A DNA stretch of 64,000 nucleotides from positions 124,001 through 188,000 of the forward strand of contig JAHBVU010000005.1 in assembly GCA_019637315.1 (NCBI GenBank), given 5' to 3'. Below the pieces are notes generated by a model. That model was not told the origin of the DNA, did no database searches, and worked only from the letters and a program-made list of their open reading frames with translations. The translations under genes and the position numbers were made by a program. The first letter of the stretch is position 1. Every line of letters begins with the position of its first letter. Positions 1-64,000 of the stretch are shown here, piece after piece. Origin of the DNA: Gemmatimonadales bacterium (GTDB lineage Bacteria; Gemmatimonadota; Gemmatimonadetes; Gemmatimonadales; GWC2-71-9).

Positions 1-1160
1 TGTCCGGGACCAGTGTGGTTCGTTCGAGCAGCGAACTCCAGGGCTGCTCCGGGCGTGCTCCGGAGGAGGACCCGAATACCTCGCTGTTTCGTATCGAGAT
101 CATTCAGGTTCCATTGGCCGCTCCGCACACTGCCCGGGTCATCAGCGCGCCGCGCCTCTTTACCGATGCGTCCGGCAACATTGCGGGTCTCTGGCGTGGC
201 GGGACCCACGGCGAAGGCACCCAGGAGACCGCGACGACGGATCAATGCCATGACATCACGGTCTATCCGGAGTACGGTCTTGCGGCGGGAGCTTGCTCAG
301 GAAACGGCTTGCTGCTCGACGTGAGCGACCCCACCAATCCGCGCCGGATTGCGGAGGTGAGCGATCCGAACTTTGCCTACTGGCATTCGGCGACGTTCAA
401 TAACGATGCGACCTCTATTCTGTTCACGGACGAGTGGGGCGGTGGCATGGGGCCTCGCTGCCGCGCGACGGATCGGCCCGAGTGGGGCGCCAACGCGATC
501 TATCGTCTCGAGAATCGTCAGCTCACACCGGCCAGCTTCTTCAAGTTGCCGGCGGCCCAGTCCGAGGTGGAAAATTGCGTGGCTCACAACGGCTCGCTGA
601 TTCCGGTGCCTGGCCGCGACATCTTCGTGCAGGCCTGGTATCAGGGTGGCATTTCGGTGATTGATTTCACGGATCCTGCCAAGCCGTTCGAGATCGCGTT
701 CTTCGACCGTGGCCCGGTCAGTGCCGAGCGCCTCGAGCTGGCGGGCCACTGGTCGGCGTACTGGTACAACGGCTACATCTACGGGTCGGAGATTGCGCGC
801 GGTCTCGATGTGCTCGAACTGCGACCGAGCGAGTTCCTGACGGCCAACGAGATTGCGGCGGCCAGGCTGGTGCGGCTCGATCAGTTCAATCCGCAGCTGC
901 AGCCGAAGTTGACCTGGCCGGCCGATTTCTCGGTGTCGCGCGCGTATCTGGATCAGTTGGTGCGTAACCGCGGTCTCGTACGTGATCGCCTCAATCGGAT
1001 CACCCGCGATCTGCGCAGCGCGGAGCAAGCGCGCGGCACGGACCGGCAGCAACGGCTGGCCCGACTGGCGGAGGCGATCGACCGGGACGTCGACGGGGCT
1101 GTCGATCCGGCGCGGGTCAGGGCGTTGGCGGCGTCGGTGCGGGCCTTGGCGGGCCAGTAG
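1..1160 (+). CDS. LVIVD-repeat beta-propeller-like exported protein (5' end missing)
   Basis: The reading frame is open to the left edge, so the N-terminus lies outside the window; codons before the first in-frame GTG (position 15) already align with a paralogue. The visible ~385 residues match the C-terminal half of the full-length LVIVD-repeat lipoprotein at 28564-30546: both share CHDITVYPE, NFAYWHSATF, DEWGGG, ENCVAHNGSLIP and a helical C-terminal tail. LVIVD repeats form beta-propeller-like surface structures of unknown ligand. Compared with the paralogue, this copy lacks a roughly 90-residue helical insertion before the CHDITVYPE segment. It converges on the amidohydrolase gene, with a hairpin between them. 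Identity as a family member is secure; the molecular role is unknown. Confidence 0.85.
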   Translation, partial: SGTSVVRSSSELQGCSGRAPEEDPNTSLFRIEIIQVPLAAPHTARVISAPRLFTDASGNIAGLWRGGTHGEGTQETATTDQCHDITVYPEYGLAAGACSGNGLLLDVSDPTNPRRIAEVSDPNFAYWHSATFNNDATSILFTDEWGGGMGPRCRATDRPEWGANAIYRLENRQLTPASFFKLPAAQSEVENCVAHNGSLIPVPGRDIFVQAWYQGGISVIDFTDPAKPFEIAFFDRGPVSAERLELAGHWSAYWYNGYIYGSEIARGLDVLELRPSEFLTANEIAAARLVRLDQFNPQLQPKLTWPADFSVSRAYLDQLVRNRGLVRDRLNRITRDLRSAEQARGTDRQQRLARLAEAIDRDVDGAVDPARVRALAASVRALAGQ

Positions 1161-1194
1161 GCACCGACGCGCCTGCGGACAGATTGGAGACGTG

Positions 1195-1216
1195 CACGGC
1201 CCCGCTTGGGGCCGTG
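1195..1216. terminator. hairpin between convergent genes
   Basis: A perfect 9-bp stem (cacggcccc / ggggccgtg) with a 4-nt loop lies between the stop codons of the convergent LVIVD and amidohydrolase genes. There is no clear T-tract, so termination is inferred from the stem and its location. Confidence 0.55.
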
Positions 1217-1232
1217 TGTCGTTCCGAGCCGG

Positions 1233-3083
1233 TCAGAAGGCCTGGGTCTGACGATCCCGGGTCCGGTTGTCGTCGCCGTGGCGCGAGCGAAAGCCGAAGG
1301 ACTGCCAGACCATGCTGCCGGACCGCAGGGTGGCGACCACGCGAGTTGTTTCGAAGCGTTCGCGGGGGACCGCAAACGGATCGCGTTGCAACACCACCAG
1401 GTCCGCAACGGCCCCTGGCCGCAGGGCGGGCTCGACCGCCGGCCCGGCTGCCGGATGCCAGGTGGCGTTCATCTTCCAGGCAACCACCCGCGCGATCGAG
1501 TCGGGATAGGACGATCCGACGGCATTGGTGCGGGTCATGGTTGCCGCGACCTGGTGGAGTGCATCCGTCGTCGGGCGGGTAAAGTAGTCCGAGCCTTCGG
1601 CCAGCCGCGCTCCCATGCGGGCCAGACGATCCCATGCGTACACGCGACCGGCATTGGCCGTGCCCACCCGGGCCAGCTCGAAGCCACTGTGGTCACCCGG
1701 ATGGGCATTGAAGTTGGAATGAACCGAGAGGACGACGCCGAGGCGGACCGCTCGCTGCATGTCGTGCTCGGAGGCGTAGGAGAAGTGCTCGATCCGCAGG
1801 CGACGGCTGTCGAGGCCGGCGCGGGTGCGCAGCAGCTCCTCGTAGGCGTCGAGGACGCGAGTCACCGCGCCGTCGCCGATGGCGTGGGCGGCGACACCCA
1901 GGTTCCGGTCGAGGGCCCGGCCGGCCAGGGTCGCGATTTCCGGCGTCGTCATTCGGAGGAGTCCGGTGGTCGACGGGTCGTCCGCGTAGGGGTGGGTCAG
2001 GGCGGCGCTGCGGCTGCCTAACGCGCCGTCGACGAAGAGTTTGAGATGGGTAATCCGGACTCGGGGCGAGAGCTGATACCGGCCCTGGTCCCAACCGAGC
2101 ACCGAGTCGGCAAACGGGCTCGGGGCCGGAACCATCAGCGACAGCTCGAGCGGCAGCGGCTCGGCTCGGTCCGCCTGAGCCAGCAGCCCCGCATAGCGAC
2201 CGAAATCGAGGTTGAGGGCAACGATGCCCGGTGCGGCGAGCACGCCGGCGTCGTAGGCACGGGCAATGCCGCGTCCGGCCAATTCTTCGGCGCCGAGCCG
2301 GTAGGCACGCACGATGTCGCTGTCGGCCAGCTGTGGCAGCAGAGCAACCAGCGGCTCGTTGGCGCGGCCCAGCAGGATCCCGGTGGGGCGGCCGTCGCGG
2401 TTGCGGACCACACGTCCACCGACCGGGTCGGGGCCGGGCGCCCACAGGCCGGCGGCTTCGAGGGCACGCCGGTTGGCCCAGCCGGTCTGGCCGTCGACGC
2501 GGCTGAGGTAGACCGGGTGGTTCGGGGCGGACAGGGTCAGGAGGTCATGGGTGGGCAGGGTGCGCGATCCCCACTGGATCTCGCTCCAGCCGGTTCCGAG
2601 GACCCACTGTCCGCGCGGCACCGGTGAGCTGCGCAGCCGGACGCCGTTGCCGACGTCCCGGTAGGCGGTGGCCGGTGCCAGGTCCAGGAACATCCGGTCG
2701 GGGTCGTGCTCGTTGAGCAGCGAGTAGCCCACGTTGAAGACGTGGACGTGGTGATCGGCGAGCGCCGGCGCCACGGCGGCTCCGCCCAGGTCGATGACGC
2801 GGGTCGTCGCACCCTGCCAGGTAGCGACGATGTCGCCGCCGCCGAGCGCGGCAACCGTGCCATTCCGGATTGCAATCGTGGTGACCAGGGGCGCTGCCGG
2901 GTCCAGAGTTCGGACCGCCGCGTTGGTCAGGATCAGGTCTGCTTTGGCTGCCGTTGGCGGCGGCACGGGGCGCTCGACGTCGGGTGGCGTCGGCCGGGGC
3001 GGTGGCGGAGCCGGAGGCCGGGCCGTTGAGCAGCCGAGGGCCAGGGTCGCTAAGCCGATTGAGTACCACCAGGAAAGTCGCAT
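1233..3083 (-). CDS. lipoprotein amidohydrolase (YtcJ-like, amidohydrolase family 3)
   Basis: A 616-residue metal-dependent hydrolase. The chosen ATG at 3083 gives a lipoprotein signal with lipobox LALGC around residue 18, followed by a proline-rich spacer; the frame is open further upstream but that extension is Arg-rich and unlike a protein start. The body starts with the usual small beta-sandwich segment, then the metal-binding HHVHVF motif. The family signature LKLFVDGALGSRSA, later His motifs (AAHAIGDG, RIEHFSY) and the late Asp in EGSDYF are all present, so the active site looks intact. YtcJ-type enzymes act on N-acyl or formamide bonds; the substrate here is unknown. Lipidation suggests it works in the periplasm. 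No Shine-Dalgarno sequence is evident. Confidence 0.88.
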   Translation of the reverse strand: MRLSWWYSIGLATLALGCSTARPPAPPPPRPTPPDVERPVPPPTAAKADLILTNAAVRTLDPAAPLVTTIAIRNGTVAALGGGDIVATWQGATTRVIDLGGAAVAPALADHHVHVFNVGYSLLNEHDPDRMFLDLAPATAYRDVGNGVRLRSSPVPRGQWVLGTGWSEIQWGSRTLPTHDLLTLSAPNHPVYLSRVDGQTGWANRRALEAAGLWAPGPDPVGGRVVRNRDGRPTGILLGRANEPLVALLPQLADSDIVRAYRLGAEELAGRGIARAYDAGVLAAPGIVALNLDFGRYAGLLAQADRAEPLPLELSLMVPAPSPFADSVLGWDQGRYQLSPRVRITHLKLFVDGALGSRSAALTHPYADDPSTTGLLRMTTPEIATLAGRALDRNLGVAAHAIGDGAVTRVLDAYEELLRTRAGLDSRRLRIEHFSYASEHDMQRAVRLGVVLSVHSNFNAHPGDHSGFELARVGTANAGRVYAWDRLARMGARLAEGSDYFTRPTTDALHQVAATMTRTNAVGSSYPDSIARVVAWKMNATWHPAAGPAVEPALRPGAVADLVVLQRDPFAVPRERFETTRVVATLRSGSMVWQSFGFRSRHGDDNRTRDRQTQAF

Positions 3084-3478
3084 AGCCACGATTCGGTGAC
3101 GGTGTCGCGAGCTGAATCTGCAAGCCGAAGGCCAGGGCCGGGTTGTCGCACGCTGCGCCACGATTGCGCGGAACCTTGCGCGGATCGCGGGTCCGCGGCG
3201 CTGACCCGCTCGGCCCAGAGCAGGCAACGCGCAGTCTCTTGCGCGGGTGGCTCCCCGGCGATCATGACCTGGCGGCATTCTGCCGGATCGTGCTCGTCGG
3301 GAAAGGTACGGCGGTATGGCGTCCCGGTGTCACGCTTTGGACGACTCGGTTGCCAGGAGAGTGCACAGTACCCGGGCTTGGCGGCGAGGCTCGACCGGTT
3401 ATGCTCCCCCGTAAGGTTGCTGTGGTGACGGCTACCAATCGGATGGAACGGAAACTACTCGATAGAACTGGAGGCGGT
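3084..3478. other. divergent intergenic region
   Basis: About 395 bases between the divergent amidohydrolase and M23 peptidase starts. Open frames cross it, but their predicted products are rich in Arg/Ser/Cys and look non-coding. Both genes must be transcribed from here, yet I see no convincing -35/-10 pair, tRNA or strong palindrome. Confidence 0.5.
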
Positions 3479-4612
3479 ATGGCAGGATCCTGGATCAGGC
3501 GGATCATCGCTGGTGGGGCGCTGGTTGTTGGCGCGGTCGGGCCGGTAGCGGCACAGCTCGGGATGGTCTCACTCGATGTCCGGGTGCCGAAGCGGCCGAT
3601 TCCGGTTCCGTCGGATGGGCAGGCCCATCTCGTGTATGAACTGCGCGCCACCAACATCGGTCGCACCGGTTACGCGGTGCAGCGCATCGAGGTCACCAGT
3701 GGTGATCGGGTCCTGGCCTCCTGGGATGGCAGTGCCCTGCGGTCGATTGCGCTGCGGATGGGCGAGACGGGCGATCCGCGGATCATCGGTCCCGGGCGCC
3801 AGAACCTGTTTTACCTCATCGTGTCGGTACCGGTCGGCGCGGTTCCGGACACGTTGGGTCACCGGATCCATACTGCGCACGCCGACTCCGCCGAGGGTCC
3901 GACCCGTACCGTGCTCGGCGGCCCCGCAGTGGCGGTGGACCGGACGGCACCGATTCAGATTCGCTCACCGCTCAAGGGTGGTCCGTGGGCTGCGATCAAC
4001 GGACCCGGCAACTTGTCGGGGCATCGTCGCACGGTGATTCCACTCGAGGGCGAGGGACGGATTGCGCAGCGGTTTGCCACCGATTGGATCAAGCTTGGTC
4101 CGGATGGCAGGGCCTGGCAGGGTGATTCCACCGTCAATGCCAACTGGTATGGCTACGGCGATTCACTGGTGGCGGTCGGCGCGGGGACCGTGGTGGCGCT
4201 CAAGGACGGCATCATCGAGAATGTGCCGTTTTCGCCGACCATGGCGGTGCCGATCACGCTCGAAACCGTGGCGGGCAATTACGTCATCATCGACCTGGGC
4301 CGCGGCAACTATGCCTTCTATGCGCACATCATTCCGGGCACCGTGGCGGTCAAACTCGGCGATCGGGTCAGGCCGGGGCAGCTGGTGGGCTTGCTGGGCA
4401 ACTCCGGCAACTCGACAGCGCCGCACCTGCACTTCCACATCGGTGATCGGCCGACCCCACTGGGGTCCGAGGGCATTCCTTTCGTGCTGGACCAGTACGT
4501 CAAGCTCGGCGTGATGGAGAACTTCCTGTCGCCCTGGACCAACCGGGGGGCGGAGCAGGTCAAGCGTGGTGAAACGCCGTTCGAGAATCACGTGACTCAG
4601 TTTCGTCCCTGA
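3479..4612 (+). CDS. exported M23-family metallopeptidase
   Basis: A 377-residue protein. The ATG at 3479 follows GGAGG by 4 nt and opens a Sec signal peptide (RR, hydrophobic core, cleavage near VAAQ). The N-terminal half is a beta-rich domain; the C-terminal half is an M23/LytM (LysM-free) domain with the metal/catalytic HLHFH motif and the GDRVRPGQLVG and GNSGNSTAPH signatures. The usual first zinc motif H-x3-D appears as RFATD: the Asp is kept but the His position is Arg, so classical endopeptidase activity is less certain. M23 enzymes cut peptidoglycan cross-links or act as activators of amidases. The sigma-factor gene follows after 18 nt. Confidence 0.82.
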   Translation: MAGSWIRRIIAGGALVVGAVGPVAAQLGMVSLDVRVPKRPIPVPSDGQAHLVYELRATNIGRTGYAVQRIEVTSGDRVLASWDGSALRSIALRMGETGDPRIIGPGRQNLFYLIVSVPVGAVPDTLGHRIHTAHADSAEGPTRTVLGGPAVAVDRTAPIQIRSPLKGGPWAAINGPGNLSGHRRTVIPLEGEGRIAQRFATDWIKLGPDGRAWQGDSTVNANWYGYGDSLVAVGAGTVVALKDGIIENVPFSPTMAVPITLETVAGNYVIIDLGRGNYAFYAHIIPGTVAVKLGDRVRPGQLVGLLGNSGNSTAPHLHFHIGDRPTPLGSEGIPFVLDQYVKLGVMENFLSPWTNRGAEQVKRGETPFENHVTQFRP

Positions 4613-4630
4613 GCCGGTCGGCGCCGTCCG

Positions 4631-5134
4631 TTGACGAGCGGAGTTGCGGGCCGTGAGGAACAGTTCCGCGTTGTGGTGGCCACGCACGGGCCCGCAATCC
4701 GCCGGATTGCCCGCATTTACGCAGGTAGCGACGGCGAGGAGGAGGATCTCTATCAGGAGATCCTCTACCAGATCTGGAACTCGCTGCCCTCCTTTCGGGG
4801 CCAGTCGGCCATCGGAACCTGGGCGTACCGGGTCGCGCTCAACGTCGGGCTGGGCTATCGGCGGCGAGAAACCCGGCGCTGGCAGACGCATGATCCGACG
4901 ACGATCGTTGCGGACCTGCCGGCGCCTGCGGCATCGCCTGCCTCGGTCGAAGACGCCATTCTCGCGGAGTTTGTCGGCAGCCTCAACCCGGTCGACCGAT
5001 CGGTTCTCGGTCTGTATATGGAAGGCCTCAAGCAACAGGACATCGCGGAGGTAACCGGATTGTCGGTTGGTGCGGTCGGGGTTCGGATTCATCGTCTCAA
5101 ACAGCTGTTCAAGCAGCGCTACGTGGAACGGTGA
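4631..5134 (+). CDS. RNA polymerase ECF sigma factor
   Basis: A 167-residue sigma-70-family factor. Region 2 spans roughly residues 20-85, with the DLYQEILYQIWNSLPSFRG core and the WAYRVALN segment; region 4 spans roughly 112-165, with a helix-turn-helix (KQQDIAEVTGLSVGAVGVRI). The start is a TTG at 4631 with no clear ribosome-binding site, so the first residues are uncertain. Its stop codon overlaps the start of the next gene, a four-helix membrane protein that is probably its regulator. The target promoters cannot be told from this window. Confidence 0.88.
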   Translation: MTSGVAGREEQFRVVVATHGPAIRRIARIYAGSDGEEEDLYQEILYQIWNSLPSFRGQSAIGTWAYRVALNVGLGYRRRETRRWQTHDPTTIVADLPAPAASPASVEDAILAEFVGSLNPVDRSVLGLYMEGLKQQDIAEVTGLSVGAVGVRIHRLKQLFKQRYVER

Positions 5135-5763
5135 CCATGGAACTCGACTCGCTCAAGGAGGCCTGGCTTCGCCAAACGGTCAACGTCGACTCCACCCGAA
5201 CGATCGATCGTGATGTGGCCGCCGCAATGGAGCGGGGGCGAGCCATGACCCGGCGAGTGCGGCGCCGCGACTGGCTCGAAACGGGCGCCTGTGTGCTGCT
5301 GTTTCCGTTCATGGTCATGACAGCCCTCGACGACGACTCATCGTTGGTTCGGGCCGGTGCCATCGTGACGGCGTTGGCGTGCGTGCTGATTCCGATTCGA
5401 CTGCGAATGGCTCGTCGGGCGGCGCCGGATGTTGGGCTGCCGGTGCTCGACACCTTGCGGCACGAGATCGAGCATCTGAGCGCCCAGGAGCGGCTGCTGC
5501 GGACCTCTCTCTGGTGGTACTTCCTGCCGCTGCTCCTCGGCTTTGTCCTGATGATCCTCGGATTTCCTGGCTCTCCGGTACGGAAGGTTGCCGTTCTGGG
5601 TGTTGGGGTGGCCGTTTTCGGGGTCCTCGCCCGGGTCAACTGGAAGGCCGGTTACCGCAGCTTCGCGACTCGTCGTCGCGAGCTGGAGGACCTGGAGCGT
5701 GGACTCCTGGCGCTCGAGCGCGACACCGGTTCGGCAGGGAGGGGTGGAATGGAGGGCCATTAG
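5131..5763 (+). CDS. four-helix membrane protein, possible anti-sigma partner
   Basis: A 210-residue protein whose GTG start overlaps the sigma-factor stop (GTGA); an ATG two codons on is an alternative. After a soluble N-terminus of about 45 residues come four hydrophobic helices arranged as two hairpins (around 47-66, 72-90, 127-147 and 151-168), then a charged C-terminal tail. I recognise no zinc-binding ZAS motif (H-x3-C-x2-C), so it is not a classical zinc anti-sigma factor. Translational coupling with an ECF sigma gene is the main evidence for a regulatory role. It precedes the tricorn-like protease. Confidence 0.7.
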   Translation: MTMELDSLKEAWLRQTVNVDSTRTIDRDVAAAMERGRAMTRRVRRRDWLETGACVLLFPFMVMTALDDDSSLVRAGAIVTALACVLIPIRLRMARRAAPDVGLPVLDTLRHEIEHLSAQERLLRTSLWWYFLPLLLGFVLMILGFPGSPVRKVAVLGVGVAVFGVLARVNWKAGYRSFATRRRELEDLERGLLALERDTGSAGRGGMEGH

Positions 5764-5886
5764 GTTGCCTGCCGGTCGCGGTTCGCCGTTCATCCCCCGA
5801 GGGTAGTCGAAACCGGATTGAGCCGATATCGTACGGGGTCGGTGGTTTCTCGACCCTCATCCGTGACTCCGGAGTTCAAAATCCGC

Positions 5887-8800
5887 ATGCAGCTTGTTGC
5901 CCGTCTTGCCCTCTTCGTGTGGGTGCTGGGTGTTGCCGTCGGCTCAGCCAGCGCTCAGGTCAGTACCACCGATACCCGCCTCCTTGCTCAGCCGGCTGTC
6001 AGCGCCGATCGCGTCGCATTCACCTACGCCGGCGATCTTTGGACTGCCCGCCATGACGGGTCGGATCTGCGTCGGATTACCACCGCCGATGGCGACGAGA
6101 GCAGCCCGGTATTCTCTCGTGACGGCAAGTGGCTCGCCTTCGCGGGCAATTACGACGGCAACACCGACGTCTATGTGGTGTCCGCCGAGGGCGGGGAACC
6201 GCGGCGGTTGACCTGGCACCCCGGTCCCGACCTGCCGCAAGCGTTCTCGCCTGACGGCTCGACCGTCCTGTTCACCTCGAATCGGGCGGACTACTCGATG
6301 CGGTACACCCAGCTGTGGACCGTGCCGGTTGCGGGCGGTCCGGCCACTCGGCTGCCGATTCCCAATGGAGCGCAGGCGACCTACTCGCCTGACGGACGGT
6401 GGATTGCTTACAACCCCATCGGACGGCGGTTCGAGCAATGGAAAGGCTATCGTGGGGGCACGGTGTCGCAGCTCTGGCTGATCGATACCAGAACTTGGGA
6501 CATCGAGAAGGTGCCGCAACCGGCGGGCCGCTCGAACGACGTCGATGCGATGTGGCTCGAGCCAAACGTGGTGTGGTTCCGCTCGGATCGGGACGGCGAG
6601 TTCAATCTCTATCGCTATGATCGGTCGACCAAAACGGTCACCCCAGTTACCAGGCACACCGACTTCCCGGTGATGGCAGCATCGGCAGGCGCTGGCCGGA
6701 TCGTCTACGAGCAGGCGGGTTGGCTCCATTTGCTCGACCCCTCGTCCGGCCGGGCCCAGAAGCTCACGATCGGCGTGTCTGCAGATCTGCGTGAGACCCG
6801 TCCGCGATGGGTCAAGGGTGCGGACTTCGTTCGTAACGCGTCCGTGTCGCCCAGCGGTGCGAGGGTAGCGTTCGAGATGCGAGGGGAGATCGTCACGGTT
6901 CCTGCGGAGCAGGGGGACCCCCGCAATCTGTCGAATACACCCGGGGTTCATGAACGGTCTCCGGCATGGTCGCCCGATGGCTCTCAGATTGCCTATCTGT
7001 CGGATGACGGGGGCGAATACCGACTCCACCTCGTGCCGCAGGATGGCAAGGGGACCCGAAGAGTCATTCCGCTGACGGGCGCGGGGTTCTACTCGGACCT
7101 GCGCTGGTCACCGGACGGGAAGCGGATTGCCTATACCGACAATTCGCTCTCAGTGTTCGTGCTCGACGTCGCATCGGGTCGCAGTAATCGGGTTGGTGGG
7201 CATCGGACCTATACGCCGATCGGCGGGCCAGGGTATGCCTGGTCGCCTGATTCGCGGTGGCTGGCGTACTGGGTATACAGTCAACCGCTGGTAGCGACGC
7301 TCTCGCTCTACGACGCCGATCAGAATCGGTCGACGGTCATCACCGATGGGCTGAGCGAAGTGACGCAGCCGGTCTTCGAACGGAACGGCAAGTACCTCTA
7401 TGTGCTGGCCTCGACGGATGCCGGACCGGCTCTCGATTGGTTTGCGCAGAGTACGACGGGCTTGCGTCGGACCCGGGCAATCTACGCGATTGCCCTGAGC
7501 AAGGATGCGCCGAACCCCTTTGCAAAGCAGAGTGACGAGGAGGCTGCTGCTGCGGCTGCGAAGCCGGCCTCGCCATCCTCGCCATCCTCCTCGACGACGA
7601 CCGTGGATTTCGATGGGCTGGCCGACCGGATCGTCGCCTTTCCGGTGCCGGCGGCGGAGATTCTGCAACTCGAGGTAGGGGAGGCGAACCAGGTCTACTA
7701 CCTTCGCCTCACTGACGGCCGGCCCACGTTGCGTCGCTATGACGTGGTCAAGCGCAAGGATGACGTCGTCATACCGGAGGCCCAGGGCTTCGAGCTGACG
7801 GCGGACGGCAAGAAGCTACTCTATCGCAACGGACCGGCGTGGTTCATCACCTCGGCTGCGCAGCCACGCCCCGGGGAGGGTCGGGTCAATACCGGGTCGG
7901 TCGAGCTGCGGATCGACCCCCGGCTCGAGTGGGCCCAGATGTATCAGGAGGCGTGGCGGATAACCCGCGACTATTTCTATGCCCCGAATTTTCACGGGGT
8001 CGACTGGAACGCCCAGCGGGGCAAGTATGCGCCGCTGCTCGCGGCCGCGAGCAGCCGGGGGGATGTCGAGCGGGTGATTCGCTGGTTGTTGAGCGAGGTG
8101 CGGGTCGGACACAGTGGCCAGGGTCCTGGGCAGCGCCTTTCGCCACCAGGTCAGGTTGGGGTCGGCCTGCTTGGTGCGGATTACGAGATCGTCTCCGGAC
8201 GGTATCGGTTTGCTCGGGTGTACGGCGGGGTCAACTGGAATCCGACGCTGCGGTCGCCGCTGACCGAGCCCGGAGTCGGTGTCCGCACCGGAGAGTATCT
8301 CCTGGCGGTCAATGGTGTCTCGATTGCTCCGCCTACGAGCGTGTACAGCCCGTTCGAGCAGACGGTCGGCCGAGCGGTCGAGCTTACGGTCGGTCCGAAC
8401 CCGGATGGTACAGGGTCGAGAACGGTTACTGTCGTTCCGATCGGTTCGGAGGCACAGCTTCGGAACCGGTATTGGATCGAGAGCAACCTGCGACGGGTTG
8501 ATTCGGCAACGGGCGGTCGGGTGGCCTACGTCTATGTGCCGAACACCACCACGGCCGGGTACGAATCGTTCAAGCGGTACTTCTACCCGCAGGCGCACAA
8601 GGACGCGATCATCGTCGACGAGCGGTTCAACGGTGGCGGGCAGCTGGCAGACTACTACGTCGATGTGCTGGCGCGGCAGACGATGAGTTATTGGGCGATG
8701 CGGTATGGCGAGGATCTGCGGACGCCCACGGCGTCGATCGCCGGGCCGAAGGCACTGCTAATCGATGAAACAGCCGGCTCGGGCGGCGACTATTTCCCGT

Positions 8801-9126
8801 GGATGTTTCGCAAGATGAACCTCGGGCCGCTGATCGGGCAGCGAACCTGGGGCGGCTTGGTCGGCATTCTAGGCTTTCCGGTGCTGATGGACGGCGGTAC
8901 CATGACTGCTCCCAACCTGGCGATCTGGACGCCGGAGGAAGGCTTCATCGTCGAGAACGTTGGCGTGCCGCCTGACATCGATGTCGAGCAGACGCCGAAG
9001 GACGTGATTGCGGGGAAGGATCCGCAGCTCGATCGCGCGATTGCCTGGGTTATGGAGGAACTTCGCAAGAATCCTCCGACCAAGCCGTCGCGGCCGCCCT
9101 ACCCGGACAAGACCAAGCGGCCCTGA
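5887..9126 (+). CDS. exported tricorn-like S41 protease
   Basis: A 1079-residue protein. The ATG at 5887 opens a Sec signal peptide ending near SASAQ; upstream in-frame starts would bury the signal. The first ~650 residues are beta-propeller repeats (FSRDGKWLAF, YSPDGRWIAY, WSPDSRWLAY). Then follow the tricorn core domain (VRVGHSG with the catalytic His), a PDZ segment, and the S41 peptidase fold (DERFNGGG and the nucleophile region ETAGSGGDYF). The C-terminal EGFIVENVGVPPDI supplies the charge-relay Glu. Archaeal tricorn is a cytosolic peptidase that degrades proteasome products; exported bacterial homologues act in the periplasm. A Ser/Ala/Lys-rich linker lies near residue 570. All catalytic motifs are present. 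Confidence 0.92.
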   Translation: MQLVARLALFVWVLGVAVGSASAQVSTTDTRLLAQPAVSADRVAFTYAGDLWTARHDGSDLRRITTADGDESSPVFSRDGKWLAFAGNYDGNTDVYVVSAEGGEPRRLTWHPGPDLPQAFSPDGSTVLFTSNRADYSMRYTQLWTVPVAGGPATRLPIPNGAQATYSPDGRWIAYNPIGRRFEQWKGYRGGTVSQLWLIDTRTWDIEKVPQPAGRSNDVDAMWLEPNVVWFRSDRDGEFNLYRYDRSTKTVTPVTRHTDFPVMAASAGAGRIVYEQAGWLHLLDPSSGRAQKLTIGVSADLRETRPRWVKGADFVRNASVSPSGARVAFEMRGEIVTVPAEQGDPRNLSNTPGVHERSPAWSPDGSQIAYLSDDGGEYRLHLVPQDGKGTRRVIPLTGAGFYSDLRWSPDGKRIAYTDNSLSVFVLDVASGRSNRVGGHRTYTPIGGPGYAWSPDSRWLAYWVYSQPLVATLSLYDADQNRSTVITDGLSEVTQPVFERNGKYLYVLASTDAGPALDWFAQSTTGLRRTRAIYAIALSKDAPNPFAKQSDEEAAAAAAKPASPSSPSSSTTTVDFDGLADRIVAFPVPAAEILQLEVGEANQVYYLRLTDGRPTLRRYDVVKRKDDVVIPEAQGFELTADGKKLLYRNGPAWFITSAAQPRPGEGRVNTGSVELRIDPRLEWAQMYQEAWRITRDYFYAPNFHGVDWNAQRGKYAPLLAAASSRGDVERVIRWLLSEVRVGHSGQGPGQRLSPPGQVGVGLLGADYEIVSGRYRFARVYGGVNWNPTLRSPLTEPGVGVRTGEYLLAVNGVSIAPPTSVYSPFEQTVGRAVELTVGPNPDGTGSRTVTVVPIGSEAQLRNRYWIESNLRRVDSATGGRVAYVYVPNTTTAGYESFKRYFYPQAHKDAIIVDERFNGGGQLADYYVDVLARQTMSYWAMRYGEDLRTPTASIAGPKALLIDETAGSGGDYFPWMFRKMNLGPLIGQRTWGGLVGILGFPVLMDGGTMTAPNLAIWTPEEGFIVENVGVPPDIDVEQTPKDVIAGKDPQLDRAIAWVMEELRKNPPTKPSRPPYPDKTKRP

Positions 9127-9137
9127 GAGTACAGAAT

Positions 9138-9165
9138 GGCCGGCACCCCAAGCGGAGTGCCGGCC
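9138..9165. terminator. hairpin between convergent genes
   Basis: A 9-bp perfect stem (ggccggcac / gtgccggcc) with a 10-nt loop lies just after the protease stop and before the VOC gene stop. On the plus strand it is followed by a short GTTTG, so it probably serves both strands. Confidence 0.6.
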
Positions 9166-9192
9166 GTTTGCCGCCCTACGCGGTGACGTCCG

Positions 9193-9918
9193 CTACTCGA
9201 ACGTCTGTGCAAAGACGATCTCGTTCCCGTCCAGATCGAGGACGGCAAAGTCGCGAAGCCCCCACGGCCGGCTGGCTGGCGGACTGCCGACGCGGGCGCC
9301 ATTGCTGCGCAACTCCTGATACAATTGATCCGCGTCTCGCACGTAGACGCAGCAGCTCGCGGCGCTGCGGCCTTGGCCTGCCCGTGTCGTGAGGAGCAGG
9401 CGGATCGAGTCGCGATCGAGAACGGCGAGGTCGCTCTGCTGGTAGTTCACCGTAAAACCGAGGGCGTTGCGGTAGTGAGCCACACTGGTGGCGACATCGT
9501 CCACAGGAAAGCTGGGCATGATAGCGCGACACTGGCCTGTCCCCGGCGGCGTGTGCGCCTCGATCGGTGGTTCGGCAAAGGACTGGCCGAACCAGAGGAC
9601 ATGGCCGTCCGGATCCCTGAGGTCGAACATCTGCATCTTGATCCAGTTGACGCGAGCTAACGGCCCCGGAGCCGCGCCACGATCCGCCAGGTCCGCGTGC
9701 ATCGCGGCGATGTTGGCGACCTCGATGAAGACGACGTCGCGCGCACCCGACTCATCGGTGCCGCGCAGGACGAGGTCGAGTTGTGCAGGGCCAGAGGTTA
9801 GCTGAACAGATCCATCGTCCGAGGTGGCGGCGGCGAACCCGAGCACGTCGCGATAGAACGCCAGGCTGCGTTGCCGGTCGATGACGCGGAGCTGTCGTGA
9901 AACAGGTGATACGATCAT
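9193..9918 (-). CDS. two-domain VOC-fold (glyoxalase/bleomycin-resistance-like) protein
   Basis: A 241-residue protein made of two vicinal-oxygen-chelate modules (about 1-118 and 122-240). Each starts with a strand and helix (LAFYRDVLGF, VAHYRNALGF) and ends with a DPDGH or DLDGN turn leading to the final metal-ligand strand. VOC proteins include glyoxalases, dioxygenases and antibiotic-binding proteins; nothing here identifies the substrate. The start ATG overlaps the stop of the upstream ankyrin gene by 4 nt (ATGA), so the two are translationally coupled. Confidence 0.85.
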   Translation of the reverse strand: MIVSPVSRQLRVIDRQRSLAFYRDVLGFAAATSDDGSVQLTSGPAQLDLVLRGTDESGARDVVFIEVANIAAMHADLADRGAAPGPLARVNWIKMQMFDLRDPDGHVLWFGQSFAEPPIEAHTPPGTGQCRAIMPSFPVDDVATSVAHYRNALGFTVNYQQSDLAVLDRDSIRLLLTTRAGQGRSAASCCVYVRDADQLYQELRSNGARVGSPPASRPWGLRDFAVLDLDGNEIVFAQTFE

Positions 9919-11231
9919 CGATGCCTCGCCAAGAGTCTATCGGCCTCGTCATATCCTGTGGGCACCTGAACGCCCTCGGTCGATGCGCCGGCTTCGAGCA
10001 AGATCCGGATGGAGTCGGGTTGTCGCCGGTCGGACCAGTATGACTCAGTGCAGGCGCTGATCGCCAGCTGGAGCGCGGTTCGGCCGTTGCCATCCCGGGT
10101 GTCGAGTGGCGCGCCCCGCGCTATCAGCGTCTCGACCGTCCGATGACGAGCTCGCCACGCCGAGACATGCAGCGCCGTACTGCCCGCCGGGATGCCGAAG
10201 TAGCCGTCGCCGGCATACTCGGCGGTGATGCCGACGCCCAGGTCGAGGAGGAGTTCCACCCCGCGAGAGTTGCCATTGCCCGCGAACTCGGCCAGAAGCT
10301 GTCCTCCAATGTCGATCAACGCGGACAGCGCCTCGGGTCTCTGGCGAGCCAGTGCCGGTACGTTCTCCTGTCCGCGAGCGCAGGCTGCGATCAGCGCGTC
10401 GACACCCGTCGGTGCCTCCGCATGCCCATGGCGTTCGAGCGCAGCAAGCACGTCGCCGCGGCCGCGGCGTGCAGCAAGCCAGCTGACGGTGTGGCCCTGG
10501 GCAAGGCGGGCAGGGTCCGCTCCCCGGTCGAGCAGGAGCTCGACGAAGGCGATGTCATTGTCCCGGGCAATCGAGTGGTGCAGTGCCAGGAGGCCCCAGC
10601 GCCGGTCCTGATTCGGATCGGCGCCGTGGTCGAGCAGGTACTTTGCGCCGTAGTAGTCATGCCAGTCCAGCTTTCGAATCAGCATCAGCGCCAGATTGTC
10701 TGCGGTCACCCTGCCGGTCTCGACCACGAGCTGCATGGCGCGATTGTCGTGCGTTTCCGGGGAGTGGTAGACCACCTCCACGTCGTTCGGGTCGGCGCCA
10801 CGCTCGAGGAGCAGTGCGGTCAGCTCCGGATGGTGCGCAACGCCCGCCGCACCATAGAGTGCCGTTTCCCGTTCCGGATGCGCTCCCGTCGTCCAGAACC
10901 CGGTGTTGGGGTCGGCTCCGGCGTCGAGGAGTGCGGTTGCTGCGCGGAGGAACCTGCTCGTCCGGCTCCGGTCGAGACGAAGGTACCTGGACAGGCCGAG
11001 ATAGTTGAGCGCATCGCCACCATAGGGTGGGGCCGGGGCGGTCGCGCGCTTCGGATCGACCGCCAGATGCCGCCGAACCTCGGCGTCATCGCCGAGGACG
11101 GCGGCGGCGTGAATACTGCTCGATGCGAGTTCGGGCTGGGCCGCCAAGAGAGCGTTGGCCTGGTCGAGCGAGCCGTGCCAGATGGCGGCCTCGATGAACT
11201 CAGCAAGCCGATCGGGGGTCGAGCGTGACAC
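9915..11231 (-). CDS. ankyrin-repeat protein
   Basis: A 438-residue cytoplasmic-looking protein with no signal peptide. It has a GTG start at 11231 preceded by GGAGAAG. Ankyrin repeats run through most of its length, recognised by LLLDRGADP, LLDAGADPN, LLEAGAST and ALHVSAWRARHRTVETLIARGAP elements. Ankyrin arrays bind other proteins, so this is probably a binding partner rather than an enzyme. Its stop codon overlaps the start of the VOC gene. Family identity is clear; the partner is unknown. Confidence 0.85.
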   Translation of the reverse strand: MSRSTPDRLAEFIEAAIWHGSLDQANALLAAQPELASSSIHAAAVLGDDAEVRRHLAVDPKRATAPAPPYGGDALNYLGLSRYLRLDRSRTSRFLRAATALLDAGADPNTGFWTTGAHPERETALYGAAGVAHHPELTALLLERGADPNDVEVVYHSPETHDNRAMQLVVETGRVTADNLALMLIRKLDWHDYYGAKYLLDHGADPNQDRRWGLLALHHSIARDNDIAFVELLLDRGADPARLAQGHTVSWLAARRGRGDVLAALERHGHAEAPTGVDALIAACARGQENVPALARQRPEALSALIDIGGQLLAEFAGNGNSRGVELLLDLGVGITAEYAGDGYFGIPAGSTALHVSAWRARHRTVETLIARGAPLDTRDGNGRTALQLAISACTESYWSDRRQPDSIRILLEAGASTEGVQVPTGYDEADRLLARHR

Positions 11232-11256
11232 GAGACTTCTCCGCGTCTACCGTGAC

Positions 11257-11724
11257 TCAGCTGGACGGTGGGGTCAGACCAAGTATACGAAGGTAAGTCA
11301 CCAGATTCCCATAATGCAGATTGACGTGCCCCAGATTGGCGACCAGCTCGGCAATTCTGGGTGCGTTGCTTTGATGGTAGGTCTTGCCGCACTCGGCCGT
11401 CGAGGCTTCGAGTTGTCGGATCAGCTCGTCCTTGGCTGCGCCGGATTCGGCGACAGTCTCCACCCAGTCCGGGCTCTTGCCGGCGGCTCGGCCGCAGTAG
11501 TAGGCGTTGCCGTCGACCACATGCCCGATCAGCTGGCCAAGGGTTCGGACCGACGCCGCCGGCCGAAAGTCGAACCGTTCTGCCGGTACGCGCCGAGCGG
11601 CCTCGACGATCCAGGCACTCGTAGCGAGAAAGCTCTCCCGGAGGGCGTCCATGGGAGACGGTTCGGCCGGTGGTGGTACGATTGGTGAAGCGGCCATCAG
11701 AGAAAGCAGGACGTGCCGGGTCAT
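11257..11724 (-). CDS. DinB-family protein, probably exported
   Basis: A 155-residue protein with a strong ribosome-binding site (AAGGAGGC) 4 nt before the ATG. Residues ~30-150 fit the DinB/YfiT four-helix bundle, with a His in QLIGHVVDGN and paired His in NLGHVNLHYGNL as likely metal ligands. The first 20 residues are hydrophobic after Thr-Arg-His and look like a short signal peptide ending in a proline-rich stretch; most DinB-like thiol transferases are cytosolic. The gene lies 25 nt before the ankyrin gene on the same strand and may share its transcript. Confidence 0.8.
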   Translation of the reverse strand: MTRHVLLSLMAASPIVPPPAEPSPMDALRESFLATSAWIVEAARRVPAERFDFRPAASVRTLGQLIGHVVDGNAYYCGRAAGKSPDWVETVAESGAAKDELIRQLEASTAECGKTYHQSNAPRIAELVANLGHVNLHYGNLVTYLRILGLTPPSS

Positions 11725-11830
11725 GTTGCCTCCTTGCGGGGTCGGGTAGGGTGGACCAGCGCAAGCTGACGAGGAGGGCGGGCCAAAGGGTCGGTGCGGG
11801 GTTCGGAGAATGTAAGGATCCTGTGGGGGG

Positions 11831-12517
11831 TCAGCGTTCCAGTCGATAGCCGACCTTCCAGACAGTCAGGATATGGCGGGGGTTGGCGGGATCGGCCTCG
11901 AGCTTCCGTCGCAACTCGGCGACATGGATGTCGACAGTTCGAGACTGAATGTCGGCTCGATACTCCCAGACCTCTTTCAGCAGGTCTGCGCGCGAAGCCA
12001 CCGCGCCGTTGCGTCGCGCCAGGGCGAGCAGGAGGTCGAACTCGCGCGGTGTGAGGGCGACTTCGCCGCCCTCTCGATACACCGTGCGTGATGCCGGGTT
12101 GACCTCGATCTCTCCGAAGCGTTCGACTGACGGCGGCGGAGCGCCCTCGCGGCGACCGGATCGACGGAGCAGTGCGCGCACCCGGGCAATCAACTCCAGG
12201 GTGCCGAAGGGTTTGGTCACGTAGTCGTCGGCGCCCAAGGCGAACGCCTGAACCTTGTTGGCTTCTTCGCCTTTCGCCGTGAGCACCAGCACCGGTACCT
12301 CCGGATCGTCGGTTCGCAGCGAGCGAAGTACCCGGTAGCCGTCGAGCTTCGGAAGCATCAGGTCGAGGACGACGAGGTCGACGCCGCCGCGCCGGACCCG
12401 GTCGAGACCGGCCGACCCGTCGCCGGCGATCTCGACGGCAAATCCCTCGTTCTCGAAGGCCGTTTCCAGGCCGAATGCGAGATCTTCGTTGTCTTCGATG
12501 ACGAGGAGCGTGCTCAT
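11831..12517 (-). CDS. OmpR/PhoB-family response regulator
   Basis: A 228-residue two-domain regulator. The receiver domain (1-118) has the acidic pocket at E8-D9, the phospho-acceptor Asp at about residue 52 (VVLDLMLPKLDG), the switch Thr (VLTAKG) and Lys102 (DDYVTKPF). A winged-helix DNA-binding domain fills about 130-226 (LTPREFDLLLALARRNG, RTVDIHVAELRRKLE). Its start codon overlaps the histidine-kinase stop by 4 nt; here the kinase gene is upstream and translated first. The target genes are not visible. The stimulus is unknown. Confidence 0.94.
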   Translation of the reverse strand: MSTLLVIEDNEDLAFGLETAFENEGFAVEIAGDGSAGLDRVRRGGVDLVVLDLMLPKLDGYRVLRSLRTDDPEVPVLVLTAKGEEANKVQAFALGADDYVTKPFGTLELIARVRALLRRSGRREGAPPPSVERFGEIEVNPASRTVYREGGEVALTPREFDLLLALARRNGAVASRADLLKEVWEYRADIQSRTVDIHVAELRRKLEADPANPRHILTVWKVGYRLER

Positions 12518-14154
12518 GTCGGACTCTCACCGGTGCCAGGCAGTTCGACCACGAATCGGGCCCCGCCGCCCGGCGCGTCCTCAACCCAGGCTCGGCCCCC
12601 GAGCGCTTCGACCAGTTGGTTGACGACGGACAGGCCGAGCCCGCTGCCTCCGATGGCCGCGTTGCGGTGGCGCTCGAGGCGATAGTACGGCTGCCAGATG
12701 CGCAGCCGTTCCTCGGCCGGCACTCCCGGACCCTGATCGTCGATGGTAATTCGGACACCCGGGTCGACCGCGGCCGCTGCGATGCGAACCGTCTGACCCG
12801 TCCGACCGTACTTGATCGCGTTCTCGAGCAGATTGCGGACGATCCGGGCCAGACTGTCTCGATCGCCCCGGATGGTGAGTGGCTCGCAAGGATCGAGGAC
12901 GATCGAGGTCGTTCCGGCCTGTGCCAGCGGCTCCAGAACATCCCGAGTTTCTTCGAGGAGCGCGGTGATGGGGACCGCAGTGGCCTCAGGCGAAGCAGGC
13001 TGTCGCCGCAGGCGAGCAAACTGGAGGATGTTGTCGACCAGGTTGGTGAGGCGAAGGGCTTCCCGGTGAATGATGCCGATGGCGCGAGCTCGCTCCGGCT
13101 CGGTGCGGAAGCCATCCCCTTGCAGCAACTCGCTCAGCATTCGTACCTGAGTCAGTGGTGTCCGCAGTTCGTGCGATACGCCCGATACGAAGTCATCCCG
13201 GAGCTGGGCCAACTGCTGCTCGCGCCTGAGCAGAATCAGTGCGGCAGCGCCAATCGCCAAGGTCAGAGCCAAGAGAATGCCGATCTGCGGCAGTCGCGCC
13301 GAGGGCACCCCGCCCCCGACGAGCACCGAGGCGACCTCGGGTTCGATCGAAGCGGTGACTGTTAAACCACCATAGAGGGAGCCGAGGGTGTCGACCCCGC
13401 TGTACACGGCCGCTGGCGATCCGGTTCCGAGCAGCGAGGCGCCGTTCGCGCCTTCGACATGAATGCGCATCAGCGAGTCGGCCCGGATGCCCCCGGTCAT
13501 CGCAGGGGGAAAGAACTCGGCGTCGCCGAGGGCGCCCTCGAGCGGCCGCCGTATCTGGGCGGCTTCGACGACCATGCCGTAGATCAAAGGAACACCCCGG
13601 TCGGCAATCGCCCAGGCAAGGACGACATCGTCCGGGTGCGTAAGGTCCGGAGCGCCCGGAGCCAGGATCCGCCACGAGCGCGGGCCCCGGCGTGCGACCG
13701 AATCCTCGGCAAAGAGCTCGATCAGTTGTCGACCGACCGTGGCCGGAAGCGAGTCGCCGTCGGTCAGGAGTTCGGGTGTGCTGCCTAACGTTGCGCGGAA
13801 GGTCGTTCGCGCGAAGCCTGCCGACATGCAGTCGCACTCCTTCTCGGCCAGGACGCGTCGGAGCAGATCCGGGCCGGGCAGGGGGCGACCGGGCGCGGGC
13901 AAGGCCGTGCCGATTGCTGCGGCGGCCTCGTTCATTCCCCAGCTCAGCCAGATCCGGCCCTGTCTGGCGTACTGCCACGCCGCGATCGAGGCATAGTGAC
14001 GCAGGGTTCCCTCGACGATGCCCCGATGTGAGCGTGCCGCCCGGGCGGCTTCAAGGCCCAGGACGCCGGCCAGGCCGAGTGTCGCTAGCAGGAGCGCGAC
14101 CCCGAGTAAACCGGGGCGACTACCATGGCGGATCGGGCGGGCTGGCTTGGCCAT
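12514..14154 (-). CDS. sensor histidine kinase
   Basis: A 546-residue membrane kinase. Two transmembrane helices (about 14-36 and 288-309) flank a 250-residue extracytoplasmic sensor domain that I do not recognise; it contains a CDC motif near residue 108. The cytoplasmic part has the H box (SHELRTPLTQ, phospho-His328), N box (LLENAIKYGRTG), and G1/G2 boxes (DQGPGVP, GGSGLGLSVV). The catalytic motifs are complete. It forms a two-component system with the overlapping downstream response regulator. It is transcribed away from the ArsR-RND operon, from which it is separated by the AT-rich operator region. Confidence 0.93.
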   Translation of the reverse strand: MAKPARPIRHGSRPGLLGVALLLATLGLAGVLGLEAARAARSHRGIVEGTLRHYASIAAWQYARQGRIWLSWGMNEAAAAIGTALPAPGRPLPGPDLLRRVLAEKECDCMSAGFARTTFRATLGSTPELLTDGDSLPATVGRQLIELFAEDSVARRGPRSWRILAPGAPDLTHPDDVVLAWAIADRGVPLIYGMVVEAAQIRRPLEGALGDAEFFPPAMTGGIRADSLMRIHVEGANGASLLGTGSPAAVYSGVDTLGSLYGGLTVTASIEPEVASVLVGGGVPSARLPQIGILLALTLAIGAAALILLRREQQLAQLRDDFVSGVSHELRTPLTQVRMLSELLQGDGFRTEPERARAIGIIHREALRLTNLVDNILQFARLRRQPASPEATAVPITALLEETRDVLEPLAQAGTTSIVLDPCEPLTIRGDRDSLARIVRNLLENAIKYGRTGQTVRIAAAAVDPGVRITIDDQGPGVPAEERLRIWQPYYRLERHRNAAIGGSGLGLSVVNQLVEALGGRAWVEDAPGGGARFVVELPGTGESPT

Positions 14155-14229
14155 GGCCTACAAGCTTGCGGCTGCCGGACCGGGGCGCCAGGCGTGCCAA
14201 TGGGGCGGGGCGTATGGGACCTGTAAGGA

Positions 14230-14266
14230 TTGACAGATATGCATAGCATATATACTATATGCTATG
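14230..14266 (+). promoter_or_regulatory. ArsR-type autoregulated promoter with overlapping operator
   Basis: TTGACA at 14230-14235 (consensus -35) and TATACT at 14251-14256 (-10) are separated by 15 nt. The -10 sits inside a perfect inverted repeat at 14242-14266: 11-bp arms (catagcatata / tatatgctatg) around TAC. A repressor bound there would block RNA polymerase directly. The AT-rich block stands out from the GC-rich surroundings and ends 13 nt before the arsR-type start codon. The layout matches ArsR/SmtB operators, which are long AT-rich inverted repeats over the promoter. Confidence 0.85.
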
Positions 14267-14279
14267 TAAAGGAGGCGTC

Positions 14280-14594
14280 ATGCTCAACGCCACACCCCTC
14301 GTCCGGGCGATCGACCCTGAGATGCTGAGACGGGCGGCATCCATCATCAAGCTGCTCGGTCATCCGGAGCGGCTCAAAATCGTCGAGGCACTCGAGGGCT
14401 CCGAGCGGTCGGTTTCGGAAATCTGCGAGATCTGCGACCTCGAACAGGCGATCTGTTCCCAGCACCTGAGTCGGCTGCGTCGATACCAAGTCGTGAGCGC
14501 CCGCAAGGATGGGCAGCATGTCTGGTATCGGGTGGTCGAACCCAAGGTCCACCACATTCTCGAGTGCATCCGCAAATGCGATACGTCATCCTGA
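14280..14594 (+). CDS. ArsR/SmtB-family transcriptional repressor
   Basis: A 104-residue winged-helix regulator. The start ATG at 14280 follows AAAGGAGG; an in-frame ATG at 14259 lies inside the operator and is unlikely. The recognition region carries EICEICDLEQAICSQHLSRL, with Cys49, Cys52 and Cys59. This corresponds to the ELCVCDL alpha3 metal/metalloid site of ArsR and CadC, but with C-x2-C instead of C-x-C. Two more Cys (96, 100) lie in the C-terminal helix. It probably senses a thiophilic metal(loid) or a thiol/sulfur stress and releases the operator at 14242-14266. The next gene overlaps its 3' end by 19 nt. Confidence 0.92.
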   Translation: MLNATPLVRAIDPEMLRRAASIIKLLGHPERLKIVEALEGSERSVSEICEICDLEQAICSQHLSRLRRYQVVSARKDGQHVWYRVVEPKVHHILECIRKCDTSS

Positions 14595-15877
14595 CCGTCG
14601 CGCTGCTCGGCGCGCCCGGGTCCATTCGGGGGCAGGAACCGATCCGCCTGGGCGTGGCGGAGGCCATGGCGCGGGCCCGCACCGCCCATCCGCAGCTTTC
14701 GGGTCCTCGGGCGGAGCGCCGTGCCCGAGAGGCGGATGCTCGCGGTTCCAACGCCGCCTATCTCCCGTCGGTTGGGGCCGAGTGGCTGCTGATGCGGAGC
14801 GACGACCCCGTCGCTGCCTTCGGTGCCAAGCTGCGCCAGGGCATCTTCTCCGGAGCGGACCTCGGGCTCGATGCGCTCAACAACCCAAATGCTATCTCAA
14901 ACGTCAGCCTTGGTGTCACGGTTGAACAACCGCTGCTGGCGCCGAGCGGGTGGATGGGTCGTCGCGCTGCAAAGGCCGGCGTAGCCGCGGCGCGCAGTGC
15001 CGAAACGCGGGCCGAGCAGCTGGCGGCGCTCGACGCCCTCGGAGCGTACTACGGGGCGGTGCTTGCGTCGTCCCGGGTCGCATCACTCGACACGGCCCTT
15101 GCCGCAATGAACGAAACCGTGCGGCAGGTCAGAACATTCCGTCGCGAGGGGATGGTCACGATCGTCGACGAGCAGCTGGCGACCGCGCGGCTGAGCGAGC
15201 TGGAGGCAGCCCGGGCGATGGCGCAGGCCGGCCGGCTCGAGGCGGTCGATCGTCTCCTGCTGCTGATGGGCGACGACCCTGGTCAGACCGTCGAGCTGAC
15301 GGACTCGCTTGCGATCACCACGCTGGAGCCCGCAATGGCGCCGCGGGCCGATTTGGAGGCGCTGCGAGCCGTCGTCGATGCGCAGCAGGCCAATCTTGCC
15401 AGGAACCGGGCCGAGTTGCTTCCGACGGCCGGCGCCTTTGGATCGCTGGCCTTCAATGACGACAAGCTGGCGGCCCTGACGGGTCCGATGCGCTGGACTG
15501 CCGGTGTGGTAGTACGCTGGTCGCCGTTTCGCGGGTTGCGGGAAACGGCCGAGATCGATCGAGCCCGTGCCGGGCGCGACCGTGCTCGCGAGGAGCTGGC
15601 CGCCGCCGAGCGATCGGCGCAGGCCGAGGTGCGGGCGGCGGTGGCGCGACTGGAGGCTGCGACAGCGGCACTCGAGGCGACGGAGCGTGCCCTGGATCAG
15701 GCCGCCCAGGCTGCTCGCGTCGCCGCCACTCGCTATGCAGGCGGCGCAGGGACGCTGTCCGAGTTGCTTGCCATTCGGGCGGCCGAATCAGCTCAGCGGC
15801 AGAGTCGTCTCGAGGCGCTGTATCAGGCACGTCTGGCCCAGGCTCAGGTGGCCGTTGCGAGGGGAGGAAATCCATGA
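14576..15877 (+). CDS. TolC-family outer-membrane efflux protein
   Basis: A 433-residue outer-membrane factor. The ATG at 14576 (four codons after a possible GTG) opens a Sec signal peptide (MRYVILTVALLGAPG, cleavage near IRGQ). The rest is typical TolC: long Ala/Arg/Glu-rich coiled-coil helices in two repeats, with LGVAEAMARARTAHPQL at the start of the mature part. It would form the exit duct for the pump encoded by the next two genes. Its stop overlaps the adaptor start (ATGA). Confidence 0.92.
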   Translation: MRYVILTVALLGAPGSIRGQEPIRLGVAEAMARARTAHPQLSGPRAERRAREADARGSNAAYLPSVGAEWLLMRSDDPVAAFGAKLRQGIFSGADLGLDALNNPNAISNVSLGVTVEQPLLAPSGWMGRRAAKAGVAAARSAETRAEQLAALDALGAYYGAVLASSRVASLDTALAAMNETVRQVRTFRREGMVTIVDEQLATARLSELEAARAMAQAGRLEAVDRLLLLMGDDPGQTVELTDSLAITTLEPAMAPRADLEALRAVVDAQQANLARNRAELLPTAGAFGSLAFNDDKLAALTGPMRWTAGVVVRWSPFRGLRETAEIDRARAGRDRAREELAAAERSAQAEVRAAVARLEAATAALEATERALDQAAQAARVAATRYAGGAGTLSELLAIRAAESAQRQSRLEALYQARLAQAQVAVARGGNP

Positions 15878-16905
15878 AGTACCTGATGGTAGTGGCAATC
15901 CTGCTGGCCGGTGCCGGCTGTGGTTCCGAGAAGCCCGCAGCGGCAACGGCCGAGGGACCGGTCTCGGAGGTCGCGACGATCGTAATAGGCGACTCCGGGG
16001 CGACCGAGACATACCATGCGGCGGGAACCGTTCGGGCGACCCGTCGTGCTGAGCTTGCGACGCGGGCCATGGCGCGAGTGGAAACGGTCCGGGTGCGGGC
16101 CGGTGATCGAGTGCGTAGCGGTCAGGTCCTGGCCACGGTGGAGCGGGGTGCGGTGACGGCGGCGGGGTCGCAGGCGGCGGCCGGGCTCGAACTCGCGACC
16201 ACGAATCTGCGCCGGATGGAACGGCTCTATGCCGATAGTGCGGTTCCGCTGGCGCAGCTCGAGTCCAGTCGGGCCGCCTTTGCCGCCGCCCAGGGTCAGG
16301 CGGACGCCGCGACCGCCGAACTGGGCTACGCCTCGATCACGGCGCCGTTCGACGGCGTCGTTGTCGCGCGCAACGTCGATCCGGGTGCGTTGGCGACGCC
16401 TGGTCGACCCTTGCTGATCGTCGAGGATATGGGAACGCGGGAGATCGTCGCGGGGGTGCCCGATGCGCTGGCGCGCGGGCTCGTCGTCGGTGGAACGCTC
16501 ACAGCGCTGGTTGGTGCGGATCGGCAGGCTGTGCCCGTCGTGGTAGCTGCGGTAGTTCCGTCAGCCGATCCGGTCAGCCGGACGGTCGAGGTTCGTCTCA
16601 CCTCCAAGTCGCCGCTGACCCCGGGACTGACGGCCATCGTCGAAGTGCCGGGAGCGCAGCGCATCAGCCGGCAGATTGCGGTGCCGTCGTCCGCGGTGCT
16701 CTCGCGCGGCGAGCTGACGGGTGTCTATCTCGTCGGGGCCGACTCCACGGCGCGTCTTCGCTGGGTCCGGTTGGGTCGAGCGCAGGGCGATGCGGTTGCC
16801 GTCGTAAGCGGGCTGGCCGCAGGAGATGTCGTCGTTCGTGACGCTGCAGGGGTGCGTGACGGCATGCGGATACGGAGCGCGGCGAGCAGCGGTGGTGCGA
16901 CATGA
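15874..16905 (+). CDS. RND efflux periplasmic adaptor (membrane-fusion lipoprotein)
   Basis: A 343-residue lipoprotein with lipobox LAGAGC around residue 16. It shows the membrane-fusion protein order: lipoyl half (VRVRAGDRVRSGQVLATV), short helical hairpin (about 80-140), second lipoyl half (YASITAPFDGVVVARNVDPGA), beta-barrel (VEVRLTSKSPLTPGLTAIV) and membrane-proximal domain. It links the TolC duct to the RND permease. Its stop overlaps the permease start by 4 nt, indicating one co-translated operon under the ArsR-type operator. Confidence 0.93.
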   Translation: MKYLMVVAILLAGAGCGSEKPAAATAEGPVSEVATIVIGDSGATETYHAAGTVRATRRAELATRAMARVETVRVRAGDRVRSGQVLATVERGAVTAAGSQAAAGLELATTNLRRMERLYADSAVPLAQLESSRAAFAAAQGQADAATAELGYASITAPFDGVVVARNVDPGALATPGRPLLIVEDMGTREIVAGVPDALARGLVVGGTLTALVGADRQAVPVVVAAVVPSADPVSRTVEVRLTSKSPLTPGLTAIVEVPGAQRISRQIAVPSSAVLSRGELTGVYLVGADSTARLRWVRLGRAQGDAVAVVSGLAAGDVVVRDAAGVRDGMRIRSAASSGGAT

Positions 16906-19900
16906 CGATCGGGATATCCGGGCGGGTTGCCCAAGCGTTTCTCAAGAGCAAACTCACGCCGCTGCTGATCCTGGCCTCGCTCGTTGCCGGGTTGGCCGGT
17001 GTGCTGACGACACCGCGCGAAGAAGAGCCGCAGATCAGCGTGCCGATGGTCGACGTCTTTCTCTCGGCGCCCGGGTCCTCGCCTGAGGAGGTCGAGCGTC
17101 GGCTGATCGAGCCGGTCGAGCGGCGGCTTTGGGAAATTGGCGGTGTCGATCATCTCTACAGCACGGCGGCCAGCGACGGCGGGATGATCACCGTCCGCTT
17201 TGCCGTGGGCGACGATCCGGAGGAGAGCATCGTCAAGGTCTTTGCGAAGCTTTCCGGCACGCCCGCGCTGCTCAAGCTGCACACCATCGACGAGGTGCCG
17301 GTCCTGACGCTGACGCTCCATGGCGGTGGGTACGACGAGTTTCAGCTTCGTCGGGTGGCGGCGGAACTGCGAAACGAGATTCAGCGGATTCCGAATGTCG
17401 CCGAAGTCGAAGTCATCGGCGGCGCGCCCCGGGTTCTCCTGGTCGAGCCCGATGCCGCGCGGTTGACGGCGCATGGCCTGTCGCTCGATCGGCTGGTTAG
17501 CGCGCTGGCTGGCGCGAACGTCCTGGTGTCCGCCGGCGACGTGCTGGTCGACAATGCGAGTCTCCCGGTCCGGGCCGGTCGTCAACTGGGCAATGCGGAG
17601 GATGTTGCTGCGGTTCTGGTGGCGGTGCGGGCTGGCCGCGGAGTTCGTCTCGGGGATGTTGCCCGGGTTGTGGATGGCCCGGCTGAGCCGGCCTGGTATG
17701 TGAGCCACCTCGAGCGCAATGTACCGACCAGTCCCGCGGTGACCATCTCCATTGCCAAGCGACCCGGGACCAATGCGGCGTCGCTTGCCAATGTAGTTCT
17801 CGCCAAGGTCGAGTCGCTCCGGGGCGTGGTCGTTCCGGCGGATCTCGAGACCAGTGTTACCAGAAACTATGGCGAGACGGCGAACGAGAAGGCCGTCGAA
17901 CTGCTGAGCCATATCATCATCGCCACCGTCGGCGTGGCGCTGCTGGTCTGGTTTGCGCTCGGCTGGCGTGAGGCGCTGGTGGTGCTCGTGGCGGTGCCGG
18001 TTACGCTGGCGTTGACACTGCTCGTCTATCGCGTGCTCGGATATACGCTCAATCGGATCACCCTCTTTGCTCTGGTATTTGCGATCGGGATTCTGGTCGA
18101 TGATGCCATCGTCGTCGTCGAGAACATTGCGCGGCACCTGGGGATGAAGGGCAAGTCACCCGAGGATGCGGCGGTCGAGGGCGTCGACGAGGTCGGCAAC
18201 CCCACCATTCTGGCCACATTCACGGTGATCGCGGCCATCCTGCCCATGGCGTTCGTGACCGGATTGATGGGTCCGTATATGCGGCCGATTCCAGTCGGCG
18301 CCTCGATGGCCATGCTGTTCTCGCTGGCGGTTGCGTTCATCGTGACACCGTACCTGGCGCTGCGGCTGGTGCGTCATCATGAACCTGCTGAAGATGTCGC
18401 GGTGTCTGCCGAGGGTCGAGTCGGGCGGGGCTACCGTCGGATGATCGAGCGCCTGCTGGTCAATCGCGGGCAGCGCTGGGCGGTCTACGGCGGGGTGGTT
18501 GTGCTGCTGCTGGTGTCAGTCGGCCTTATCGGCATCAAGGCCGTTACCGTCAAAATGCTGCCCTTCGACAACAAGAGCGAGTTCCAGGTCATTCTCGACT
18601 TTCCGGAGGGTACTACGCTGGAAACCAGCGCTCGCGCTGCGCACGAGATTGCCGAAAGGCTGCTGTCGGACCCGGATGTTCGCGACATCCAGGTCTATGC
18701 CGGCACTGCTGCGCCGTTCAACTTCAACGGGCTGGTGCGCCACTACTTCCTTCGTCAGGGTCCGGAAGTCGCCGACCTCCAGGTCAACCTGGCCCCGAAG
18801 CATGATCGGGATGCCCAGAGCCACGACATTGCGGTTCGGCTGCGCCCCGCCGTGACCGAGGTGGCCTCGCGATACGGTGCGCGGGCCAAGGTTGCCGAGA
18901 TACCTCCGGGCCCGCCCGTCCTCGCGACGATTACGGCCGAGGTGTTTGGTCCCGATGATGTCACTCGGCGCCAGGTGGCGAGTGAGGTGCGCCGGGCTCT
19001 CGAAGCAACCGACGGCGTGGTGGATACGGACTGGACCCTGGCTGACCGGGCACACGAGGTTCGAGTGGCAGTACGCCCCGATGTTGCCGAGTTCGCCGCG
19101 CTGGCTGGTGCCGACGTTGCGCAGGCCGTCCGCAGCCTGGGTGGAATCCAAGCGGGATTGCTGCATGATGCCCGGGCAGCGGAGCCGGTGCCGATCATGG
19201 TGCGGCTGGCGCAAGCGGAGCGGTCGGGAATTTACGGAATCCTGGGAATTCCCTTGCAGAGTCGGGCTGGTGGAATCGTGCCGGTTGCTGCGGTTGCCTC
19301 GGTGGATACGGTGCCTCGGCAGGAACCAAGATTCCGGAAGGATATGAAGCCGGTCGTATACGTTACTGCGGACGTAGCGGGTGCCATCGAGGCGCCGGTG
19401 TATGCGATGCTGGCGGTCGATCCGGTTCTCCAGCAGGCCGGGGTTGTGACGACCTGGAGCGGGCCGGCATCGTCGACGGAAACCGCTACGGTCAACTGGG
19501 ACGGCGAGTGGCGGATAACCTACGAGGTCTTCCGCGACCTGGGTATTGCCTTCGCGGCTGTGCTGCTGCTGATCTACTTCCTGGTGGTGGCCTGGTTCCA
19601 GTCGTTCCGGACCCCGCTCGTCATCATGGCGCCGATTCCCCTCACGCTGATCGGCATTCTCCCCGGTCATGCGATCGCCGGCGCGTTCTTCACGGCGACA
19701 TCGATGATCGGGATGATCGCCCTGGCCGGGATCATCGTTCGCAACTCCATCCTGCTGGTCGACTTTGCGGAACTCGAGCGGGCGCGCGGTCTGTCGGTTC
19801 GCGAAGCGGTGGTCGAGGCCGGTGTTATCCGTGCCAGACCGATCGTGCTCACCGCGGCGGCTGTTGTCATTGGCGGCGCGGTGATGGTGACCGATCCGAT

Positions 19901-19997
19901 TTTTCAGGGACTGGGCCTCGCGCTGATGGCTGGCGCCGTCGTGGCGACGCTGCTGACCTTGGTGCTGATCCCTCTTCTCTATGCGGAGATTGCCTGA
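16902..19997 (+). CDS. RND efflux transporter permease (AcrB/MexB-like superfamily)
   Basis: A 1031-residue inner-membrane proton-driven pump. Two repeats each carry six transmembrane helices and a large periplasmic loop. The proton-relay pair D400-D401 sits in GILVDDAIVVVENI on TM4, followed by the TM6-region segment ATFTVIAAILPMAF. The second half has MIGMIALAGIIVRNSILLVDF and ARPIVLTAAAVVIGG. Lack of the CzcA heavy-metal signature makes the substrate unclear, though the ArsR regulator argues for a thiophilic ion or sulfur compound. It is full length with no disruption. Confidence 0.94.
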   Translation: MTIGISGRVAQAFLKSKLTPLLILASLVAGLAGVLTTPREEEPQISVPMVDVFLSAPGSSPEEVERRLIEPVERRLWEIGGVDHLYSTAASDGGMITVRFAVGDDPEESIVKVFAKLSGTPALLKLHTIDEVPVLTLTLHGGGYDEFQLRRVAAELRNEIQRIPNVAEVEVIGGAPRVLLVEPDAARLTAHGLSLDRLVSALAGANVLVSAGDVLVDNASLPVRAGRQLGNAEDVAAVLVAVRAGRGVRLGDVARVVDGPAEPAWYVSHLERNVPTSPAVTISIAKRPGTNAASLANVVLAKVESLRGVVVPADLETSVTRNYGETANEKAVELLSHIIIATVGVALLVWFALGWREALVVLVAVPVTLALTLLVYRVLGYTLNRITLFALVFAIGILVDDAIVVVENIARHLGMKGKSPEDAAVEGVDEVGNPTILATFTVIAAILPMAFVTGLMGPYMRPIPVGASMAMLFSLAVAFIVTPYLALRLVRHHEPAEDVAVSAEGRVGRGYRRMIERLLVNRGQRWAVYGGVVVLLLVSVGLIGIKAVTVKMLPFDNKSEFQVILDFPEGTTLETSARAAHEIAERLLSDPDVRDIQVYAGTAAPFNFNGLVRHYFLRQGPEVADLQVNLAPKHDRDAQSHDIAVRLRPAVTEVASRYGARAKVAEIPPGPPVLATITAEVFGPDDVTRRQVASEVRRALEATDGVVDTDWTLADRAHEVRVAVRPDVAEFAALAGADVAQAVRSLGGIQAGLLHDARAAEPVPIMVRLAQAERSGIYGILGIPLQSRAGGIVPVAAVASVDTVPRQEPRFRKDMKPVVYVTADVAGAIEAPVYAMLAVDPVLQQAGVVTTWSGPASSTETATVNWDGEWRITYEVFRDLGIAFAAVLLLIYFLVVAWFQSFRTPLVIMAPIPLTLIGILPGHAIAGAFFTATSMIGMIALAGIIVRNSILLVDFAELERARGLSVREAVVEAGVIRARPIVLTAAAVVIGGAVMVTDPIFQGLGLALMAGAVVATLLTLVLIPLLYAEIA

Positions 19998-20212
19998 TGT
20001 CGCTCCATCATCGTATTCGCCTGATTGCCGGTACGTTCGTGCTGATTTCGCTGGCCCTCGGTACCTGGGTTCACCCCTACTGGTACCTCTTGACCGCGTT
20101 TGTCGGCGTCAATCTGATTCAGTCGGCCTTTACCCGGTGGTGCCCCGCCGAGTTGATCCTCGCCAAGCTCGGCCTGGCCGGGCCTGCAGAGCGTTCTGAC
20201 AGCTGTGGCTGA
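19997..20212 (+). CDS. DUF2892 (YgaP-tail-like) small membrane protein
   Basis: A 71-residue protein whose ATG shares its A with the permease TGA stop. Two hydrophobic helices (about 8-26 and 29-45) are followed by the DUF2892 signature VGVNLIQSAFTRWCPAELIL. The same domain forms the membrane tail of the rhodanese YgaP, and stand-alone copies often occur in sulfur- or metal-responsive ArsR operons. It ends with another Cys (SDSCG). A role in handling sulfane sulfur or in modulating the pump is an inference from this context. Confidence 0.88.
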   Translation: MSLHHRIRLIAGTFVLISLALGTWVHPYWYLLTAFVGVNLIQSAFTRWCPAELILAKLGLAGPAERSDSCG

Positions 20213-20236
20213 CCGCTCCCGACGGCGTCATCCGTT

Positions 20237-21604
20237 CTAGGGGCGGATGACGACCGTCTTGGTGTTGACGAACTCACGGATCCCGTAGACGCCGAGCTCG
20301 CGTCCATAGCCTGATTCCTTGATGCCGCCAAAGGGCAGCCGCGGGTCTGAGGCGACCTGGCTGTTGACGAAGGTACACCCCGCTTCGAGCTGGCGCGCGA
20401 CCCGCTCGCCGCGCTCCAGGTCGCGAGAGAACACCGCGGCGCCCAGTCCGAAGATGGTGCCGTTGGCGATACGAATCGCATCCGCTTCGTCGCGCGCGGC
20501 GATGATGGCGGCGACCGGACCAAACAGCTCTTCATCGTGCGCGGGCATTCCCGCAGTCACATTCGTCAGCACGGTCGGCGGGTAGAATGCGCCGGGGCCC
20601 TCGGGGATGCTGCCTCCCAGGCGGAGCGCGGCCCCCTTGGCGACCGAGGCGACGACCTGTCCGTGCAACTCGTCTCGGAGGTCGTGGCGAGCCTGCGGCC
20701 CGACATCGGTGTCGGGGTCGAGCGGGTCACCGGTTTTCTTGGTGCGCATCAAGGCAATGAAGCGCTCGGTGAAGGCGTCGCGCACCGCATCGACGGCGAT
20801 GAATCGCTTGGCCGCCACGCAGCTTTGGCCGCTGTTGACGAGCCGGGCGGCGACGCAGACCGCCGCTGCCTGGTCGACATCGGCGTCCTCCAGGATCAGG
20901 TAGGGATCCGAGCCGCCGAGTTCGAGCACCGTCTTCTTGAGCACTGCGCCGGCTTGCGCGGCAACCGCCTTGCCGGCTGGCGTACTGCCGGTCAGCGTCA
21001 CAGCCCGAACCAGCGGATGCTCGATGATCGCCCGAACCTGATCGCTGCCGACGAGCAGCGTGCGAAAGACGCCGTGTGGAAACCCGGCCTGCTGAAAGAG
21101 CTCTTCGATGACGAGCGCGCACCCAGGCACATTCGACGCATGCTTGAGTACGCCCACATTGCCTGCCATCAGGGCCGGTGCCGCAAACCGATACACCTGC
21201 CAGAGCGGGAAGTTCCACGGCATCACGGCGAGGACCACGCCGAGCGGCTCGAACGCTACGTACGATCGGGTCGCGTCGGTTGGGATGACGTCGTGGGCCA
21301 GGTGAGTTTCGGCATGGTCGGCGTAGTACTCAGACACCCAGGCGCACTTGTCGACTTCGGCCCGGCCCTGGGCCAGCGGCTTGCCCATCTCGACGGCCAT
21401 GAGCCGGGCGAGTTCGTCCTTCCGCTGACGCAGGTGCTCTGCCATCGATCGGAACAGGCGGGCCCGGTCCCCAAAAGTCGTCGTCCGCCACCGTGGCCAT
21501 GCCTCGTGGGCCTCGGTAACGGCGGCAAACGTATCGGCTGGGGACATCGTGCTGTAATCAGCGACGGTTTCGCCAGTCGCAGGGTTGATGGCTCGGATCG
21601 GCAT
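20237..21604 (-). CDS. NAD(P)-dependent aldehyde dehydrogenase (Sad/YneI succinate-semialdehyde type)
   Basis: A 455-residue aldehyde dehydrogenase. The ATG at 21604 (MPIRAINPATGE) is preceded by GAGG; an upstream extension is unlikely. The NAD-binding TLTGSTPAGKAV segment, the catalytic Glu in LELGGSDPYL and the nucleophile Cys in NSGQSCVAAKRF are all present, as is the C-terminal FGGIKESGYGRELG. Length and motifs resemble E. coli Sad (YneI), which oxidises succinate semialdehyde to succinate; other short aldehydes are possible. It is convergent with the efflux operon and 24 nt from its end; I see no clear hairpin between them. Confidence 0.88.
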   Translation of the reverse strand: MPIRAINPATGETVADYSTMSPADTFAAVTEAHEAWPRWRTTTFGDRARLFRSMAEHLRQRKDELARLMAVEMGKPLAQGRAEVDKCAWVSEYYADHAETHLAHDVIPTDATRSYVAFEPLGVVLAVMPWNFPLWQVYRFAAPALMAGNVGVLKHASNVPGCALVIEELFQQAGFPHGVFRTLLVGSDQVRAIIEHPLVRAVTLTGSTPAGKAVAAQAGAVLKKTVLELGGSDPYLILEDADVDQAAAVCVAARLVNSGQSCVAAKRFIAVDAVRDAFTERFIALMRTKKTGDPLDPDTDVGPQARHDLRDELHGQVVASVAKGAALRLGGSIPEGPGAFYPPTVLTNVTAGMPAHDEELFGPVAAIIAARDEADAIRIANGTIFGLGAAVFSRDLERGERVARQLEAGCTFVNSQVASDPRLPFGGIKESGYGRELGVYGIREFVNTKTVVIRP

Positions 21605-21761
21605 GCGGTCCTCGAACGTGTCGGCTGTGTTCCTGAACAGTAACAGGCCGGCCACGGCTCTGGGCCGCCCTTCATGAACGTTCCATCATACCAGGCTCAG
21701 GATCGGCTCACGGGTCCGACCCCAGTATTGCTGTATCGGGCTGAACGAGGCGGAGGAGCTC

Positions 21762-22676
21762 ATGTCAATCCAATCGGTGATGGTGTCGGTCGACGGGTCT
21801 CGTTTCAGTGAGACGGCGGTTCCAGTGGCACGGCAGCTGGCGCGAACCGCGCGGGCTTCCCTGACGATCGTTATGGCGCACGAGATGGCTGGCGTCCCAA
21901 CGGCGGCTGGTGTTGGCGAGTCCGACGACCGGGATGGCCAGGGCATCCGGGTTTTGGAGAAGACCTACCTGGCAGAAATTGCGCTCGCCAACGCGCATAC
22001 GGGTGGCATTCCGGTCGGATTTCGCCTGATCGAGGGATCGCCCGGACCTGCCCTGATCGCCGAGATGGACCTGGCACGCCCTGATCTGCTGGTCATGTCG
22101 ACGCATGGCCGGGGGGTCCTGAGTCGGCTCTGGCTGGGCAGTGTGGCGGACTATGTCGTCAGGCACGCGACACAACCGGTGCTTCTGCTGCCCGGATCTG
22201 CCAATGTCGCGGCAGATTGCTCGTTCCGGCGCGGGCTCGTGCTGATGGACCGCACAGAGGCAGCCGAGGCTGTGCTCGGACCGGTGGCCGAATTTGCGGC
22301 CCTGCACCAGTCTCACCTGACTCTGATGCACGTACTCGAGCCTGAGCCTGGTGCCCTGGGAATGGCGTCCGGGGAGTCGGTGCCCCCTCGTGATTCGCAG
22401 CTGGGCGGGGAGTATCGTAAGGCACAGCGATACCTCGATGGCCTAGCCCACGAGCTTCGTGCTCACGGCATTCAGGTCGCGACCCGGGTGGTGGTCGGCC
22501 TCGGTGCAGCGCCCACGATTCTGCAGCAGATCGAAGTAGGCGGGTACGATTTCGTCGCCATGACGACGCATGCCGGCAGCGGGATGGTGGCGCCACTACT
22601 GGGGCGGGTGGCCGACAAGGTCATCCGGGGGGCTGAGCGCCCGGTGTTCCTGGTTCGGCCGAGGGCTGCCCCCTGA
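21762..22676 (+). CDS. tandem universal stress protein (UspA fold)
   Basis: A 304-residue protein with two Usp domains (about 1-148 and 150-304), preceded by a GGAGG-type ribosome-binding site. Domain 1 has the ATP-binding-like signature MSTHGRGVLSRLWLGSVADYVV; domain 2 has MTTHAGSGMVAPLLGRVADKVI, a slightly altered version. Tandem Usp proteins bind nucleotides and are induced in growth arrest or low oxygen. It stands alone between a divergent aldehyde dehydrogenase and a convergent acylase. Confidence 0.92.
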   Translation: MSIQSVMVSVDGSRFSETAVPVARQLARTARASLTIVMAHEMAGVPTAAGVGESDDRDGQGIRVLEKTYLAEIALANAHTGGIPVGFRLIEGSPGPALIAEMDLARPDLLVMSTHGRGVLSRLWLGSVADYVVRHATQPVLLLPGSANVAADCSFRRGLVLMDRTEAAEAVLGPVAEFAALHQSHLTLMHVLEPEPGALGMASGESVPPRDSQLGGEYRKAQRYLDGLAHELRAHGIQVATRVVVGLGAAPTILQQIEVGGYDFVAMTTHAGSGMVAPLLGRVADKVIRGAERPVFLVRPRAAP

Positions 22677-22679
22677 CGG

Positions 22680-22717
22680 CAGCTGCGTCCGGGACCCATT
22701 GGTCCCGAGCGCAGCTG
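22680..22717. terminator. bidirectional hairpin
   Basis: Outer 8-bp arms (cagctgcg / cgcagctg) and inner 6-bp arms (gggacc / ggtccc) close on a CATT loop, with a 3/3 internal bulge. It lies 4 nt after the Usp stop and just after the convergent acylase gene. Confidence 0.65.
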
Positions 22718-22728
22718 ACTTCGTGATG

Positions 22729-24918
22729 CTATTTACCCGGGCGGTAAGTTCGCTTGGTGCGCCCGACGAGCTGGTCAGGGTAGAAGTAGACCTCCCTCAA
22801 CGTCCCGGTACTGTACCGCTCGGCCTGATCGCCAAAGTGCGGTGAACTCGGGTGACCGCTCTGACCCCCGGCTGTGATGGCGCGGGCCCGGACGCTGTCG
22901 CCGAACTCCACCGCGGCTACGAAGCTATTGCCGCTGGTACCATACCATTTCTTGGTGCCAGGATAGGCCCGTGCACCAAAGACGGCCAATGAGCCCCAGC
23001 GGCCCGAGGTGAACCCAACCGGGATGCTCGGACTGGCGTCGTCGAAGGGGTGGACGATGTCGCCGGTGATCCGCTGGAAGCGGTTGATCTCGCCCCAAGG
23101 TGTTTTCCAGGTTCCGAAGTCGGCGGCGAGCTTGTCGGAAGCGGCGGCCAGTGCCTCCAGGCGTGCTGCTGGGCTGGTACGACCGGCCATGTACTCGTAG
23201 ACCGACAGGTTGCCCCGATCAGTCGCGTTGATAACCCGCTGCCACAGCTCTTCACCCCAGAAGACGGCGAGTGACGTCGGAACCGACGCCACGCCCCACT
23301 GGCGGTCCCAACGGCGCAGCGAGTCGAGCTGTTCTGCCAAACGCGTCTTGAGCGGGTCCGAGGCCGGGGTTCCGTCGGCGGCGCTGAGCAGCGCCGGAAT
23401 GAGATCGTCGAAGGCCGGCATCGACCGGTTGTACGCGATGGCAATGAGCGTATCGAGCGTGACGTTGCGCCGTCCCGTCAGCTGACGGATCGCGTTGATT
23501 CCGCGAGGATTCTCGGGGTAGGTCTCCATGTAGGCCGGGAACCGGTCGCGCCTGGGGCTGTCCGGGCCGGCGGCGGAGTAGGGCCAGTTGTTGGTGTTGT
23601 AGACCCAACCGATCGACGGATTGAATACGTTGGGCGATTCGTCGATGCTGTGGATGCCCTGCCATTCCGTGGCCGGGTTGCTGCCGTCTACCGGACGCGA
23701 CCAGTCGAATCTGGTGTCGCGTCGGGGGACGAAGTTGGCGTGAAAGTACGCGATGTTGCCGTCGGCGTCTGCATAGACGGTGTTGTTGGACGAGTTGGTG
23801 TGCAGTTCCATCGTCTGACGGAACTGCTGCAGATTCCTCGCCTTGGTTCGACCGTACGACTGACTGAGTGCCTTGACCGGCTCTTCCATCAGACGCACGG
23901 CAACCCATTTCCCGTCCTGGGCGCGGACCACCGGGCCGTGGTGGGTTCGGTGGACCGTGAAGCTGCGCTCGGCCATCCCGGTGCTTGTCTTGTACGGGAC
24001 CTTGATGGTTCGACTCGTCACGGGCCGCTCTTCGTTGCCGAACCGGTAGGTGTGCCCATCCGCCGTCGAGGTGGTGGTCAGGAGATACTCGTCGATGTTG
24101 TCGACGCCGCTCGACGTATGCATCCACCCGGCCCGGTCGTTGAAGCCCTGGTAGACGAAAAACTGACCCCACGTGACCGCTCCATAAGCGTTGAGTCCCT
24201 CCTCGCTGGTGACATGGACTTCAGCCCGGAAAAAGAACGACGTATGGGGATTGATTAGAAGCATCGATCGACCCGAGGCCGAGTTCTTGGGGGCGATCGC
24301 GATGCCGTTGGAGCCGCGTGGCTCGTTGTCCGGCGGGGCAATCGTTCGATGTGCAGCTGCGACCTGTGCCGGCTGACCACCGTAAAAGGCCTCGAGCTCC
24401 CGGAGTGAAACGCGCTCGATGTCGCCTCCGATGCTTCCTTCGCTGAAGCTCAGCGCCATCCACGGCTCGAATCGCGCAATGACCCGCGGCTTCACCTCCG
24501 GATGCGTGTGGAGGTAGTAGTTGAGGCCGTCGGCAAAGGCGTCCATCAGGGACCGGAGCCACTCGGGGCTCGCGGCATACTTGGCGCGCAGGCTGTCCGG
24601 GTCGATGAACAGCTTCATCCGCAGGTCGCGGTAGATCTCCCCTTCGCCCTCCGCCTCTGCCAGCCTGCCCATGGCGTTCAGGTAGTTCGTCTCGATCCGA
24701 TTGAAATCGTCTTCCGCCTGGGCATACATCAGGCCGAACACAACATCGGCATCGGTCTTGGCTGAGATGTGCGGAATGCCCCAGTCGTCACGAATGATGG
24801 TGACGTTGCTGGCTCGTGCTTCCCAGCGTTCGAGGTCGGGATGCTCTGGTGAGCCGGTTCCGCAGGCAGCGAGCATGCCGACGAGGACAAGACCTGCGTA
24901 GTTGAAACGTGCGGACAT
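22729..24918 (-). CDS. penicillin-acylase-family (Ntn hydrolase) lipoprotein
   Basis: A 729-residue member of the penicillin G/acyl-homoserine-lactone acylase family. The lipobox is LAACG at residue 19. The A-chain-like part has VTIIRDDWGIPHI and AQAEDDFNRIE. The autoproteolytic Ser nucleophile that starts the B chain is Ser203 in EPRGSNGIAIAP. B-chain motifs LLINPHTSF and the Asn in the SNNTVYADADGNI segment follow. Such enzymes cleave amide-linked acyl chains (beta-lactams, N-acyl-homoserine lactones, lipopeptides); the substrate here is not inferable. As a lipoprotein it would act in the periplasm or at the surface. It lies 95 nt downstream of nrfA with a hairpin between. Confidence 0.9.
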   Translation of the reverse strand: MSARFNYAGLVLVGMLAACGTGSPEHPDLERWEARASNVTIIRDDWGIPHISAKTDADVVFGLMYAQAEDDFNRIETNYLNAMGRLAEAEGEGEIYRDLRMKLFIDPDSLRAKYAASPEWLRSLMDAFADGLNYYLHTHPEVKPRVIARFEPWMALSFSEGSIGGDIERVSLRELEAFYGGQPAQVAAAHRTIAPPDNEPRGSNGIAIAPKNSASGRSMLLINPHTSFFFRAEVHVTSEEGLNAYGAVTWGQFFVYQGFNDRAGWMHTSSGVDNIDEYLLTTTSTADGHTYRFGNEERPVTSRTIKVPYKTSTGMAERSFTVHRTHHGPVVRAQDGKWVAVRLMEEPVKALSQSYGRTKARNLQQFRQTMELHTNSSNNTVYADADGNIAYFHANFVPRRDTRFDWSRPVDGSNPATEWQGIHSIDESPNVFNPSIGWVYNTNNWPYSAAGPDSPRRDRFPAYMETYPENPRGINAIRQLTGRRNVTLDTLIAIAYNRSMPAFDDLIPALLSAADGTPASDPLKTRLAEQLDSLRRWDRQWGVASVPTSLAVFWGEELWQRVINATDRGNLSVYEYMAGRTSPAARLEALAAASDKLAADFGTWKTPWGEINRFQRITGDIVHPFDDASPSIPVGFTSGRWGSLAVFGARAYPGTKKWYGTSGNSFVAAVEFGDSVRARAITAGGQSGHPSSPHFGDQAERYSTGTLREVYFYPDQLVGRTKRTYRPGK

Positions 24919-24975
24919 GGCAGCGGTGCGCTTGGCGCGATAGGGGACAGATGCTCGAGCGGAGGACGAAAGATC

Positions 24976-25008
24976 GCCCCGCCTCCGGCCGTGGGCCAGG
25001 GGCGGGGC
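24976..25008 (-). terminator. hairpin downstream of nrfA
   Basis: 8-bp arms (gccccgcc / ggcggggc) around a 17-nt loop that can itself pair partly. It begins 5 nt beyond the nrfA stop on the minus strand. There is no T-tract. Confidence 0.4.
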
Positions 25009-25013
25009 AGGAC

Positions 25014-26417
25014 TCAGCGGGCCGCAGGTACGGGAGGAAGCCGCGGGTGAAAACCTCGATCGCGGACGGCGATCTGACCCTGGCGCGCGTAGTCGATGGC
25101 CTCGCCGAGAATGCGTGCGGCTTCCTGAGGCGCGTGGAAGCCCATCGAGTTCTCCGCCTCGATGAAGTCGAGATAGAACTGGGCCCGGCGCTGGAGACTT
25201 CGCGCGGTCGCCAGTTCGGCGTCCGGTCGCCCCGCGCTCCTGGCGGCGGAGAGGTCCGCGATCAGGCCGACCAGTGCGTCCATGGCCTGATCTCTCAGGC
25301 GGTAGGTGTTCTCCTGAATCAACTCGGCGCGTGCTTTCAGTTCATCCGCAGCGACCGGATGGCAGGTCTGACAGGCATTGCTGACATTGAGCAGCGGGCT
25401 TCGAATGTGGTGATCGGTCACCTTGAGTGCGCCAACCCGCTGGTAGGGCATATGGCAGTCGGCACAGGTTACGCCGGATCGGGCGTGCACGCCCTGGTTC
25501 CACATCTCGAACTCCGGGTGCTGCGCCTTGAGGACCTCGGCGCCGGTCTCTGCGTGAACCCAGTCGCGAAATGCAACGCTGTCGTAGTAGGCATAGATCT
25601 GGTCGACCTTGAGTCCCTTGGACCAAGGATAGACGAGCCGCTTCTCTGAGCCTTTGAAGTAGTACTCGACATGGCACTGACCACAGACGAAGGCGCGCTT
25701 TTCCTGGCGGGTCGCATCACGGTTCACGTCGTAGTTGGCGACGCCCTGCGAGGCTTTGTACGCCCGCATGCCCTCGATGAATCCCGGGCGCGTGATCCGC
25801 AGCTCCATGGTTCCCGGAGTATGGCAGTCGATACAGGCCACCGGATGGGTCACCTTGGTGCGCGCCTCAGCGTACGGCATCTGGTTCATCAACTCAAAGC
25901 CGCGGGTCAGGTCTCCCTCGCCGAGGCGCATATATGGCACGTAGACCGAGGCATGACAGTGCATGCACGTGCCAGGCTGGCCGACCGCTTGACGCTCGGT
26001 GAAGGTCTGATCTTCCAGCATGTAGGCGTGCCCACGCTCCTCGCGGAAGTCGCGCGCAAAGGCATAGCCGGCCCACATAGTGCGCAGTCGGGGGTCCTCC
26101 TCGAGGCGTGATTGGGCCACGATACTTCGGGGATCTGCAGCAGTTGGCGTGCGCGGCATCGCTTCGCTGCCACCAAAGCGGGTCCGCTCCTGGTCGACGG
26201 TCCGCCGATAGGTGTCGTACTGATGGGGAAAGTTGCGTCCCCAGACTTCGGGTGCCTCAGTCGTGTCGGTTATCTCCACGACCTGAAAGAACGGGGCGCG
26301 AGCTTCCTGCTTTCGCTCGAAGATGTTGACGAGCAAGGCAAGGACGGCCACGGTTGTCAGAGCGGCAGCGAGTCCCAGCAGGAGCAGGCGGCGAGGGCGG
26401 CCAGGGCGCTCAGTCAT
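25014..26417 (-). CDS. nrfA: cytochrome c nitrite reductase NrfA (pentahaem, ammonia-forming)
   Basis: A 467-residue pentahaem cytochrome that reduces nitrite to ammonium with six electrons. It has five haem motifs: CMHCH (151-155), CIDCH (195-199), CGQCH (245-249), CADCH (318-322) and CQTCH (349-353). The family segments KAQHPEFEMWNQGVH and TDHHIRSPL carry distal ligands. Uniquely placed is the first, catalytic haem: it is CxxCH rather than the lysine-ligated CxxCK of E. coli. Residues 11-31 form a hydrophobic helix without a clear cleavage site, so the enzyme may be membrane anchored. A GGAGGAG site precedes the ATG. It follows nrfH by 27 nt. Confidence 0.93.
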   Translation of the reverse strand: MTERPGRPRRLLLLGLAAALTTVAVLALLVNIFERKQEARAPFFQVVEITDTTEAPEVWGRNFPHQYDTYRRTVDQERTRFGGSEAMPRTPTAADPRSIVAQSRLEEDPRLRTMWAGYAFARDFREERGHAYMLEDQTFTERQAVGQPGTCMHCHASVYVPYMRLGEGDLTRGFELMNQMPYAEARTKVTHPVACIDCHTPGTMELRITRPGFIEGMRAYKASQGVANYDVNRDATRQEKRAFVCGQCHVEYYFKGSEKRLVYPWSKGLKVDQIYAYYDSVAFRDWVHAETGAEVLKAQHPEFEMWNQGVHARSGVTCADCHMPYQRVGALKVTDHHIRSPLLNVSNACQTCHPVAADELKARAELIQENTYRLRDQAMDALVGLIADLSAARSAGRPDAELATARSLQRRAQFYLDFIEAENSMGFHAPQEAARILGEAIDYARQGQIAVRDRGFHPRLPPVPAAR

Positions 26418-26444
26418 CGATTCTCCTCCGGAGTGAGCGTGACA

Positions 26445-26906
26445 CTATCGTCGGTGTCCGACCGATGGATGACAGGCAAGGCAGCTGACGGAACCGTCGT
26501 TGTTCGCCAGGATGGCGTGCACCATCGGAGCGTGGCAATCGCGACAACGCTGCTCGGCGATGGCGCGATTCGTGGCCTTGATCTGGATCGGCTCGTGAAA
26601 AATGCCCGACGTGAAAGCGGTCGAGTGCCAGAATCCGTTGCTTGCTTTGGTGACGTACTTCGCGATGGTCCCGTCAGGCGTGTGGCAATCGTTGCAAGTC
26701 GCCGCCTTGCGATGGCTGCCGGTCAGCCAGGCAGAGTACTGAGGTTCCATGATATGGCAATTGGCGCATGCCGCAGGATCGTTGGTCAGGTAGGATGCCC
26801 CTTTTCCATAGGAGAAGGTGAACATTCCCACGCCAAGGCCGACGCCGACGAGCGCAACGACGACGAGCAGGGGGGTCTGACCGCGATTGTGACTGGAGTC
26901 TCGCAT
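26445..26906 (-). CDS. nrfH: NrfH-type tetrahaem quinol dehydrogenase (NapC/NirT family)
   Basis: A 153-residue membrane-anchored cytochrome c that takes electrons from menaquinol and passes them to NrfA. One N-terminal transmembrane helix (about 12-31) is followed by four haem motifs: CANCH, CNDCH, CRDCH and CLACH. The segment CHIMEPQYSAWLTGSH contains the family Met and the quinol-site region. A GGAGG site precedes the ATG at 26906. The order nrfH-nrfA is the standard two-gene arrangement of the NrfHA complex; no nrfIJ-type maturation gene is visible here. Confidence 0.93.
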   Translation of the reverse strand: MRDSSHNRGQTPLLVVVALVGVGLGVGMFTFSYGKGASYLTNDPAACANCHIMEPQYSAWLTGSHRKAATCNDCHTPDGTIAKYVTKASNGFWHSTAFTSGIFHEPIQIKATNRAIAEQRCRDCHAPMVHAILANNDGSVSCLACHPSVGHRR

Positions 26907-27059
26907 CCGGCCTCCGGTTCGAAACCGCGTTCATGGAACGCCGTCGCGGGCTGCGGTGCTGTGACTCTACCATACTAGTCTGGCCGAGCCGAGTGCGCAT
27001 CCCCCGGGGCCCGCTGTTGCTGCTGCCCCGCTTGCTGCAGGATCTGTCGTGGCCGCGTC

Positions 27060-27087
27060 CGAAGCCGGGCAGCGATGCCCGGCTTCG
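27060..27087 (-). terminator. hairpin downstream of the beta-lactamase-fold gene
   Basis: A perfect 11-bp stem (cgaagccgggc / gcccggcttcg) with a 6-nt loop (agcgat) starts 25 nt past the stop codon on the minus strand. It would end the DUF305-LVIVD-serine hydrolase transcript. Confidence 0.6.
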
Positions 27088-27112
27088 TCACATCAGAAGG
27101 TTCTCAGGGGCG

Positions 27113-28564
27113 TCAGTGTACGCGGGTAACGAACGAATCTCCGGTGATCATCCGGACGACGCGGCCACCCTCCTCGACGAAACGCACCACCTCGCCAACA
27201 GGCCCGCCGCCGGTCGGGGCCACGAAGCGGAACTGATCGTTGCCGATGGGTTCGAGCTCGGTAGGATTGTCGACGTTCGGCCCGTACGGATTGATGATGA
27301 CGAGGCGATCGTTGAGCTGGACGACCTGGGACACGCTGCCGCGATTCTGATACAGACCCACGAACCGTGACCATGAGGGGTCCCAGGCAAACTTACGGGG
27401 CGGAGGCGCCGTGGCCTTGGCAACCGCCTCGCCGACGGTGCGCATCAGCTGACGCGCGATGTCGCTGGGATTGGAGTCATTGGTGTTGGTAAGCACCACG
27501 ACACCGACCTTGGAGTCCAGTTGGATCAGCGTCTGCGTGGTGTACCCCGGGTAGCCGCCGCCGTGCCCGACGTAGACCTTGTCACCGATCCGGTTGACAG
27601 CAAATCCGACGCCGGTGCCCGAGGTCCAGTTGGTTTCGAGCATGCGGACCCGGTGCATTTCCCGGAGCGACGCCGTGCTGAGAATTCGATCGCCCCCGCG
27701 CGACCCGCGACGGAACTGCGCCGAGACGAAGCGTGCCATGTCGTCGACGGTCGAGGTGATACCGGTTGCTGCGGGCATGCCTCGCGAATCGACGAACGGC
27801 GTCGTCACGCGGGAGCCGTCGGGCAGGCGCGGGCCGTAGCCGGTGGCCAGGCCGGCCACGTTCTGGTCGACGCTGGACGCGGTCATGCCTAACGGGTCGA
27901 ACACGTTACGCTGGATGTAGTCGGACCAGCTCTCGCCGGTAATGGCCTCGACGACGTATCCCGCCACCGCATACGCCAGGTTGGAATACTTCCAGCGGGT
28001 CTCCGGCGGAAACGCAGCCTGCCGGTCGCCGATCAGGGCACGAACCTGATCGATCGTGGGAAACTCGAACGTGGTCCAGTGATCACCGGCTTCGCGCGGC
28101 AGACCGGAGCTGTGGGTCAGCAACTCTTCGATCGTGATTGGGGGGTCATCCGGCTCGGCCGGTTTGACCTTGAACCAGGGCAGGTACTTCACCACCGGAT
28201 CGTCGAGCTGCAGCTTCCCCTGCTCGCGCAGCTGCATGATGGCCGTCGCGGCGAACAGCTTGCTGTGTGAGGCCATCCTGAACTTGGTGCTGCGCGTCAT
28301 CGGCCGCTTCGCGGCGATGTCGGCATGCCCAAATCCGGCAGTCCAGACCAGCTCCTGGTCGGCAATGACACCGACCACAATGCCTGGCAGGCCTCGGGAA
28401 ACGACCTGACCCTCCATCCAGGCAGAGAACAGGCGTTGTGCGGCGAGAACGTCGGGGTGGTTGCTGGCCTGGGCTTGGGCGCTGAGGGGGGCCATCCCGA
28501 GGATCAGGATGGCCCCGGCGACCGTCGCGGTAGCCGCGAACGATCGCCGGAAGCCGCGGCGCAT
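27113..28564 (-). CDS. exported serine hydrolase, beta-lactamase (class C-like) fold
   Basis: A 483-residue Sec-exported protein (signal ends near LSAQAQA). The S-x-x-K nucleophile motif is SHSK in FRMASHSKLFAATAIM, and the Y-x-N motif is YSNLAYAVAGYVVE; a HGGG-type segment (VYVGHGGGYPGY) takes the KTG place. The C-terminal ~120 residues form a beta-rich domain. Relatives include esterases, D-aminopeptidases and penicillin-binding proteins, so drug resistance should not be assumed. Its start overlaps the LVIVD gene stop by one base (TGATG). Confidence 0.9.
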   Translation of the reverse strand: MRRGFRRSFAATATVAGAILILGMAPLSAQAQASNHPDVLAAQRLFSAWMEGQVVSRGLPGIVVGVIADQELVWTAGFGHADIAAKRPMTRSTKFRMASHSKLFAATAIMQLREQGKLQLDDPVVKYLPWFKVKPAEPDDPPITIEELLTHSSGLPREAGDHWTTFEFPTIDQVRALIGDRQAAFPPETRWKYSNLAYAVAGYVVEAITGESWSDYIQRNVFDPLGMTASSVDQNVAGLATGYGPRLPDGSRVTTPFVDSRGMPAATGITSTVDDMARFVSAQFRRGSRGGDRILSTASLREMHRVRMLETNWTSGTGVGFAVNRIGDKVYVGHGGGYPGYTTQTLIQLDSKVGVVVLTNTNDSNPSDIARQLMRTVGEAVAKATAPPPRKFAWDPSWSRFVGLYQNRGSVSQVVQLNDRLVIINPYGPNVDNPTELEPIGNDQFRFVAPTGGGPVGEVVRFVEEGGRVVRMITGDSFVTRVH

Positions 28565-30546
28565 CAGGACCGCGCTGCGGCGAGGTCCTTCACCGCCTGT
28601 GAGAGGAGGCGGACCTTGGCGGCATCGCGTGAGCCGCCTGCCTCGCCGTCGAGCTGCGAGGCAAGGGCGTTGAGGCCGTCGCGCCGGGCCGAGCTCGAGC
28701 CCCGTTCGGCAGTGCTCAGCGTCTGGCGGACAGCCGCGATCCGGTCAGCCGACAGGCCGCGCGACCGCTCCAGCTGGTCGACATACGCCCGCGCGAGCGC
28801 AAAGCTCGGCGGCCAGACGAACTTGGGCTGACTCTGCGGATTCAAGTAGTCGAGCTTGACCGTATTGGCGGCGTCGATCTCGTTCTGCGACAGGAACCCG
28901 CTCGGCACCAGTTCGAAGATGTCGAGCCCGCGGGCGATTTCCGAGTTGACGATCAGACCATTGTACCAGTAGACCGACCAGGACCCGCCCATGACCATCC
29001 GAGTGGGGTCGACCGGTCCGCGATCGTGATAGGCGATCTCGATCGGATTCTTCGGGTCGGTCCAGTCAAAGACCAGAATGCCGCCCTGATACCAGCCCTG
29101 CACCATCACATCTCGGCCGGGAATCGGGATCAGCGAGCCGTTGTGGGCGACGCAATTCTCCTCTTCGGTCTGCTCAGCGGGCAACTTGAAGTAACTCTGG
29201 AACTTCATCTGCCCGTTCTCGATCGTGAAGATGGCGTTGGCGCCCCACTCGGGCTTGTCGATGGCCCGGCATTTCGGCGCGCCGCCGCCGCCCCATTCAT
29301 CGGTGAACATGATCTTGCGGCCATCGTTGCTGAACGTCGCCGAGTGCCAGTAGGCAAAGTTCGAGTCGGCCACGAAACTGATGCGGCGCGGATTGACCGG
29401 GTCGCTGATGTCGAGCAGCATCCCGTATCCTTCGCAAGCGCCTCCGGCCAGGCCGATTTCGGGATACACGGTAATGTCGTGGCACTGGGTCGGGCCCGTT
29501 TCGCGCCGGGGTGGCGCGTTGCCCAGCAAGCGGGCAATGATGCCCGGCAATGCCGCATTCAGGGCGGCGCTGTCCGCAGCGGTCGGGGTGCCTGAGCCGT
29601 TCCGCGCCCGGACGATGCTGTCGAGCATCGGGCTCGTCATCTGGACCGGCAGCGGCATGTCCTGACCCATCACGTTGGCGATGAACTGCCCCCGCGCTCG
29701 CGCGGCCGCGAGTTCGCCCGGAATCGCGGCGTGGCGCGGCGGTGCATCGAGTCCCTCGAAAATCCGGGGGGAGCTCACGATGGCTGCCTTGGACGGATCG
29801 GCGAGAGGTACCTTGATGACCTCGATCCGGAAGAGTGCCGTGTTGGCGTCCGTGTCCGGCATCGCATCGCTGCAACCAGGCAGCTCTGCAGCCGGGCGAA
29901 CCGGTGCCGAGCCGGAGACGTAGACATAGACGTTGTTCGGATCGCTGGGGTGAGCCAGCACCGTGTGGGTGTGCGAGCCGCGGCAGGTTTGCACGTTTGC
30001 AACGTTCTTCGGATTCTTGATGTCGCTGATGTCGAAGACCCGAATGCCGCGCAGCCGATCATGACTGACGGCTTCCCGGACACCCTCGTCGCTGCAGTCG
30101 AGACGCCCGGTGTAGCCTTCACCCGACACAAAGAGCAAGTTCTTGTAGATCGAAACGTCGCTCTGCGAGGCCGGGCAGTAGATGGCCGACACCAGGCCAG
30201 GCTTCTTGGGAGTGGAAAGATCCCAGATCTGCCAGCCGTTATAATTGCCCTGGATGGCATACTTGCCGGTGAAGGCGAGATCTGAGTTGGTGCTTCCTGC
30301 GAACCGCTCCGGCGACATGGTGTTGGAGAGCAGCCGGAGATTCCAGATTGCCTCGCCCGCGTCGGTCAGCCCCGCGCGCAACCCGACTCGGGGATCGGGA
30401 GTCGGCTTGGCCGTCGAAAGGGTGGCCGGTGCTGGTGTGCTGCCCCCATAGCTGGAGGAGCTGTAGGAGGAACACCCGAGCGAGAAGAGCCCAACGGCCA
30501 GCGACAGCGCCAGGCCGGGGCGATGAACACGATGCACAGCTAGCAT
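28564..30546 (-). CDS. LVIVD-repeat lipoprotein
   Basis: A 660-residue lipoprotein; the ATG at 30546 gives a signal with lipobox SLGC. A Ser/Tyr/Gly-rich spacer leads into LVIVD-type beta-propeller repeats (GWQIWDLSTPKKP, GIRVFDISDIKNP, GMLLDISDPVNPRRI, GILVFDWTDPKNP), then a helical C-terminal tail. A roughly 90-residue Ala/Arg-rich insertion interrupts the propeller before CHDITVYPE and is missing from the paralogue at 1-1160. It follows the DUF305 gene by 44 nt and is coupled to the serine hydrolase, so the three probably form one envelope operon. The function is unknown. Confidence 0.88.
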   Translation of the reverse strand: MLAVHRVHRPGLALSLAVGLFSLGCSSYSSSSYGGSTPAPATLSTAKPTPDPRVGLRAGLTDAGEAIWNLRLLSNTMSPERFAGSTNSDLAFTGKYAIQGNYNGWQIWDLSTPKKPGLVSAIYCPASQSDVSIYKNLLFVSGEGYTGRLDCSDEGVREAVSHDRLRGIRVFDISDIKNPKNVANVQTCRGSHTHTVLAHPSDPNNVYVYVSGSAPVRPAAELPGCSDAMPDTDANTALFRIEVIKVPLADPSKAAIVSSPRIFEGLDAPPRHAAIPGELAAARARGQFIANVMGQDMPLPVQMTSPMLDSIVRARNGSGTPTAADSAALNAALPGIIARLLGNAPPRRETGPTQCHDITVYPEIGLAGGACEGYGMLLDISDPVNPRRISFVADSNFAYWHSATFSNDGRKIMFTDEWGGGGAPKCRAIDKPEWGANAIFTIENGQMKFQSYFKLPAEQTEEENCVAHNGSLIPIPGRDVMVQGWYQGGILVFDWTDPKNPIEIAYHDRGPVDPTRMVMGGSWSVYWYNGLIVNSEIARGLDIFELVPSGFLSQNEIDAANTVKLDYLNPQSQPKFVWPPSFALARAYVDQLERSRGLSADRIAAVRQTLSTAERGSSSARRDGLNALASQLDGEAGGSRDAAKVRLLSQAVKDLAAARS

Positions 30547-30590
30547 GACAGGTTCCTCGGTGGGGAGAGCAGGTAACGGACGCCACAGGA

Positions 30591-31277
30591 TCATGGCGTC
30601 TTTCCTTCGATAACCAGAGCGACGAGCATCTTTTCCATTCGGGCGATTTCGGTCACCTGGTCGACATTGATGTCGGCCGCGAGGCGGAACACGGTTTCGT
30701 CCTGCCCGGCTCCGTCAGTGGCGAACAGGTCCTCGACCATCGAGACGGCCCCGCGATGATGCTGGATCATGAGTTTGAGAAAGAGACGGTCGAACTCGGT
30801 GCCGCGGGCGCGGTTCAGGCGGTCGAGCTGCTCCTCGCTGAGCATGCCCGGCATCTCGCCATGGTGGGCAGCGTGGTCGCTATGCTCCGGGATACCCTTC
30901 CTGTCGACCCGCGGTACCGGCTGATGGCGGTCGGCCAGCCAGCGCTGCATCAAGGCAATCTCATCCCGCTGGGCGTTGATGATCCGCTCGGCCAGGCGTT
31001 GAATCCCGGGACTGGCCTGATGGGTGGGGGCCCAATGAGCGATGTACAGGGCCTGCGCGTGATGCCCGATCATGGCCGACATAAAGTGAATGTCAGCCTC
31101 CGTGTACGGGCGTTGAATGCTGTCGGCACGGGCCTGGGCAATATGGCGGTCATCGCCGGCGTGCGCCCCGTGTGCCGGCGTCGGAACGGCCCGGATCGGC
31201 TGACCGCTGCTGCAGCCCGCGGTCAACAGCCCGATCAGCGCCAGAGCAGGTATATGAGGTGATGAAAATGAGGCCAT
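30591..31277 (-). CDS. DUF305 lipoprotein (CopM-like)
   Basis: A 228-residue lipoprotein (lipobox LTAGC, Cys22). It has the duplicated DUF305 four-helix ferritin-like pattern, with the paired-His motifs MIGHHAQALYIA and MIQHHRGAVSMV and further His- and Met-rich stretches (HSDHAAHHGEM). Family members such as CopM bind copper or silver in the periplasm. Metal binding is therefore a reasonable inference; no copper efflux gene is adjacent. First gene of the minus-strand run ending at 27113. Confidence 0.88.
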   Translation of the reverse strand: MASFSSPHIPALALIGLLTAGCSSGQPIRAVPTPAHGAHAGDDRHIAQARADSIQRPYTEADIHFMSAMIGHHAQALYIAHWAPTHQASPGIQRLAERIINAQRDEIALMQRWLADRHQPVPRVDRKGIPEHSDHAAHHGEMPGMLSEEQLDRLNRARGTEFDRLFLKLMIQHHRGAVSMVEDLFATDGAGQDETVFRLAADINVDQVTEIARMEKMLVALVIEGKTP

Positions 31278-31350
31278 GCGGTCTCCTGCATTTCGGGCGG
31301 ACTGACCCCTGGGGTCGCCCGCAGGTTAGCCCCGTAGAATACATCGTAAG

Positions 31351-31378
31351 GCCCGGCCCGGGCCACGGCAGGCCGGGC
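31351..31378 (-). terminator. hairpin downstream of the DNA polymerase gene
   Basis: 8-bp arms (gcccggcc / ggccgggc) with a 12-nt loop lie 9 nt past the polymerase stop on the minus strand, before the DUF305 gene. Confidence 0.5.
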
Positions 31379-31386
31379 GGGCGGGG

Positions 31387-33807
31387 TCAGCCGAAACGAG
31401 GCGACGGCAGCGTGGTCAGGATCGGGCGGATCGTCTCCAGGCTCGGCGCAAAGAGCGATGGCTGCTCTGGATCGGCAAAGACGGCCGCGAAATCCTCCGG
31501 CGACAGCGCCCGGGCCAGTCGGGCCGCGTACTGCTCACGCAACAGCCGGAGGTAGTGGTCGACGTCGTAGTCCCGTTGTTCGGGCGGGTCCGTGCCGCCG
31601 CCCTGATCGGGGGCAATCCGACCCCCGCCCTGGCGAACCCGATAGATCCGAACCCTTTCGCCTCGCCGCCAGGCGGAGCGACCGTTGGTCAGCATCGCCT
31701 CGTAGGCGACTTCCTTCCGCCCTTCGCGGGTGGTCCCATACTCGGCCGGCGATTTGGTGAGCCGAACCAGCGAGGCAACCTGGCTGACAGGCAGTTCGCG
31801 CCGACGCAGGGCGCTCACGGCATCGAGGTAGGCCCGGCGAACCCCTGGAATGTCCCCCGCGAGCAGCCGGCCGACCGCCTGCCGAAGGAAGGTGTCGGCA
31901 AACGGTTCGTTGCGACTCGATCGGAAGGCGACACCGCGCAGGGTCAGCCGGCCGGTGTGCTCGAGCAAGGCATAGTTCTTCGGCTCATGCGAGAGCATGG
32001 CGGCGTAGCGACCGTCGAACTCCAACTGCACCAGCGCCGGCAGCAACTCGGCGACCTCGGCCACGACGCGGCGCTCGTCGGCCTCGGTCCAGCTCTCGGG
32101 AACGGCAAAGTAGACTCCGTCCGTGTCCGCTTCGAGCAGCGTCACGCCACGATCCGCCAGCTCTCGACACATCAGCGCCAAGGTGTCCCGCCCCCGGCGG
32201 GTGACTTCGTTGGCAGCGTGGACATCGGCAAATCGAGTCAGCTCTCCGCCCGCGGCGAGGTAGCCATAGGCAGTGTTGACCACCAGCTTCATGGCGGCGG
32301 ACACGGCCTCATGGGTGTGTCGCTCCGCAGAGCCGGGTTCCGCTGCCCGCGCAGCTGCTTTGGCCGCGAGACGGTGCGGAACCAGGCGATCGACCAGCGC
32401 GACCAGCACGCCGAGGTGATCGCGGCTCGGCCCAATCCGATAGGCGCGCATTAGCGACGGATAGAGGCTGGCGACGTCGGCCTTGACGACCCGGTGCGCG
32501 ACGCCGGTGGCAAAGAGATGGAGCGCCGCTCCGCTGTGCGGGGTGCCGTCGCCGGGCTGGTGGGCCGGCAGCGCTGTTCCCGACCGCAGGTAGGCCCGAA
32601 CCAGGAGCGGATCGATGACGCCGGTTGCTGCGCCGGCGTCTGCCAATCTCTCGTAACGCCTCGGTGCCATTCGGGCCAGCGCAAACGCTGCTCCGCCAAG
32701 CATCCGGGCCAGGCCGGCAACCTCGGCAACATCAGAGCCCGCGTAGCGGCGGACCCGATCGGGATCGGTTCGAAAGACCCGATAGATCTCCGCACCAGGA
32801 ATCATCTCCCGATCCGGCTCGGCAAGGCCCAGATGCCGCGCTACCGCCTTGAGGCCATGGCCCGGGAAGTCGCGGGTGGCAAAATCGTGGCGGCGCACAG
32901 CATCGAGGGTGTCGATCAACTCCCGCCCGGGTACCATCAGGCGCACCGTGCGGCCGTCGCCCCCGCGGTCACCTCGTCGCGCGGCGCGAGGTCGAAGTCC
33001 GCCGCGACCGATCCGCCCCAAGGCCAGGGTCACCCCCAGGCGCCGTGCCCGGCGGTCGAGAAAGGGGAGGTCGAAGCCGTACAGGTTGTGGTTCTCGATG
33101 ACATCGGGGTCGGCCGCCTGGACTGTGCCTACCAGACGGCTGAGCAGATCGGCTTCGGCGGCGTCGTCATCACCCTCGGCTTCGAGGATGTGGGTGACGC
33201 CAGCCGGATCTCGCACCGCAATCATGAAGATCCGATGCCGGTTGGGGTCGAGCCCGGTCGTCTCAAGGTCGAGCTGGAGACGATGCAGGGCGTCGAACGA
33301 GAGGTCGCGAAAGTAGGTGCGCCCGGTCGCCGTCAGGTACTGCTCTTCCGGACTCAGCGCGAGATAGGAGTTTCGGTCGAGACTGCGCAGGTGGCCGACT
33401 GGACGGCCGAGCCTGGCGCTGGCTCCGCTGAGGAGTGCGGCGGTGAGAGCGTTGCCCGTCGGCGCCGAGACCAGGTAGCGAAGCGCGCCAGGACCGTCCA
33501 GCTCGCGCCAGGTTATCGGACTCGACGAGCCCTCCCGCCCCAGGTCCGAGCCCAGATGCTGCAGGTCGTCGAGCCGATCGAGCAGGAGCCAGGGTCGGAA
33601 CCTGGCCTCTTCGCGAACCAGTGCTCCGGTCTCGGGGATCCGCCGCCAGACCGTTGCCCGGCCATCCGATTGCGCCCAGACCGAGACGATGCCGGGTGTC
33701 GGGTCCCAGCCCCAAAGCCATTCGTCCTCGATCAGCGGCGTTCTCCCCCTCGGCAGGATTTCCCATCGCGCGGATTTGCGATCGGGCTCTCGAACCCAGG
33801 GCAGCAA
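31387..33807 (-). CDS. family B DNA polymerase (Pol II-like) with 3'-5' exonuclease domain
   Basis: An 806-residue family B polymerase. The exonuclease domain has Exo I (DLETTGLDP), Exo II (ENHNLYGFDLPF) and Exo III (YAGSD). The polymerase motifs are A (KADVASLYPSL), B (AMKLVVNTAYGYL) and C (EADTDGVYF), where DTDG replaces the usual DTDS. Both metal-binding Asp residues of motif C are kept. It is about 20 residues longer than E. coli PolB. Such accessory polymerases act in repair and translesion synthesis. The first available start is a TTG with no clear ribosome-binding site, so the N-terminus is uncertain. It stands alone. Confidence 0.88.
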   Translation of the reverse strand: MLPWVREPDRKSARWEILPRGRTPLIEDEWLWGWDPTPGIVSVWAQSDGRATVWRRIPETGALVREEARFRPWLLLDRLDDLQHLGSDLGREGSSSPITWRELDGPGALRYLVSAPTGNALTAALLSGASARLGRPVGHLRSLDRNSYLALSPEEQYLTATGRTYFRDLSFDALHRLQLDLETTGLDPNRHRIFMIAVRDPAGVTHILEAEGDDDAAEADLLSRLVGTVQAADPDVIENHNLYGFDLPFLDRRARRLGVTLALGRIGRGGLRPRAARRGDRGGDGRTVRLMVPGRELIDTLDAVRRHDFATRDFPGHGLKAVARHLGLAEPDREMIPGAEIYRVFRTDPDRVRRYAGSDVAEVAGLARMLGGAAFALARMAPRRYERLADAGAATGVIDPLLVRAYLRSGTALPAHQPGDGTPHSGAALHLFATGVAHRVVKADVASLYPSLMRAYRIGPSRDHLGVLVALVDRLVPHRLAAKAAARAAEPGSAERHTHEAVSAAMKLVVNTAYGYLAAGGELTRFADVHAANEVTRRGRDTLALMCRELADRGVTLLEADTDGVYFAVPESWTEADERRVVAEVAELLPALVQLEFDGRYAAMLSHEPKNYALLEHTGRLTLRGVAFRSSRNEPFADTFLRQAVGRLLAGDIPGVRRAYLDAVSALRRRELPVSQVASLVRLTKSPAEYGTTREGRKEVAYEAMLTNGRSAWRRGERVRIYRVRQGGGRIAPDQGGGTDPPEQRDYDVDHYLRLLREQYAARLARALSPEDFAAVFADPEQPSLFAPSLETIRPILTTLPSPRFG

Positions 33808-33903
33808 TCTAATCCGTGGTTGCGTGCGTGATCCTCACCATCGAGACCACCCCTATACGGCTTCGATGCCGGGCAGGCGTGATCCGATTCCGTAGCTGGG
33901 CCT

Positions 33904-34497
33904 TCAGGGCGTCTGGTGTGCGGTCGCTTCCAAACAGCCAATGCCAAGCGCACTCTCGACATACTGTACCCGGTTGTCCTTTCGCAAACTGGCAATCGCC
34001 GCGTCCGGTACAATGGCGTGAACCGCAGGGAATGACGCGTACGCCTGCAGGATGGTCCCGCCGCGCCCAGTGACAGCATCGGGGACGATTGTCGTGTGGA
34101 ACCCCACGATGACGCGGGTGTCCAGCTGATGCGGCTCGGTCACGCCGTGAATCACGACGTTGCGGAGCGTGGGCAGGGCCGCTGCCGGAAGGATGGCGCG
34201 TACCAGCGGGAGGTTGAACGAGTGCACGACGGTGCCGCCTGCCTGGACGATCCGGCGGACCTCGTCGGATCGTGGAGCCCCGTGCGCATCGCTCTCGTCG
34301 TTTCGAATCAGCAGCACGTCGAAGAGGCCGAGAGAAAGCCCGTTCGGCAGAGTCGGCACGGCGTCGGTTCGATGGCAGCTGGAATACAGGTAGGGCTGGG
34401 CAAATGCGTAGTCGGCGGGGTTGCCGCGGTCCGGGCCGAGGTAGTCGCTGCAACCGCTTGCCGCGCTGATCGCCAGGATGAGACCGAATCGTCGCAT
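33904..34497 (-). CDS. lipoprotein with two inhibitor-I9-like halves
   Basis: A 197-residue lipoprotein (Cys16 after SAAS; GGAG site 6 nt before the ATG). Residues ~56-120 and ~128-181 look like two copies of one fold: a VLLIR or VIVGF strand, a GGT turn (QAGGTVVHSF, GRGGTILQAY), a hydrophobic strand, then an ALPTLR or AIASLR helix and a final VVIHG or VQYVES strand. The second copy closely resembles the subtilisin propeptide/inhibitor I9 pattern ending in RVQYVE. No protease domain is attached. A stand-alone protease inhibitor is plausible but inferred. Confidence 0.6.
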   Translation of the reverse strand: MRRFGLILAISAASGCSDYLGPDRGNPADYAFAQPYLYSSCHRTDAVPTLPNGLSLGLFDVLLIRNDESDAHGAPRSDEVRRIVQAGGTVVHSFNLPLVRAILPAAALPTLRNVVIHGVTEPHQLDTRVIVGFHTTIVPDAVTGRGGTILQAYASFPAVHAIVPDAAIASLRKDNRVQYVESALGIGCLEATAHQTP

Positions 34498-34675
34498 GAA
34501 GATCTCCGGGATGGGCTGGTGTTCCGTGGCTGCTCACTCATGCAACCGGCGGGCCCGCTGCTGGGGTATACCTAAACCGATGTCGCAGCAGGACTTCCGA
34601 ACACGATTGTGAACGGTGCGTGTCGGATGGACACGCTTGCGCTGACGAATCGGCTCCTGCGTGGGTGGCCGAGAG

Positions 34676-35971
34676 TCAGCGGGCTCCCCGGAGGCGCCGC
34701 GAGGCCCATTCCGTGAGCAGTGCCGCAACCGCGACGACGCCGAGGAGCCAGTCGAGCTGCCTGGGCGGGGTGGGAAGAGCCGGCGCACGCCCGGCCGGAT
34801 CGGGCTCGGGAGGACCGAATGTGGCGGTCATCCGCGCCAGGGGCGCGTCGTGCCGCAGCGAACGGCCGGCAAAGGTCTCCTCATCAGGGCGGTAGGCGAC
34901 GGTGCGAACCAGGCCAGACCACCAGCCGCGATGGGCTTCGACCGAACCGTCCGGACCGGTCATGCGCCATCGCCAGGTGTCGTGATAGCCAACCTGCACC
35001 ACTTGTCCGAGGCCAACTCTCTGCGCAGCCAAAGCAACGAGCGGGCCTCGGCGTTCGAGCGTCGTTGCGGTTGCTGCGAGGCGGGTTATCGGGGAGAGGT
35101 GCAAGGCCCGACGAGGCTCTGCCTGATCGATCTCGAGCGCACTCGAAGCGCGCTTCTGTCCCGAGGTCCCAACCCGGAGGTGTGCCAGGGCCGGAATGCC
35201 CGCGGCCTCGACGCCCAGAATCAGCCCACCGCCTTCACGTACGAACCGACTGATCTGCGGGGCATGGCGGGCGGCCGCCTCGTCGAGTGCGACGACCGCG
35301 GCAACTCTCGCGGTGTCGAGCTGCCCCGGTGCTCCCTGCCGGGTCTCGTCCTCGGGGCCAATGGCAATGCGGGCATCGAGTGCCCAGCCGCGCTCCTCGA
35401 GGGCAGCAATCACGAACCTGGTTTCCCATGATGCTCGACCAAACACGACGACACGACGCAGGGTTGGCGGCGTTTCCGGTCGGCGGCTCGCCTGCTGCGC
35501 GCCGACCGAACCGATCAGGGCGCCTGCCGGAGCATCGATGTCGAAGCTGACTCCGCCGCCCGAACTGACCGCGCTGTCGACCGGTCCGAGGCTGTCGGCG
35601 AGACGTACCATGCTGCCGGTGGGCGCGGCAACGGCAACGCGATAGCCGCCGGCAGGGTCGCCCAGCGGTTCGATGCTGATGGCCGTGGGGGTCAGACGGG
35701 AGCTGCCCCAGCGGACCCGCGCACCGGTTGCTGCCAACCAACCTCGACCGGTCGGATCCAGAGCCGTGTCGCTCACCAGGACGATCGGGCCGGGTCCGAT
35801 GTCGTGCCGAGCGAGCAGGGCCGGGAGATCGCCGGCGTTCACTCGACGCTCGGCGGTTGGCTGGCGTGACGCGGCTCGGATGCTCAGGATCAGGGCCCCG
35901 GCCAGCGCAGCGTAGGCCACCGCGCGCAGGGCGCGCTCGAGCGCGACTCGTCGATCAACGGGTGAGGGCAT
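34676..35971 (-). CDS. membrane protein with class I glutamine-amidotransferase-like domain (MoxR cluster)
   Basis: A 431-residue protein with an N-terminal helix (about 13-30) and a C-terminal helix before a basic tail (RRLRGAR). The middle has alternating strands and helices; the segment around FVREGGGLILGVEAAG resembles the amidotransferase-like fold seen in such clusters, without a recognisable catalytic triad. It is the last of six minus-strand genes and overlaps the DUF4159 gene by 17 nt. In MoxR/DUF58 clusters this protein lies with BatA-like membrane proteins. Its function is unknown. Confidence 0.7.
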   Translation of the reverse strand: MPSPVDRRVALERALRAVAYAALAGALILSIRAASRQPTAERRVNAGDLPALLARHDIGPGPIVLVSDTALDPTGRGWLAATGARVRWGSSRLTPTAISIEPLGDPAGGYRVAVAAPTGSMVRLADSLGPVDSAVSSGGGVSFDIDAPAGALIGSVGAQQASRRPETPPTLRRVVVFGRASWETRFVIAALEERGWALDARIAIGPEDETRQGAPGQLDTARVAAVVALDEAAARHAPQISRFVREGGGLILGVEAAGIPALAHLRVGTSGQKRASSALEIDQAEPRRALHLSPITRLAATATTLERRGPLVALAAQRVGLGQVVQVGYHDTWRWRMTGPDGSVEAHRGWWSGLVRTVAYRPDEETFAGRSLRHDAPLARMTATFGPPEPDPAGRAPALPTPPRQLDWLLGVVAVAALLTEWASRRLRGAR

Positions 35972-36569
35972 AGACCACCAGGTTGACGCCGAATCGGGTG
36001 TTGTCGACGGAGAGAAAGCGCTTGTTGTCCGGGTGATAGCTCCATTCCGAGCTGTAGTCCTTGTTGCTGTACAGGATCCGGATCCGGTCGCCGTCGAGCG
36101 AAGCGAGCAAATGCTCGTGAATCAGGTTGTCGCCCCAGCCGTTCAGCTCGTGGCTCGTCGTCGGGGGGCCGTCAGGAAAGGTAAAGAAGGCCGAGTAGAG
36201 GGCATGATCGTTAGGCAGCTGACGGAGGGGTCGCCCGGTTACCAGGGCAAGTTCCTCGGTGGCCGTTTTGTGGAACTGGCCGTCGATATCGTGGTTGTGG
36301 TCGTCGACGAACAGGAGGCCGCCTCGATCGAGATAGACACGCAACATGGCCCGTTCGGCCGCGGTGAACCGTACCGGCAGGTGTCCCGTCATGAAGGTGA
36401 GGGGATAGCGAAGCAGGTCGCGGCTGGCGAGCGGAACGGTCACCGCGCCCGGATTGACCTCGATGCTGGTGTACCGGGCAACAGCATCGATCACGTTGGG
36501 GCCGACCAAGGGCGCTGAGTCCCAGTCACCCGATTCGTACTGAACGGTGGCAAAGGTGAAAGGCGTCAT
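35955..36569 (-). CDS. DUF4159 family protein (MoxR cluster)
   Basis: A 204-residue protein matching DUF4159: FATVQYESGDWDSAP at the start, then LRYPLTFMTGH, then the YLDRGGLLFVDDHNHD segment. The domain has an amidotransferase/flavodoxin-like fold of unknown activity. There is no signal peptide, though family members often carry one. Its start overlaps the upstream gene by 4 nt and its end overlaps the next by 17 nt, so it is translated as part of the cluster. Confidence 0.85.
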   Translation of the reverse strand: MTPFTFATVQYESGDWDSAPLVGPNVIDAVARYTSIEVNPGAVTVPLASRDLLRYPLTFMTGHLPVRFTAAERAMLRVYLDRGGLLFVDDHNHDIDGQFHKTATEELALVTGRPLRQLPNDHALYSAFFTFPDGPPTTSHELNGWGDNLIHEHLLASLDGDRIRILYSNKDYSSEWSYHPDNKRFLSVDNTRFGVNLVVYALTR

Positions 36570-38566
36570 GGCGCGCTGCTCCAGGCGCGGAGCCCCGATC
36601 GCGAGGTGGTCGGCTGGCCAATGGCGCGCCGGGCCCGGGCCAGTGCCGCGGTCGGGTCATGATTGGTCCGCAGTGTGTCGATTGCCTGAGCCAGCGGACC
36701 CGCGAGGCGGGGGTGCTCGGCCAGCAAGTCCGCGCGAAGGAGGAGCAGGGAGTCGACGGCAGCATCTCGGCTTCGACCGAGCAGGTCGAGCGCCCGATCG
36801 AATCGTTCGACGATACGCCTCATGGCCGGGTCGAGCGGAGCCTGGGGCGTACGGGTGCTGGGCGCGATGCCGTCCCGTTTCCCTGTCAGGCGGACCTTCG
36901 CCACGTCGACGACCACCGGCCGAGTCCGGCCGCGCAGATAGATCCGATCCGCCAGCCGAGCACGCTGAATCGCATCGAGCGCTGCGTACATATGCGGTAG
37001 CGCGGCTCGGGGCTGGCCCAGGTTGAGTTCCCGGCTGGCCGCCCACATGGCGTGATACGCCTCGAGCAGGGGACGATTGACGGCGATGACTGGAGACTCC
37101 CCCGTGGCAAAGTCGAGGGCCTCTCCGCTCGCGTGCCGGTTGGCAGCCTCCGCGGCGCGGAGCAACTCCTCGGGCGTCATCGCGCTGTGGTCGTGGCCAT
37201 CGTCGTGCGAGTGCTCGCCGCTCTCGCCCAGGTCTTCGAGACGCGCAAAGACGAGGTCGCCGACCTGGCGACGCAACCGGGTCTGGTCGCGCGCAATCCG
37301 GGCCGACTCGGTCACGACCGTCGATCGAGTCAATCGGGGGAGCCTGGTACTGAGCGCTTCGGTCAGCAGTATCAGCATTCGCTGGCTCAGCAGATTGGCC
37401 AGCGGCTCTGCCGGGGGCAAAGCCTCGATCTCGAGCGAATCGTCCTGCCGCTCGGCCGCAAGCCGGATCACCCGCGGATCTGACCCCGCAATCCTCAGTC
37501 CAGCACTCGGGTTCGCGTCGCGCGCGACCGCGCGGAGCAGGACGATGTCGCCGGGTGCCAGCGCCAGCGAGTCGATCCGCAGGGCAAGTGATCGGGTAGC
37601 CGATCTCCTGTTGCCCGCCGGCGCGCGATCGAGGGTCACGGTTCGGAACTCGAAGTTCTCCCCGCCCCCCCGACTGACAGTCAGCTCCCACCATGTGTCG
37701 GCCAGCCCGAAATCGTCGTGGAAGGAGGCGGCAAGTGGCAGTGACCCGGTGGCACGATCGAGCATGGTGTCGCGTTCCGGGAGGTCGAGGCGAACGACAG
37801 GCAGAGAGTCGCCTCGCGGCTCGAGGAGGATGAGCCGCTCCTTTGCGCCGCGTCGCACCCGAACGACCGTCGGTGCTTCCGGCATCGTCAGGTCGGCACG
37901 CCAGCCGGACGCTCGCGTTGTTACCGTCAGTGCCCCGCTCTCGGTCTGTACGCTGAGTTGGTCAGCTGGGAGTGATCCCTCGATGGCAAGCCGACTGCCG
38001 CTAACGCCGGCCACCCGAATCGGGTCCGAAAGCCGCTCGACCCCCAGGCGGGTGTGCGGGGGCGGAGTGACGGTAACGGCCAGCCGAATGGGCGCATCCG
38101 TCGCAGGCTCTGTCTTGTCCTGGGTTAGCAGGCCGTTGGGCCCGGCGTCCGTGAGTTGCCGTGCAGCGATCAACCCGACGACAACGGCCCCTGCAACCAG
38201 GACAGGCAGGACGATCAGCCGCGCCGCAGCTCGGTACGCAGTTCGCTCGAACCCGACCGACTCGGTTTGTCGCTCGAGCTCCGGACGGTGGCCGCCCGCG
38301 GCGGTGTCGACTGCGGTGATCAGCGTGTACTGGAGCTCGGGGTGGCGCTCCTCGAGCCAGAGCGCGACGCGATCGGCTTCGAAGACCGCGCGCCGCCACC
38401 ACAGTGCAATTGCAATCGCAACGGTCGCTACGACTGCCGCCCAAGGTCGTGAACCCAGCGCGTGCCAGGTCGATACTGCCGCCGCCGCGCCCCAGACGAC
38501 GGCCGCTGCAACGCTGCCCACGATCAGGGCTCGCTGCGATCGATAGAGACGGGTGAGCGTCGTCAT
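36566..38566 (-). CDS. large membrane protein, DUF4175-like (MoxR cluster)
   Basis: A 666-residue protein. The ATG at 38566 overlaps the upstream BatA-like stop; an upstream open extension is rich in Arg and overlaps that gene fully, so it is not used. Transmembrane helices lie near 13-34, 41-57 and 116-135. A beta-rich extracytoplasmic region (about 145-410) leads to a helical C-terminal half. Around residue 460 lies an unusual His/Asp-rich loop (EHSHDDGHDHS) that could bind metal. The architecture fits DUF4175-type proteins of MoxR clusters. The function is unknown. Confidence 0.75.
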   Translation of the reverse strand: MTTLTRLYRSQRALIVGSVAAAVVWGAAAAVSTWHALGSRPWAAVVATVAIAIALWWRRAVFEADRVALWLEERHPELQYTLITAVDTAAGGHRPELERQTESVGFERTAYRAAARLIVLPVLVAGAVVVGLIAARQLTDAGPNGLLTQDKTEPATDAPIRLAVTVTPPPHTRLGVERLSDPIRVAGVSGSRLAIEGSLPADQLSVQTESGALTVTTRASGWRADLTMPEAPTVVRVRRGAKERLILLEPRGDSLPVVRLDLPERDTMLDRATGSLPLAASFHDDFGLADTWWELTVSRGGGENFEFRTVTLDRAPAGNRRSATRSLALRIDSLALAPGDIVLLRAVARDANPSAGLRIAGSDPRVIRLAAERQDDSLEIEALPPAEPLANLLSQRMLILLTEALSTRLPRLTRSTVVTESARIARDQTRLRRQVGDLVFARLEDLGESGEHSHDDGHDHSAMTPEELLRAAEAANRHASGEALDFATGESPVIAVNRPLLEAYHAMWAASRELNLGQPRAALPHMYAALDAIQRARLADRIYLRGRTRPVVVDVAKVRLTGKRDGIAPSTRTPQAPLDPAMRRIVERFDRALDLLGRSRDAAVDSLLLLRADLLAEHPRLAGPLAQAIDTLRTNHDPTAALARARRAIGQPTTSRSGLRAWSSAP

Positions 38567-39750
38567 GAAGACCGCCGCCGCAGCAGGTGTTCCGCAACGA
38601 GGGCAAACATTGCCAGGCCCAGCAGCCACGGCGATGGGCGGCCCTCTGAGGGCAATGCGGGAAGGTGCGCTGTCGGCAGTGATACGGTCGCCCCGCCCCG
38701 AATCCAGCTGACGATCGCCGAGTCGACAGGCTCGGCGTCGCGCCGTCCGCCGCAGGGCACCAGGAGATCGCGTATCAGGTCCCGGGTCGCCTGGCGCAGC
38801 GCGAGGTCGCCGGCGGGGTCGACCGGAATCTCGACTCGTCGAATGCAACCGCTGCCGTGCGGTCGGTCCGCGGCGGCCACCATTCCGTCCGCCCACCAGG
38901 CTCTGGCCGTGCCGTCGACGCGGGACCCGCTGCGCCGGAACGCTGCGGTCAGTACCGTGCGATCTGTCGCCACCGCGCCTGCCGTATCGCCGTCGGGTGC
39001 CGGCAGTGCCGGCCAGTGGATCAGCAGATGCGGCGCAGGCGATTGCTCAGCAGTCCAGGTGGAGTCGGCTCGGGTAAGAGTCTCTGTGCGGACCAGTCTG
39101 ATCGGTGCGGTCTCGCTGGTCGACCAGCCGCTCAGCGCGAGCGTGCTGCGGATCGGGTCGTCGGTGTCGGCCCGCACCGCAAGGGCGTGTGGACTGGGCG
39201 GTGCCGGAATGGTCTCGATCCCCACCCAGGTGATGCCTGCGGGCCAGGTGGACCGGACCGCCTCGGTAGCTGCGTCGAACGATTCGCGTGCCAGCGGCGA
39301 CACGATCACCAGGCTGACGCTATCGGTCGAACTGCGGAGAGACCGTGCTTCGCGAATTCCGGCAATCAGACCAGCCGAGAGGGAACTGAAGCGGATCGAG
39401 CGGTCGTGGCTGCGCGCCACGGTACGTACCGCGGCGTCGACCCCGACGCTGTCAGCAGCGCGTGAAGTATCGATCAGGATGACCTGGGTCAGGGCATGCC
39501 TCGACCCCTCGAGGCTGGGTTCTGCAAACGCCAGGGTTGCCGCGATCAGTGCAAGCAGCCTGAGCGCGAGGATCGCACGGTCGCTGAGGGCGACACTCCG
39601 GCTTACCAGCCGGTTCGGCGTTTCCGGGATGAACCGTGCGGTTGGCAGGGGGCGGGGCGCCGGATCGCGGCGGGTCAGCAGATGGAGCGCACTGATGATC
39701 AGGGCGCCGACGGCTCCCGCCAGGAGCCACCACGGTGCAGCGAAGCTCAT
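38563..39750 (-). CDS. BatA-type membrane protein (MoxR cluster)
   Basis: A 395-residue protein with a BatA N-terminal domain: MSFAAPWWLLAGAVGALIIS, a Leu/Thr linker, then a second helix (about 58-78). The middle resembles a von Willebrand factor A fold (VILIDTSRAADS), but the metal-site motif is D-x-S-x-A rather than D-x-S-x-S, so it may be degenerate. The final helix is near residue 370. It overlaps both neighbours by 4 nt (ATGA), which couples it to DUF58 upstream and the DUF4175-like gene downstream. Confidence 0.82.
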   Translation of the reverse strand: MSFAAPWWLLAGAVGALIISALHLLTRRDPAPRPLPTARFIPETPNRLVSRSVALSDRAILALRLLALIAATLAFAEPSLEGSRHALTQVILIDTSRAADSVGVDAAVRTVARSHDRSIRFSSLSAGLIAGIREARSLRSSTDSVSLVIVSPLARESFDAATEAVRSTWPAGITWVGIETIPAPPSPHALAVRADTDDPIRSTLALSGWSTSETAPIRLVRTETLTRADSTWTAEQSPAPHLLIHWPALPAPDGDTAGAVATDRTVLTAAFRRSGSRVDGTARAWWADGMVAAADRPHGSGCIRRVEIPVDPAGDLALRQATRDLIRDLLVPCGGRRDAEPVDSAIVSWIRGGATVSLPTAHLPALPSEGRPSPWLLGLAMFALVAEHLLRRRSS

Positions 39751-40655
39751 GTGGCGACGATCCGCCGAACGGCGTGCGCCGGCGGCTCGATCGTGTCGAT
39801 GAGGAGGTAGCGCGCGCCGAGTTCTTGCCAGCTTCGGGCGGTCTCAGCGCGCCATGCGGCAAAGGCCGTCTGATAGGCCGAGCGACCCGGCGCATCGAGG
39901 GTGCGGACCGTCGACGGATCCTCCGGGTCGGTGACCCGCGGAGCCTCCGGTGGATCCAGTTCCTCGGCAGCCACGATATGCGCTACGACTAGCTCTACCG
40001 CTTGCCTGCGCCACAGGCTTGCGACCTGAAGCAGTGCCGTGGTGTCGCCCAGCAGGTCGGAGATCACGACCAGCCGCCCGGTGTTGCGGAACCCGGACAG
40101 CAGTCGTCCCAGCTCCGTCGTGCCTGCTGGTGAGACGGCATCGAGGGTGCGAATCAGGCCTGGCAGCAGGGTGCGACGGGTCTGAAATGGCAGCTGCGAA
40201 GGCGTCGGTCCGCCGACCACCAGGCCGACGGGGTCGCCGGCAGCGTGAGCCAGGCTCGCCAGGCCGACCGCAATGGCGCAGGCCTGACACCACTTGGCAT
40301 GGCCTGGTTCAGGAAACGCCATCGACGCGGAGGCGTCGACGGCAATCAGCGTCGGAAGGACCGTGCGTTCGTCCGTGATGCGCAGGTAGGCGCGATCGGT
40401 GCGCGCCAGGAGCTTCCAGTCCAGCCGGCGCGGGTCGTCACCTTGCCGGTAGGCGCGGTACTCGGTCAGTTCGATGCTGGTGCCACGGCGACGTGACGCA
40501 TGCTGGCCGACGTTCGGCGACCGCGATCGGGCCCGGCTCGGCCACCGGACGCCGCGCAGTGCGTCGAGGAGTGGACCATGGCGGTGGCCGAATGGCGTGC
40601 TGCTGCTGCCCATTGGGAATGGAGTGTCGGCGGGCGCATCCGGCGGTATCCGCAC
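39747..40655 (-). CDS. DUF58 protein with vWA-like domain
   Basis: A 302-residue protein. The DUF58 signature YRQGDDPRRLDWKLLARTDR precedes a von Willebrand factor A-like domain with an intact metal-site motif (VDASASM) and a second segment (GLVVGG). DUF58 proteins are partners of MoxR AAA ATPases in chaperone or metal-insertion roles. The GTG start at 40655 lies 11 nt after the MoxR stop; an ATG 14 codons on is an alternative. Confidence 0.9.
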   Translation of the reverse strand: MRIPPDAPADTPFPMGSSSTPFGHRHGPLLDALRGVRWPSRARSRSPNVGQHASRRRGTSIELTEYRAYRQGDDPRRLDWKLLARTDRAYLRITDERTVLPTLIAVDASASMAFPEPGHAKWCQACAIAVGLASLAHAAGDPVGLVVGGPTPSQLPFQTRRTLLPGLIRTLDAVSPAGTTELGRLLSGFRNTGRLVVISDLLGDTTALLQVASLWRRQAVELVVAHIVAAEELDPPEAPRVTDPEDPSTVRTLDAPGRSAYQTAFAAWRAETARSWQELGARYLLIDTIEPPAHAVRRIVAT

Positions 40656-40666
40656 GGTGCCGTCTG

Positions 40667-41683
<1,017 letters not shown>

Positions 41684-41703
41684 GGTGTTGGTCAAGGGAT
41701 CGA

Positions 41704-41709
41704 AGTATA
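41704..41709 (-). promoter_or_regulatory. possible -10 element for the MoxR cluster
   Basis: On the minus strand TGTATACT places a TATACT hexamer about 20 nt before the MoxR ATG, giving a very short leader. No clear -35 element is present, so this is tentative. Confidence 0.35.
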
Positions 41710-41875
41710 CACCGTGGACCGTCTCCTCCTGCTCTATACGGATAGAAGGGTGGCCGTGTTTAGCTGCCGATCCCGGCCGGATTCGCGTATCTTGCTAAGA
41801 TGGGCCTGCCACAGATCGGTCCGTCGGGCGCACGCCTCCTGCGCTCGAGTCAATCCCTTCTTCGACGAGGTTGCC

Positions 41876-43504
41876 GTGTCCCCGAGTCGCCGGGAGTTTC
41901 TCCGAACCACTTCTGCCGCGGCTGCCGCTGGCCTGGCGCTCGGGATCACCGGGCGAGCCGAAGCGGCCGAGCTGTCGGGCAGGCTGATCGCGCCGTCGCC
42001 GGGCGATGCCGCACTCAACGACCTGTTGCTGCGGGCCCTCGACGCGGCGAAGTCGGCTGGTGCGCAGTATGCCGATGCCCGGATCAGCCTCAACCGCACC
42101 CAGAGCATCTTCACGCGGGAGCGACGCGTCGCCGGCCTTTCCGATAACGAAACGTTCGGGATCGGCGTTCGGGTGCTGGTCGAGGGAGCCTGGGGCTTCG
42201 CGGCCACCAGCAACCTGGAACCGGATTCGGTCGCGCGGGTGGCGCGACAGGCGGTGGCGCAGGCCAAGGCCAATCGCACGCCGGGACAGCGTCCTGTCGT
42301 GCTGGCGCCCGCCCCTGGCAACCAGCGGGGAACCTGGCGGAGCGATGCGAAGGTAGATCCCTTCACCGTCTCGATCGAGGACAAGGTCGAGCTGCTGCTC
42401 GCGGTCAACGCCATTGCGCTCAAGAACCCGCAGGCGCGCTTCGTCAACTCGAGCATGTTCTTTCTCAAAGACGAGAAGAGCTATGCCAACACCGAGGGAA
42501 CGCTCGTTTCGCAGACGATCATCCGGTCGCAGCCGACCGTGACCGTGACGGCCGTGTCGAAGGACTTCACGGATTTCCAGTCGCGGCAGAGCAATGACAT
42601 TGCGCCGATGGGTCGCGGCTACGAGCATGTGACCGAGAACAAGCTCGAAGAGAATGTCGTCCGCTGGGCCGACGAGGCAGTTCAGAAACTCTCCGCCAAG
42701 CCGGTCGAAGTGGGCCGGTACGACCTGGTGCTCCATCCCAACCATCTCTGGCTCACCATTCACGAGTCGATTGCACATCCGACCGAGCTCGACCGGGCCA
42801 TGGGTTACGAAGCAAACTATGCCGGTACCAGCTTTGTCTTTCCGCCCGAGAAGGTCCTTGGTACGCTCAAGTTCGGCTCGCCGCTGATGAATGTGCGCGG
42901 CGATCGCTCGCAGCCGGGATCGCTGGCGGCCTGTGGCTGGGACGACGATGGAGTAAAGCCGGACGAGTTCGACGTCGTCAGGGAAGGGATCTTCGTCGAC
43001 TATCAGACCACGCGCGAGCAGGCGCTCTGGCTCGATTCGTACTACAAGAAGGCCGGCAAGCCGACTCGTTCGCATGGCTGCTCCTACGCCCAGTCGTGGG
43101 CCGACGTCCAGTTTCAGCGAATGCCGAATATCTCGCTCCTGCCCGGGGACAAAGACATCGGGTGGAATGATCTCATCTCGGCAACCGATCGCGGCATCGC
43201 CATCATCGGCGACGGTTCGTTCTCGATCGATCAGCAGCGTTTCAACGCGCAGTTCGGCGGGCAGCTGTTCTATGAGATCCGCGGTGGCAAAATTGTCGGC
43301 ATGCTGAAGGATGTGGCTTATCAGATGCGGACCCCGGACTTCTGGGCCAATCTCGACATGCTCGGCGGGCCCAAGAGCTACGAGCTCGGCGGGGCGTTCA
43401 ACGATGGCAAGGGCCAGCCATCGCAATCCAACGCCGTGAGTCACGGCTGCGTGCCGACCCGTCATCGTGGCATCAACGTCATCAATACCGGGAGGCAGGC
43501 ATGA
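41876..43504 (+). CDS. TldD-family metalloprotease with Tat signal
   Basis: A 542-residue TldD protease. The GTG at 41876 sits 5 nt after GAGG and opens a twin-arginine signal (SRREFLRTTSAAAA, cleavage near AEAAE); the longer upstream frame has no start signal. The zinc site is HESIAH (296-301), matching HExxxH, with the third ligand probably the Cys at about 525 in SHGCVPTRH. E. coli TldD/TldE is cytosolic and degrades unfolded peptides and microcin precursors, so export is unusual. Its stop overlaps the TldE start (ATGA). Confidence 0.92.
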   Translation: MSPSRREFLRTTSAAAAAGLALGITGRAEAAELSGRLIAPSPGDAALNDLLLRALDAAKSAGAQYADARISLNRTQSIFTRERRVAGLSDNETFGIGVRVLVEGAWGFAATSNLEPDSVARVARQAVAQAKANRTPGQRPVVLAPAPGNQRGTWRSDAKVDPFTVSIEDKVELLLAVNAIALKNPQARFVNSSMFFLKDEKSYANTEGTLVSQTIIRSQPTVTVTAVSKDFTDFQSRQSNDIAPMGRGYEHVTENKLEENVVRWADEAVQKLSAKPVEVGRYDLVLHPNHLWLTIHESIAHPTELDRAMGYEANYAGTSFVFPPEKVLGTLKFGSPLMNVRGDRSQPGSLAACGWDDDGVKPDEFDVVREGIFVDYQTTREQALWLDSYYKKAGKPTRSHGCSYAQSWADVQFQRMPNISLLPGDKDIGWNDLISATDRGIAIIGDGSFSIDQQRFNAQFGGQLFYEIRGGKIVGMLKDVAYQMRTPDFWANLDMLGGPKSYELGGAFNDGKGQPSQSNAVSHGCVPTRHRGINVINTGRQA

Positions 43505-44889
43505 GCCGCGCATCGCAGGATCAGGCGCGGGTCATGTCGCGCGCCGAGGCGGAAGCGTTGGCCAAGCGTGTGCTGGCATTCGCCAAAGCTACGGAAACCC
43601 GAGTTTCGATCGTCAACGGCGTCAGGGGCAACACCCGTTTTGCCGTCAACCAGGTCTCTACCGCCGGCGACAATGTCGACACGACGATCGTGGTTCGCAG
43701 TGTGGTCGGCAAAAAGGTGGGGTCGTCGACCACCAATCGGGTCGACGATGCCGGCCTCAAGGCCGTGGTCGAATCGTCCGAACGCCTGGCTCGCCTCTCG
43801 CCCGATGATGCGGAGCTAATGCCCGAACTCGGCCCGCAGCAGTATCGCGACGGCCTCGGCTGGAGCGACCGAACGGCCGCCCTCGATCCGGCCGGTCGCG
43901 CTGCCGGCGTGCGACTGATTACGGACCAGTCGAAGGCGGCAGGCCTCGTTGGCACCGGGTATCTCGAGACTCGGGCAACGGCGCAGGCCATTGCCAACTC
44001 AAAGGGATTGTTCGCGTATACGCGCGATACCAGCGTGGCCTTGACCACGACGGTGCGCAACGAGGAAGGGACCGGCTCCGGCTGGGCTGGCAGTACCTCG
44101 AGCGACTGGGGTCAGATCGATCCCGCTGCGCTCGGTGCGCGTGCGGTCGACAAGGCCCGCCGCTCCACGCCCGCCTCGGCCGTCGAGCCGGGTCGCTACA
44201 CCGTCATCCTCGAACCGACCGCCGTCGGCAATCTCGTGCAGCTCATCCTCGGCGCCACCAGTGCGCGCAACGCTGATGAGGGCCGCAGTTTCTTTACCAA
44301 GCAGGGCGGCGGCAACAAGATCGGCAGCAAGATCGTCGACGAGCGGGTTTCGCTCGTGAGTGATCCCTTCGATCCGCAGACCCCGGGCAGTCCCTTTACC
44401 GGCGATGGCCTGCCGACCGATCGGGTCGTCTGGGTCGAGAACGGCGTCGTGCGGAATCTCAACTACGATCGCTACTGGGCCGAGAAGCAGGGCAAGCAGC
44501 CGACCGGTGTTTCCGGCGGCGGCTTCGGCTTCAGCGGCGTGCTCAAGATGTCGGGCGGGAGTGAGACACTCGAGTCGATGATCGCAGGATGCCAGCGGGG
44601 CCTGCTGGTCACCCGGTTCTGGTACATCCGTCCGGTCGATCCGCGGACCATCCTGTACACCGGTCTGACGCGCGATGGGACCTTCCTGATCGAAAACGGC
44701 AAGATCACTCGCGCGGTGCGCAACCTGCGGTTCAACGAGTCGCCGATTTTCATGCTCAACAACATCGAGGCGATGGGCGCGCCGGTACGGGTCTCGTCGA
44801 GTGAAAGCGGCAGTCCTGGCAGCAGCGTGGTGGTTCCGCCGATGCGCGTGCGTGACTTCAACTTCACGTCGCTCTCCGAAGCGGTCTAG
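43501..44889 (+). CDS. TldE/PmbA-family protein
   Basis: A 462-residue TldE-like partner of TldD. It has the family C-terminal segments (GRSFFTKQGG, IGSKIVDERVSLVSDP, FIENGKIT-like FLIENGKITRAVRN) but no HExxxH, as expected since TldE completes the TldD heterodimer without binding the zinc. There is no signal peptide, even though the coupled TldD has a Tat signal. A strong hairpin follows 18 nt after the stop. Confidence 0.92.
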   Translation: MSRASQDQARVMSRAEAEALAKRVLAFAKATETRVSIVNGVRGNTRFAVNQVSTAGDNVDTTIVVRSVVGKKVGSSTTNRVDDAGLKAVVESSERLARLSPDDAELMPELGPQQYRDGLGWSDRTAALDPAGRAAGVRLITDQSKAAGLVGTGYLETRATAQAIANSKGLFAYTRDTSVALTTTVRNEEGTGSGWAGSTSSDWGQIDPAALGARAVDKARRSTPASAVEPGRYTVILEPTAVGNLVQLILGATSARNADEGRSFFTKQGGGNKIGSKIVDERVSLVSDPFDPQTPGSPFTGDGLPTDRVVWVENGVVRNLNYDRYWAEKQGKQPTGVSGGGFGFSGVLKMSGGSETLESMIAGCQRGLLVTRFWYIRPVDPRTILYTGLTRDGTFLIENGKITRAVRNLRFNESPIFMLNNIEAMGAPVRVSSSESGSPGSSVVVPPMRVRDFNFTSLSEAV

Positions 44890-44906
44890 CATCGTCCTGA
44901 AACGGT

Positions 44907-44941
44907 GCGGGCCGGCGGACGTTTCGCGTCCGCCGGCCCGC
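44907..44941 (+). terminator. strong terminator hairpin after the tldDE genes
   Basis: A perfect 15-bp GC-rich stem with a 5-nt TTTCG loop; arms at 44907-44921 and 44927-44941. It is followed by CGTGTCTTTC. It lies between convergent genes and may also end the minus-strand transcript. Confidence 0.8.
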
Positions 44942-44967
44942 CGTGTCTTTCGGGGCGTTGCTCTGAG

Positions 44968-45897
44968 TCAGCTGTCGTGAGGCCAGCGCGCGGACAGTCG
45001 AAGTCGCGCCACGCCACCGCCCGTCGAGATCAGTTCGCCAAGGTCCGCGGCAAAGTCACCCAACAGGGCATGCTCGGTCGGCACGGCGGCGCGCAGCTGG
45101 TTGCCGTTCTGATGCAGCTCTGCCGGCTGATCGGTGGCAGTTACCTCGATCAGAATCGCCGCTCGGCGGGCTCGACCATACTCGACGACGGTGGCGGTGA
45201 GCTGGTCGCCGTCGACGCCCGGGCTTGGTGCAAACGAGATCCGGTTGGTTCGGTGGCCGGCAAAATCTCGCAGCGCATTCGCAAAGCTGGTCAACTCTGC
45301 TGCCGATGTTCGGATTCTGGCGCGTCCGGACCAGGATTGCCAGGCAACCGAGACCTCCGCCTCGGTCAGCTCGGGAGCAGAAGGGTCGAGGGCAATCACG
45401 AACTGATCGTGCGCGGCTGGCTGGGGCTCGATGGCGGCACCCGGCGCGTCGTGACGATACCCTACCAGAAAGCCGACCAGCGCGCTCATTGGGTCGACTG
45501 GGCTGCTCGCTGAAGGCAGTTTGTCGTCGTGAAATCGCCGGGCGCCGCGCTCGAACCATGGGTCGGGTGCAAACCCGTCCCTGGCCAAATGGTGGATCGC
45601 CTCGATAGCGAGGTCGAGGTCCACGGCTCCGGCGTCGAGGCGGTCATGCAGGTATGAAACGGCAATCCGACCCGCGGCAGCGAGATCGGCACCCCAGGCC
45701 AGTTGGCCGAGGATGTTGAGGATACGGGAGGGCGGCTGATTGGCGGCGAGTGCCAGCTCAGAGAGCAGAATAGACGTGTCCTCGGGGTCATCGCCTACTT
45801 CGCCCCTGGCCCAGTCGATTGCATCGGCATTGGCCAGGAATCCGCGGACGATTCCCTCGCGGAGGGCTGCCGCCGTGTTCGCGAGCACTCGATCCAT
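44968..45897 (-). CDS. uncharacterised cytoplasmic protein
   Basis: A 309-residue protein I do not recognise. The first ~140 residues are predicted helical (DPEDTSILLSELALA, AIEAIHHLARDGF), giving way to an alternating strand/helix region from ~165 (ALDPSAPELTEAEVSVAWQSWSG) to the end. It has no signal, membrane segment or obvious catalytic motif. It lies 32 nt downstream of the kinase gene on the same strand and may be co-transcribed with it. Codon use matches its neighbours, so it is probably a real gene. Confidence 0.7.
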   Translation of the reverse strand: MDRVLANTAAALREGIVRGFLANADAIDWARGEVGDDPEDTSILLSELALAANQPPSRILNILGQLAWGADLAAAGRIAVSYLHDRLDAGAVDLDLAIEAIHHLARDGFAPDPWFERGARRFHDDKLPSASSPVDPMSALVGFLVGYRHDAPGAAIEPQPAAHDQFVIALDPSAPELTEAEVSVAWQSWSGRARIRTSAAELTSFANALRDFAGHRTNRISFAPSPGVDGDQLTATVVEYGRARRAAILIEVTATDQPAELHQNGNQLRAAVPTEHALLGDFAADLGELISTGGGVARLRLSARWPHDS

Positions 45898-45929
45898 GCC
45901 GTCGAAGATAGCGGTGCCGGTCAGCCGCG

Positions 45930-48626
45930 TCAGCGTAAGGGGAGCAAACCCAGGCGGTGCAGGCGGGGGTCGTCGTCGAGCGGACGCAGGTCCTGCCGTG
46001 AGGAGGCGTGAATCCAGGCAATGCCGCTGAGACTGCTGCCGACAGCCTCGCTCCAGAGCGCTACGGCCCGCTCCCGGTCGCCAGCGATGGCGGCGTGTCT
46101 GGCCTGGTACACCAGGAATCCGCCCCGGCCATACGGAGGTGGTTCGCCGAGCCAGCGGGTTGCGCCGGCCGAGTCGCCCAGCCTGGCGGCGATCAGGCTG
46201 GCCAACCCTCTGAACTGGAGCTCATCAGGATAGTCATTCGCCAACGATTCAAAGTACGGCTGTGCATCCTGCCAGGCTCCCTGATCGTAGCGAGCGGAGC
46301 CCAGCCAGAACCGGTGAGCTCGATGGTCCGGAGTCCTGGCGAGCTGGTTGGCCAGCCATCGTTCAGCCGCAGCATAGTACCTCGGTGCCCGGCTAGCGAA
46401 GCCGTGCGCCTCGAGTTCTTCGGCAGCAGTGACCAGCATGGCGCCTTGCGACCAGTAGGTGTCGGGTGGCAACGCGCTGGCATCGGCGACCAGGGAGTCG
46501 AGCGCGACCGTGTCGCCGAGCGACGCGAGTGCCCGGGTCAGGTGGACCCAGCCTGCCCGGCTGTCGGGGTGGCGTCGACGAAGTTCTCGGCCGGCCTCGA
46601 CTTCGTCCTGATAGCGACCCTGGAGGTGCAAGGCATGGCCGAGCACGAACCAGTAGGGAGCCCAGCCGCGGAAGGCGCCGGCGTCGGGGTCGACTCGCCG
46701 GAGCACCTCGAGCGCCTCGTCCGAGCGCCCGACCGAGATTGCCGCCAGCGCCACGTTGTACTCGACGCGACCGCCGGGGGCCAGGGCGGCCGCTTCGCGG
46801 ATGGCCCGCAGCGCGCCGATGCCGTCGCCGGCGAGCCGGTGCTCCAGGTAACGAATCTGATTCTCGTCGTACGGATTGAGCGTCAAGCCGCGGGATCGAA
46901 CTGATCGCAGCAGCGAATCGACGCGGCCTGGTTCGCCGGCGTTCCAGAGCGCCCGCCCGGCGTACGCAAGCGCCTGCTGAAAGGTGGTGTCCTCTTGCCA
47001 GGCCGCCAGCAGATCCGCCGAGGCCCGTCGATAGTCCTGGCGATTGTGGGCCTCGATGCCACGCTCGAACAACTGATAGGCGCGGTAGGTGGGCGGCCGG
47101 CCAGTGGCTCCCCCCGGTCGGTCGAGTCGATCGTCCGTGCGAACGGCCAGCAGCCCCATCAACCGCTCGCGGAGCAAGCCCACGCCCAGGCCGATCGAGT
47201 CGCGGGGTACTTCTCGCGTCGTCACCGTGGCGACCACCGTTCCGCTGGGCACCTCGGTCAGTTCGGCCTGAAACCGGATCTGCTCACCGATCAGGTAGTA
47301 CGATCCCGTCACGACACTGCGGGCGCCGGTAGCCGCCGCGATGGCAGTGACGGTACTGCCGCCTTGAGGCAGCGACTCCGCGCGAGCGGCTTCGAGCGCG
47401 ACCGGCCACGGAATCACGGAGGCCCGCCCGGTTTCCTGCAGTCCCTGGGTCAGCCAGTCTCCCGCCAGGCGCCCCCAGATGGCCAGCGTCGAATCGCCGG
47501 TCTCGTTCCGCAGGGGGGTGACCGCGACGGGACCGGAGTCCTGATCGAGTACCGTCACCGGAGTGCGCAGTTGCCAGAGCAGGGCGCTGCCCACGGTCAA
47601 CGTCGCAGTCACGCCGAGGGCCGCAATGGCCCGGGTCAGCCGGCGACGATGACGGGTCAGTCGGTCCAGCATGGTCAGGATAGCGGTGCCATCGGCTGGC
47701 CGCCCGGCCGGGTCGGGAGCAAGCGCAGCGCGAATCAGGGGGGCGATGACCGACCGGTCGGCGGTGGGTCCCAAGGTTTCGCGGGCCACCAGTCCCCAGG
47801 CGTAGACATCGGCCCGCGCGTCGACCTGATGCCCAACGGCCTGCTCGGGCGCCATGTAGGCCAGGGTTCCGATCGCCATGCCTTCCAGCGTGTCCATCGG
47901 AGAACCTCGCCTGGTGAGTTTCGCCACACCGAAATCCATCAGGAACGCGTGGCCATCGACCACCAGGACATTCTCCGGCTTGAGGTCGCGATGGACGAAT
48001 CCTGCCTGGTGCGCATGGCCGAGCGCCAGGGCGATGTCACGAATCACCGTGGTCGCGGCGCCGGCCGCGAGCGGCCCCTGATCGAGGCGTTGCCGGAGGG
48101 TCACCCCCTCATGATACGGCATGACATAGTAGAGCAGCCCCTCACTTTCGCCGGAGTCGATCAGCGGAATGATGTGAGGGTGGGACAGCTTTGCAACGAT
48201 CCGGATCTCATCGAGAAAACGGGCGGCGCCGACCCAGCGGGCAACCTCCGGTCGCAACACCTTGAGCACGACCGGGCGGTCGTGCTTGGCTTCCTGCGCC
48301 AGGTAGACAGTGGCCATTCCTCCTTCACCCAAGACGCGCTCGATGCGGTAGCGCGCCCCCAGGGTTGTCGCGAGGCGTTCCATCGTCTCGGCGGCTGAGT
48401 CGGGGGTCATCATGGCGGCAGGAATCGGCGCATCGAGGATGCCCTGATGTTCGGCAGCGTCGAGCAGAGCGAGTACCTGGTTGCGAAGGTCCGGATCGGC
48501 GGGTGCCGAGCGAATCCAGTCACGTCGGCTGCCCTCGGGCTGATCGAGCGCGCGTTCGAACAGCGCATCGACCAGATCCCACTCCGGATCGGTCGGCCTA
48601 CTTGGCGGCTGCACCTGCGTCACCAT
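45930..48626 (-). CDS. membrane Ser/Thr protein kinase with TPR-rich C-terminus
   Basis: An 898-residue Hanks-type kinase. The ATG at 48626 overlaps the sigma-factor stop by 29 nt; a longer extension would be Arg/Ser-rich. The kinase domain (about 92-325) has the Gly loop (GEGGMATVYLA), Lys122, the catalytic loop HRDLKPENV (212-220), DFG (231-233) and APE. A transmembrane helix near 332-352 is followed by an extracytoplasmic part with about a dozen TPR-like helical repeats (about 500-890). It is intact, and it is co-transcribed with an ECF sigma factor, a common pairing in this lineage. Confidence 0.92.
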   Translation of the reverse strand: MVTQVQPPSRPTDPEWDLVDALFERALDQPEGSRRDWIRSAPADPDLRNQVLALLDAAEHQGILDAPIPAAMMTPDSAAETMERLATTLGARYRIERVLGEGGMATVYLAQEAKHDRPVVLKVLRPEVARWVGAARFLDEIRIVAKLSHPHIIPLIDSGESEGLLYYVMPYHEGVTLRQRLDQGPLAAGAATTVIRDIALALGHAHQAGFVHRDLKPENVLVVDGHAFLMDFGVAKLTRRGSPMDTLEGMAIGTLAYMAPEQAVGHQVDARADVYAWGLVARETLGPTADRSVIAPLIRAALAPDPAGRPADGTAILTMLDRLTRHRRRLTRAIAALGVTATLTVGSALLWQLRTPVTVLDQDSGPVAVTPLRNETGDSTLAIWGRLAGDWLTQGLQETGRASVIPWPVALEAARAESLPQGGSTVTAIAAATGARSVVTGSYYLIGEQIRFQAELTEVPSGTVVATVTTREVPRDSIGLGVGLLRERLMGLLAVRTDDRLDRPGGATGRPPTYRAYQLFERGIEAHNRQDYRRASADLLAAWQEDTTFQQALAYAGRALWNAGEPGRVDSLLRSVRSRGLTLNPYDENQIRYLEHRLAGDGIGALRAIREAAALAPGGRVEYNVALAAISVGRSDEALEVLRRVDPDAGAFRGWAPYWFVLGHALHLQGRYQDEVEAGRELRRRHPDSRAGWVHLTRALASLGDTVALDSLVADASALPPDTYWSQGAMLVTAAEELEAHGFASRAPRYYAAAERWLANQLARTPDHRAHRFWLGSARYDQGAWQDAQPYFESLANDYPDELQFRGLASLIAARLGDSAGATRWLGEPPPYGRGGFLVYQARHAAIAGDRERAVALWSEAVGSSLSGIAWIHASSRQDLRPLDDDPRLHRLGLLPLR

Positions 48627-49179
48627 AGACCTCGCGATAGAGCCATGCCCGCGCCTTGGCCCAGTCACGTTGCACCGTTCTGGTCGTGACGCCGAGCGCC
48701 GTGGCGATCTCCTCTTCGCCGAGCCCGGCAAAGAACTTGAGTTCAACTACACTGCGCATTCTGTCGCTGATTGCCGACAGCCGGTCGAGCGCGTCGTCGA
48801 GCGCGACGAGCTCGTCGGCAGGCATGGCGCGATCTGGCAGCGCCGCGTCGAGGTCGACTGGTGTGGCCCCATCCCCCCGTTTCCGAGCCCGCTTGCGCCG
48901 GGCGTGGTCGACCAGGATCTGGCGCATGGCCCTCGCCGCAATGGCGAGGAAGTGCCCGCGATCCGCCGCGGGGATGGATCCGCTGCCTATCAGTTTGAGG
49001 TATGCTTCGTGGACCAGCGCAGTTGGCACGAGCGTATGGCCGGGCCGCTCCGCCCGGAGCGCGTGCTCGGCGGCGAGCCGGAGCTGAGCGTAGACGAGCG
49101 GAAAAAGTTGGTCGAGCGCGGCGGCATCGCCGTCGCTGACGCGGGCGAGCAGCTGGGTAACCGGGCCGGAAGGTGCCAT
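48598..49179 (-). CDS. ECF-subfamily RNA polymerase sigma factor (TIGR02999 type)
   Basis: A 193-residue sigma factor. The ATG at 49179 gives the usual start (MAPSGPVTQLLAR). Region 2 runs about 12-90 (HTLVPTALVHEAYLKL, GHFLAIAARAMRQILVDHAR) and region 4 about 125-185 (GLGEEEIATALGVTTRTVQRDW). These match the TIGR02999 group, which is found next to Ser/Thr kinases in Gemmatimonadota and Acidobacteriota; the kinase overlaps it here. Its control by phosphorylation or by other partners is an inference. Confidence 0.92.
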   Translation of the reverse strand: MAPSGPVTQLLARVSDGDAAALDQLFPLVYAQLRLAAEHALRAERPGHTLVPTALVHEAYLKLIGSGSIPAADRGHFLAIAARAMRQILVDHARRKRARKRGDGATPVDLDAALPDRAMPADELVALDDALDRLSAISDRMRSVVELKFFAGLGEEEIATALGVTTRTVQRDWAKARAWLYREVYGDAGAAAK

Positions 49180-49216
49180 CGGCAACTCGTGTCGGGAAAT
49201 CAGGTATGCCTTCGCA

Positions 49217-49225
49217 AATATACCA
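49217..49225 (-). promoter_or_regulatory. candidate extended -10 for the sigma-kinase operon
   Basis: On the minus strand the sequence TGGTATATT is an extended -10 (TGn plus TATATT), 37 nt before the sigma-factor ATG. No -35 is obvious, which extended -10 promoters do not need. Confidence 0.45.
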
Positions 49226-49289
49226 GTAGCTCGTGACCGCGCCATGTTGGTTGCGCGTCGATCTGTTCCGACTCGAAGGAGGAGCCCCT

Positions 49290-50930
49290 ATGCGTACGAC
49301 GACCCTGACACTAATGCTGACTCTGATCGCAGGGTCTGCCGCAGGGCAGGCAGCGCCGGACTTGACCAATCGCGGTCGGCCAGGGAGCGGGTCGACCACT
49401 GCCGTGCCCCTGCACACGAACCTGGGCATTCACAGCTATCGGGTACGGGCGACCGATTCGGCGCAGCGCTACTTCGATCAGGGCCTGCGGTTCCTGTGGG
49501 CATTCAACCACGCCGAGGCGGCGCGGTCGTTCCGCGAAGCGGAGCGACTCGATCCGTCGTGTGCCATGTGCCCCTGGGGCATCGCGCTCGCGCTGGGACC
49601 AAATATCAATGCGCCGCTCGAAGCGGCGAATCTCGACACGGCCCGGGCCGCGGTGGCGCGGGCGCAGCGGATCCAGCAGACCGAGGCGGAGAGCCGGTTG
49701 ATTGGTGCGCTGGCGGCCCGCTATGTATCGAACGACCCGGCCGATCGCGCCGCCGATGACAGCGCCTATGCGGAACGGCTCCGACGGGTGGTCGACGTCG
49801 CGCCGGACGACCTCGAAGCCCGGGTGCTCTACGCCGATGCCCTGATGAATCTGAGCCCCTGGAACTATTGGACCAGCGACGGTTTGCCCCGACCGGCAAC
49901 CCCGGTGTTGCTGGAGCAGCTCGAGCACGTGATGGCAAGCAATGCGGCCCACCCTGGAGCCTGCCATCTCTACATCCACGCCGTTGAGGCGGCTGATCCC
50001 TATCGGGCGCTCCCGTGTGCCGAGCGTCTGGCTGCCCTGATGCCCGGCGCAGGCCATCTGGTCCACATGCCGGCCCACATCTACATTCGCGTCGGCAGGT
50101 ACGCAGATGCGATCGAGGCCAACCGTCATGCGGTGCATGCTGACGAGACCTTGCTCGAGGGACCATCGGCGCGCCGCCGCGGCGGGATCTACGCCTCCGG
50201 ATATTACCCGCACAACCATCACTTCCTGGCCTTTGCCGCCAGTATGACGGGGTCGAGTCGGCTCGCCATCGAGCATGCCCGGGCCGCGAGTCGCGGGGTC
50301 GACCCGGAGGTTGCGGCTGCGATTCCCTGGATCGATGCGATTACGCCGGTTGCGTACTGGACCCTGGTCACCTTCGGACGCTGGGATGAGGTTCTGGCAG
50401 AGCCGCTTCCTGCGCCCAACCGTCGCTTCACGACCGGCATGGCGTACTATGCCCGCGGCGTCGCCTTTGCCGCGAAGCGCCGCTGGCCCGAAGCGCGCGC
50501 GGCGCTCGACTCGGTCAGCCGGATTGCCGCCAGCCATCCGGAAGGTGAGAACCGGATTGCCCTGGAGATCGCCGAGCACGCGCTGCAGGGTGAAATCGCA
50601 GTGCGACGAGGCGCGCTGGCGGAAGCGGTCCGCGAGTTTCGGGCAGCAGTCGCGCTCGAGGACCAGTTGCCATACACCGAGCCGCCGACCTGGTACTACC
50701 CGATGCGTCACTCGCTGGGCAAGGCGTATTTGGCGCAAGGCAGGGGGGATGCGGCCGAGCGTGTCTATCGGGAGGACCTGGCGCGGTTTCCCGACAATGG
50801 CTGGGCGCTGTACGGATTGACCGCGGCGCTCAAGCTGCAGGGCCGCCTCGATGATGCCGCCGACGTGCTGCAGCGGTACCGGGCCGCCTGGATCCATGCT
50901 GATGTCAAACTGACCGGGTCGCGTTACTGA
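49290..50930 (+). CDS. exported TPR-repeat protein with conserved Cys and His motifs
   Basis: A 546-residue protein; the ATG at 49290 follows AAGGAGGAG and opens a Sec signal ending near SAAGQ. TPR-type helix pairs run through the sequence (YFDQGLRFLWAFNHAEAARSFREAERLDP, KAYLAQGRGDAAERVYREDLARFPD). Motifs beyond TPR are CAMCPWGIALALGPNIN and two His-rich ones (HPGACHLYIHAVE, GHLVHMPAHIYIRVG), suggesting a metal or cofactor site. The role is unknown. It is separated by 21 nt from the BP74-like gene and probably shares a transcript with it. Confidence 0.85.
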   Translation: MRTTTLTLMLTLIAGSAAGQAAPDLTNRGRPGSGSTTAVPLHTNLGIHSYRVRATDSAQRYFDQGLRFLWAFNHAEAARSFREAERLDPSCAMCPWGIALALGPNINAPLEAANLDTARAAVARAQRIQQTEAESRLIGALAARYVSNDPADRAADDSAYAERLRRVVDVAPDDLEARVLYADALMNLSPWNYWTSDGLPRPATPVLLEQLEHVMASNAAHPGACHLYIHAVEAADPYRALPCAERLAALMPGAGHLVHMPAHIYIRVGRYADAIEANRHAVHADETLLEGPSARRRGGIYASGYYPHNHHFLAFAASMTGSSRLAIEHARAASRGVDPEVAAAIPWIDAITPVAYWTLVTFGRWDEVLAEPLPAPNRRFTTGMAYYARGVAFAAKRRWPEARAALDSVSRIAASHPEGENRIALEIAEHALQGEIAVRRGALAEAVREFRAAVALEDQLPYTEPPTWYYPMRHSLGKAYLAQGRGDAAERVYREDLARFPDNGWALYGLTAALKLQGRLDDAADVLQRYRAAWIHADVKLTGSRY

Positions 50931-50951
50931 CCCTTGGAATGAGGAGTCGAG

Positions 50952-51437
50952 ATGCGAGTGTTTGCAGCAGTGTCCCTGATCGCCGGGGTGGTTGGCTGTA
51001 CAGCGGCGCCGGAGTTTCCGGCGCCCCCTGCCGGCAGCGCAATCGTCACCTTCGCATTTGCAGCCAGCGGTGACACCATGGATGTGTTGATCACCGACAG
51101 TGCGACAGTTGCCCGGGCAGAGCAGCGGGTCGAAACAGGAGTCGGGGCAGCGATGCCGCTGGGGCCGATCGTTCGCGGGGTTGGCTCGGATTCGCGCTAT
51201 CCGTTCCACTACCTGGCCGACGAAGTCCGACTGGTCGATCTGGCGATGGAATTGTGCGACGGGCGTCCGATGCGCACGCCGGAAGCGGTCGATGCGTTCA
51301 TCGAAGGCGCCACCGGGAACCGGCATGCCAGTCGGGCCACCTGGTGCCCCTGGGGGGCTCAACCGATTGCCGTCAGGCGCGCCGATCAGGCGGCGATGTC
51401 TCCGCGCGCAACCAGGAACTCGCCGGGAATTCGATAG
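50952..51437 (+). CDS. BP74-like lipoprotein
   Basis: A 161-residue lipoprotein (lipobox VVGC, Cys16; GAGG site before the ATG). From about residue 30 it fits the BP74 N-terminal-type domain, first described in a Dictyostelium calmodulin-binding protein: TFAFAASGDTMDVLITD, then FHYLADEVRLVDLAMELCDGRP. The function in bacteria is unknown. The last ~18 residues (DQAAMSPRATRNSPGIR-like) are encoded over the end of the convergent methyltransferase gene and read like antisense sequence, so the original stop was probably earlier. Confidence 0.65.
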   Translation: MRVFAAVSLIAGVVGCTAAPEFPAPPAGSAIVTFAFAASGDTMDVLITDSATVARAEQRVETGVGAAMPLGPIVRGVGSDSRYPFHYLADEVRLVDLAMELCDGRPMRTPEAVDAFIEGATGNRHASRATWCPWGAQPIAVRRADQAAMSPRATRNSPGIR

Positions 51438-52207
51438 CCGTCGGCATGGCGGAATGATGCGATGGATTCGAGGTACTCCCGGTGCACCGCGGCCCGTGTG
51501 CTGTCGTCGAACCGGGAGTATGCCATTGCAACCGGCCCACCGAGAAACGCCGCCGCAAGCGCAGCTTCCGGAGTCTCGTACTCGAGAGTGCTTTCGAGGC
51601 GCTCGACGGCTTGGACCGTAAAGCCTACCGACTCCATCCGGGCCTGCAGCGCATCGCCGGTGCCGAGTTGAAAGAAGAGTGGACAGACCTCGCTGCTGAC
51701 TCGACGCTCGACGATGGGAAAGATCTCGGCCCAGCCACACCCCCGCCGCTCGCCCCAGACCGCGGCGACAAAGCGGCCTCCGGGGCGCAGCACCTGAAAA
51801 CCACCGGCCAGAGCCGCGATTGGGTCGGGGGCGTACATCAGGCCGAAGCCGCACAGGACCGCGTCGAAGCTGCCCGGGTCGAACGGATAGGTTTCCGCGT
51901 CGGCCCGCCGGGCGCTGACCCAGTCGAGACCTTGCCGGGCTGCCTCGGCGCTGACGGCGGCGACCATCGCATCTGAAATGTCGGTGCCGGTGACAGACCC
52001 CGATGGGCCGACGGCCAGGGCAGCTCGAAGCGTTACCAGCCCGGTGCCGCAGGCAAGGTCGAGAACCCTTTCGCCTGCGCCGAGCGCAGCCAGCGCCAGG
52101 AGACGATCCTGGGCCGGGCGGAGCGGAGCGGCCCAGCCACGTTCGTAATCGGCCGCGGCACGATCCCAGCCGTAGCGCTGAACCCGGAGCTGCAGTCGGG
52201 GGTCCAT
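51386..52207 (-). CDS. class I SAM-dependent methyltransferase
   Basis: A 273-residue methyltransferase with motif I VLDLACGTG (48-56), the acidic D-x-S of GTDISDAM, and a post-I FDAVLCGFGLMYAPDP segment. The 3' half is less conserved and may set the substrate. The fold resembles UbiE/small-molecule methyltransferases; the substrate is unknown. It follows the OsmC-like gene with a one-base overlap. Its 3' end overlaps the convergent BP74-like gene by 52 nt. Confidence 0.9.
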   Translation of the reverse strand: MDPRLQLRVQRYGWDRAAADYERGWAAPLRPAQDRLLALAALGAGERVLDLACGTGLVTLRAALAVGPSGSVTGTDISDAMVAAVSAEAARQGLDWVSARRADAETYPFDPGSFDAVLCGFGLMYAPDPIAALAGGFQVLRPGGRFVAAVWGERRGCGWAEIFPIVERRVSSEVCPLFFQLGTGDALQARMESVGFTVQAVERLESTLEYETPEAALAAAFLGGPVAMAYSRFDDSTRAAVHREYLESIASFRHADGYRIPGEFLVARGDIAA

Positions 52208-52731
52208 CAGACCTTCTCCGATCCGCGGATCTCTATCGTACCTGAGAGGGGCACCGGATTGGCCAGGTTGTCGAGCCAGGAGCTGGTTCTGGTGCCGATC
52301 TCGAGCCAGCGCCGGACCTCGGCTTCGGGCGAGGGGCTCTCGACGGCAATGTGATAACGCATGGCCAGATAGCCTGGGCGGACCTCCTCCGAGACACCGA
52401 GCTCACCTCGGACGTCATAGCCGGCCTCGACAGTCACCTCGAGCCGTGTCAGCACGATGCCCAGGCGGGCGGCCCACATCGAAAGCCCAATGCTGAGACA
52501 GGAGGCGACTGCGGCACGACCGAAGACGCCCGGGTTGGGTGCCGCGCCCGTGCCACCGTATTTCTCCGTCATCGCGACTGAAATCGTATGCGACCCGTCG
52601 ACAACCTGGCAGGCCAGCCCGGGTCGAAGCGTGGCGACCGATCGTGCGGTACCCTGGCCGATGCCAGGACGAAGCGATACGGCCTTCACATTCCGTTCGA
52701 TGGCCGTTCTGATGTCATCTGCCTCACTCAT
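52207..52731 (-). CDS. OsmC/Ohr-family protein with one conserved Cys
   Basis: A 173-residue OsmC-fold protein. The ATG at 52731 is preceded by GAGGT; an ATG 13 codons upstream is less likely. The first conserved Cys region is APNPGVFGRAAVASCLSIG (Cys78). Classical Ohr/OsmC peroxidases need a second Cys near the C-terminal helix; here the equivalent segment reads TRTSSWLDNLANPV and has no Cys. A peroxidase role is therefore doubtful. It is coupled to the methyltransferase by a TGATG overlap. Confidence 0.85.
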   Translation of the reverse strand: MSEADDIRTAIERNVKAVSLRPGIGQGTARSVATLRPGLACQVVDGSHTISVAMTEKYGGTGAAPNPGVFGRAAVASCLSIGLSMWAARLGIVLTRLEVTVEAGYDVRGELGVSEEVRPGYLAMRYHIAVESPSPEAEVRRWLEIGTRTSSWLDNLANPVPLSGTIEIRGSEKV

Positions 52732-53034
52732 GGTCACCTCGGATGGGAGTCTGCACAGATGATGCGACACAATCCGCCGGAAAGCGACTTACTCACCGCA
52801 GAACAGAGAAAGGTAGAGGCTAGCCTGCCGAATGAGCCCATTCCGCCATGGCCTGCGCGTGTTCAGTAGATCAAGCGTCGCGAGCCCGGGGCTCGCAGGG
52901 TTCCGCCTTCTCCGGATCGGCGGTAAGATGACTCAGATTCCTTCCATCGTGTGCACCGACCGTCGCTCCGCTCTGCGGGTGGGGTCGGGCAGACCGGTCA
53001 ACCCCTCTCAAAACTTATTCAAACCATAGGGGCC
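52732..53034. other. divergent intergenic region upstream of the beta-helix gene
   Basis: About 303 bases between the OsmC-like gene and the beta-helix lipoprotein. The first part is less GC-rich and holds a 36-codon frame (52759-52869) reported separately. Near the beta-helix start there is an AT-richer tract (aaaacttattcaaacc) but no convincing -35/-10 pair. I see no tRNA, repeat or riboswitch. Confidence 0.45.
52759..52869 (+). CDS. possible small protein (36 aa)
   Basis: A short frame starting with two ATGs (GGGAG 9-10 nt upstream), encoding MMRHNPPESDLLTAEQ and ending in PPWPARVQ. Its composition is not the Arg/Ala-rich kind of antisense shadow. However, its codons are lower in GC at third positions than the neighbours (TTA, AGA, GTA), and no family is recognised. 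It may be a real short peptide or only AT-richer spacer. Confidence 0.25.
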   Translation: MMRHNPPESDLLTAEQRKVEASLPNEPIPPWPARVQ

Positions 53035-56000
53035 ATGATGACTATTTCAGACGTCCGCCGTTGCCGGAATGCCTGGCTGCTGCCGAGTCTCCTGGTTGCT
53101 GCGTGTGGCGGAGACGGCCCGGTTTCGCCGCCGCCTCCACCGCCGCCCCCGGCAGTTGCCGTCTCGGTCTCTCCCGGAACGGCCACGGTCGGAGCGGGCG
53201 GAACCCAGCAGTTCACCGCGACCGTGACGAATGCGACCAATACCTCGGTGACCTGGACCGCGTCTGCGGGAACCATCCAGGCCAACGGCAACAATGCGAC
53301 CCTGACGGCACCGGTCGCGGGCGGCAGCGTTACCGTAACGGCAACCAGTGCCCAGGACGGGACCAAGACCGGTACTGCCACGGTGACCGTGACGCCGGTG
53401 GTCGTTGGTCTGACCCCCGCGCAGGCCGAACTCGATCGGGGCGGTAGCCAGAACTTCACCGCCACGGTGACCGGTACCACCCAGACCGGCTTGACGTGGA
53501 GCGCCAGCTGCGGCACGGTCGACGGCACCAGTGCGTCGGTGAGCTACACGGCGCCGATCATTGCGGGTCCCTGCACGGTCACCGCGACCAGCGTGCTCGA
53601 CCCGACCAAGTCGGCGTCCGCCACCGTTACGGTGCGCCCGGACTGGGTCGTTACGACCGCCAATGATCTCGATGACGGTGCCTGTACCCCGTCTCATTGT
53701 TCGCTCCGCGAGGCCATCATGGCGGTGAACTCGGCGGCGCCGGCGCCGCCGGCATCCGCGTCAGCTGGCGCGAGGTCAGCAGCGGCCGAAGGGGTCGCCG
53801 TCATTCGCCTGCCGAACAACTTACCCGGCGGAGAGATCACGCTGACCTCCGCGCTGCCGCCGCTGTCGGCCTCGGTCTCGATCGAGGGGCCCGGTGCTAC
53901 GCAGCTTACGGTCAATGCGAATGGGAGCACTGGCAGTCTGCGCCGGGTCTTCCGGATTACGGGCGGCGCAACCGTGTCGATCTCCGGACTGCGGCTGACT
54001 GGCGGCGTCGCCGCGGGGGGCGGGGGCGTGCTGGTCGATGGCGCTTCGCAGCTGACGCTCACCGACTCCCGGATCGACCGAAACCAGTCGACCACCGGTG
54101 GCGGTGGTGGCATCCAGGTGCAGGACGAGAGCCATGTGCAGCTCGAGGACGTTCGGATCACCGACAACTGGACGTCGGGCGCCAACAGCCCCGGGGGAGG
54201 ACTCTCGGTCGTCACCGGCGCCTCGGCCACGATGCGGAACGGTGTGATCTCCGGCAACAGTGTTACCAGCGGATGGGGCGGCGGCATCCGGGTGTTCAAC
54301 GGCACGCTGACGCTGATCGACGTGACGGTCGAGGACAATGAAACGACCGGCAACAGCGGCGGCGGCCTGCTTGCCGAAGGTGTCGGATCGGTGACGGTGA
54401 CGGGAGGCAGCTTCTTCAACAACAGCACCACGGTTGAAGGTGGCGCCATGCGGATCTCCGGGCGTGCCATGGCAGTCGCGATTACGGGCACCGTCATCGC
54501 GAACAACCGTGCGGTTCGCGGCGGTGGCATTACGATCTCGAACGATCCGGCTGCGCAGCTGACCGGTTCGCCTTCGGTGACGCTGACCAATGTGACGATC
54601 GAAGAGAACGTGTCCAGTGCGCGGGGTGGCGGCATCTTCCTCTGGGGATCGGCCGAGGTCGACATCACGAACGGGACGATCAGGAACAATCGTTCCGAAG
54701 GCGAGTTCGGTGGCGGCGGAATCCAGATGCAGAACACCGGCGTGCTCCGCACCGATGGCACGACGATCGTCGGAAACCGCACCCAGGGCTCGCAGGTCCA
54801 CGGCGGTGGTGTGTATGCTGCATCAGGGAGCCGGTTGCAGATGAAGGGTGGGGCAATCTCGGACAACCGGGTCGCTAATGGATTCGGGGGTGGTCTCTAC
54901 ACCTTCGGGAGCACCGTTGCCTTCGAGGATGTCACGATTGCCAACAACGAAGCAACCGCGGCCGGAGCAGGCGGCGGAATTGCCGTGCTCGATGGCGCAA
55001 CGATGACGGTAACTGGAGGTGCGGTCGAGGGTAATCGCTCCCTTGCTGGCGCAGGCGGGGGTATCTTCGGTCGCGCCAGCACCCTGACGCTCTCCAACGT
55101 GGCAGTGCGGAACAACGTCGCCTTCATCCAGGGTGGCGGCGTCCAGCTGCTTGGTGCCAACGTGGTCACCTTGACGCAGGTCACGGTCTCGGGGAACCAG
55201 GTCACAGGCACTGGCGGCAACAACGGGCTGGGCGGCGGCATCGGGATCTTCAACGACGGTCAGCTTGTTGGGACCGGGGTCGAGATCACGAACAACACCG
55301 GAACCGCCGGTGGGGGTGTCTATGCTGCGGGGACGTCACGCTTCGAACTGATCGGTGGAACGATCTCCGGCAACACCGCGACAACCTTCACCGGCGGTGG
55401 CCTGACGAGTTCAGCGTCGGCGGTCGTGGTGCTGACTGGCGTGACGATCGCGGAGAACACGGCTGAAACGCAGGGCGGCGGCTTACAGCTGACCGGGAGC
55501 GGAACCTCGACCATCGAGCGCAGCACCATCCGCAACAACACCGCCAAGACCGACGGCGGTGGCCTGACGATCGGGACGGCAGGCACGGTGGCGAACTCGA
55601 CGGTTTCGGGCAACACCTCAACCGGTACGGGCGGCGGCATCTTCTCGACCTCGACCTCGACTGCGACCATTCGCAACGTGACGGTCTCCGGCAATGCCGG
55701 TGGCATCGGCGGCGGTCTCGGTGTGACCGGAACCTCCATCCTCCGTAACGTCCTGTTCCTCGGTAACACCGCGTCGAATTTCGGCGGCGGGATCGGCGCC
55801 AACAACGCAGGAGCGCCGAACCTCGGGAACGTGATACTGGTCGGCAACCTGCGAGAGGGAGCTGCGGCCAACTGCGCAACAGGGGGCGCGGCGGGTATCG
55901 TTTCCGCTGGCACTAACCTGAGTGGAGACGCAACCTGCGGACTGGCGGGCCCCGGCGATCAGAACTCGGTCGCGACCATGGGTGTGGATACTGACTTGGC

Positions 56001-56295
56001 AGACAACGGCGGCCCGACCCGGACGCACGCGCTGCAAGCAGGCAGCCCGGCCATCAATGCCGGCAACGCCTCGCTGTGTCCGACGACCGACCAGCGGGGC
56101 TTCGGGCGCCAGGGCGCCTGCGATATCGGTCCGTTCGAGTTCGGCGGTGTGGCACCGGCCGCTGTGCGGGCTGCAGCTGCCGCGCCGGCCCGCTCGGTGT
56201 CGGCGCCACGGCGCCCGGCAGGTGCGAACCTGACGCCTCCCACGGTCGATGGACAGGGAGCCGCTACCGGGGTGCGTCCAACCGACCAGCGCTGA
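53035..56295 (+). CDS. large surface lipoprotein: Ig-like domains, CSLREA domain and right-handed beta-helix
   Basis: A 1086-residue lipoprotein (two ATGs at 53035/53038; lipobox VAAC). After a PPPPPPPP linker come two bacterial Ig-like (Big2) domains (about 38-205), each with GGTQQFTATVT or GGSQNFTATVT. Then the CSLREA motif (HCSLREAIMAVNS, about 217-230) leads into a long right-handed beta-helix of parallel turns (about 250-950), recognised by repeated GGGI turns and NNTA or NNRS ladders. A choice-of-anchor-Q-like end (GPTRTHALQAGSPAINAG) and an Ala/Pro-rich tail follow. No outer-membrane barrel or sorting domain is present. Adhesion or polysaccharide binding is plausible. Confidence 0.85.
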   Translation: MMTISDVRRCRNAWLLPSLLVAACGGDGPVSPPPPPPPPAVAVSVSPGTATVGAGGTQQFTATVTNATNTSVTWTASAGTIQANGNNATLTAPVAGGSVTVTATSAQDGTKTGTATVTVTPVVVGLTPAQAELDRGGSQNFTATVTGTTQTGLTWSASCGTVDGTSASVSYTAPIIAGPCTVTATSVLDPTKSASATVTVRPDWVVTTANDLDDGACTPSHCSLREAIMAVNSAAPAPPASASAGARSAAAEGVAVIRLPNNLPGGEITLTSALPPLSASVSIEGPGATQLTVNANGSTGSLRRVFRITGGATVSISGLRLTGGVAAGGGGVLVDGASQLTLTDSRIDRNQSTTGGGGGIQVQDESHVQLEDVRITDNWTSGANSPGGGLSVVTGASATMRNGVISGNSVTSGWGGGIRVFNGTLTLIDVTVEDNETTGNSGGGLLAEGVGSVTVTGGSFFNNSTTVEGGAMRISGRAMAVAITGTVIANNRAVRGGGITISNDPAAQLTGSPSVTLTNVTIEENVSSARGGGIFLWGSAEVDITNGTIRNNRSEGEFGGGGIQMQNTGVLRTDGTTIVGNRTQGSQVHGGGVYAASGSRLQMKGGAISDNRVANGFGGGLYTFGSTVAFEDVTIANNEATAAGAGGGIAVLDGATMTVTGGAVEGNRSLAGAGGGIFGRASTLTLSNVAVRNNVAFIQGGGVQLLGANVVTLTQVTVSGNQVTGTGGNNGLGGGIGIFNDGQLVGTGVEITNNTGTAGGGVYAAGTSRFELIGGTISGNTATTFTGGGLTSSASAVVVLTGVTIAENTAETQGGGLQLTGSGTSTIERSTIRNNTAKTDGGGLTIGTAGTVANSTVSGNTSTGTGGGIFSTSTSTATIRNVTVSGNAGGIGGGLGVTGTSILRNVLFLGNTASNFGGGIGANNAGAPNLGNVILVGNLREGAAANCATGGAAGIVSAGTNLSGDATCGLAGPGDQNSVATMGVDTDLADNGGPTRTHALQAGSPAINAGNASLCPTTDQRGFGRQGACDIGPFEFGGVAPAAVRAAAAAPARSVSAPRRPAGANLTPPTVDGQGAATGVRPTDQR

Positions 56296-56316
56296 TCCGG
56301 TACCCGGCTACGCTAC

Positions 56317-56350
56317 TTGAGCCCGCCCGGCACACGCCGGGCGGGCTCAA
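56317..56350 (+). terminator. strong terminator hairpin after the beta-helix gene
   Basis: A perfect 15-bp stem (arms 56317-56331 and 56336-56350) with a 4-nt ACAC loop, 22 nt after the stop codon, followed by TCGTCTGTCC. Confidence 0.8.
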
Positions 56351-56458
56351 TCGTCTGTCCTGCTTCGATGGCAACGCGACAAGGTGCAGGGTGACGAACC
56401 GGCCGGAACTTCGATGATTCGGGGGGCGTTGTCCGATAAGCTGATCCGCTGAGCGCCG

Positions 56459-57421
56459 CTACGCGCCTCCCAACTCGCGATACCAGGCCTGGAAGGCAAC
56501 CTCGAGGAAGCGTGGACTGAACAGCATCCACTCACCCAGTGCCTCCGGGAATCGATACGCCGTAGCGGCCTCCGCGGCCGACTGCCCTCGGCCGCGGCTA
56601 GCGCGGGCAGCGCGTTCGACGCTCTCGAGCATGCTCAGGTATCGATCGAGATCCGCCGGAGCGCTCATGCTGCCATGGCCGGGGACGTATCGAGCGGCGC
56701 CTTGACTGCGCAGTGCCCTGACCGTTGCCGCCAGCGCGGACGGGACGGTGTCCATGTAGTTCGGGAACATCGCGTTCCAGACGAGATCGCCGCAGAAGAT
56801 GGTGTCGTCAACCGTGACGATCACGTCGCTTGCGGTGTGCCCAGCATGCGGCGTGATGGTGATCTGCCGCCCGCCCAGGTCGAGCGTCGTGTTCCCCGTC
56901 GGCGCGATCACGGTCGCTCCGTCGAGCAGGCGGGTCCGGTCCGGATCGGCTGGCTGGTTCCGCTCCCGGGCCAGATCGAGCGTCGCGCGAGTCGCGTGCA
57001 CGGTGACCGGCGTGCCGCTCACGTTCGTGAATCCCGCCACCCCATTGACATGATCGGCGTGATAATGGCTCAGCACGACGTGAGACGGACGCATTCCCGT
57101 CAGGGCTACAGCCTGGTCCGCAAGCCACCTGGCGCCCGCAGGCATCATGAACCCTTCAATGGCCAGCACCCCGTTCGTGCCGGCAATCAGGCCGCCGTTG
57201 GACAGCGTGGTTCGATCACCAGTCAGCGGAGTCGAGATCAGGGCCCAGACACCCGGCGCAACCGATTCGAGTCGACCGAACGGCTCTGCGGCGACGACAC
57301 GGCCGCCCGGCCGGGCCGCCCAGGCCGACCGGGCCAGAGGAGGTAGCAGCGCGCCAGCCAGGGCAATGTGAGCTGCGCAGGAGCAGGTCCCGTGCAGAAA
57401 TGCGCGACGTGATGACCTCAT
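56459..57421 (-). CDS. Tat-exported metallo-beta-lactamase-fold hydrolase
   Basis: A 320-residue protein with a GGAGG site before the ATG and a twin-arginine signal (SSRRAFLHGT, cleavage near AWAARP). The MBL zinc motifs are intact: HYHADH (about 118-123), the His in PHAGHTASD, the Asp in FCGDLVW, and a late His in VPGHG. Tat export fits an enzyme folded with metal in the cytosol. The substrate is unknown; quinoprotein-linked and hydroxyacylglutathione-type relatives exist. It is downstream of the E1 gene (35 nt) and may share its transcript. Confidence 0.88.
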   Translation of the reverse strand: MRSSRRAFLHGTCSCAAHIALAGALLPPLARSAWAARPGGRVVAAEPFGRLESVAPGVWALISTPLTGDRTTLSNGGLIAGTNGVLAIEGFMMPAGARWLADQAVALTGMRPSHVVLSHYHADHVNGVAGFTNVSGTPVTVHATRATLDLARERNQPADPDRTRLLDGATVIAPTGNTTLDLGGRQITITPHAGHTASDVIVTVDDTIFCGDLVWNAMFPNYMDTVPSALAATVRALRSQGAARYVPGHGSMSAPADLDRYLSMLESVERAARASRGRGQSAAEAATAYRFPEALGEWMLFSPRFLEVAFQAWYRELGGA

Positions 57422-57456
57422 CCCGGTGTTCCTCCCTGGCTTGGCGTACGACGGTG

Positions 57457-59523
57457 TCAGAACTCGATCAGCTCGACCATCCGGTCCGTGATCCCGTCCA
57501 CCTGCGGCAGCGTGGCGTTCATCAGCGCGACGTTATACGGTGTCGGGATGTCGGGAATGGCCATGCGGTGGATCGGGGCGTCGAGCGACAGGAAGGCCTG
57601 CTCCGCAACCACCGCACTCACCTCGGCGCCGAAACCGACTGTCATGGTGTCCTCGTGGACGATCAGGCAGCGCCGCGTCCGCTTGACGGACGCCAGCACG
57701 GCCTCGCGATCCCAGGGCGAGATGGTCCGCAAGTCGAGCACGTGGACAGCGTAACCCGACTGCTTGGCCGCTGCCTCACAGCGCTCGACCATAGCGCCCC
57801 ACGTCACGCAGGTGAGCTTGTCGCCCTCCACGACGGTGCGTGCCTTGCCGAAGGGAACCACGAAGCTGTCGCCCGGATACGGCCGCCGAGACCAGGTGCC
57901 ATCCAGGAGCGCCCGGTGTTCGAAGAAGATCGTCGGGTCGTTGCTGCGCATCGCGGTGCGAATCAGACCGACCGCGTCCTCGGCGTTCGACGGCACCGCC
58001 ACCTGCCAGCCCGTCGCATGCGCAAAGACGGCTTCGCCACAGACGCTGTGCCACGGATCACCGCACTTCGGCGCATAGCCGCCCGGCATTCGTACCACGA
58101 TCGGCGCGGCCCAACGGTTGTTGGTGCGCCAGCGGATGGTGCCGCAGTTGTTGAGCTGCTCGGTGGCCGGGTCGGCGTACTTGCGGAACTGGATTTCCGG
58201 TACCGGCATCAGACCTGCCAGTGCCATGCCCACGGCACGGCCGATGATGCCCTCTTCGGACAGGCTGGTGTCGAAGACCCGCTGCTCGCCGAAGCGCTCC
58301 TGCAGACCGAGCGTGGCCGCGTGAACCCCGCCCTTGGGGCCAACATCCTCACCGAACACCAACAGTTTCGGATTGGTCGCCAGCTCGTGCTCCAGCGCCC
58401 GGCGGATCGCGGTGAGCATGTTGATCCGCGGCCCCTCTGGTGCAGGTGTCTCGGTCGTGGCCGGGAACTCGTGAGCCGAGGGCGCCAGTCCGCCGCGGGT
58501 TTGCAGTTCCGGCGTGCCATCGTCGTTCCGTTCGGCAAATCGATGCCGAGTGATGCCCTCGCCGGTCGGCTCTGGACGGGCCAGCGCAGCGGCCAGGCCA
58601 GCCTCGACATCCCGAGCGGCCTGCGCCTCGATCTCGCCAAGCTGCGCTTCAGTCAGAATGCCGCCCGCAAGATAGGCACGCAGCTTGGGGAGGGGATCGT
58701 TGGCTCGCTCGCGATCGAGCAGATCGCCCGGCTTATAGGCCTGGGTGTCCTGCCCCGAGTGCCCGGACAGCCGAGGCACGGTCAGCCGCACCATGGCGGG
58801 GCCGTGGCCCTCGCGCACGTACCGGGTTGCCTCGTCGAACAGCGCAGCGGTCCCGGCGGCGTCGGTGCCGTCGCCCTGGGTGATTCGGAGATTCTTGAAC
58901 GACGCGAGATTCTCGGCGATGTTGGCGCCCGGCGTCTGGAAATGGGACGGCACGGAAATGCCGTAGCCGTTGTCTTCGATATAGAAAAGAACCGGCAGCT
59001 TGAGCGTCGTCGCGATGGTGAGCGCCGACCAGAACCCGCTGGTTGCCACGCTGGAGTCGCCGCCCAGTACGCAGCCGATGGCGCCCGCGTACGACCCGTC
59101 GTTGAGCACGTCGCGATGGTAGGTAATCGCCTGGGCCCACCCGATCAGCGGGGTGTATTGCGAACCGACGTCGCCGGCCATCGGCAGAACCACCGGGCCA
59201 GGCACCGCAGGAAGGTTGCAGACAACACCGATATCGCGCCCGTTGCTGAAACCGCCCGACTTGCCCATCGGCCCCGCAAAAGCATCGTCGATCGGCAGCC
59301 CGAGCGCGAGCAGCAGCGGACGCGACCGGTAGTATGCGCTGGCAGCGTCATGCGGATGGTCGAGGTACTGAGCCAGAATGGTCTGCGCCACGTCATGGCC
59401 GCGAGCCGTGAACTGGTAGGCGACCTTCTTCTCGGGAACGAGCTTCGTTTCTTCCGTCTCGTCCAGCTGTCGGGACACCAGCGTCAGATAGTAGACGCGC
59501 TTCCAATCAATCTGCTTGGTCAT
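57457..59523 (-). CDS. 2-oxo acid dehydrogenase E1, fused alpha and beta subunits
   Basis: A 688-residue thiamine-diphosphate-dependent E1 of the branched-chain 2-oxo acid dehydrogenase type. The alpha part (1-335) has the ThDP motif (GGDSSVATSG to EDNGYGIS, about 154-190). The beta part (from ~370, LTAIRRALEHEL) has the FGEDVGPKGG segment and the transketolase C-terminal domain. Separate alpha and beta chains are the usual form; here they are one polypeptide. No E2 (acyltransferase) or E3 gene is in the window. It follows the PaaI-type gene by 6 nt, on the same strand. Confidence 0.92.
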   Translation of the reverse strand: MTKQIDWKRVYYLTLVSRQLDETEETKLVPEKKVAYQFTARGHDVAQTILAQYLDHPHDAASAYYRSRPLLLALGLPIDDAFAGPMGKSGGFSNGRDIGVVCNLPAVPGPVVLPMAGDVGSQYTPLIGWAQAITYHRDVLNDGSYAGAIGCVLGGDSSVATSGFWSALTIATTLKLPVLFYIEDNGYGISVPSHFQTPGANIAENLASFKNLRITQGDGTDAAGTAALFDEATRYVREGHGPAMVRLTVPRLSGHSGQDTQAYKPGDLLDRERANDPLPKLRAYLAGGILTEAQLGEIEAQAARDVEAGLAAALARPEPTGEGITRHRFAERNDDGTPELQTRGGLAPSAHEFPATTETPAPEGPRINMLTAIRRALEHELATNPKLLVFGEDVGPKGGVHAATLGLQERFGEQRVFDTSLSEEGIIGRAVGMALAGLMPVPEIQFRKYADPATEQLNNCGTIRWRTNNRWAAPIVVRMPGGYAPKCGDPWHSVCGEAVFAHATGWQVAVPSNAEDAVGLIRTAMRSNDPTIFFEHRALLDGTWSRRPYPGDSFVVPFGKARTVVEGDKLTCVTWGAMVERCEAAAKQSGYAVHVLDLRTISPWDREAVLASVKRTRRCLIVHEDTMTVGFGAEVSAVVAEQAFLSLDAPIHRMAIPDIPTPYNVALMNATLPQVDGITDRMVELIEF

Positions 59524-59529
59524 GATATC

Positions 59530-59997
59530 CTAGCGGGCCGGGTCCGAAGGGCCGGACCCCGGCGAGAGGAGGTGAGGTTTCTCGGTGCGGTACGCCGTAC
59601 CGCGAAAGAGGCCGACGACGCTGCCGTCGGCTTTGGTGACATTGACCTGGTGGTAGAGGATTCGCTTGCTGCGAGACACTTCCTTGGCGCTGGCGATCAG
59701 GACGTCGCCCGGTCGCACACCGGCGGGGTAGCTCATCGAGGCATCGATGCTGACCGCAACGTTGCCCTGCGTGTTGCAGGCAAAGGCAAAAGCACTGTCG
59801 GCAAAGGCAAAGGTCACCCCGCCGTGACAGACCCCGAATCCATTCACCATCTCGTCGCGCACCACCATGCGAAGCACGGCGTGTTCCGGCGCCAGTTCGA
59901 CCAGTTCGATGCCCAGCCACCGACTGAACCGGTCGCGCTCCATCATGGCGGCGTAAACGGCCTCGGCCTGCTGCTGTGGCGTCATCGACTCACTCAT
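59530..59997 (-). CDS. paaI: PaaI-type hotdog thioesterase
   Basis: A 155-residue hotdog-fold acyl-CoA thioesterase. The active-site segment NGFGVCHGGVTFAFADSAFAFACN carries the HGG and the catalytic Asp of the PaaI family. PaaI releases stalled (hydroxy)phenylacetyl-CoA esters in phenylacetate breakdown. Its ATG overlaps the stop of the 3-hydroxyacyl-CoA dehydrogenase by 4 nt. Confidence 0.85.
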   Translation of the reverse strand: MSESMTPQQQAEAVYAAMMERDRFSRWLGIELVELAPEHAVLRMVVRDEMVNGFGVCHGGVTFAFADSAFAFACNTQGNVAVSIDASMSYPAGVRPGDVLIASAKEVSRSKRILYHQVNVTKADGSVVGLFRGTAYRTEKPHLLSPGSGPSDPAR

Positions 59998-61181
59998 TCG
60001 TAAAACGTCCGACCCTCGGCCACCATGCGGCGAAGCAGCGGGCTCGCGCGATAGCGGTCTTCGCCATATTCGGCGTGGAGCTGGTCCAAGCGCTCGAGCA
60101 CCCGGTCGAGCCCGATGTTATCGGCCCAGCGGAGCAGGCCCTTGGGATAATTGACGCCCTTGGTCATGGCCAGGTCGAGATCGTCGCGGCTGGCCACGCG
60201 CCAGAACAGTGCGTCGATTGCGGCGTTGATCAACACCGCGAGGATTCGTGGAAAGATGGCAATCGCGAGATCGGTGTCACGGGTCGGTTCTGGGTTGATG
60301 GCGCCCGCGCGGTAGTCGAAATGGCCTCGCCCGGTTTTTCTGCCCAGCAATCCGCCGTCGACGAGCTGCTTCTGGGTCAGAAACGGTCGATACCGCGGGT
60401 CATACCCGAAGGCTTCGAACACCGAGCGAGACACGGCATAGTTCACGTCGTTGCCGATCAGGTCCATCAACTCGAACGGGCCCATCTTGAAGTGCCCGGC
60501 GTCTCGCATGGCCCAGTCGATCGTCGCCTTGTCGGCAATGCCTTCCTCGAAGATCCGGAGCGCCTCGCCGTAGAACGGTCGGGCCACTCGATTCACGATG
60601 AAGCCTGGCGTGTCCGACGCCAGCACCGTGGTCTTGCCCCAGCTGTCGACCAGCGCCCGAGTTGACTCCGTGACCGCCGGATCAGTTGCGACGCCGGGCA
60701 CGATTTCGACCAGCGGCAGCACCGGCGCCGGGTTGAAGAAGTGAATCCCGATGACCCGCTGCGGATGGTCGCACCCGGCCGCGATGGCGGTCACGGACAG
60801 CGACGAGGTGTTGGTGCCGATCACCGCATCGCGGGTCAGGACGTTCTCCAAGTGGCGGAAGGTGGCGCGCTTGACCTCGAGATCCTCCACGATCGCCTCG
60901 ATCACGAGCCCCGCCGGCCCGAACGGCAGGAAGTCACCCGGCGCCAGCGTGTGATACTCGATTCGGCCCAGCAGCGCTGCGGCTGCATCGGCCGAGAGAC
61001 GTCCCTTCTCGACTTCACGCCCGATGGACTTGGTGTGCGCAATCCGGGCTTTGTCGGCCGCACCGGCAAAGACGTCGGCCAGGATGACGCGATGGCCGGC
61101 TGCTGCGGCCACCTGCGCAATGCCGCTTCCCATGGTGCCGGCGCCCAGCACACCAACCACGGTCTGTCGATCGACTGCCAT
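59994..61181 (-). CDS. paaH: 3-hydroxyacyl-CoA dehydrogenase (PaaH-type)
   Basis: A 395-residue NAD-dependent dehydrogenase. The ATG at 61181 (MAVDRQTVVG) sits after AGGAA, 2 nt past the hydratase stop; the long upstream frame lies over the hydratase and is a shadow. The Rossmann motif is GAGTMGSGIAQ (13-23). The HFFNP motif follows (IGIHFFNPAPVLPLVE), and there is a 3HCDH C-terminal domain (TPGFIVNRV). It oxidises 3-hydroxyacyl-CoA to 3-oxoacyl-CoA, placed between hydratase and thiolase steps. Confidence 0.9.
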   Translation of the reverse strand: MAVDRQTVVGVLGAGTMGSGIAQVAAAAGHRVILADVFAGAADKARIAHTKSIGREVEKGRLSADAAAALLGRIEYHTLAPGDFLPFGPAGLVIEAIVEDLEVKRATFRHLENVLTRDAVIGTNTSSLSVTAIAAGCDHPQRVIGIHFFNPAPVLPLVEIVPGVATDPAVTESTRALVDSWGKTTVLASDTPGFIVNRVARPFYGEALRIFEEGIADKATIDWAMRDAGHFKMGPFELMDLIGNDVNYAVSRSVFEAFGYDPRYRPFLTQKQLVDGGLLGRKTGRGHFDYRAGAINPEPTRDTDLAIAIFPRILAVLINAAIDALFWRVASRDDLDLAMTKGVNYPKGLLRWADNIGLDRVLERLDQLHAEYGEDRYRASPLLRRMVAEGRTFYE

Positions 61182-61183
61182 TC

Positions 61184-61960
61184 CTACTTGCCTCCGAACG
61201 CGGGCTTCCGCTTCTCGCGGAACGCGGCCACACCCTCGGCATGGTCGGCGCTGTTGCCTGCGATAGTCTGATACTCTGCCTCGAGCGCCAGCTGCTGCTC
61301 CAGCGTGTTGGTCGCCGAGGCGTCGAGCAGCCGCTTGGTGAGCCCGACCGCGAGGGTCGGCATGGCGGCCAGACGCTCTGCCAGACCCCAGGCCTCGGCC
61401 TCCAGACTGGCAAGCGGAACCGCTTTGAGGATCAGACCCCAGTCGGCGGCCTGCTTGGCGGGCAGCTTGTCGCCCAGCATCAGGAGGGCCGCGGCGCGGG
61501 CGTAACCGACTCGACGGGGCAGGGTCCAGGTGCCGGCGGTATCGGGTACCAGGCCGATGTTCACGAACGCCTGGATGAACGAAGCCTCCTCGGCCGCGAT
61601 CACGAAGTCGGCCGCGAGGGCCACGTTGGCGCCGGCACCAGCGGCTACCCCGTTCACCGCGACTACGACCGGGATATCGAGTGTCCGGAGCCCGCGCGCG
61701 ACCGGGTTCCAGTGCTTCTCGAGGTGGGCTCCATAGGGACCCTCGGGCACGCCGCCGCTGATATCCTGGCCGGCGCAGAAACCGCGCCCCGCACCAGTCA
61801 GGTACAGAGCCCGAAGCGAGCGGTCGGCCCGGACTTCGTCGAGGACGGCCAGGAATCGCTCGAACATCGGGTTGTCGAAGCTGTTGAGAACGTCCGGTCG
61901 GTTGAGAGTCACGCGGGCGACCGCGCCGCGTCGCTCGAGGAGGACGGAGTCCTGGCTCAT
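61184..61960 (-). CDS. paaG: enoyl-CoA hydratase/isomerase (PaaG-like)
   Basis: A 258-residue crotonase-family enzyme. The ATG at 61960 is used rather than one 12 codons upstream. The oxyanion-hole segments are ALYLTGAGRGFCAGQDISGG and VNGVAAGAGANVALAADFV; the active-site region FVNIGLVPDTAGTW resembles PaaG isomerases. PaaG isomerises ring-1,2-epoxyphenylacetyl-CoA to the oxepin, while close relatives hydrate fatty enoyl-CoAs. The order hydratase-dehydrogenase-PaaI and the divergent thiolase support a phenylacetate-like or beta-oxidation role. Confidence 0.85.
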   Translation of the reverse strand: MSQDSVLLERRGAVARVTLNRPDVLNSFDNPMFERFLAVLDEVRADRSLRALYLTGAGRGFCAGQDISGGVPEGPYGAHLEKHWNPVARGLRTLDIPVVVAVNGVAAGAGANVALAADFVIAAEEASFIQAFVNIGLVPDTAGTWTLPRRVGYARAAALLMLGDKLPAKQAADWGLILKAVPLASLEAEAWGLAERLAAMPTLAVGLTKRLLDASATNTLEQQLALEAEYQTIAGNSADHAEGVAAFREKRKPAFGGK

Positions 61961-62047
61961 CGGGGTCCTGATTCGTTGTGGGACAGCATGGGACAACCCA
62001 GAAGTTTAGCATGAGCCTCCGATCTGAGGCACCTGGAACGGCTCGGG

Positions 62048-62073
62048 GGTAGTGGGTCAACTGACCCACTACC
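62048..62073. promoter_or_regulatory. palindromic operator candidate between paaG-like and thiolase genes
   Basis: A perfect inverted repeat of 12-bp arms (ggtagtgggtca / tgacccactacc) around AC lies midway between divergent genes of the same pathway. Its core resembles the spaced half-sites bound by TetR- or GntR-type acyl-CoA regulators, but no regulator gene is nearby. Confidence 0.6.
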
Positions 62074-62151
62074 GGCTCGGGCACGGCCCCCCCGCCCAGG
62101 ACGGCGGCTCGCTCTTCACGTATCCCAGGTGGGACCGCGGGGGTGGGCGGC

Positions 62152-62157
62152 TATTTT
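62152..62157 (+). promoter_or_regulatory. possible -10 of a leaderless thiolase transcript
   Basis: TATTTT lies 6 nt before the thiolase ATG and no Shine-Dalgarno sequence is present. A start site 7 nt after the hexamer would coincide with the ATG. Confidence 0.35.
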
Positions 62158-62163
62158 GCTAAC

Positions 62164-63381
62164 ATGTCACATGCCTTTGTCGTAGACGGCGTTCGGACGC
62201 CGATCGGATCTCTTGGTGGTGCCCTGTCGCCGGTTCGGGCCGACGACCTCGCTGCTCACGCTATTCGGAGCCTGGTGGCCCGCCATCCCGGGCTCGACCC
62301 TGCCGGAATCGGCGATGTCATCCTGGGCTGCGCCAATCAGGCCGGCGAGGATAACCGCAACGTGGCCCGGATGGCCGGCCTCCTGGCCGGATTGCCGGTC
62401 TCGGTGGCGGGCGAAACGGTCAACCGACTCTGTGCCTCGGGGCTTGCGGCCGTGGCCAACGCTGCCCGCGCCATTGCCGTCGACGAGGGCGATCTGTACA
62501 TCGCCGGTGGGGTGGAACAGATGACCCGGGCGCCCTTTGTCCTCGGCAAGGCGGCTCGGCCCTTTGCCCGGGATATCGAGATGTTCGACACCAGCCTCGG
62601 CTGGCGGTTCATCAATCCGAGGATGAAAGAGGCCTACGGGGTCGACCCGATGGGCGGAACCGCCGAGAACCTGCTCGAGACCCGGTCGATCAGCCGGGAG
62701 GATCAGGACAAGTTCGCGCTCCGGTCCCAGCAGAACGCGGCGGCGGCCCGGGCGCGCGGGCGTTTTGCCAAGGAAATCGTAGGCGTCTCGATTCCGGCGG
62801 CGGGCAAGGGCAAGGAGCCCATCCTGGTCGAGCACGACGAGTTCATCCGGCCAGACTCAACCTTGGAGGGGCTGGCCCGACTCAAGCCGGCGTTCCGCAC
62901 CGACGGGAAGGGGTCGGTCACCGCCGGGAATGCGTCGGGGCTCAACGACGGCGCTGCGGCACTGCTGCTCGCTTCGGAAGCGGGCGCCGCCCGGGCCGGG
63001 TTGATTCCCAAAGCCAGGATCGTGGCCACGGCAGTGGCCGGGGTGGAGCCCCGGATCATGGGGATCGGGCCGGTCTTTGCGATTCGGAAGCTGCTGGCGC
63101 GGACCGAGCTGACGCTTGATCAGATGGATCTCATCGAGCTGAACGAGGCCTTTGCCGCGCAGGTGCTTTCGTGTACTCGCGAGCTGGGCATTGCCGACGA
63201 CGATCCGCGCCTCAACCCCAATGGCGGCGCCATCGCGCTGGGCCACCCTCTGGGCATGTCGGGGGCGCGGTTGGTACTGACCGCGGTGCGTGAGCTGGAG
63301 GAGCGCAAGCTGCGCTATGCGCTGGTGGCCCTCTGCATCGGCGTTGGTCAGGGTATGGCGGCGATTCTCGAGCGGGTCTAG
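62164..63381 (+). CDS. paaJ: acetyl-CoA acyltransferase (thiolase, PaaJ-type)
   Basis: A 405-residue thiolase. The ATG at 62164 ([13 protein letters not shown]) is used. The catalytic triad is complete: Cys90 in [11 protein letters not shown], His361 in [11 protein letters not shown] and Cys391 in LCIGVGQG. It cleaves 3-oxoacyl-CoA, or 3-oxoadipyl-CoA in PaaJ, to acetyl-CoA and a shortened acyl-CoA or succinyl-CoA. It is divergent from the paaG-like gene and shares its control region; the conserved [12 protein letters not shown] segment fits 3-oxoadipyl-CoA-type thiolases. Confidence 0.93.
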
Positions 63382-63427
63382 CTGAGCGAGCCGCGGCGCA
63401 GGCCTGGCTTCGGTTCGGCTGGTGAAG

Positions 63428-63466
63428 GCTCGGCGGTCGCTGCCTTCCAGGCAACGACCGCCGAGC
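63428..63466. terminator. bidirectional hairpin between thiolase and amidohydrolase
   Basis: A 12-bp outer stem (gctcggcggtcg / cgaccgccgagc), a single mismatch, then a 5-bp inner stem (tgcct / aggca) around TCC. It lies between the two convergent stop codons. Confidence 0.75.
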
Positions 63467-63472
63467 AGTTGG

Positions 63473-64000
63473 CTAGAAACAGCGCTCGCTGACCACCGCG
63501 CCGTCGATCACCACGCCGCACACGCGGGTGTTGTACTCGAACGGATCGCCGTCGAAGAGCACCACGTCGCCGTCCTTCCCGGTCTCGAGCGATCCGACCC
63601 GCTTGTCGATGCCCAGGATCCGAGCCGCGCCGAGCGTGACCGTGCCGAGGGCCTCCTGGAACGAGAGCCCGAAGCGCGCGGCAATCGCCGCTTCGAACAG
63701 CACCACCCGCGTCTTCGGCACATAGCCTTCGAAGCCGCTCTGCAGAGCAACCGGAATGCCGGCATCCCGCAGCAGCTTGGCCGTTTCGAAGGTGGCGTTC
63801 TGCAGAGTGCCACCGTGCCGGGCCATGGTCGGATGCGTGATGACCGGGACGCCAGCCGCCTTGAGCTCTTCGATCACCAGATACGACTCGGCGGCGCCAT
63901 CGAGCACCAGCGGGAAGCCGAACTCCTTCTGGAGGCGGAGCGCCGAGAGAATCTCACTGACCCGGTTGGCGGTGATGAGCGCCTTGACCTTGCCCTCCAG
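63473..64000 (-). CDS. amidohydrolase family protein (N-terminus beyond window)
   Basis: The C-terminal ~175 residues of an amidohydrolase. The frame is open to the right edge, so the metal-binding N-terminal part is outside. The visible part includes SALRLQKEFGFPLVLDGAAES, the VPVITHPTMARHGG segment, FGLSFQEALGTVTLGAARIL, and the closing GSLETGKDGDVVLFDGDPFE strand region typical of imidazolonepropionase-like amidohydrolases. The substrate cannot be judged. Confidence 0.85.
   Translation of the reverse strand: MEGKVKALITANRVSEILSALRLQKEFGFPLVLDGAAESYLVIEELKAAGVPVITHPTMARHGGTLQNATFETAKLLRDAGIPVALQSGFEGYVPKTRVVLFEAAIAARFGLSFQEALGTVTLGAARILGIDKRVGSLETGKDGDVVLFDGDPFEYNTRVCGVVIDGAVVSERCF

Follow-up and report, generated by a model that had tools for sequence, protein, structure and literature searches.

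Predicted Tat export of TldD with a signal-less TldE partner, and an aspartate at the position of the cysteine metal ligand, in Gemmatimonadota

TldD and TldE are known as a cytoplasmic protease that acts on leader peptides and small proteins. In the E. coli heterodimer both subunits are required, TldE supplies no metal ligand, the metal ligands of TldD are His262, His267 and Cys454, and a bridge connects Lys456 with Glu270 and Asp272; the same report makes a comparison with Glu166 of thermolysin, an enzyme that has a carboxylate as its third ligand (PMC5810440). The Tat pathway, in turn, exports heterodimers that carry a signal on one partner (PMC10924467). In the limited set of open-access papers that we searched, no exported TldD has been described.

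The stretch of DNA analyzed here (the window, 64,000 nucleotides) belongs to a 3.9 Mb genome with relatives in the Gemmatimonadota. Its tldD gene (41876..43504, + strand) encodes 542 amino acids from a GTG start, which lies 5 nt downstream of a Shine-Dalgarno-like GAGG sequence (41867..41870, + strand). The protein matches the three PmbA/TldD domains PF01523, PF19290 and PF19289, all above the Pfam cut-offs, and its AF2 model (pLDDT 84.6, ordered from approximately residue 45) finds TldD chains as its best PDB matches, with a Z score of 34.6 to E. coli TldD (5njf/5nj5) and about 30.8 to E. coli TldE. The following gene, tldE (43501..44889, + strand), has an ATG start and encodes a PmbA-type, non-catalytic protein of 462 amino acids, in which all three PmbA/TldD domains score above cut-off and HExxxH is absent. 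Its model (pLDDT 87.9) is most similar to Thermococcus TldE (Z 36.3) and closer to E. coli TldE (Z 32.6) than to E. coli TldD (Z 27.8), so that a protein of TldE fold lacking HExxxH is encoded alongside TldD. The two genes overlap by 4 nt, the tldE ATG lying inside the tldD stop (ATGA). A search of the window against Rfam gave no match.

The N-terminus of TldD, MSPSRREFLRTTSAAAAAGLALGITGRAEAAEL, has the appearance of a textbook Tat signal. The predicted signal peptide, MSPSRREFLRTTSAAAAAGLALGITGRAEA, covers residues 1-30 (41876..41965, + strand) and contains an S-R-R-E-F-L motif, an h-region and an A-E-A site, with cleavage predicted between AEA and AEL. The window protein itself scores just under the curated cut-offs of the corresponding models (17.8 versus 22.7 bits for PF10518; 16.6 versus 16.7 for TIGR01409). 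Conservation of residues R5, R6 and F8 reaches at least 90% in 35 homologues with 54-83% identity to it, against a background of drift elsewhere in the signal and variation at residues 20-40. The clade comprises 169 distinct members, 166 of them with a complete N-terminus, and the Tat motif with its h-region is found in 165 of these 166 Gemmatimonadota relatives; the sole relative without it (L111) is located at a contig edge and has an apparently scrambled N-terminus. An AxA cleavage site is present in 63 of 76 paired TldDs. In two homologues (L038 and L044) the Tat motif is followed by a lipobox-like AGC, so that they are predicted lipoproteins; such variants, like the one in Parabacteroides described below, make sense only if TldD is exported, and thus count for export. 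A Tat signal apparent in a Cys-type TldD (L131) was dismissed as a false positive. Genes for TatC and TatA occur in the same genome as the tldDE genes of the window. The family comparison is decisive for the predicted signal despite the marginal scores of the window protein, and the assignment of TldD as a predicted Tat substrate is supported across the phylum.

The initial annotation of this DNA had read a Tat signal on TldD but no signal on its partner, and both halves of that reading extend to homologous pairs, where TIGR01409 matches 23 of 35 TldDs and none of 24 TldEs. It had also raised the possibility that correction of the start codon would remove the signal from TldD homologues. The GTG start and the purine-rich sequence upstream of it are kept in the four closest relatives (L033-L036), and inspection of the window sequence revealed no ATG or GTG after the signal and before the folded domain; since the model is ordered only from about residue 45, such a correction does not remove the signal. 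For TldE, the N-terminus, MSRASQDQARVMSRAEAEALAKRVL, is devoid of a hydrophobic stretch, and its open frame in the window contains no ATG, GTG or TTG upstream of the assigned start. None of the 81 TldEs adjacent to Tat-TldDs has a signal peptide; RR strings in nine of the TldE N-termini were rejected as signals, since no h-region accompanies them and they are located within helix 1 or ahead of it. These pairs thus show the pattern of hitchhiker complexes, with a Tat signal on one subunit only.

The start of tldE overlaps the stop of tldD in 77 of the 81 pairs (by 4 nt in 57 and by 1 nt in 20), and translational coupling of the two genes, proposed earlier for the window, is likely because of this overlap. 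Distances among TldDs and among TldEs are correlated with a Mantel r of 0.91, a value reached in none of 500 permutations and one that reflects in part the shared history of the genomes. At seven loci two pairs stand in tandem; the copies in a locus share 53-68% identity, and every TldD subtype is accompanied by the matching TldE subtype. Among eight genomes checked, none was found to encode a Tat-type TldD without a TldE. Strict 1:1 pairing is nevertheless not universal: Tat-TldDs without an adjacent tldE occur at two loci (L107 and L111), extra TldDs at four others (L047, L056, L080 and L084), and the layouts seen include TldD-TldE-TldD, TldD-TldD-TldE and single Tat-TldDs. The mean number of cysteines per TldE is 1.1 beside a Tat-TldD versus 2.6 beside Cys-type TldDs of the same phylum, in a comparison uncorrected for relatedness. 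By eye, the Tat-TldD in the two Longimicrobium-like loci L107 (7600-10400) and L111 (1800-4400) is followed immediately by apparent secD and secF genes.

A feature beyond the claims of the initial annotation is a change of Cys to Asp at the predicted metal site. The zinc-binding and catalytic motif HExxxHxxExD (42761..42793, + strand) is invariant in the alignment, and its residues H296, E297, H301, E304 and D306 correspond to H262, E263, H267, E270 and D272 of E. coli, as expected of a TldD. Toward the C-terminus, D510-G-K512 (43403..43411, + strand) aligns without gaps with the CGK of Mycobacterium TldD, and Asp thereby stands where E. coli has Cys454; this equivalence rests on intermediate sequences, as the C-terminal motif is displaced by two to three columns in automatic alignments that use only the E. 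coli protein. The window TldD thus keeps both His, the Glu, the Asp and the Lys of the E. coli site and lacks the Cys that serves there as third metal ligand. That ligand is described for E. coli TldD, and it is debatable whether it is a defining trait of the family; hence the window protein is classified as a variant TldD.

By motif-anchored counting, Asp occupies this position in all 159 sequences of the exported clade that have HExxxH and a complete C-terminus, and in none of the eight exported relatives without HExxxH, which may descend from few loss events. All eight retain the Tat signal, and the Lys-Gly-Gln/Glu-Pro that follows the Asp position remains in them. The joint loss of Asp and HExxxH supports a role for D510 in the metal site, where it would be the third ligand in place of Cys. 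Cys is kept at the ligand position in plasmid-borne TldDs of Pseudomonas and Burkholderia and in E. coli-like TldDs of Gemmatimonadota; the outgroups of the exported clade are plasmid records and E. coli. A conserved cysteine, C402, was considered as the replacement third ligand and rejected, because Longimicrobium-like homologues have Asn or His there; C525 also varies. With a carboxylate in this position the TldD site would become thermolysin-like, and protection of the metal site against oxidation may be offered as speculation.

A separate observation concerns apparent exported pseudoproteases lacking both HExxxH and the Asp (L255 and L248, L249, L250, L251 and L252, from genomes G006, G242 and G112). 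All retain the Tat signal, with an adjacent TldE wherever the flanking sequence is available, and five copies are found in G242.

The same asymmetry is observed in Parabacteroides distasonis (WP_010183233.1 and WP_211744342.1), where TldD bears a Tat signal and the adjacent TldE has none. The TldD of this species (L187, 1831-3363) combines the Tat signal with a lipobox, MNINRRDFIKTGGMVMLGTLAAPSLLGSC, and is a predicted lipoprotein. It differs from the window TldD in belonging to the E. coli-like branch, with about 41% identity to the E. coli protein, and in keeping the Cys ligand. On a tree of 52 TldDs, built by a quick method and containing long branches, the Tat signal was gained at least twice and Asp once, the latter on the branch that leads to the Gemmatimonadota clade. 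Judged from these sequences, pairs in which only TldD has a signal evolved twice, and two origins of this asymmetry strengthen the co-export reading. A strict rule equating export with an Asp ligand, which we considered, fails on the Parabacteroides protein: since this exported TldD keeps Cys, Asp is not required for export and is a feature of a single clade. That Parabacteroides is an anaerobe would fit the oxidation argument but is no proof of it. No related sequences were found in the viral contigs searched.

The best explanation of these patterns, which we hold to be quite probable, is a Tat-exported TldD/E heterodimer with TldE as a hitchhiker. TldD would fold, take up its metal and bind TldE in the cytoplasm; its Tat signal would then take both proteins, already folded, through the inner membrane, TldE crossing without a signal of its own, and would be cut after AEA. 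Outside the cytoplasm the pair is expected to resemble E. coli TldD/E in its activity, a metallopeptidase for substrates that are peptides or unfolded, its metal held by H296, H301 and, where E. coli has cysteine, D510. From heterodimer formation and co-export to peptidase activity and its substrates, these steps are predictions drawn from the pattern of sequences, and the location of TldE and the ligand role of D510 are its direct predictions. Co-export of a folded heterodimer is well supported as the simplest reading of a pair that co-diverges, with TldE presumed to follow its partner.

It is highly improbable that the TldD N-terminus is no working Tat signal at all, a wrong start or a chance RR having misled the prediction, and that both proteins are cytoplasmic. 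The sub-threshold scores of the window protein agree with this idea; a motif common to 165 of 166 relatives, the retention of R5, R6 and F8 while residues 20-40 vary, the conserved GTG with no ATG or GTG before the domain, the existence of lipobox variants and the presence of tatA and tatC all contradict it. If the signal works, TldD could still be exported alone and be active without TldE, as a monomer, as a homodimer or with another TldD, with TldE remaining cytoplasmic and serving some other function. Some Tat-TldD genes without an adjacent tldE, such as those of L107 and L111, the extra tandem TldDs and the fact that the signal is never on TldE could all be read in this way. We consider it unlikely, as TldE co-diverges with TldD pair by pair and its gene overlaps tldD in 77 of 81 loci, genomes with extra TldDs still encode TldE, and both subunits are needed in E. 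coli (PMC5810440).

TldE might instead be a cytoplasmic chaperone of TldD, comparable to the proofreading chaperones of Tat redox enzymes, that releases its client before export. Tat substrates often have dedicated chaperones, NapD of NapA being one example, and under such an arrangement the constant pairing and the absent signal would look identical. A full TldE fold is, however, unlike a small signal-binding chaperone, in the solved homologue TldE makes up one half of the enzyme in stoichiometric amounts (PMC5810440), and the low Cys count weakly fits an exported protein; a chaperone role is accordingly doubtful in our view, and co-export of the heterodimer remains the preferred explanation.

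The initial annotation also noted that tldDE is divergent from a MoxR cluster and suggested that the protease could act on the substrates of the latter. The divergent arrangement is indeed present in the window, where genes for a MoxR ATPase, a DUF58 protein and a BatA-N protein (PF07726, PF01882 and PF07584) occupy 38563..41695 on the - strand; the link to substrates is weak, the same layout being found in 5 of 80 homologous loci, namely the nearest four (L033-L036) and L060. In three others (L053, L079 and L101) the cluster is nearby in another arrangement, and it was not found in the remaining 72 of 80, many of them with shortened flanks. Because of this absence, the MoxR cluster does not qualify as a general partner of TldDE or as a general source of its substrates, and it is probably not part of the tldDE system, with a functional link possible in the window's own lineage. 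Altogether MoxR-DUF58-BatA genes lie near 8 of the 80 loci, perhaps above expectation for such a cluster. On the other side of tldDE, downstream of it, we observed by eye, at 45930-49245 on the - strand, an ORF for an ECF-type sigma-factor-like protein that precedes a gene for a Ser/Thr kinase-like protein, the C-terminal part of which is long and repeat-like.

A wider proposal, to which we give about even credence, is that a class of extracytoplasmic TldD/E proteases, exported by Tat hitchhiking as folded heterodimers, is phylum-wide; that export and the switch from Cys to Asp came together, so that a peptide-deformylase-like site became thermolysin-like and better fitted to oxidising surroundings; and that this lineage also yielded exported members that are still paired with TldE and have no metal motif. 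If true, a phylum-wide exported TldD/E would put the enzyme in the cell envelope, would extend the small set of Tat hitchhikers to a non-redox enzyme, and would provide a natural experiment on the adaptation of a metal site to export.

Compared with E. coli TldD/TldE (PmbA; PMC5810440; PDB 5NJ5 and mutants), the window pair shares both folds, the HExxxHxxExD motif, the Lys two residues past the third ligand and the division into one catalytic and one non-catalytic subunit. It differs in that the E. coli genes are unlinked and their products have no signals, whereas here the genes form an overlapping operon with a Tat signal on TldD; Cys454, the third ligand there, is replaced by Asp here, and identity is only about 20%. 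The closest non-exported relatives found are actinobacterial pairs, on a Mycobacterium ulcerans plasmid (L122) and in Nonomuraea (L121), with TldDs 40-43% identical to that of the window, adjacent tldD and tldE genes and the same layout of the C-terminal motif. These TldDs have no signal peptide, and in a gap-free alignment their NCGK stands against NDGK in the window protein. The genome of the window contains in addition a second TldD-TldE-like pair (G000:C11:80088-82700; L120, ORFs at 6035 and 7018), neither member of which has HExxxH; the other searched genomes of the genus match a pair of this kind and no Tat-type TldD. With the known Tat hitchhikers, NiFe hydrogenases, formate dehydrogenases and PaoABC (PMC10924467, PMC4273604), the window pair has in common that one subunit bears the signal; those named are redox enzymes with established co-export, whereas TldD/E of the window is a predicted peptidase that would be co-exported in the same manner.
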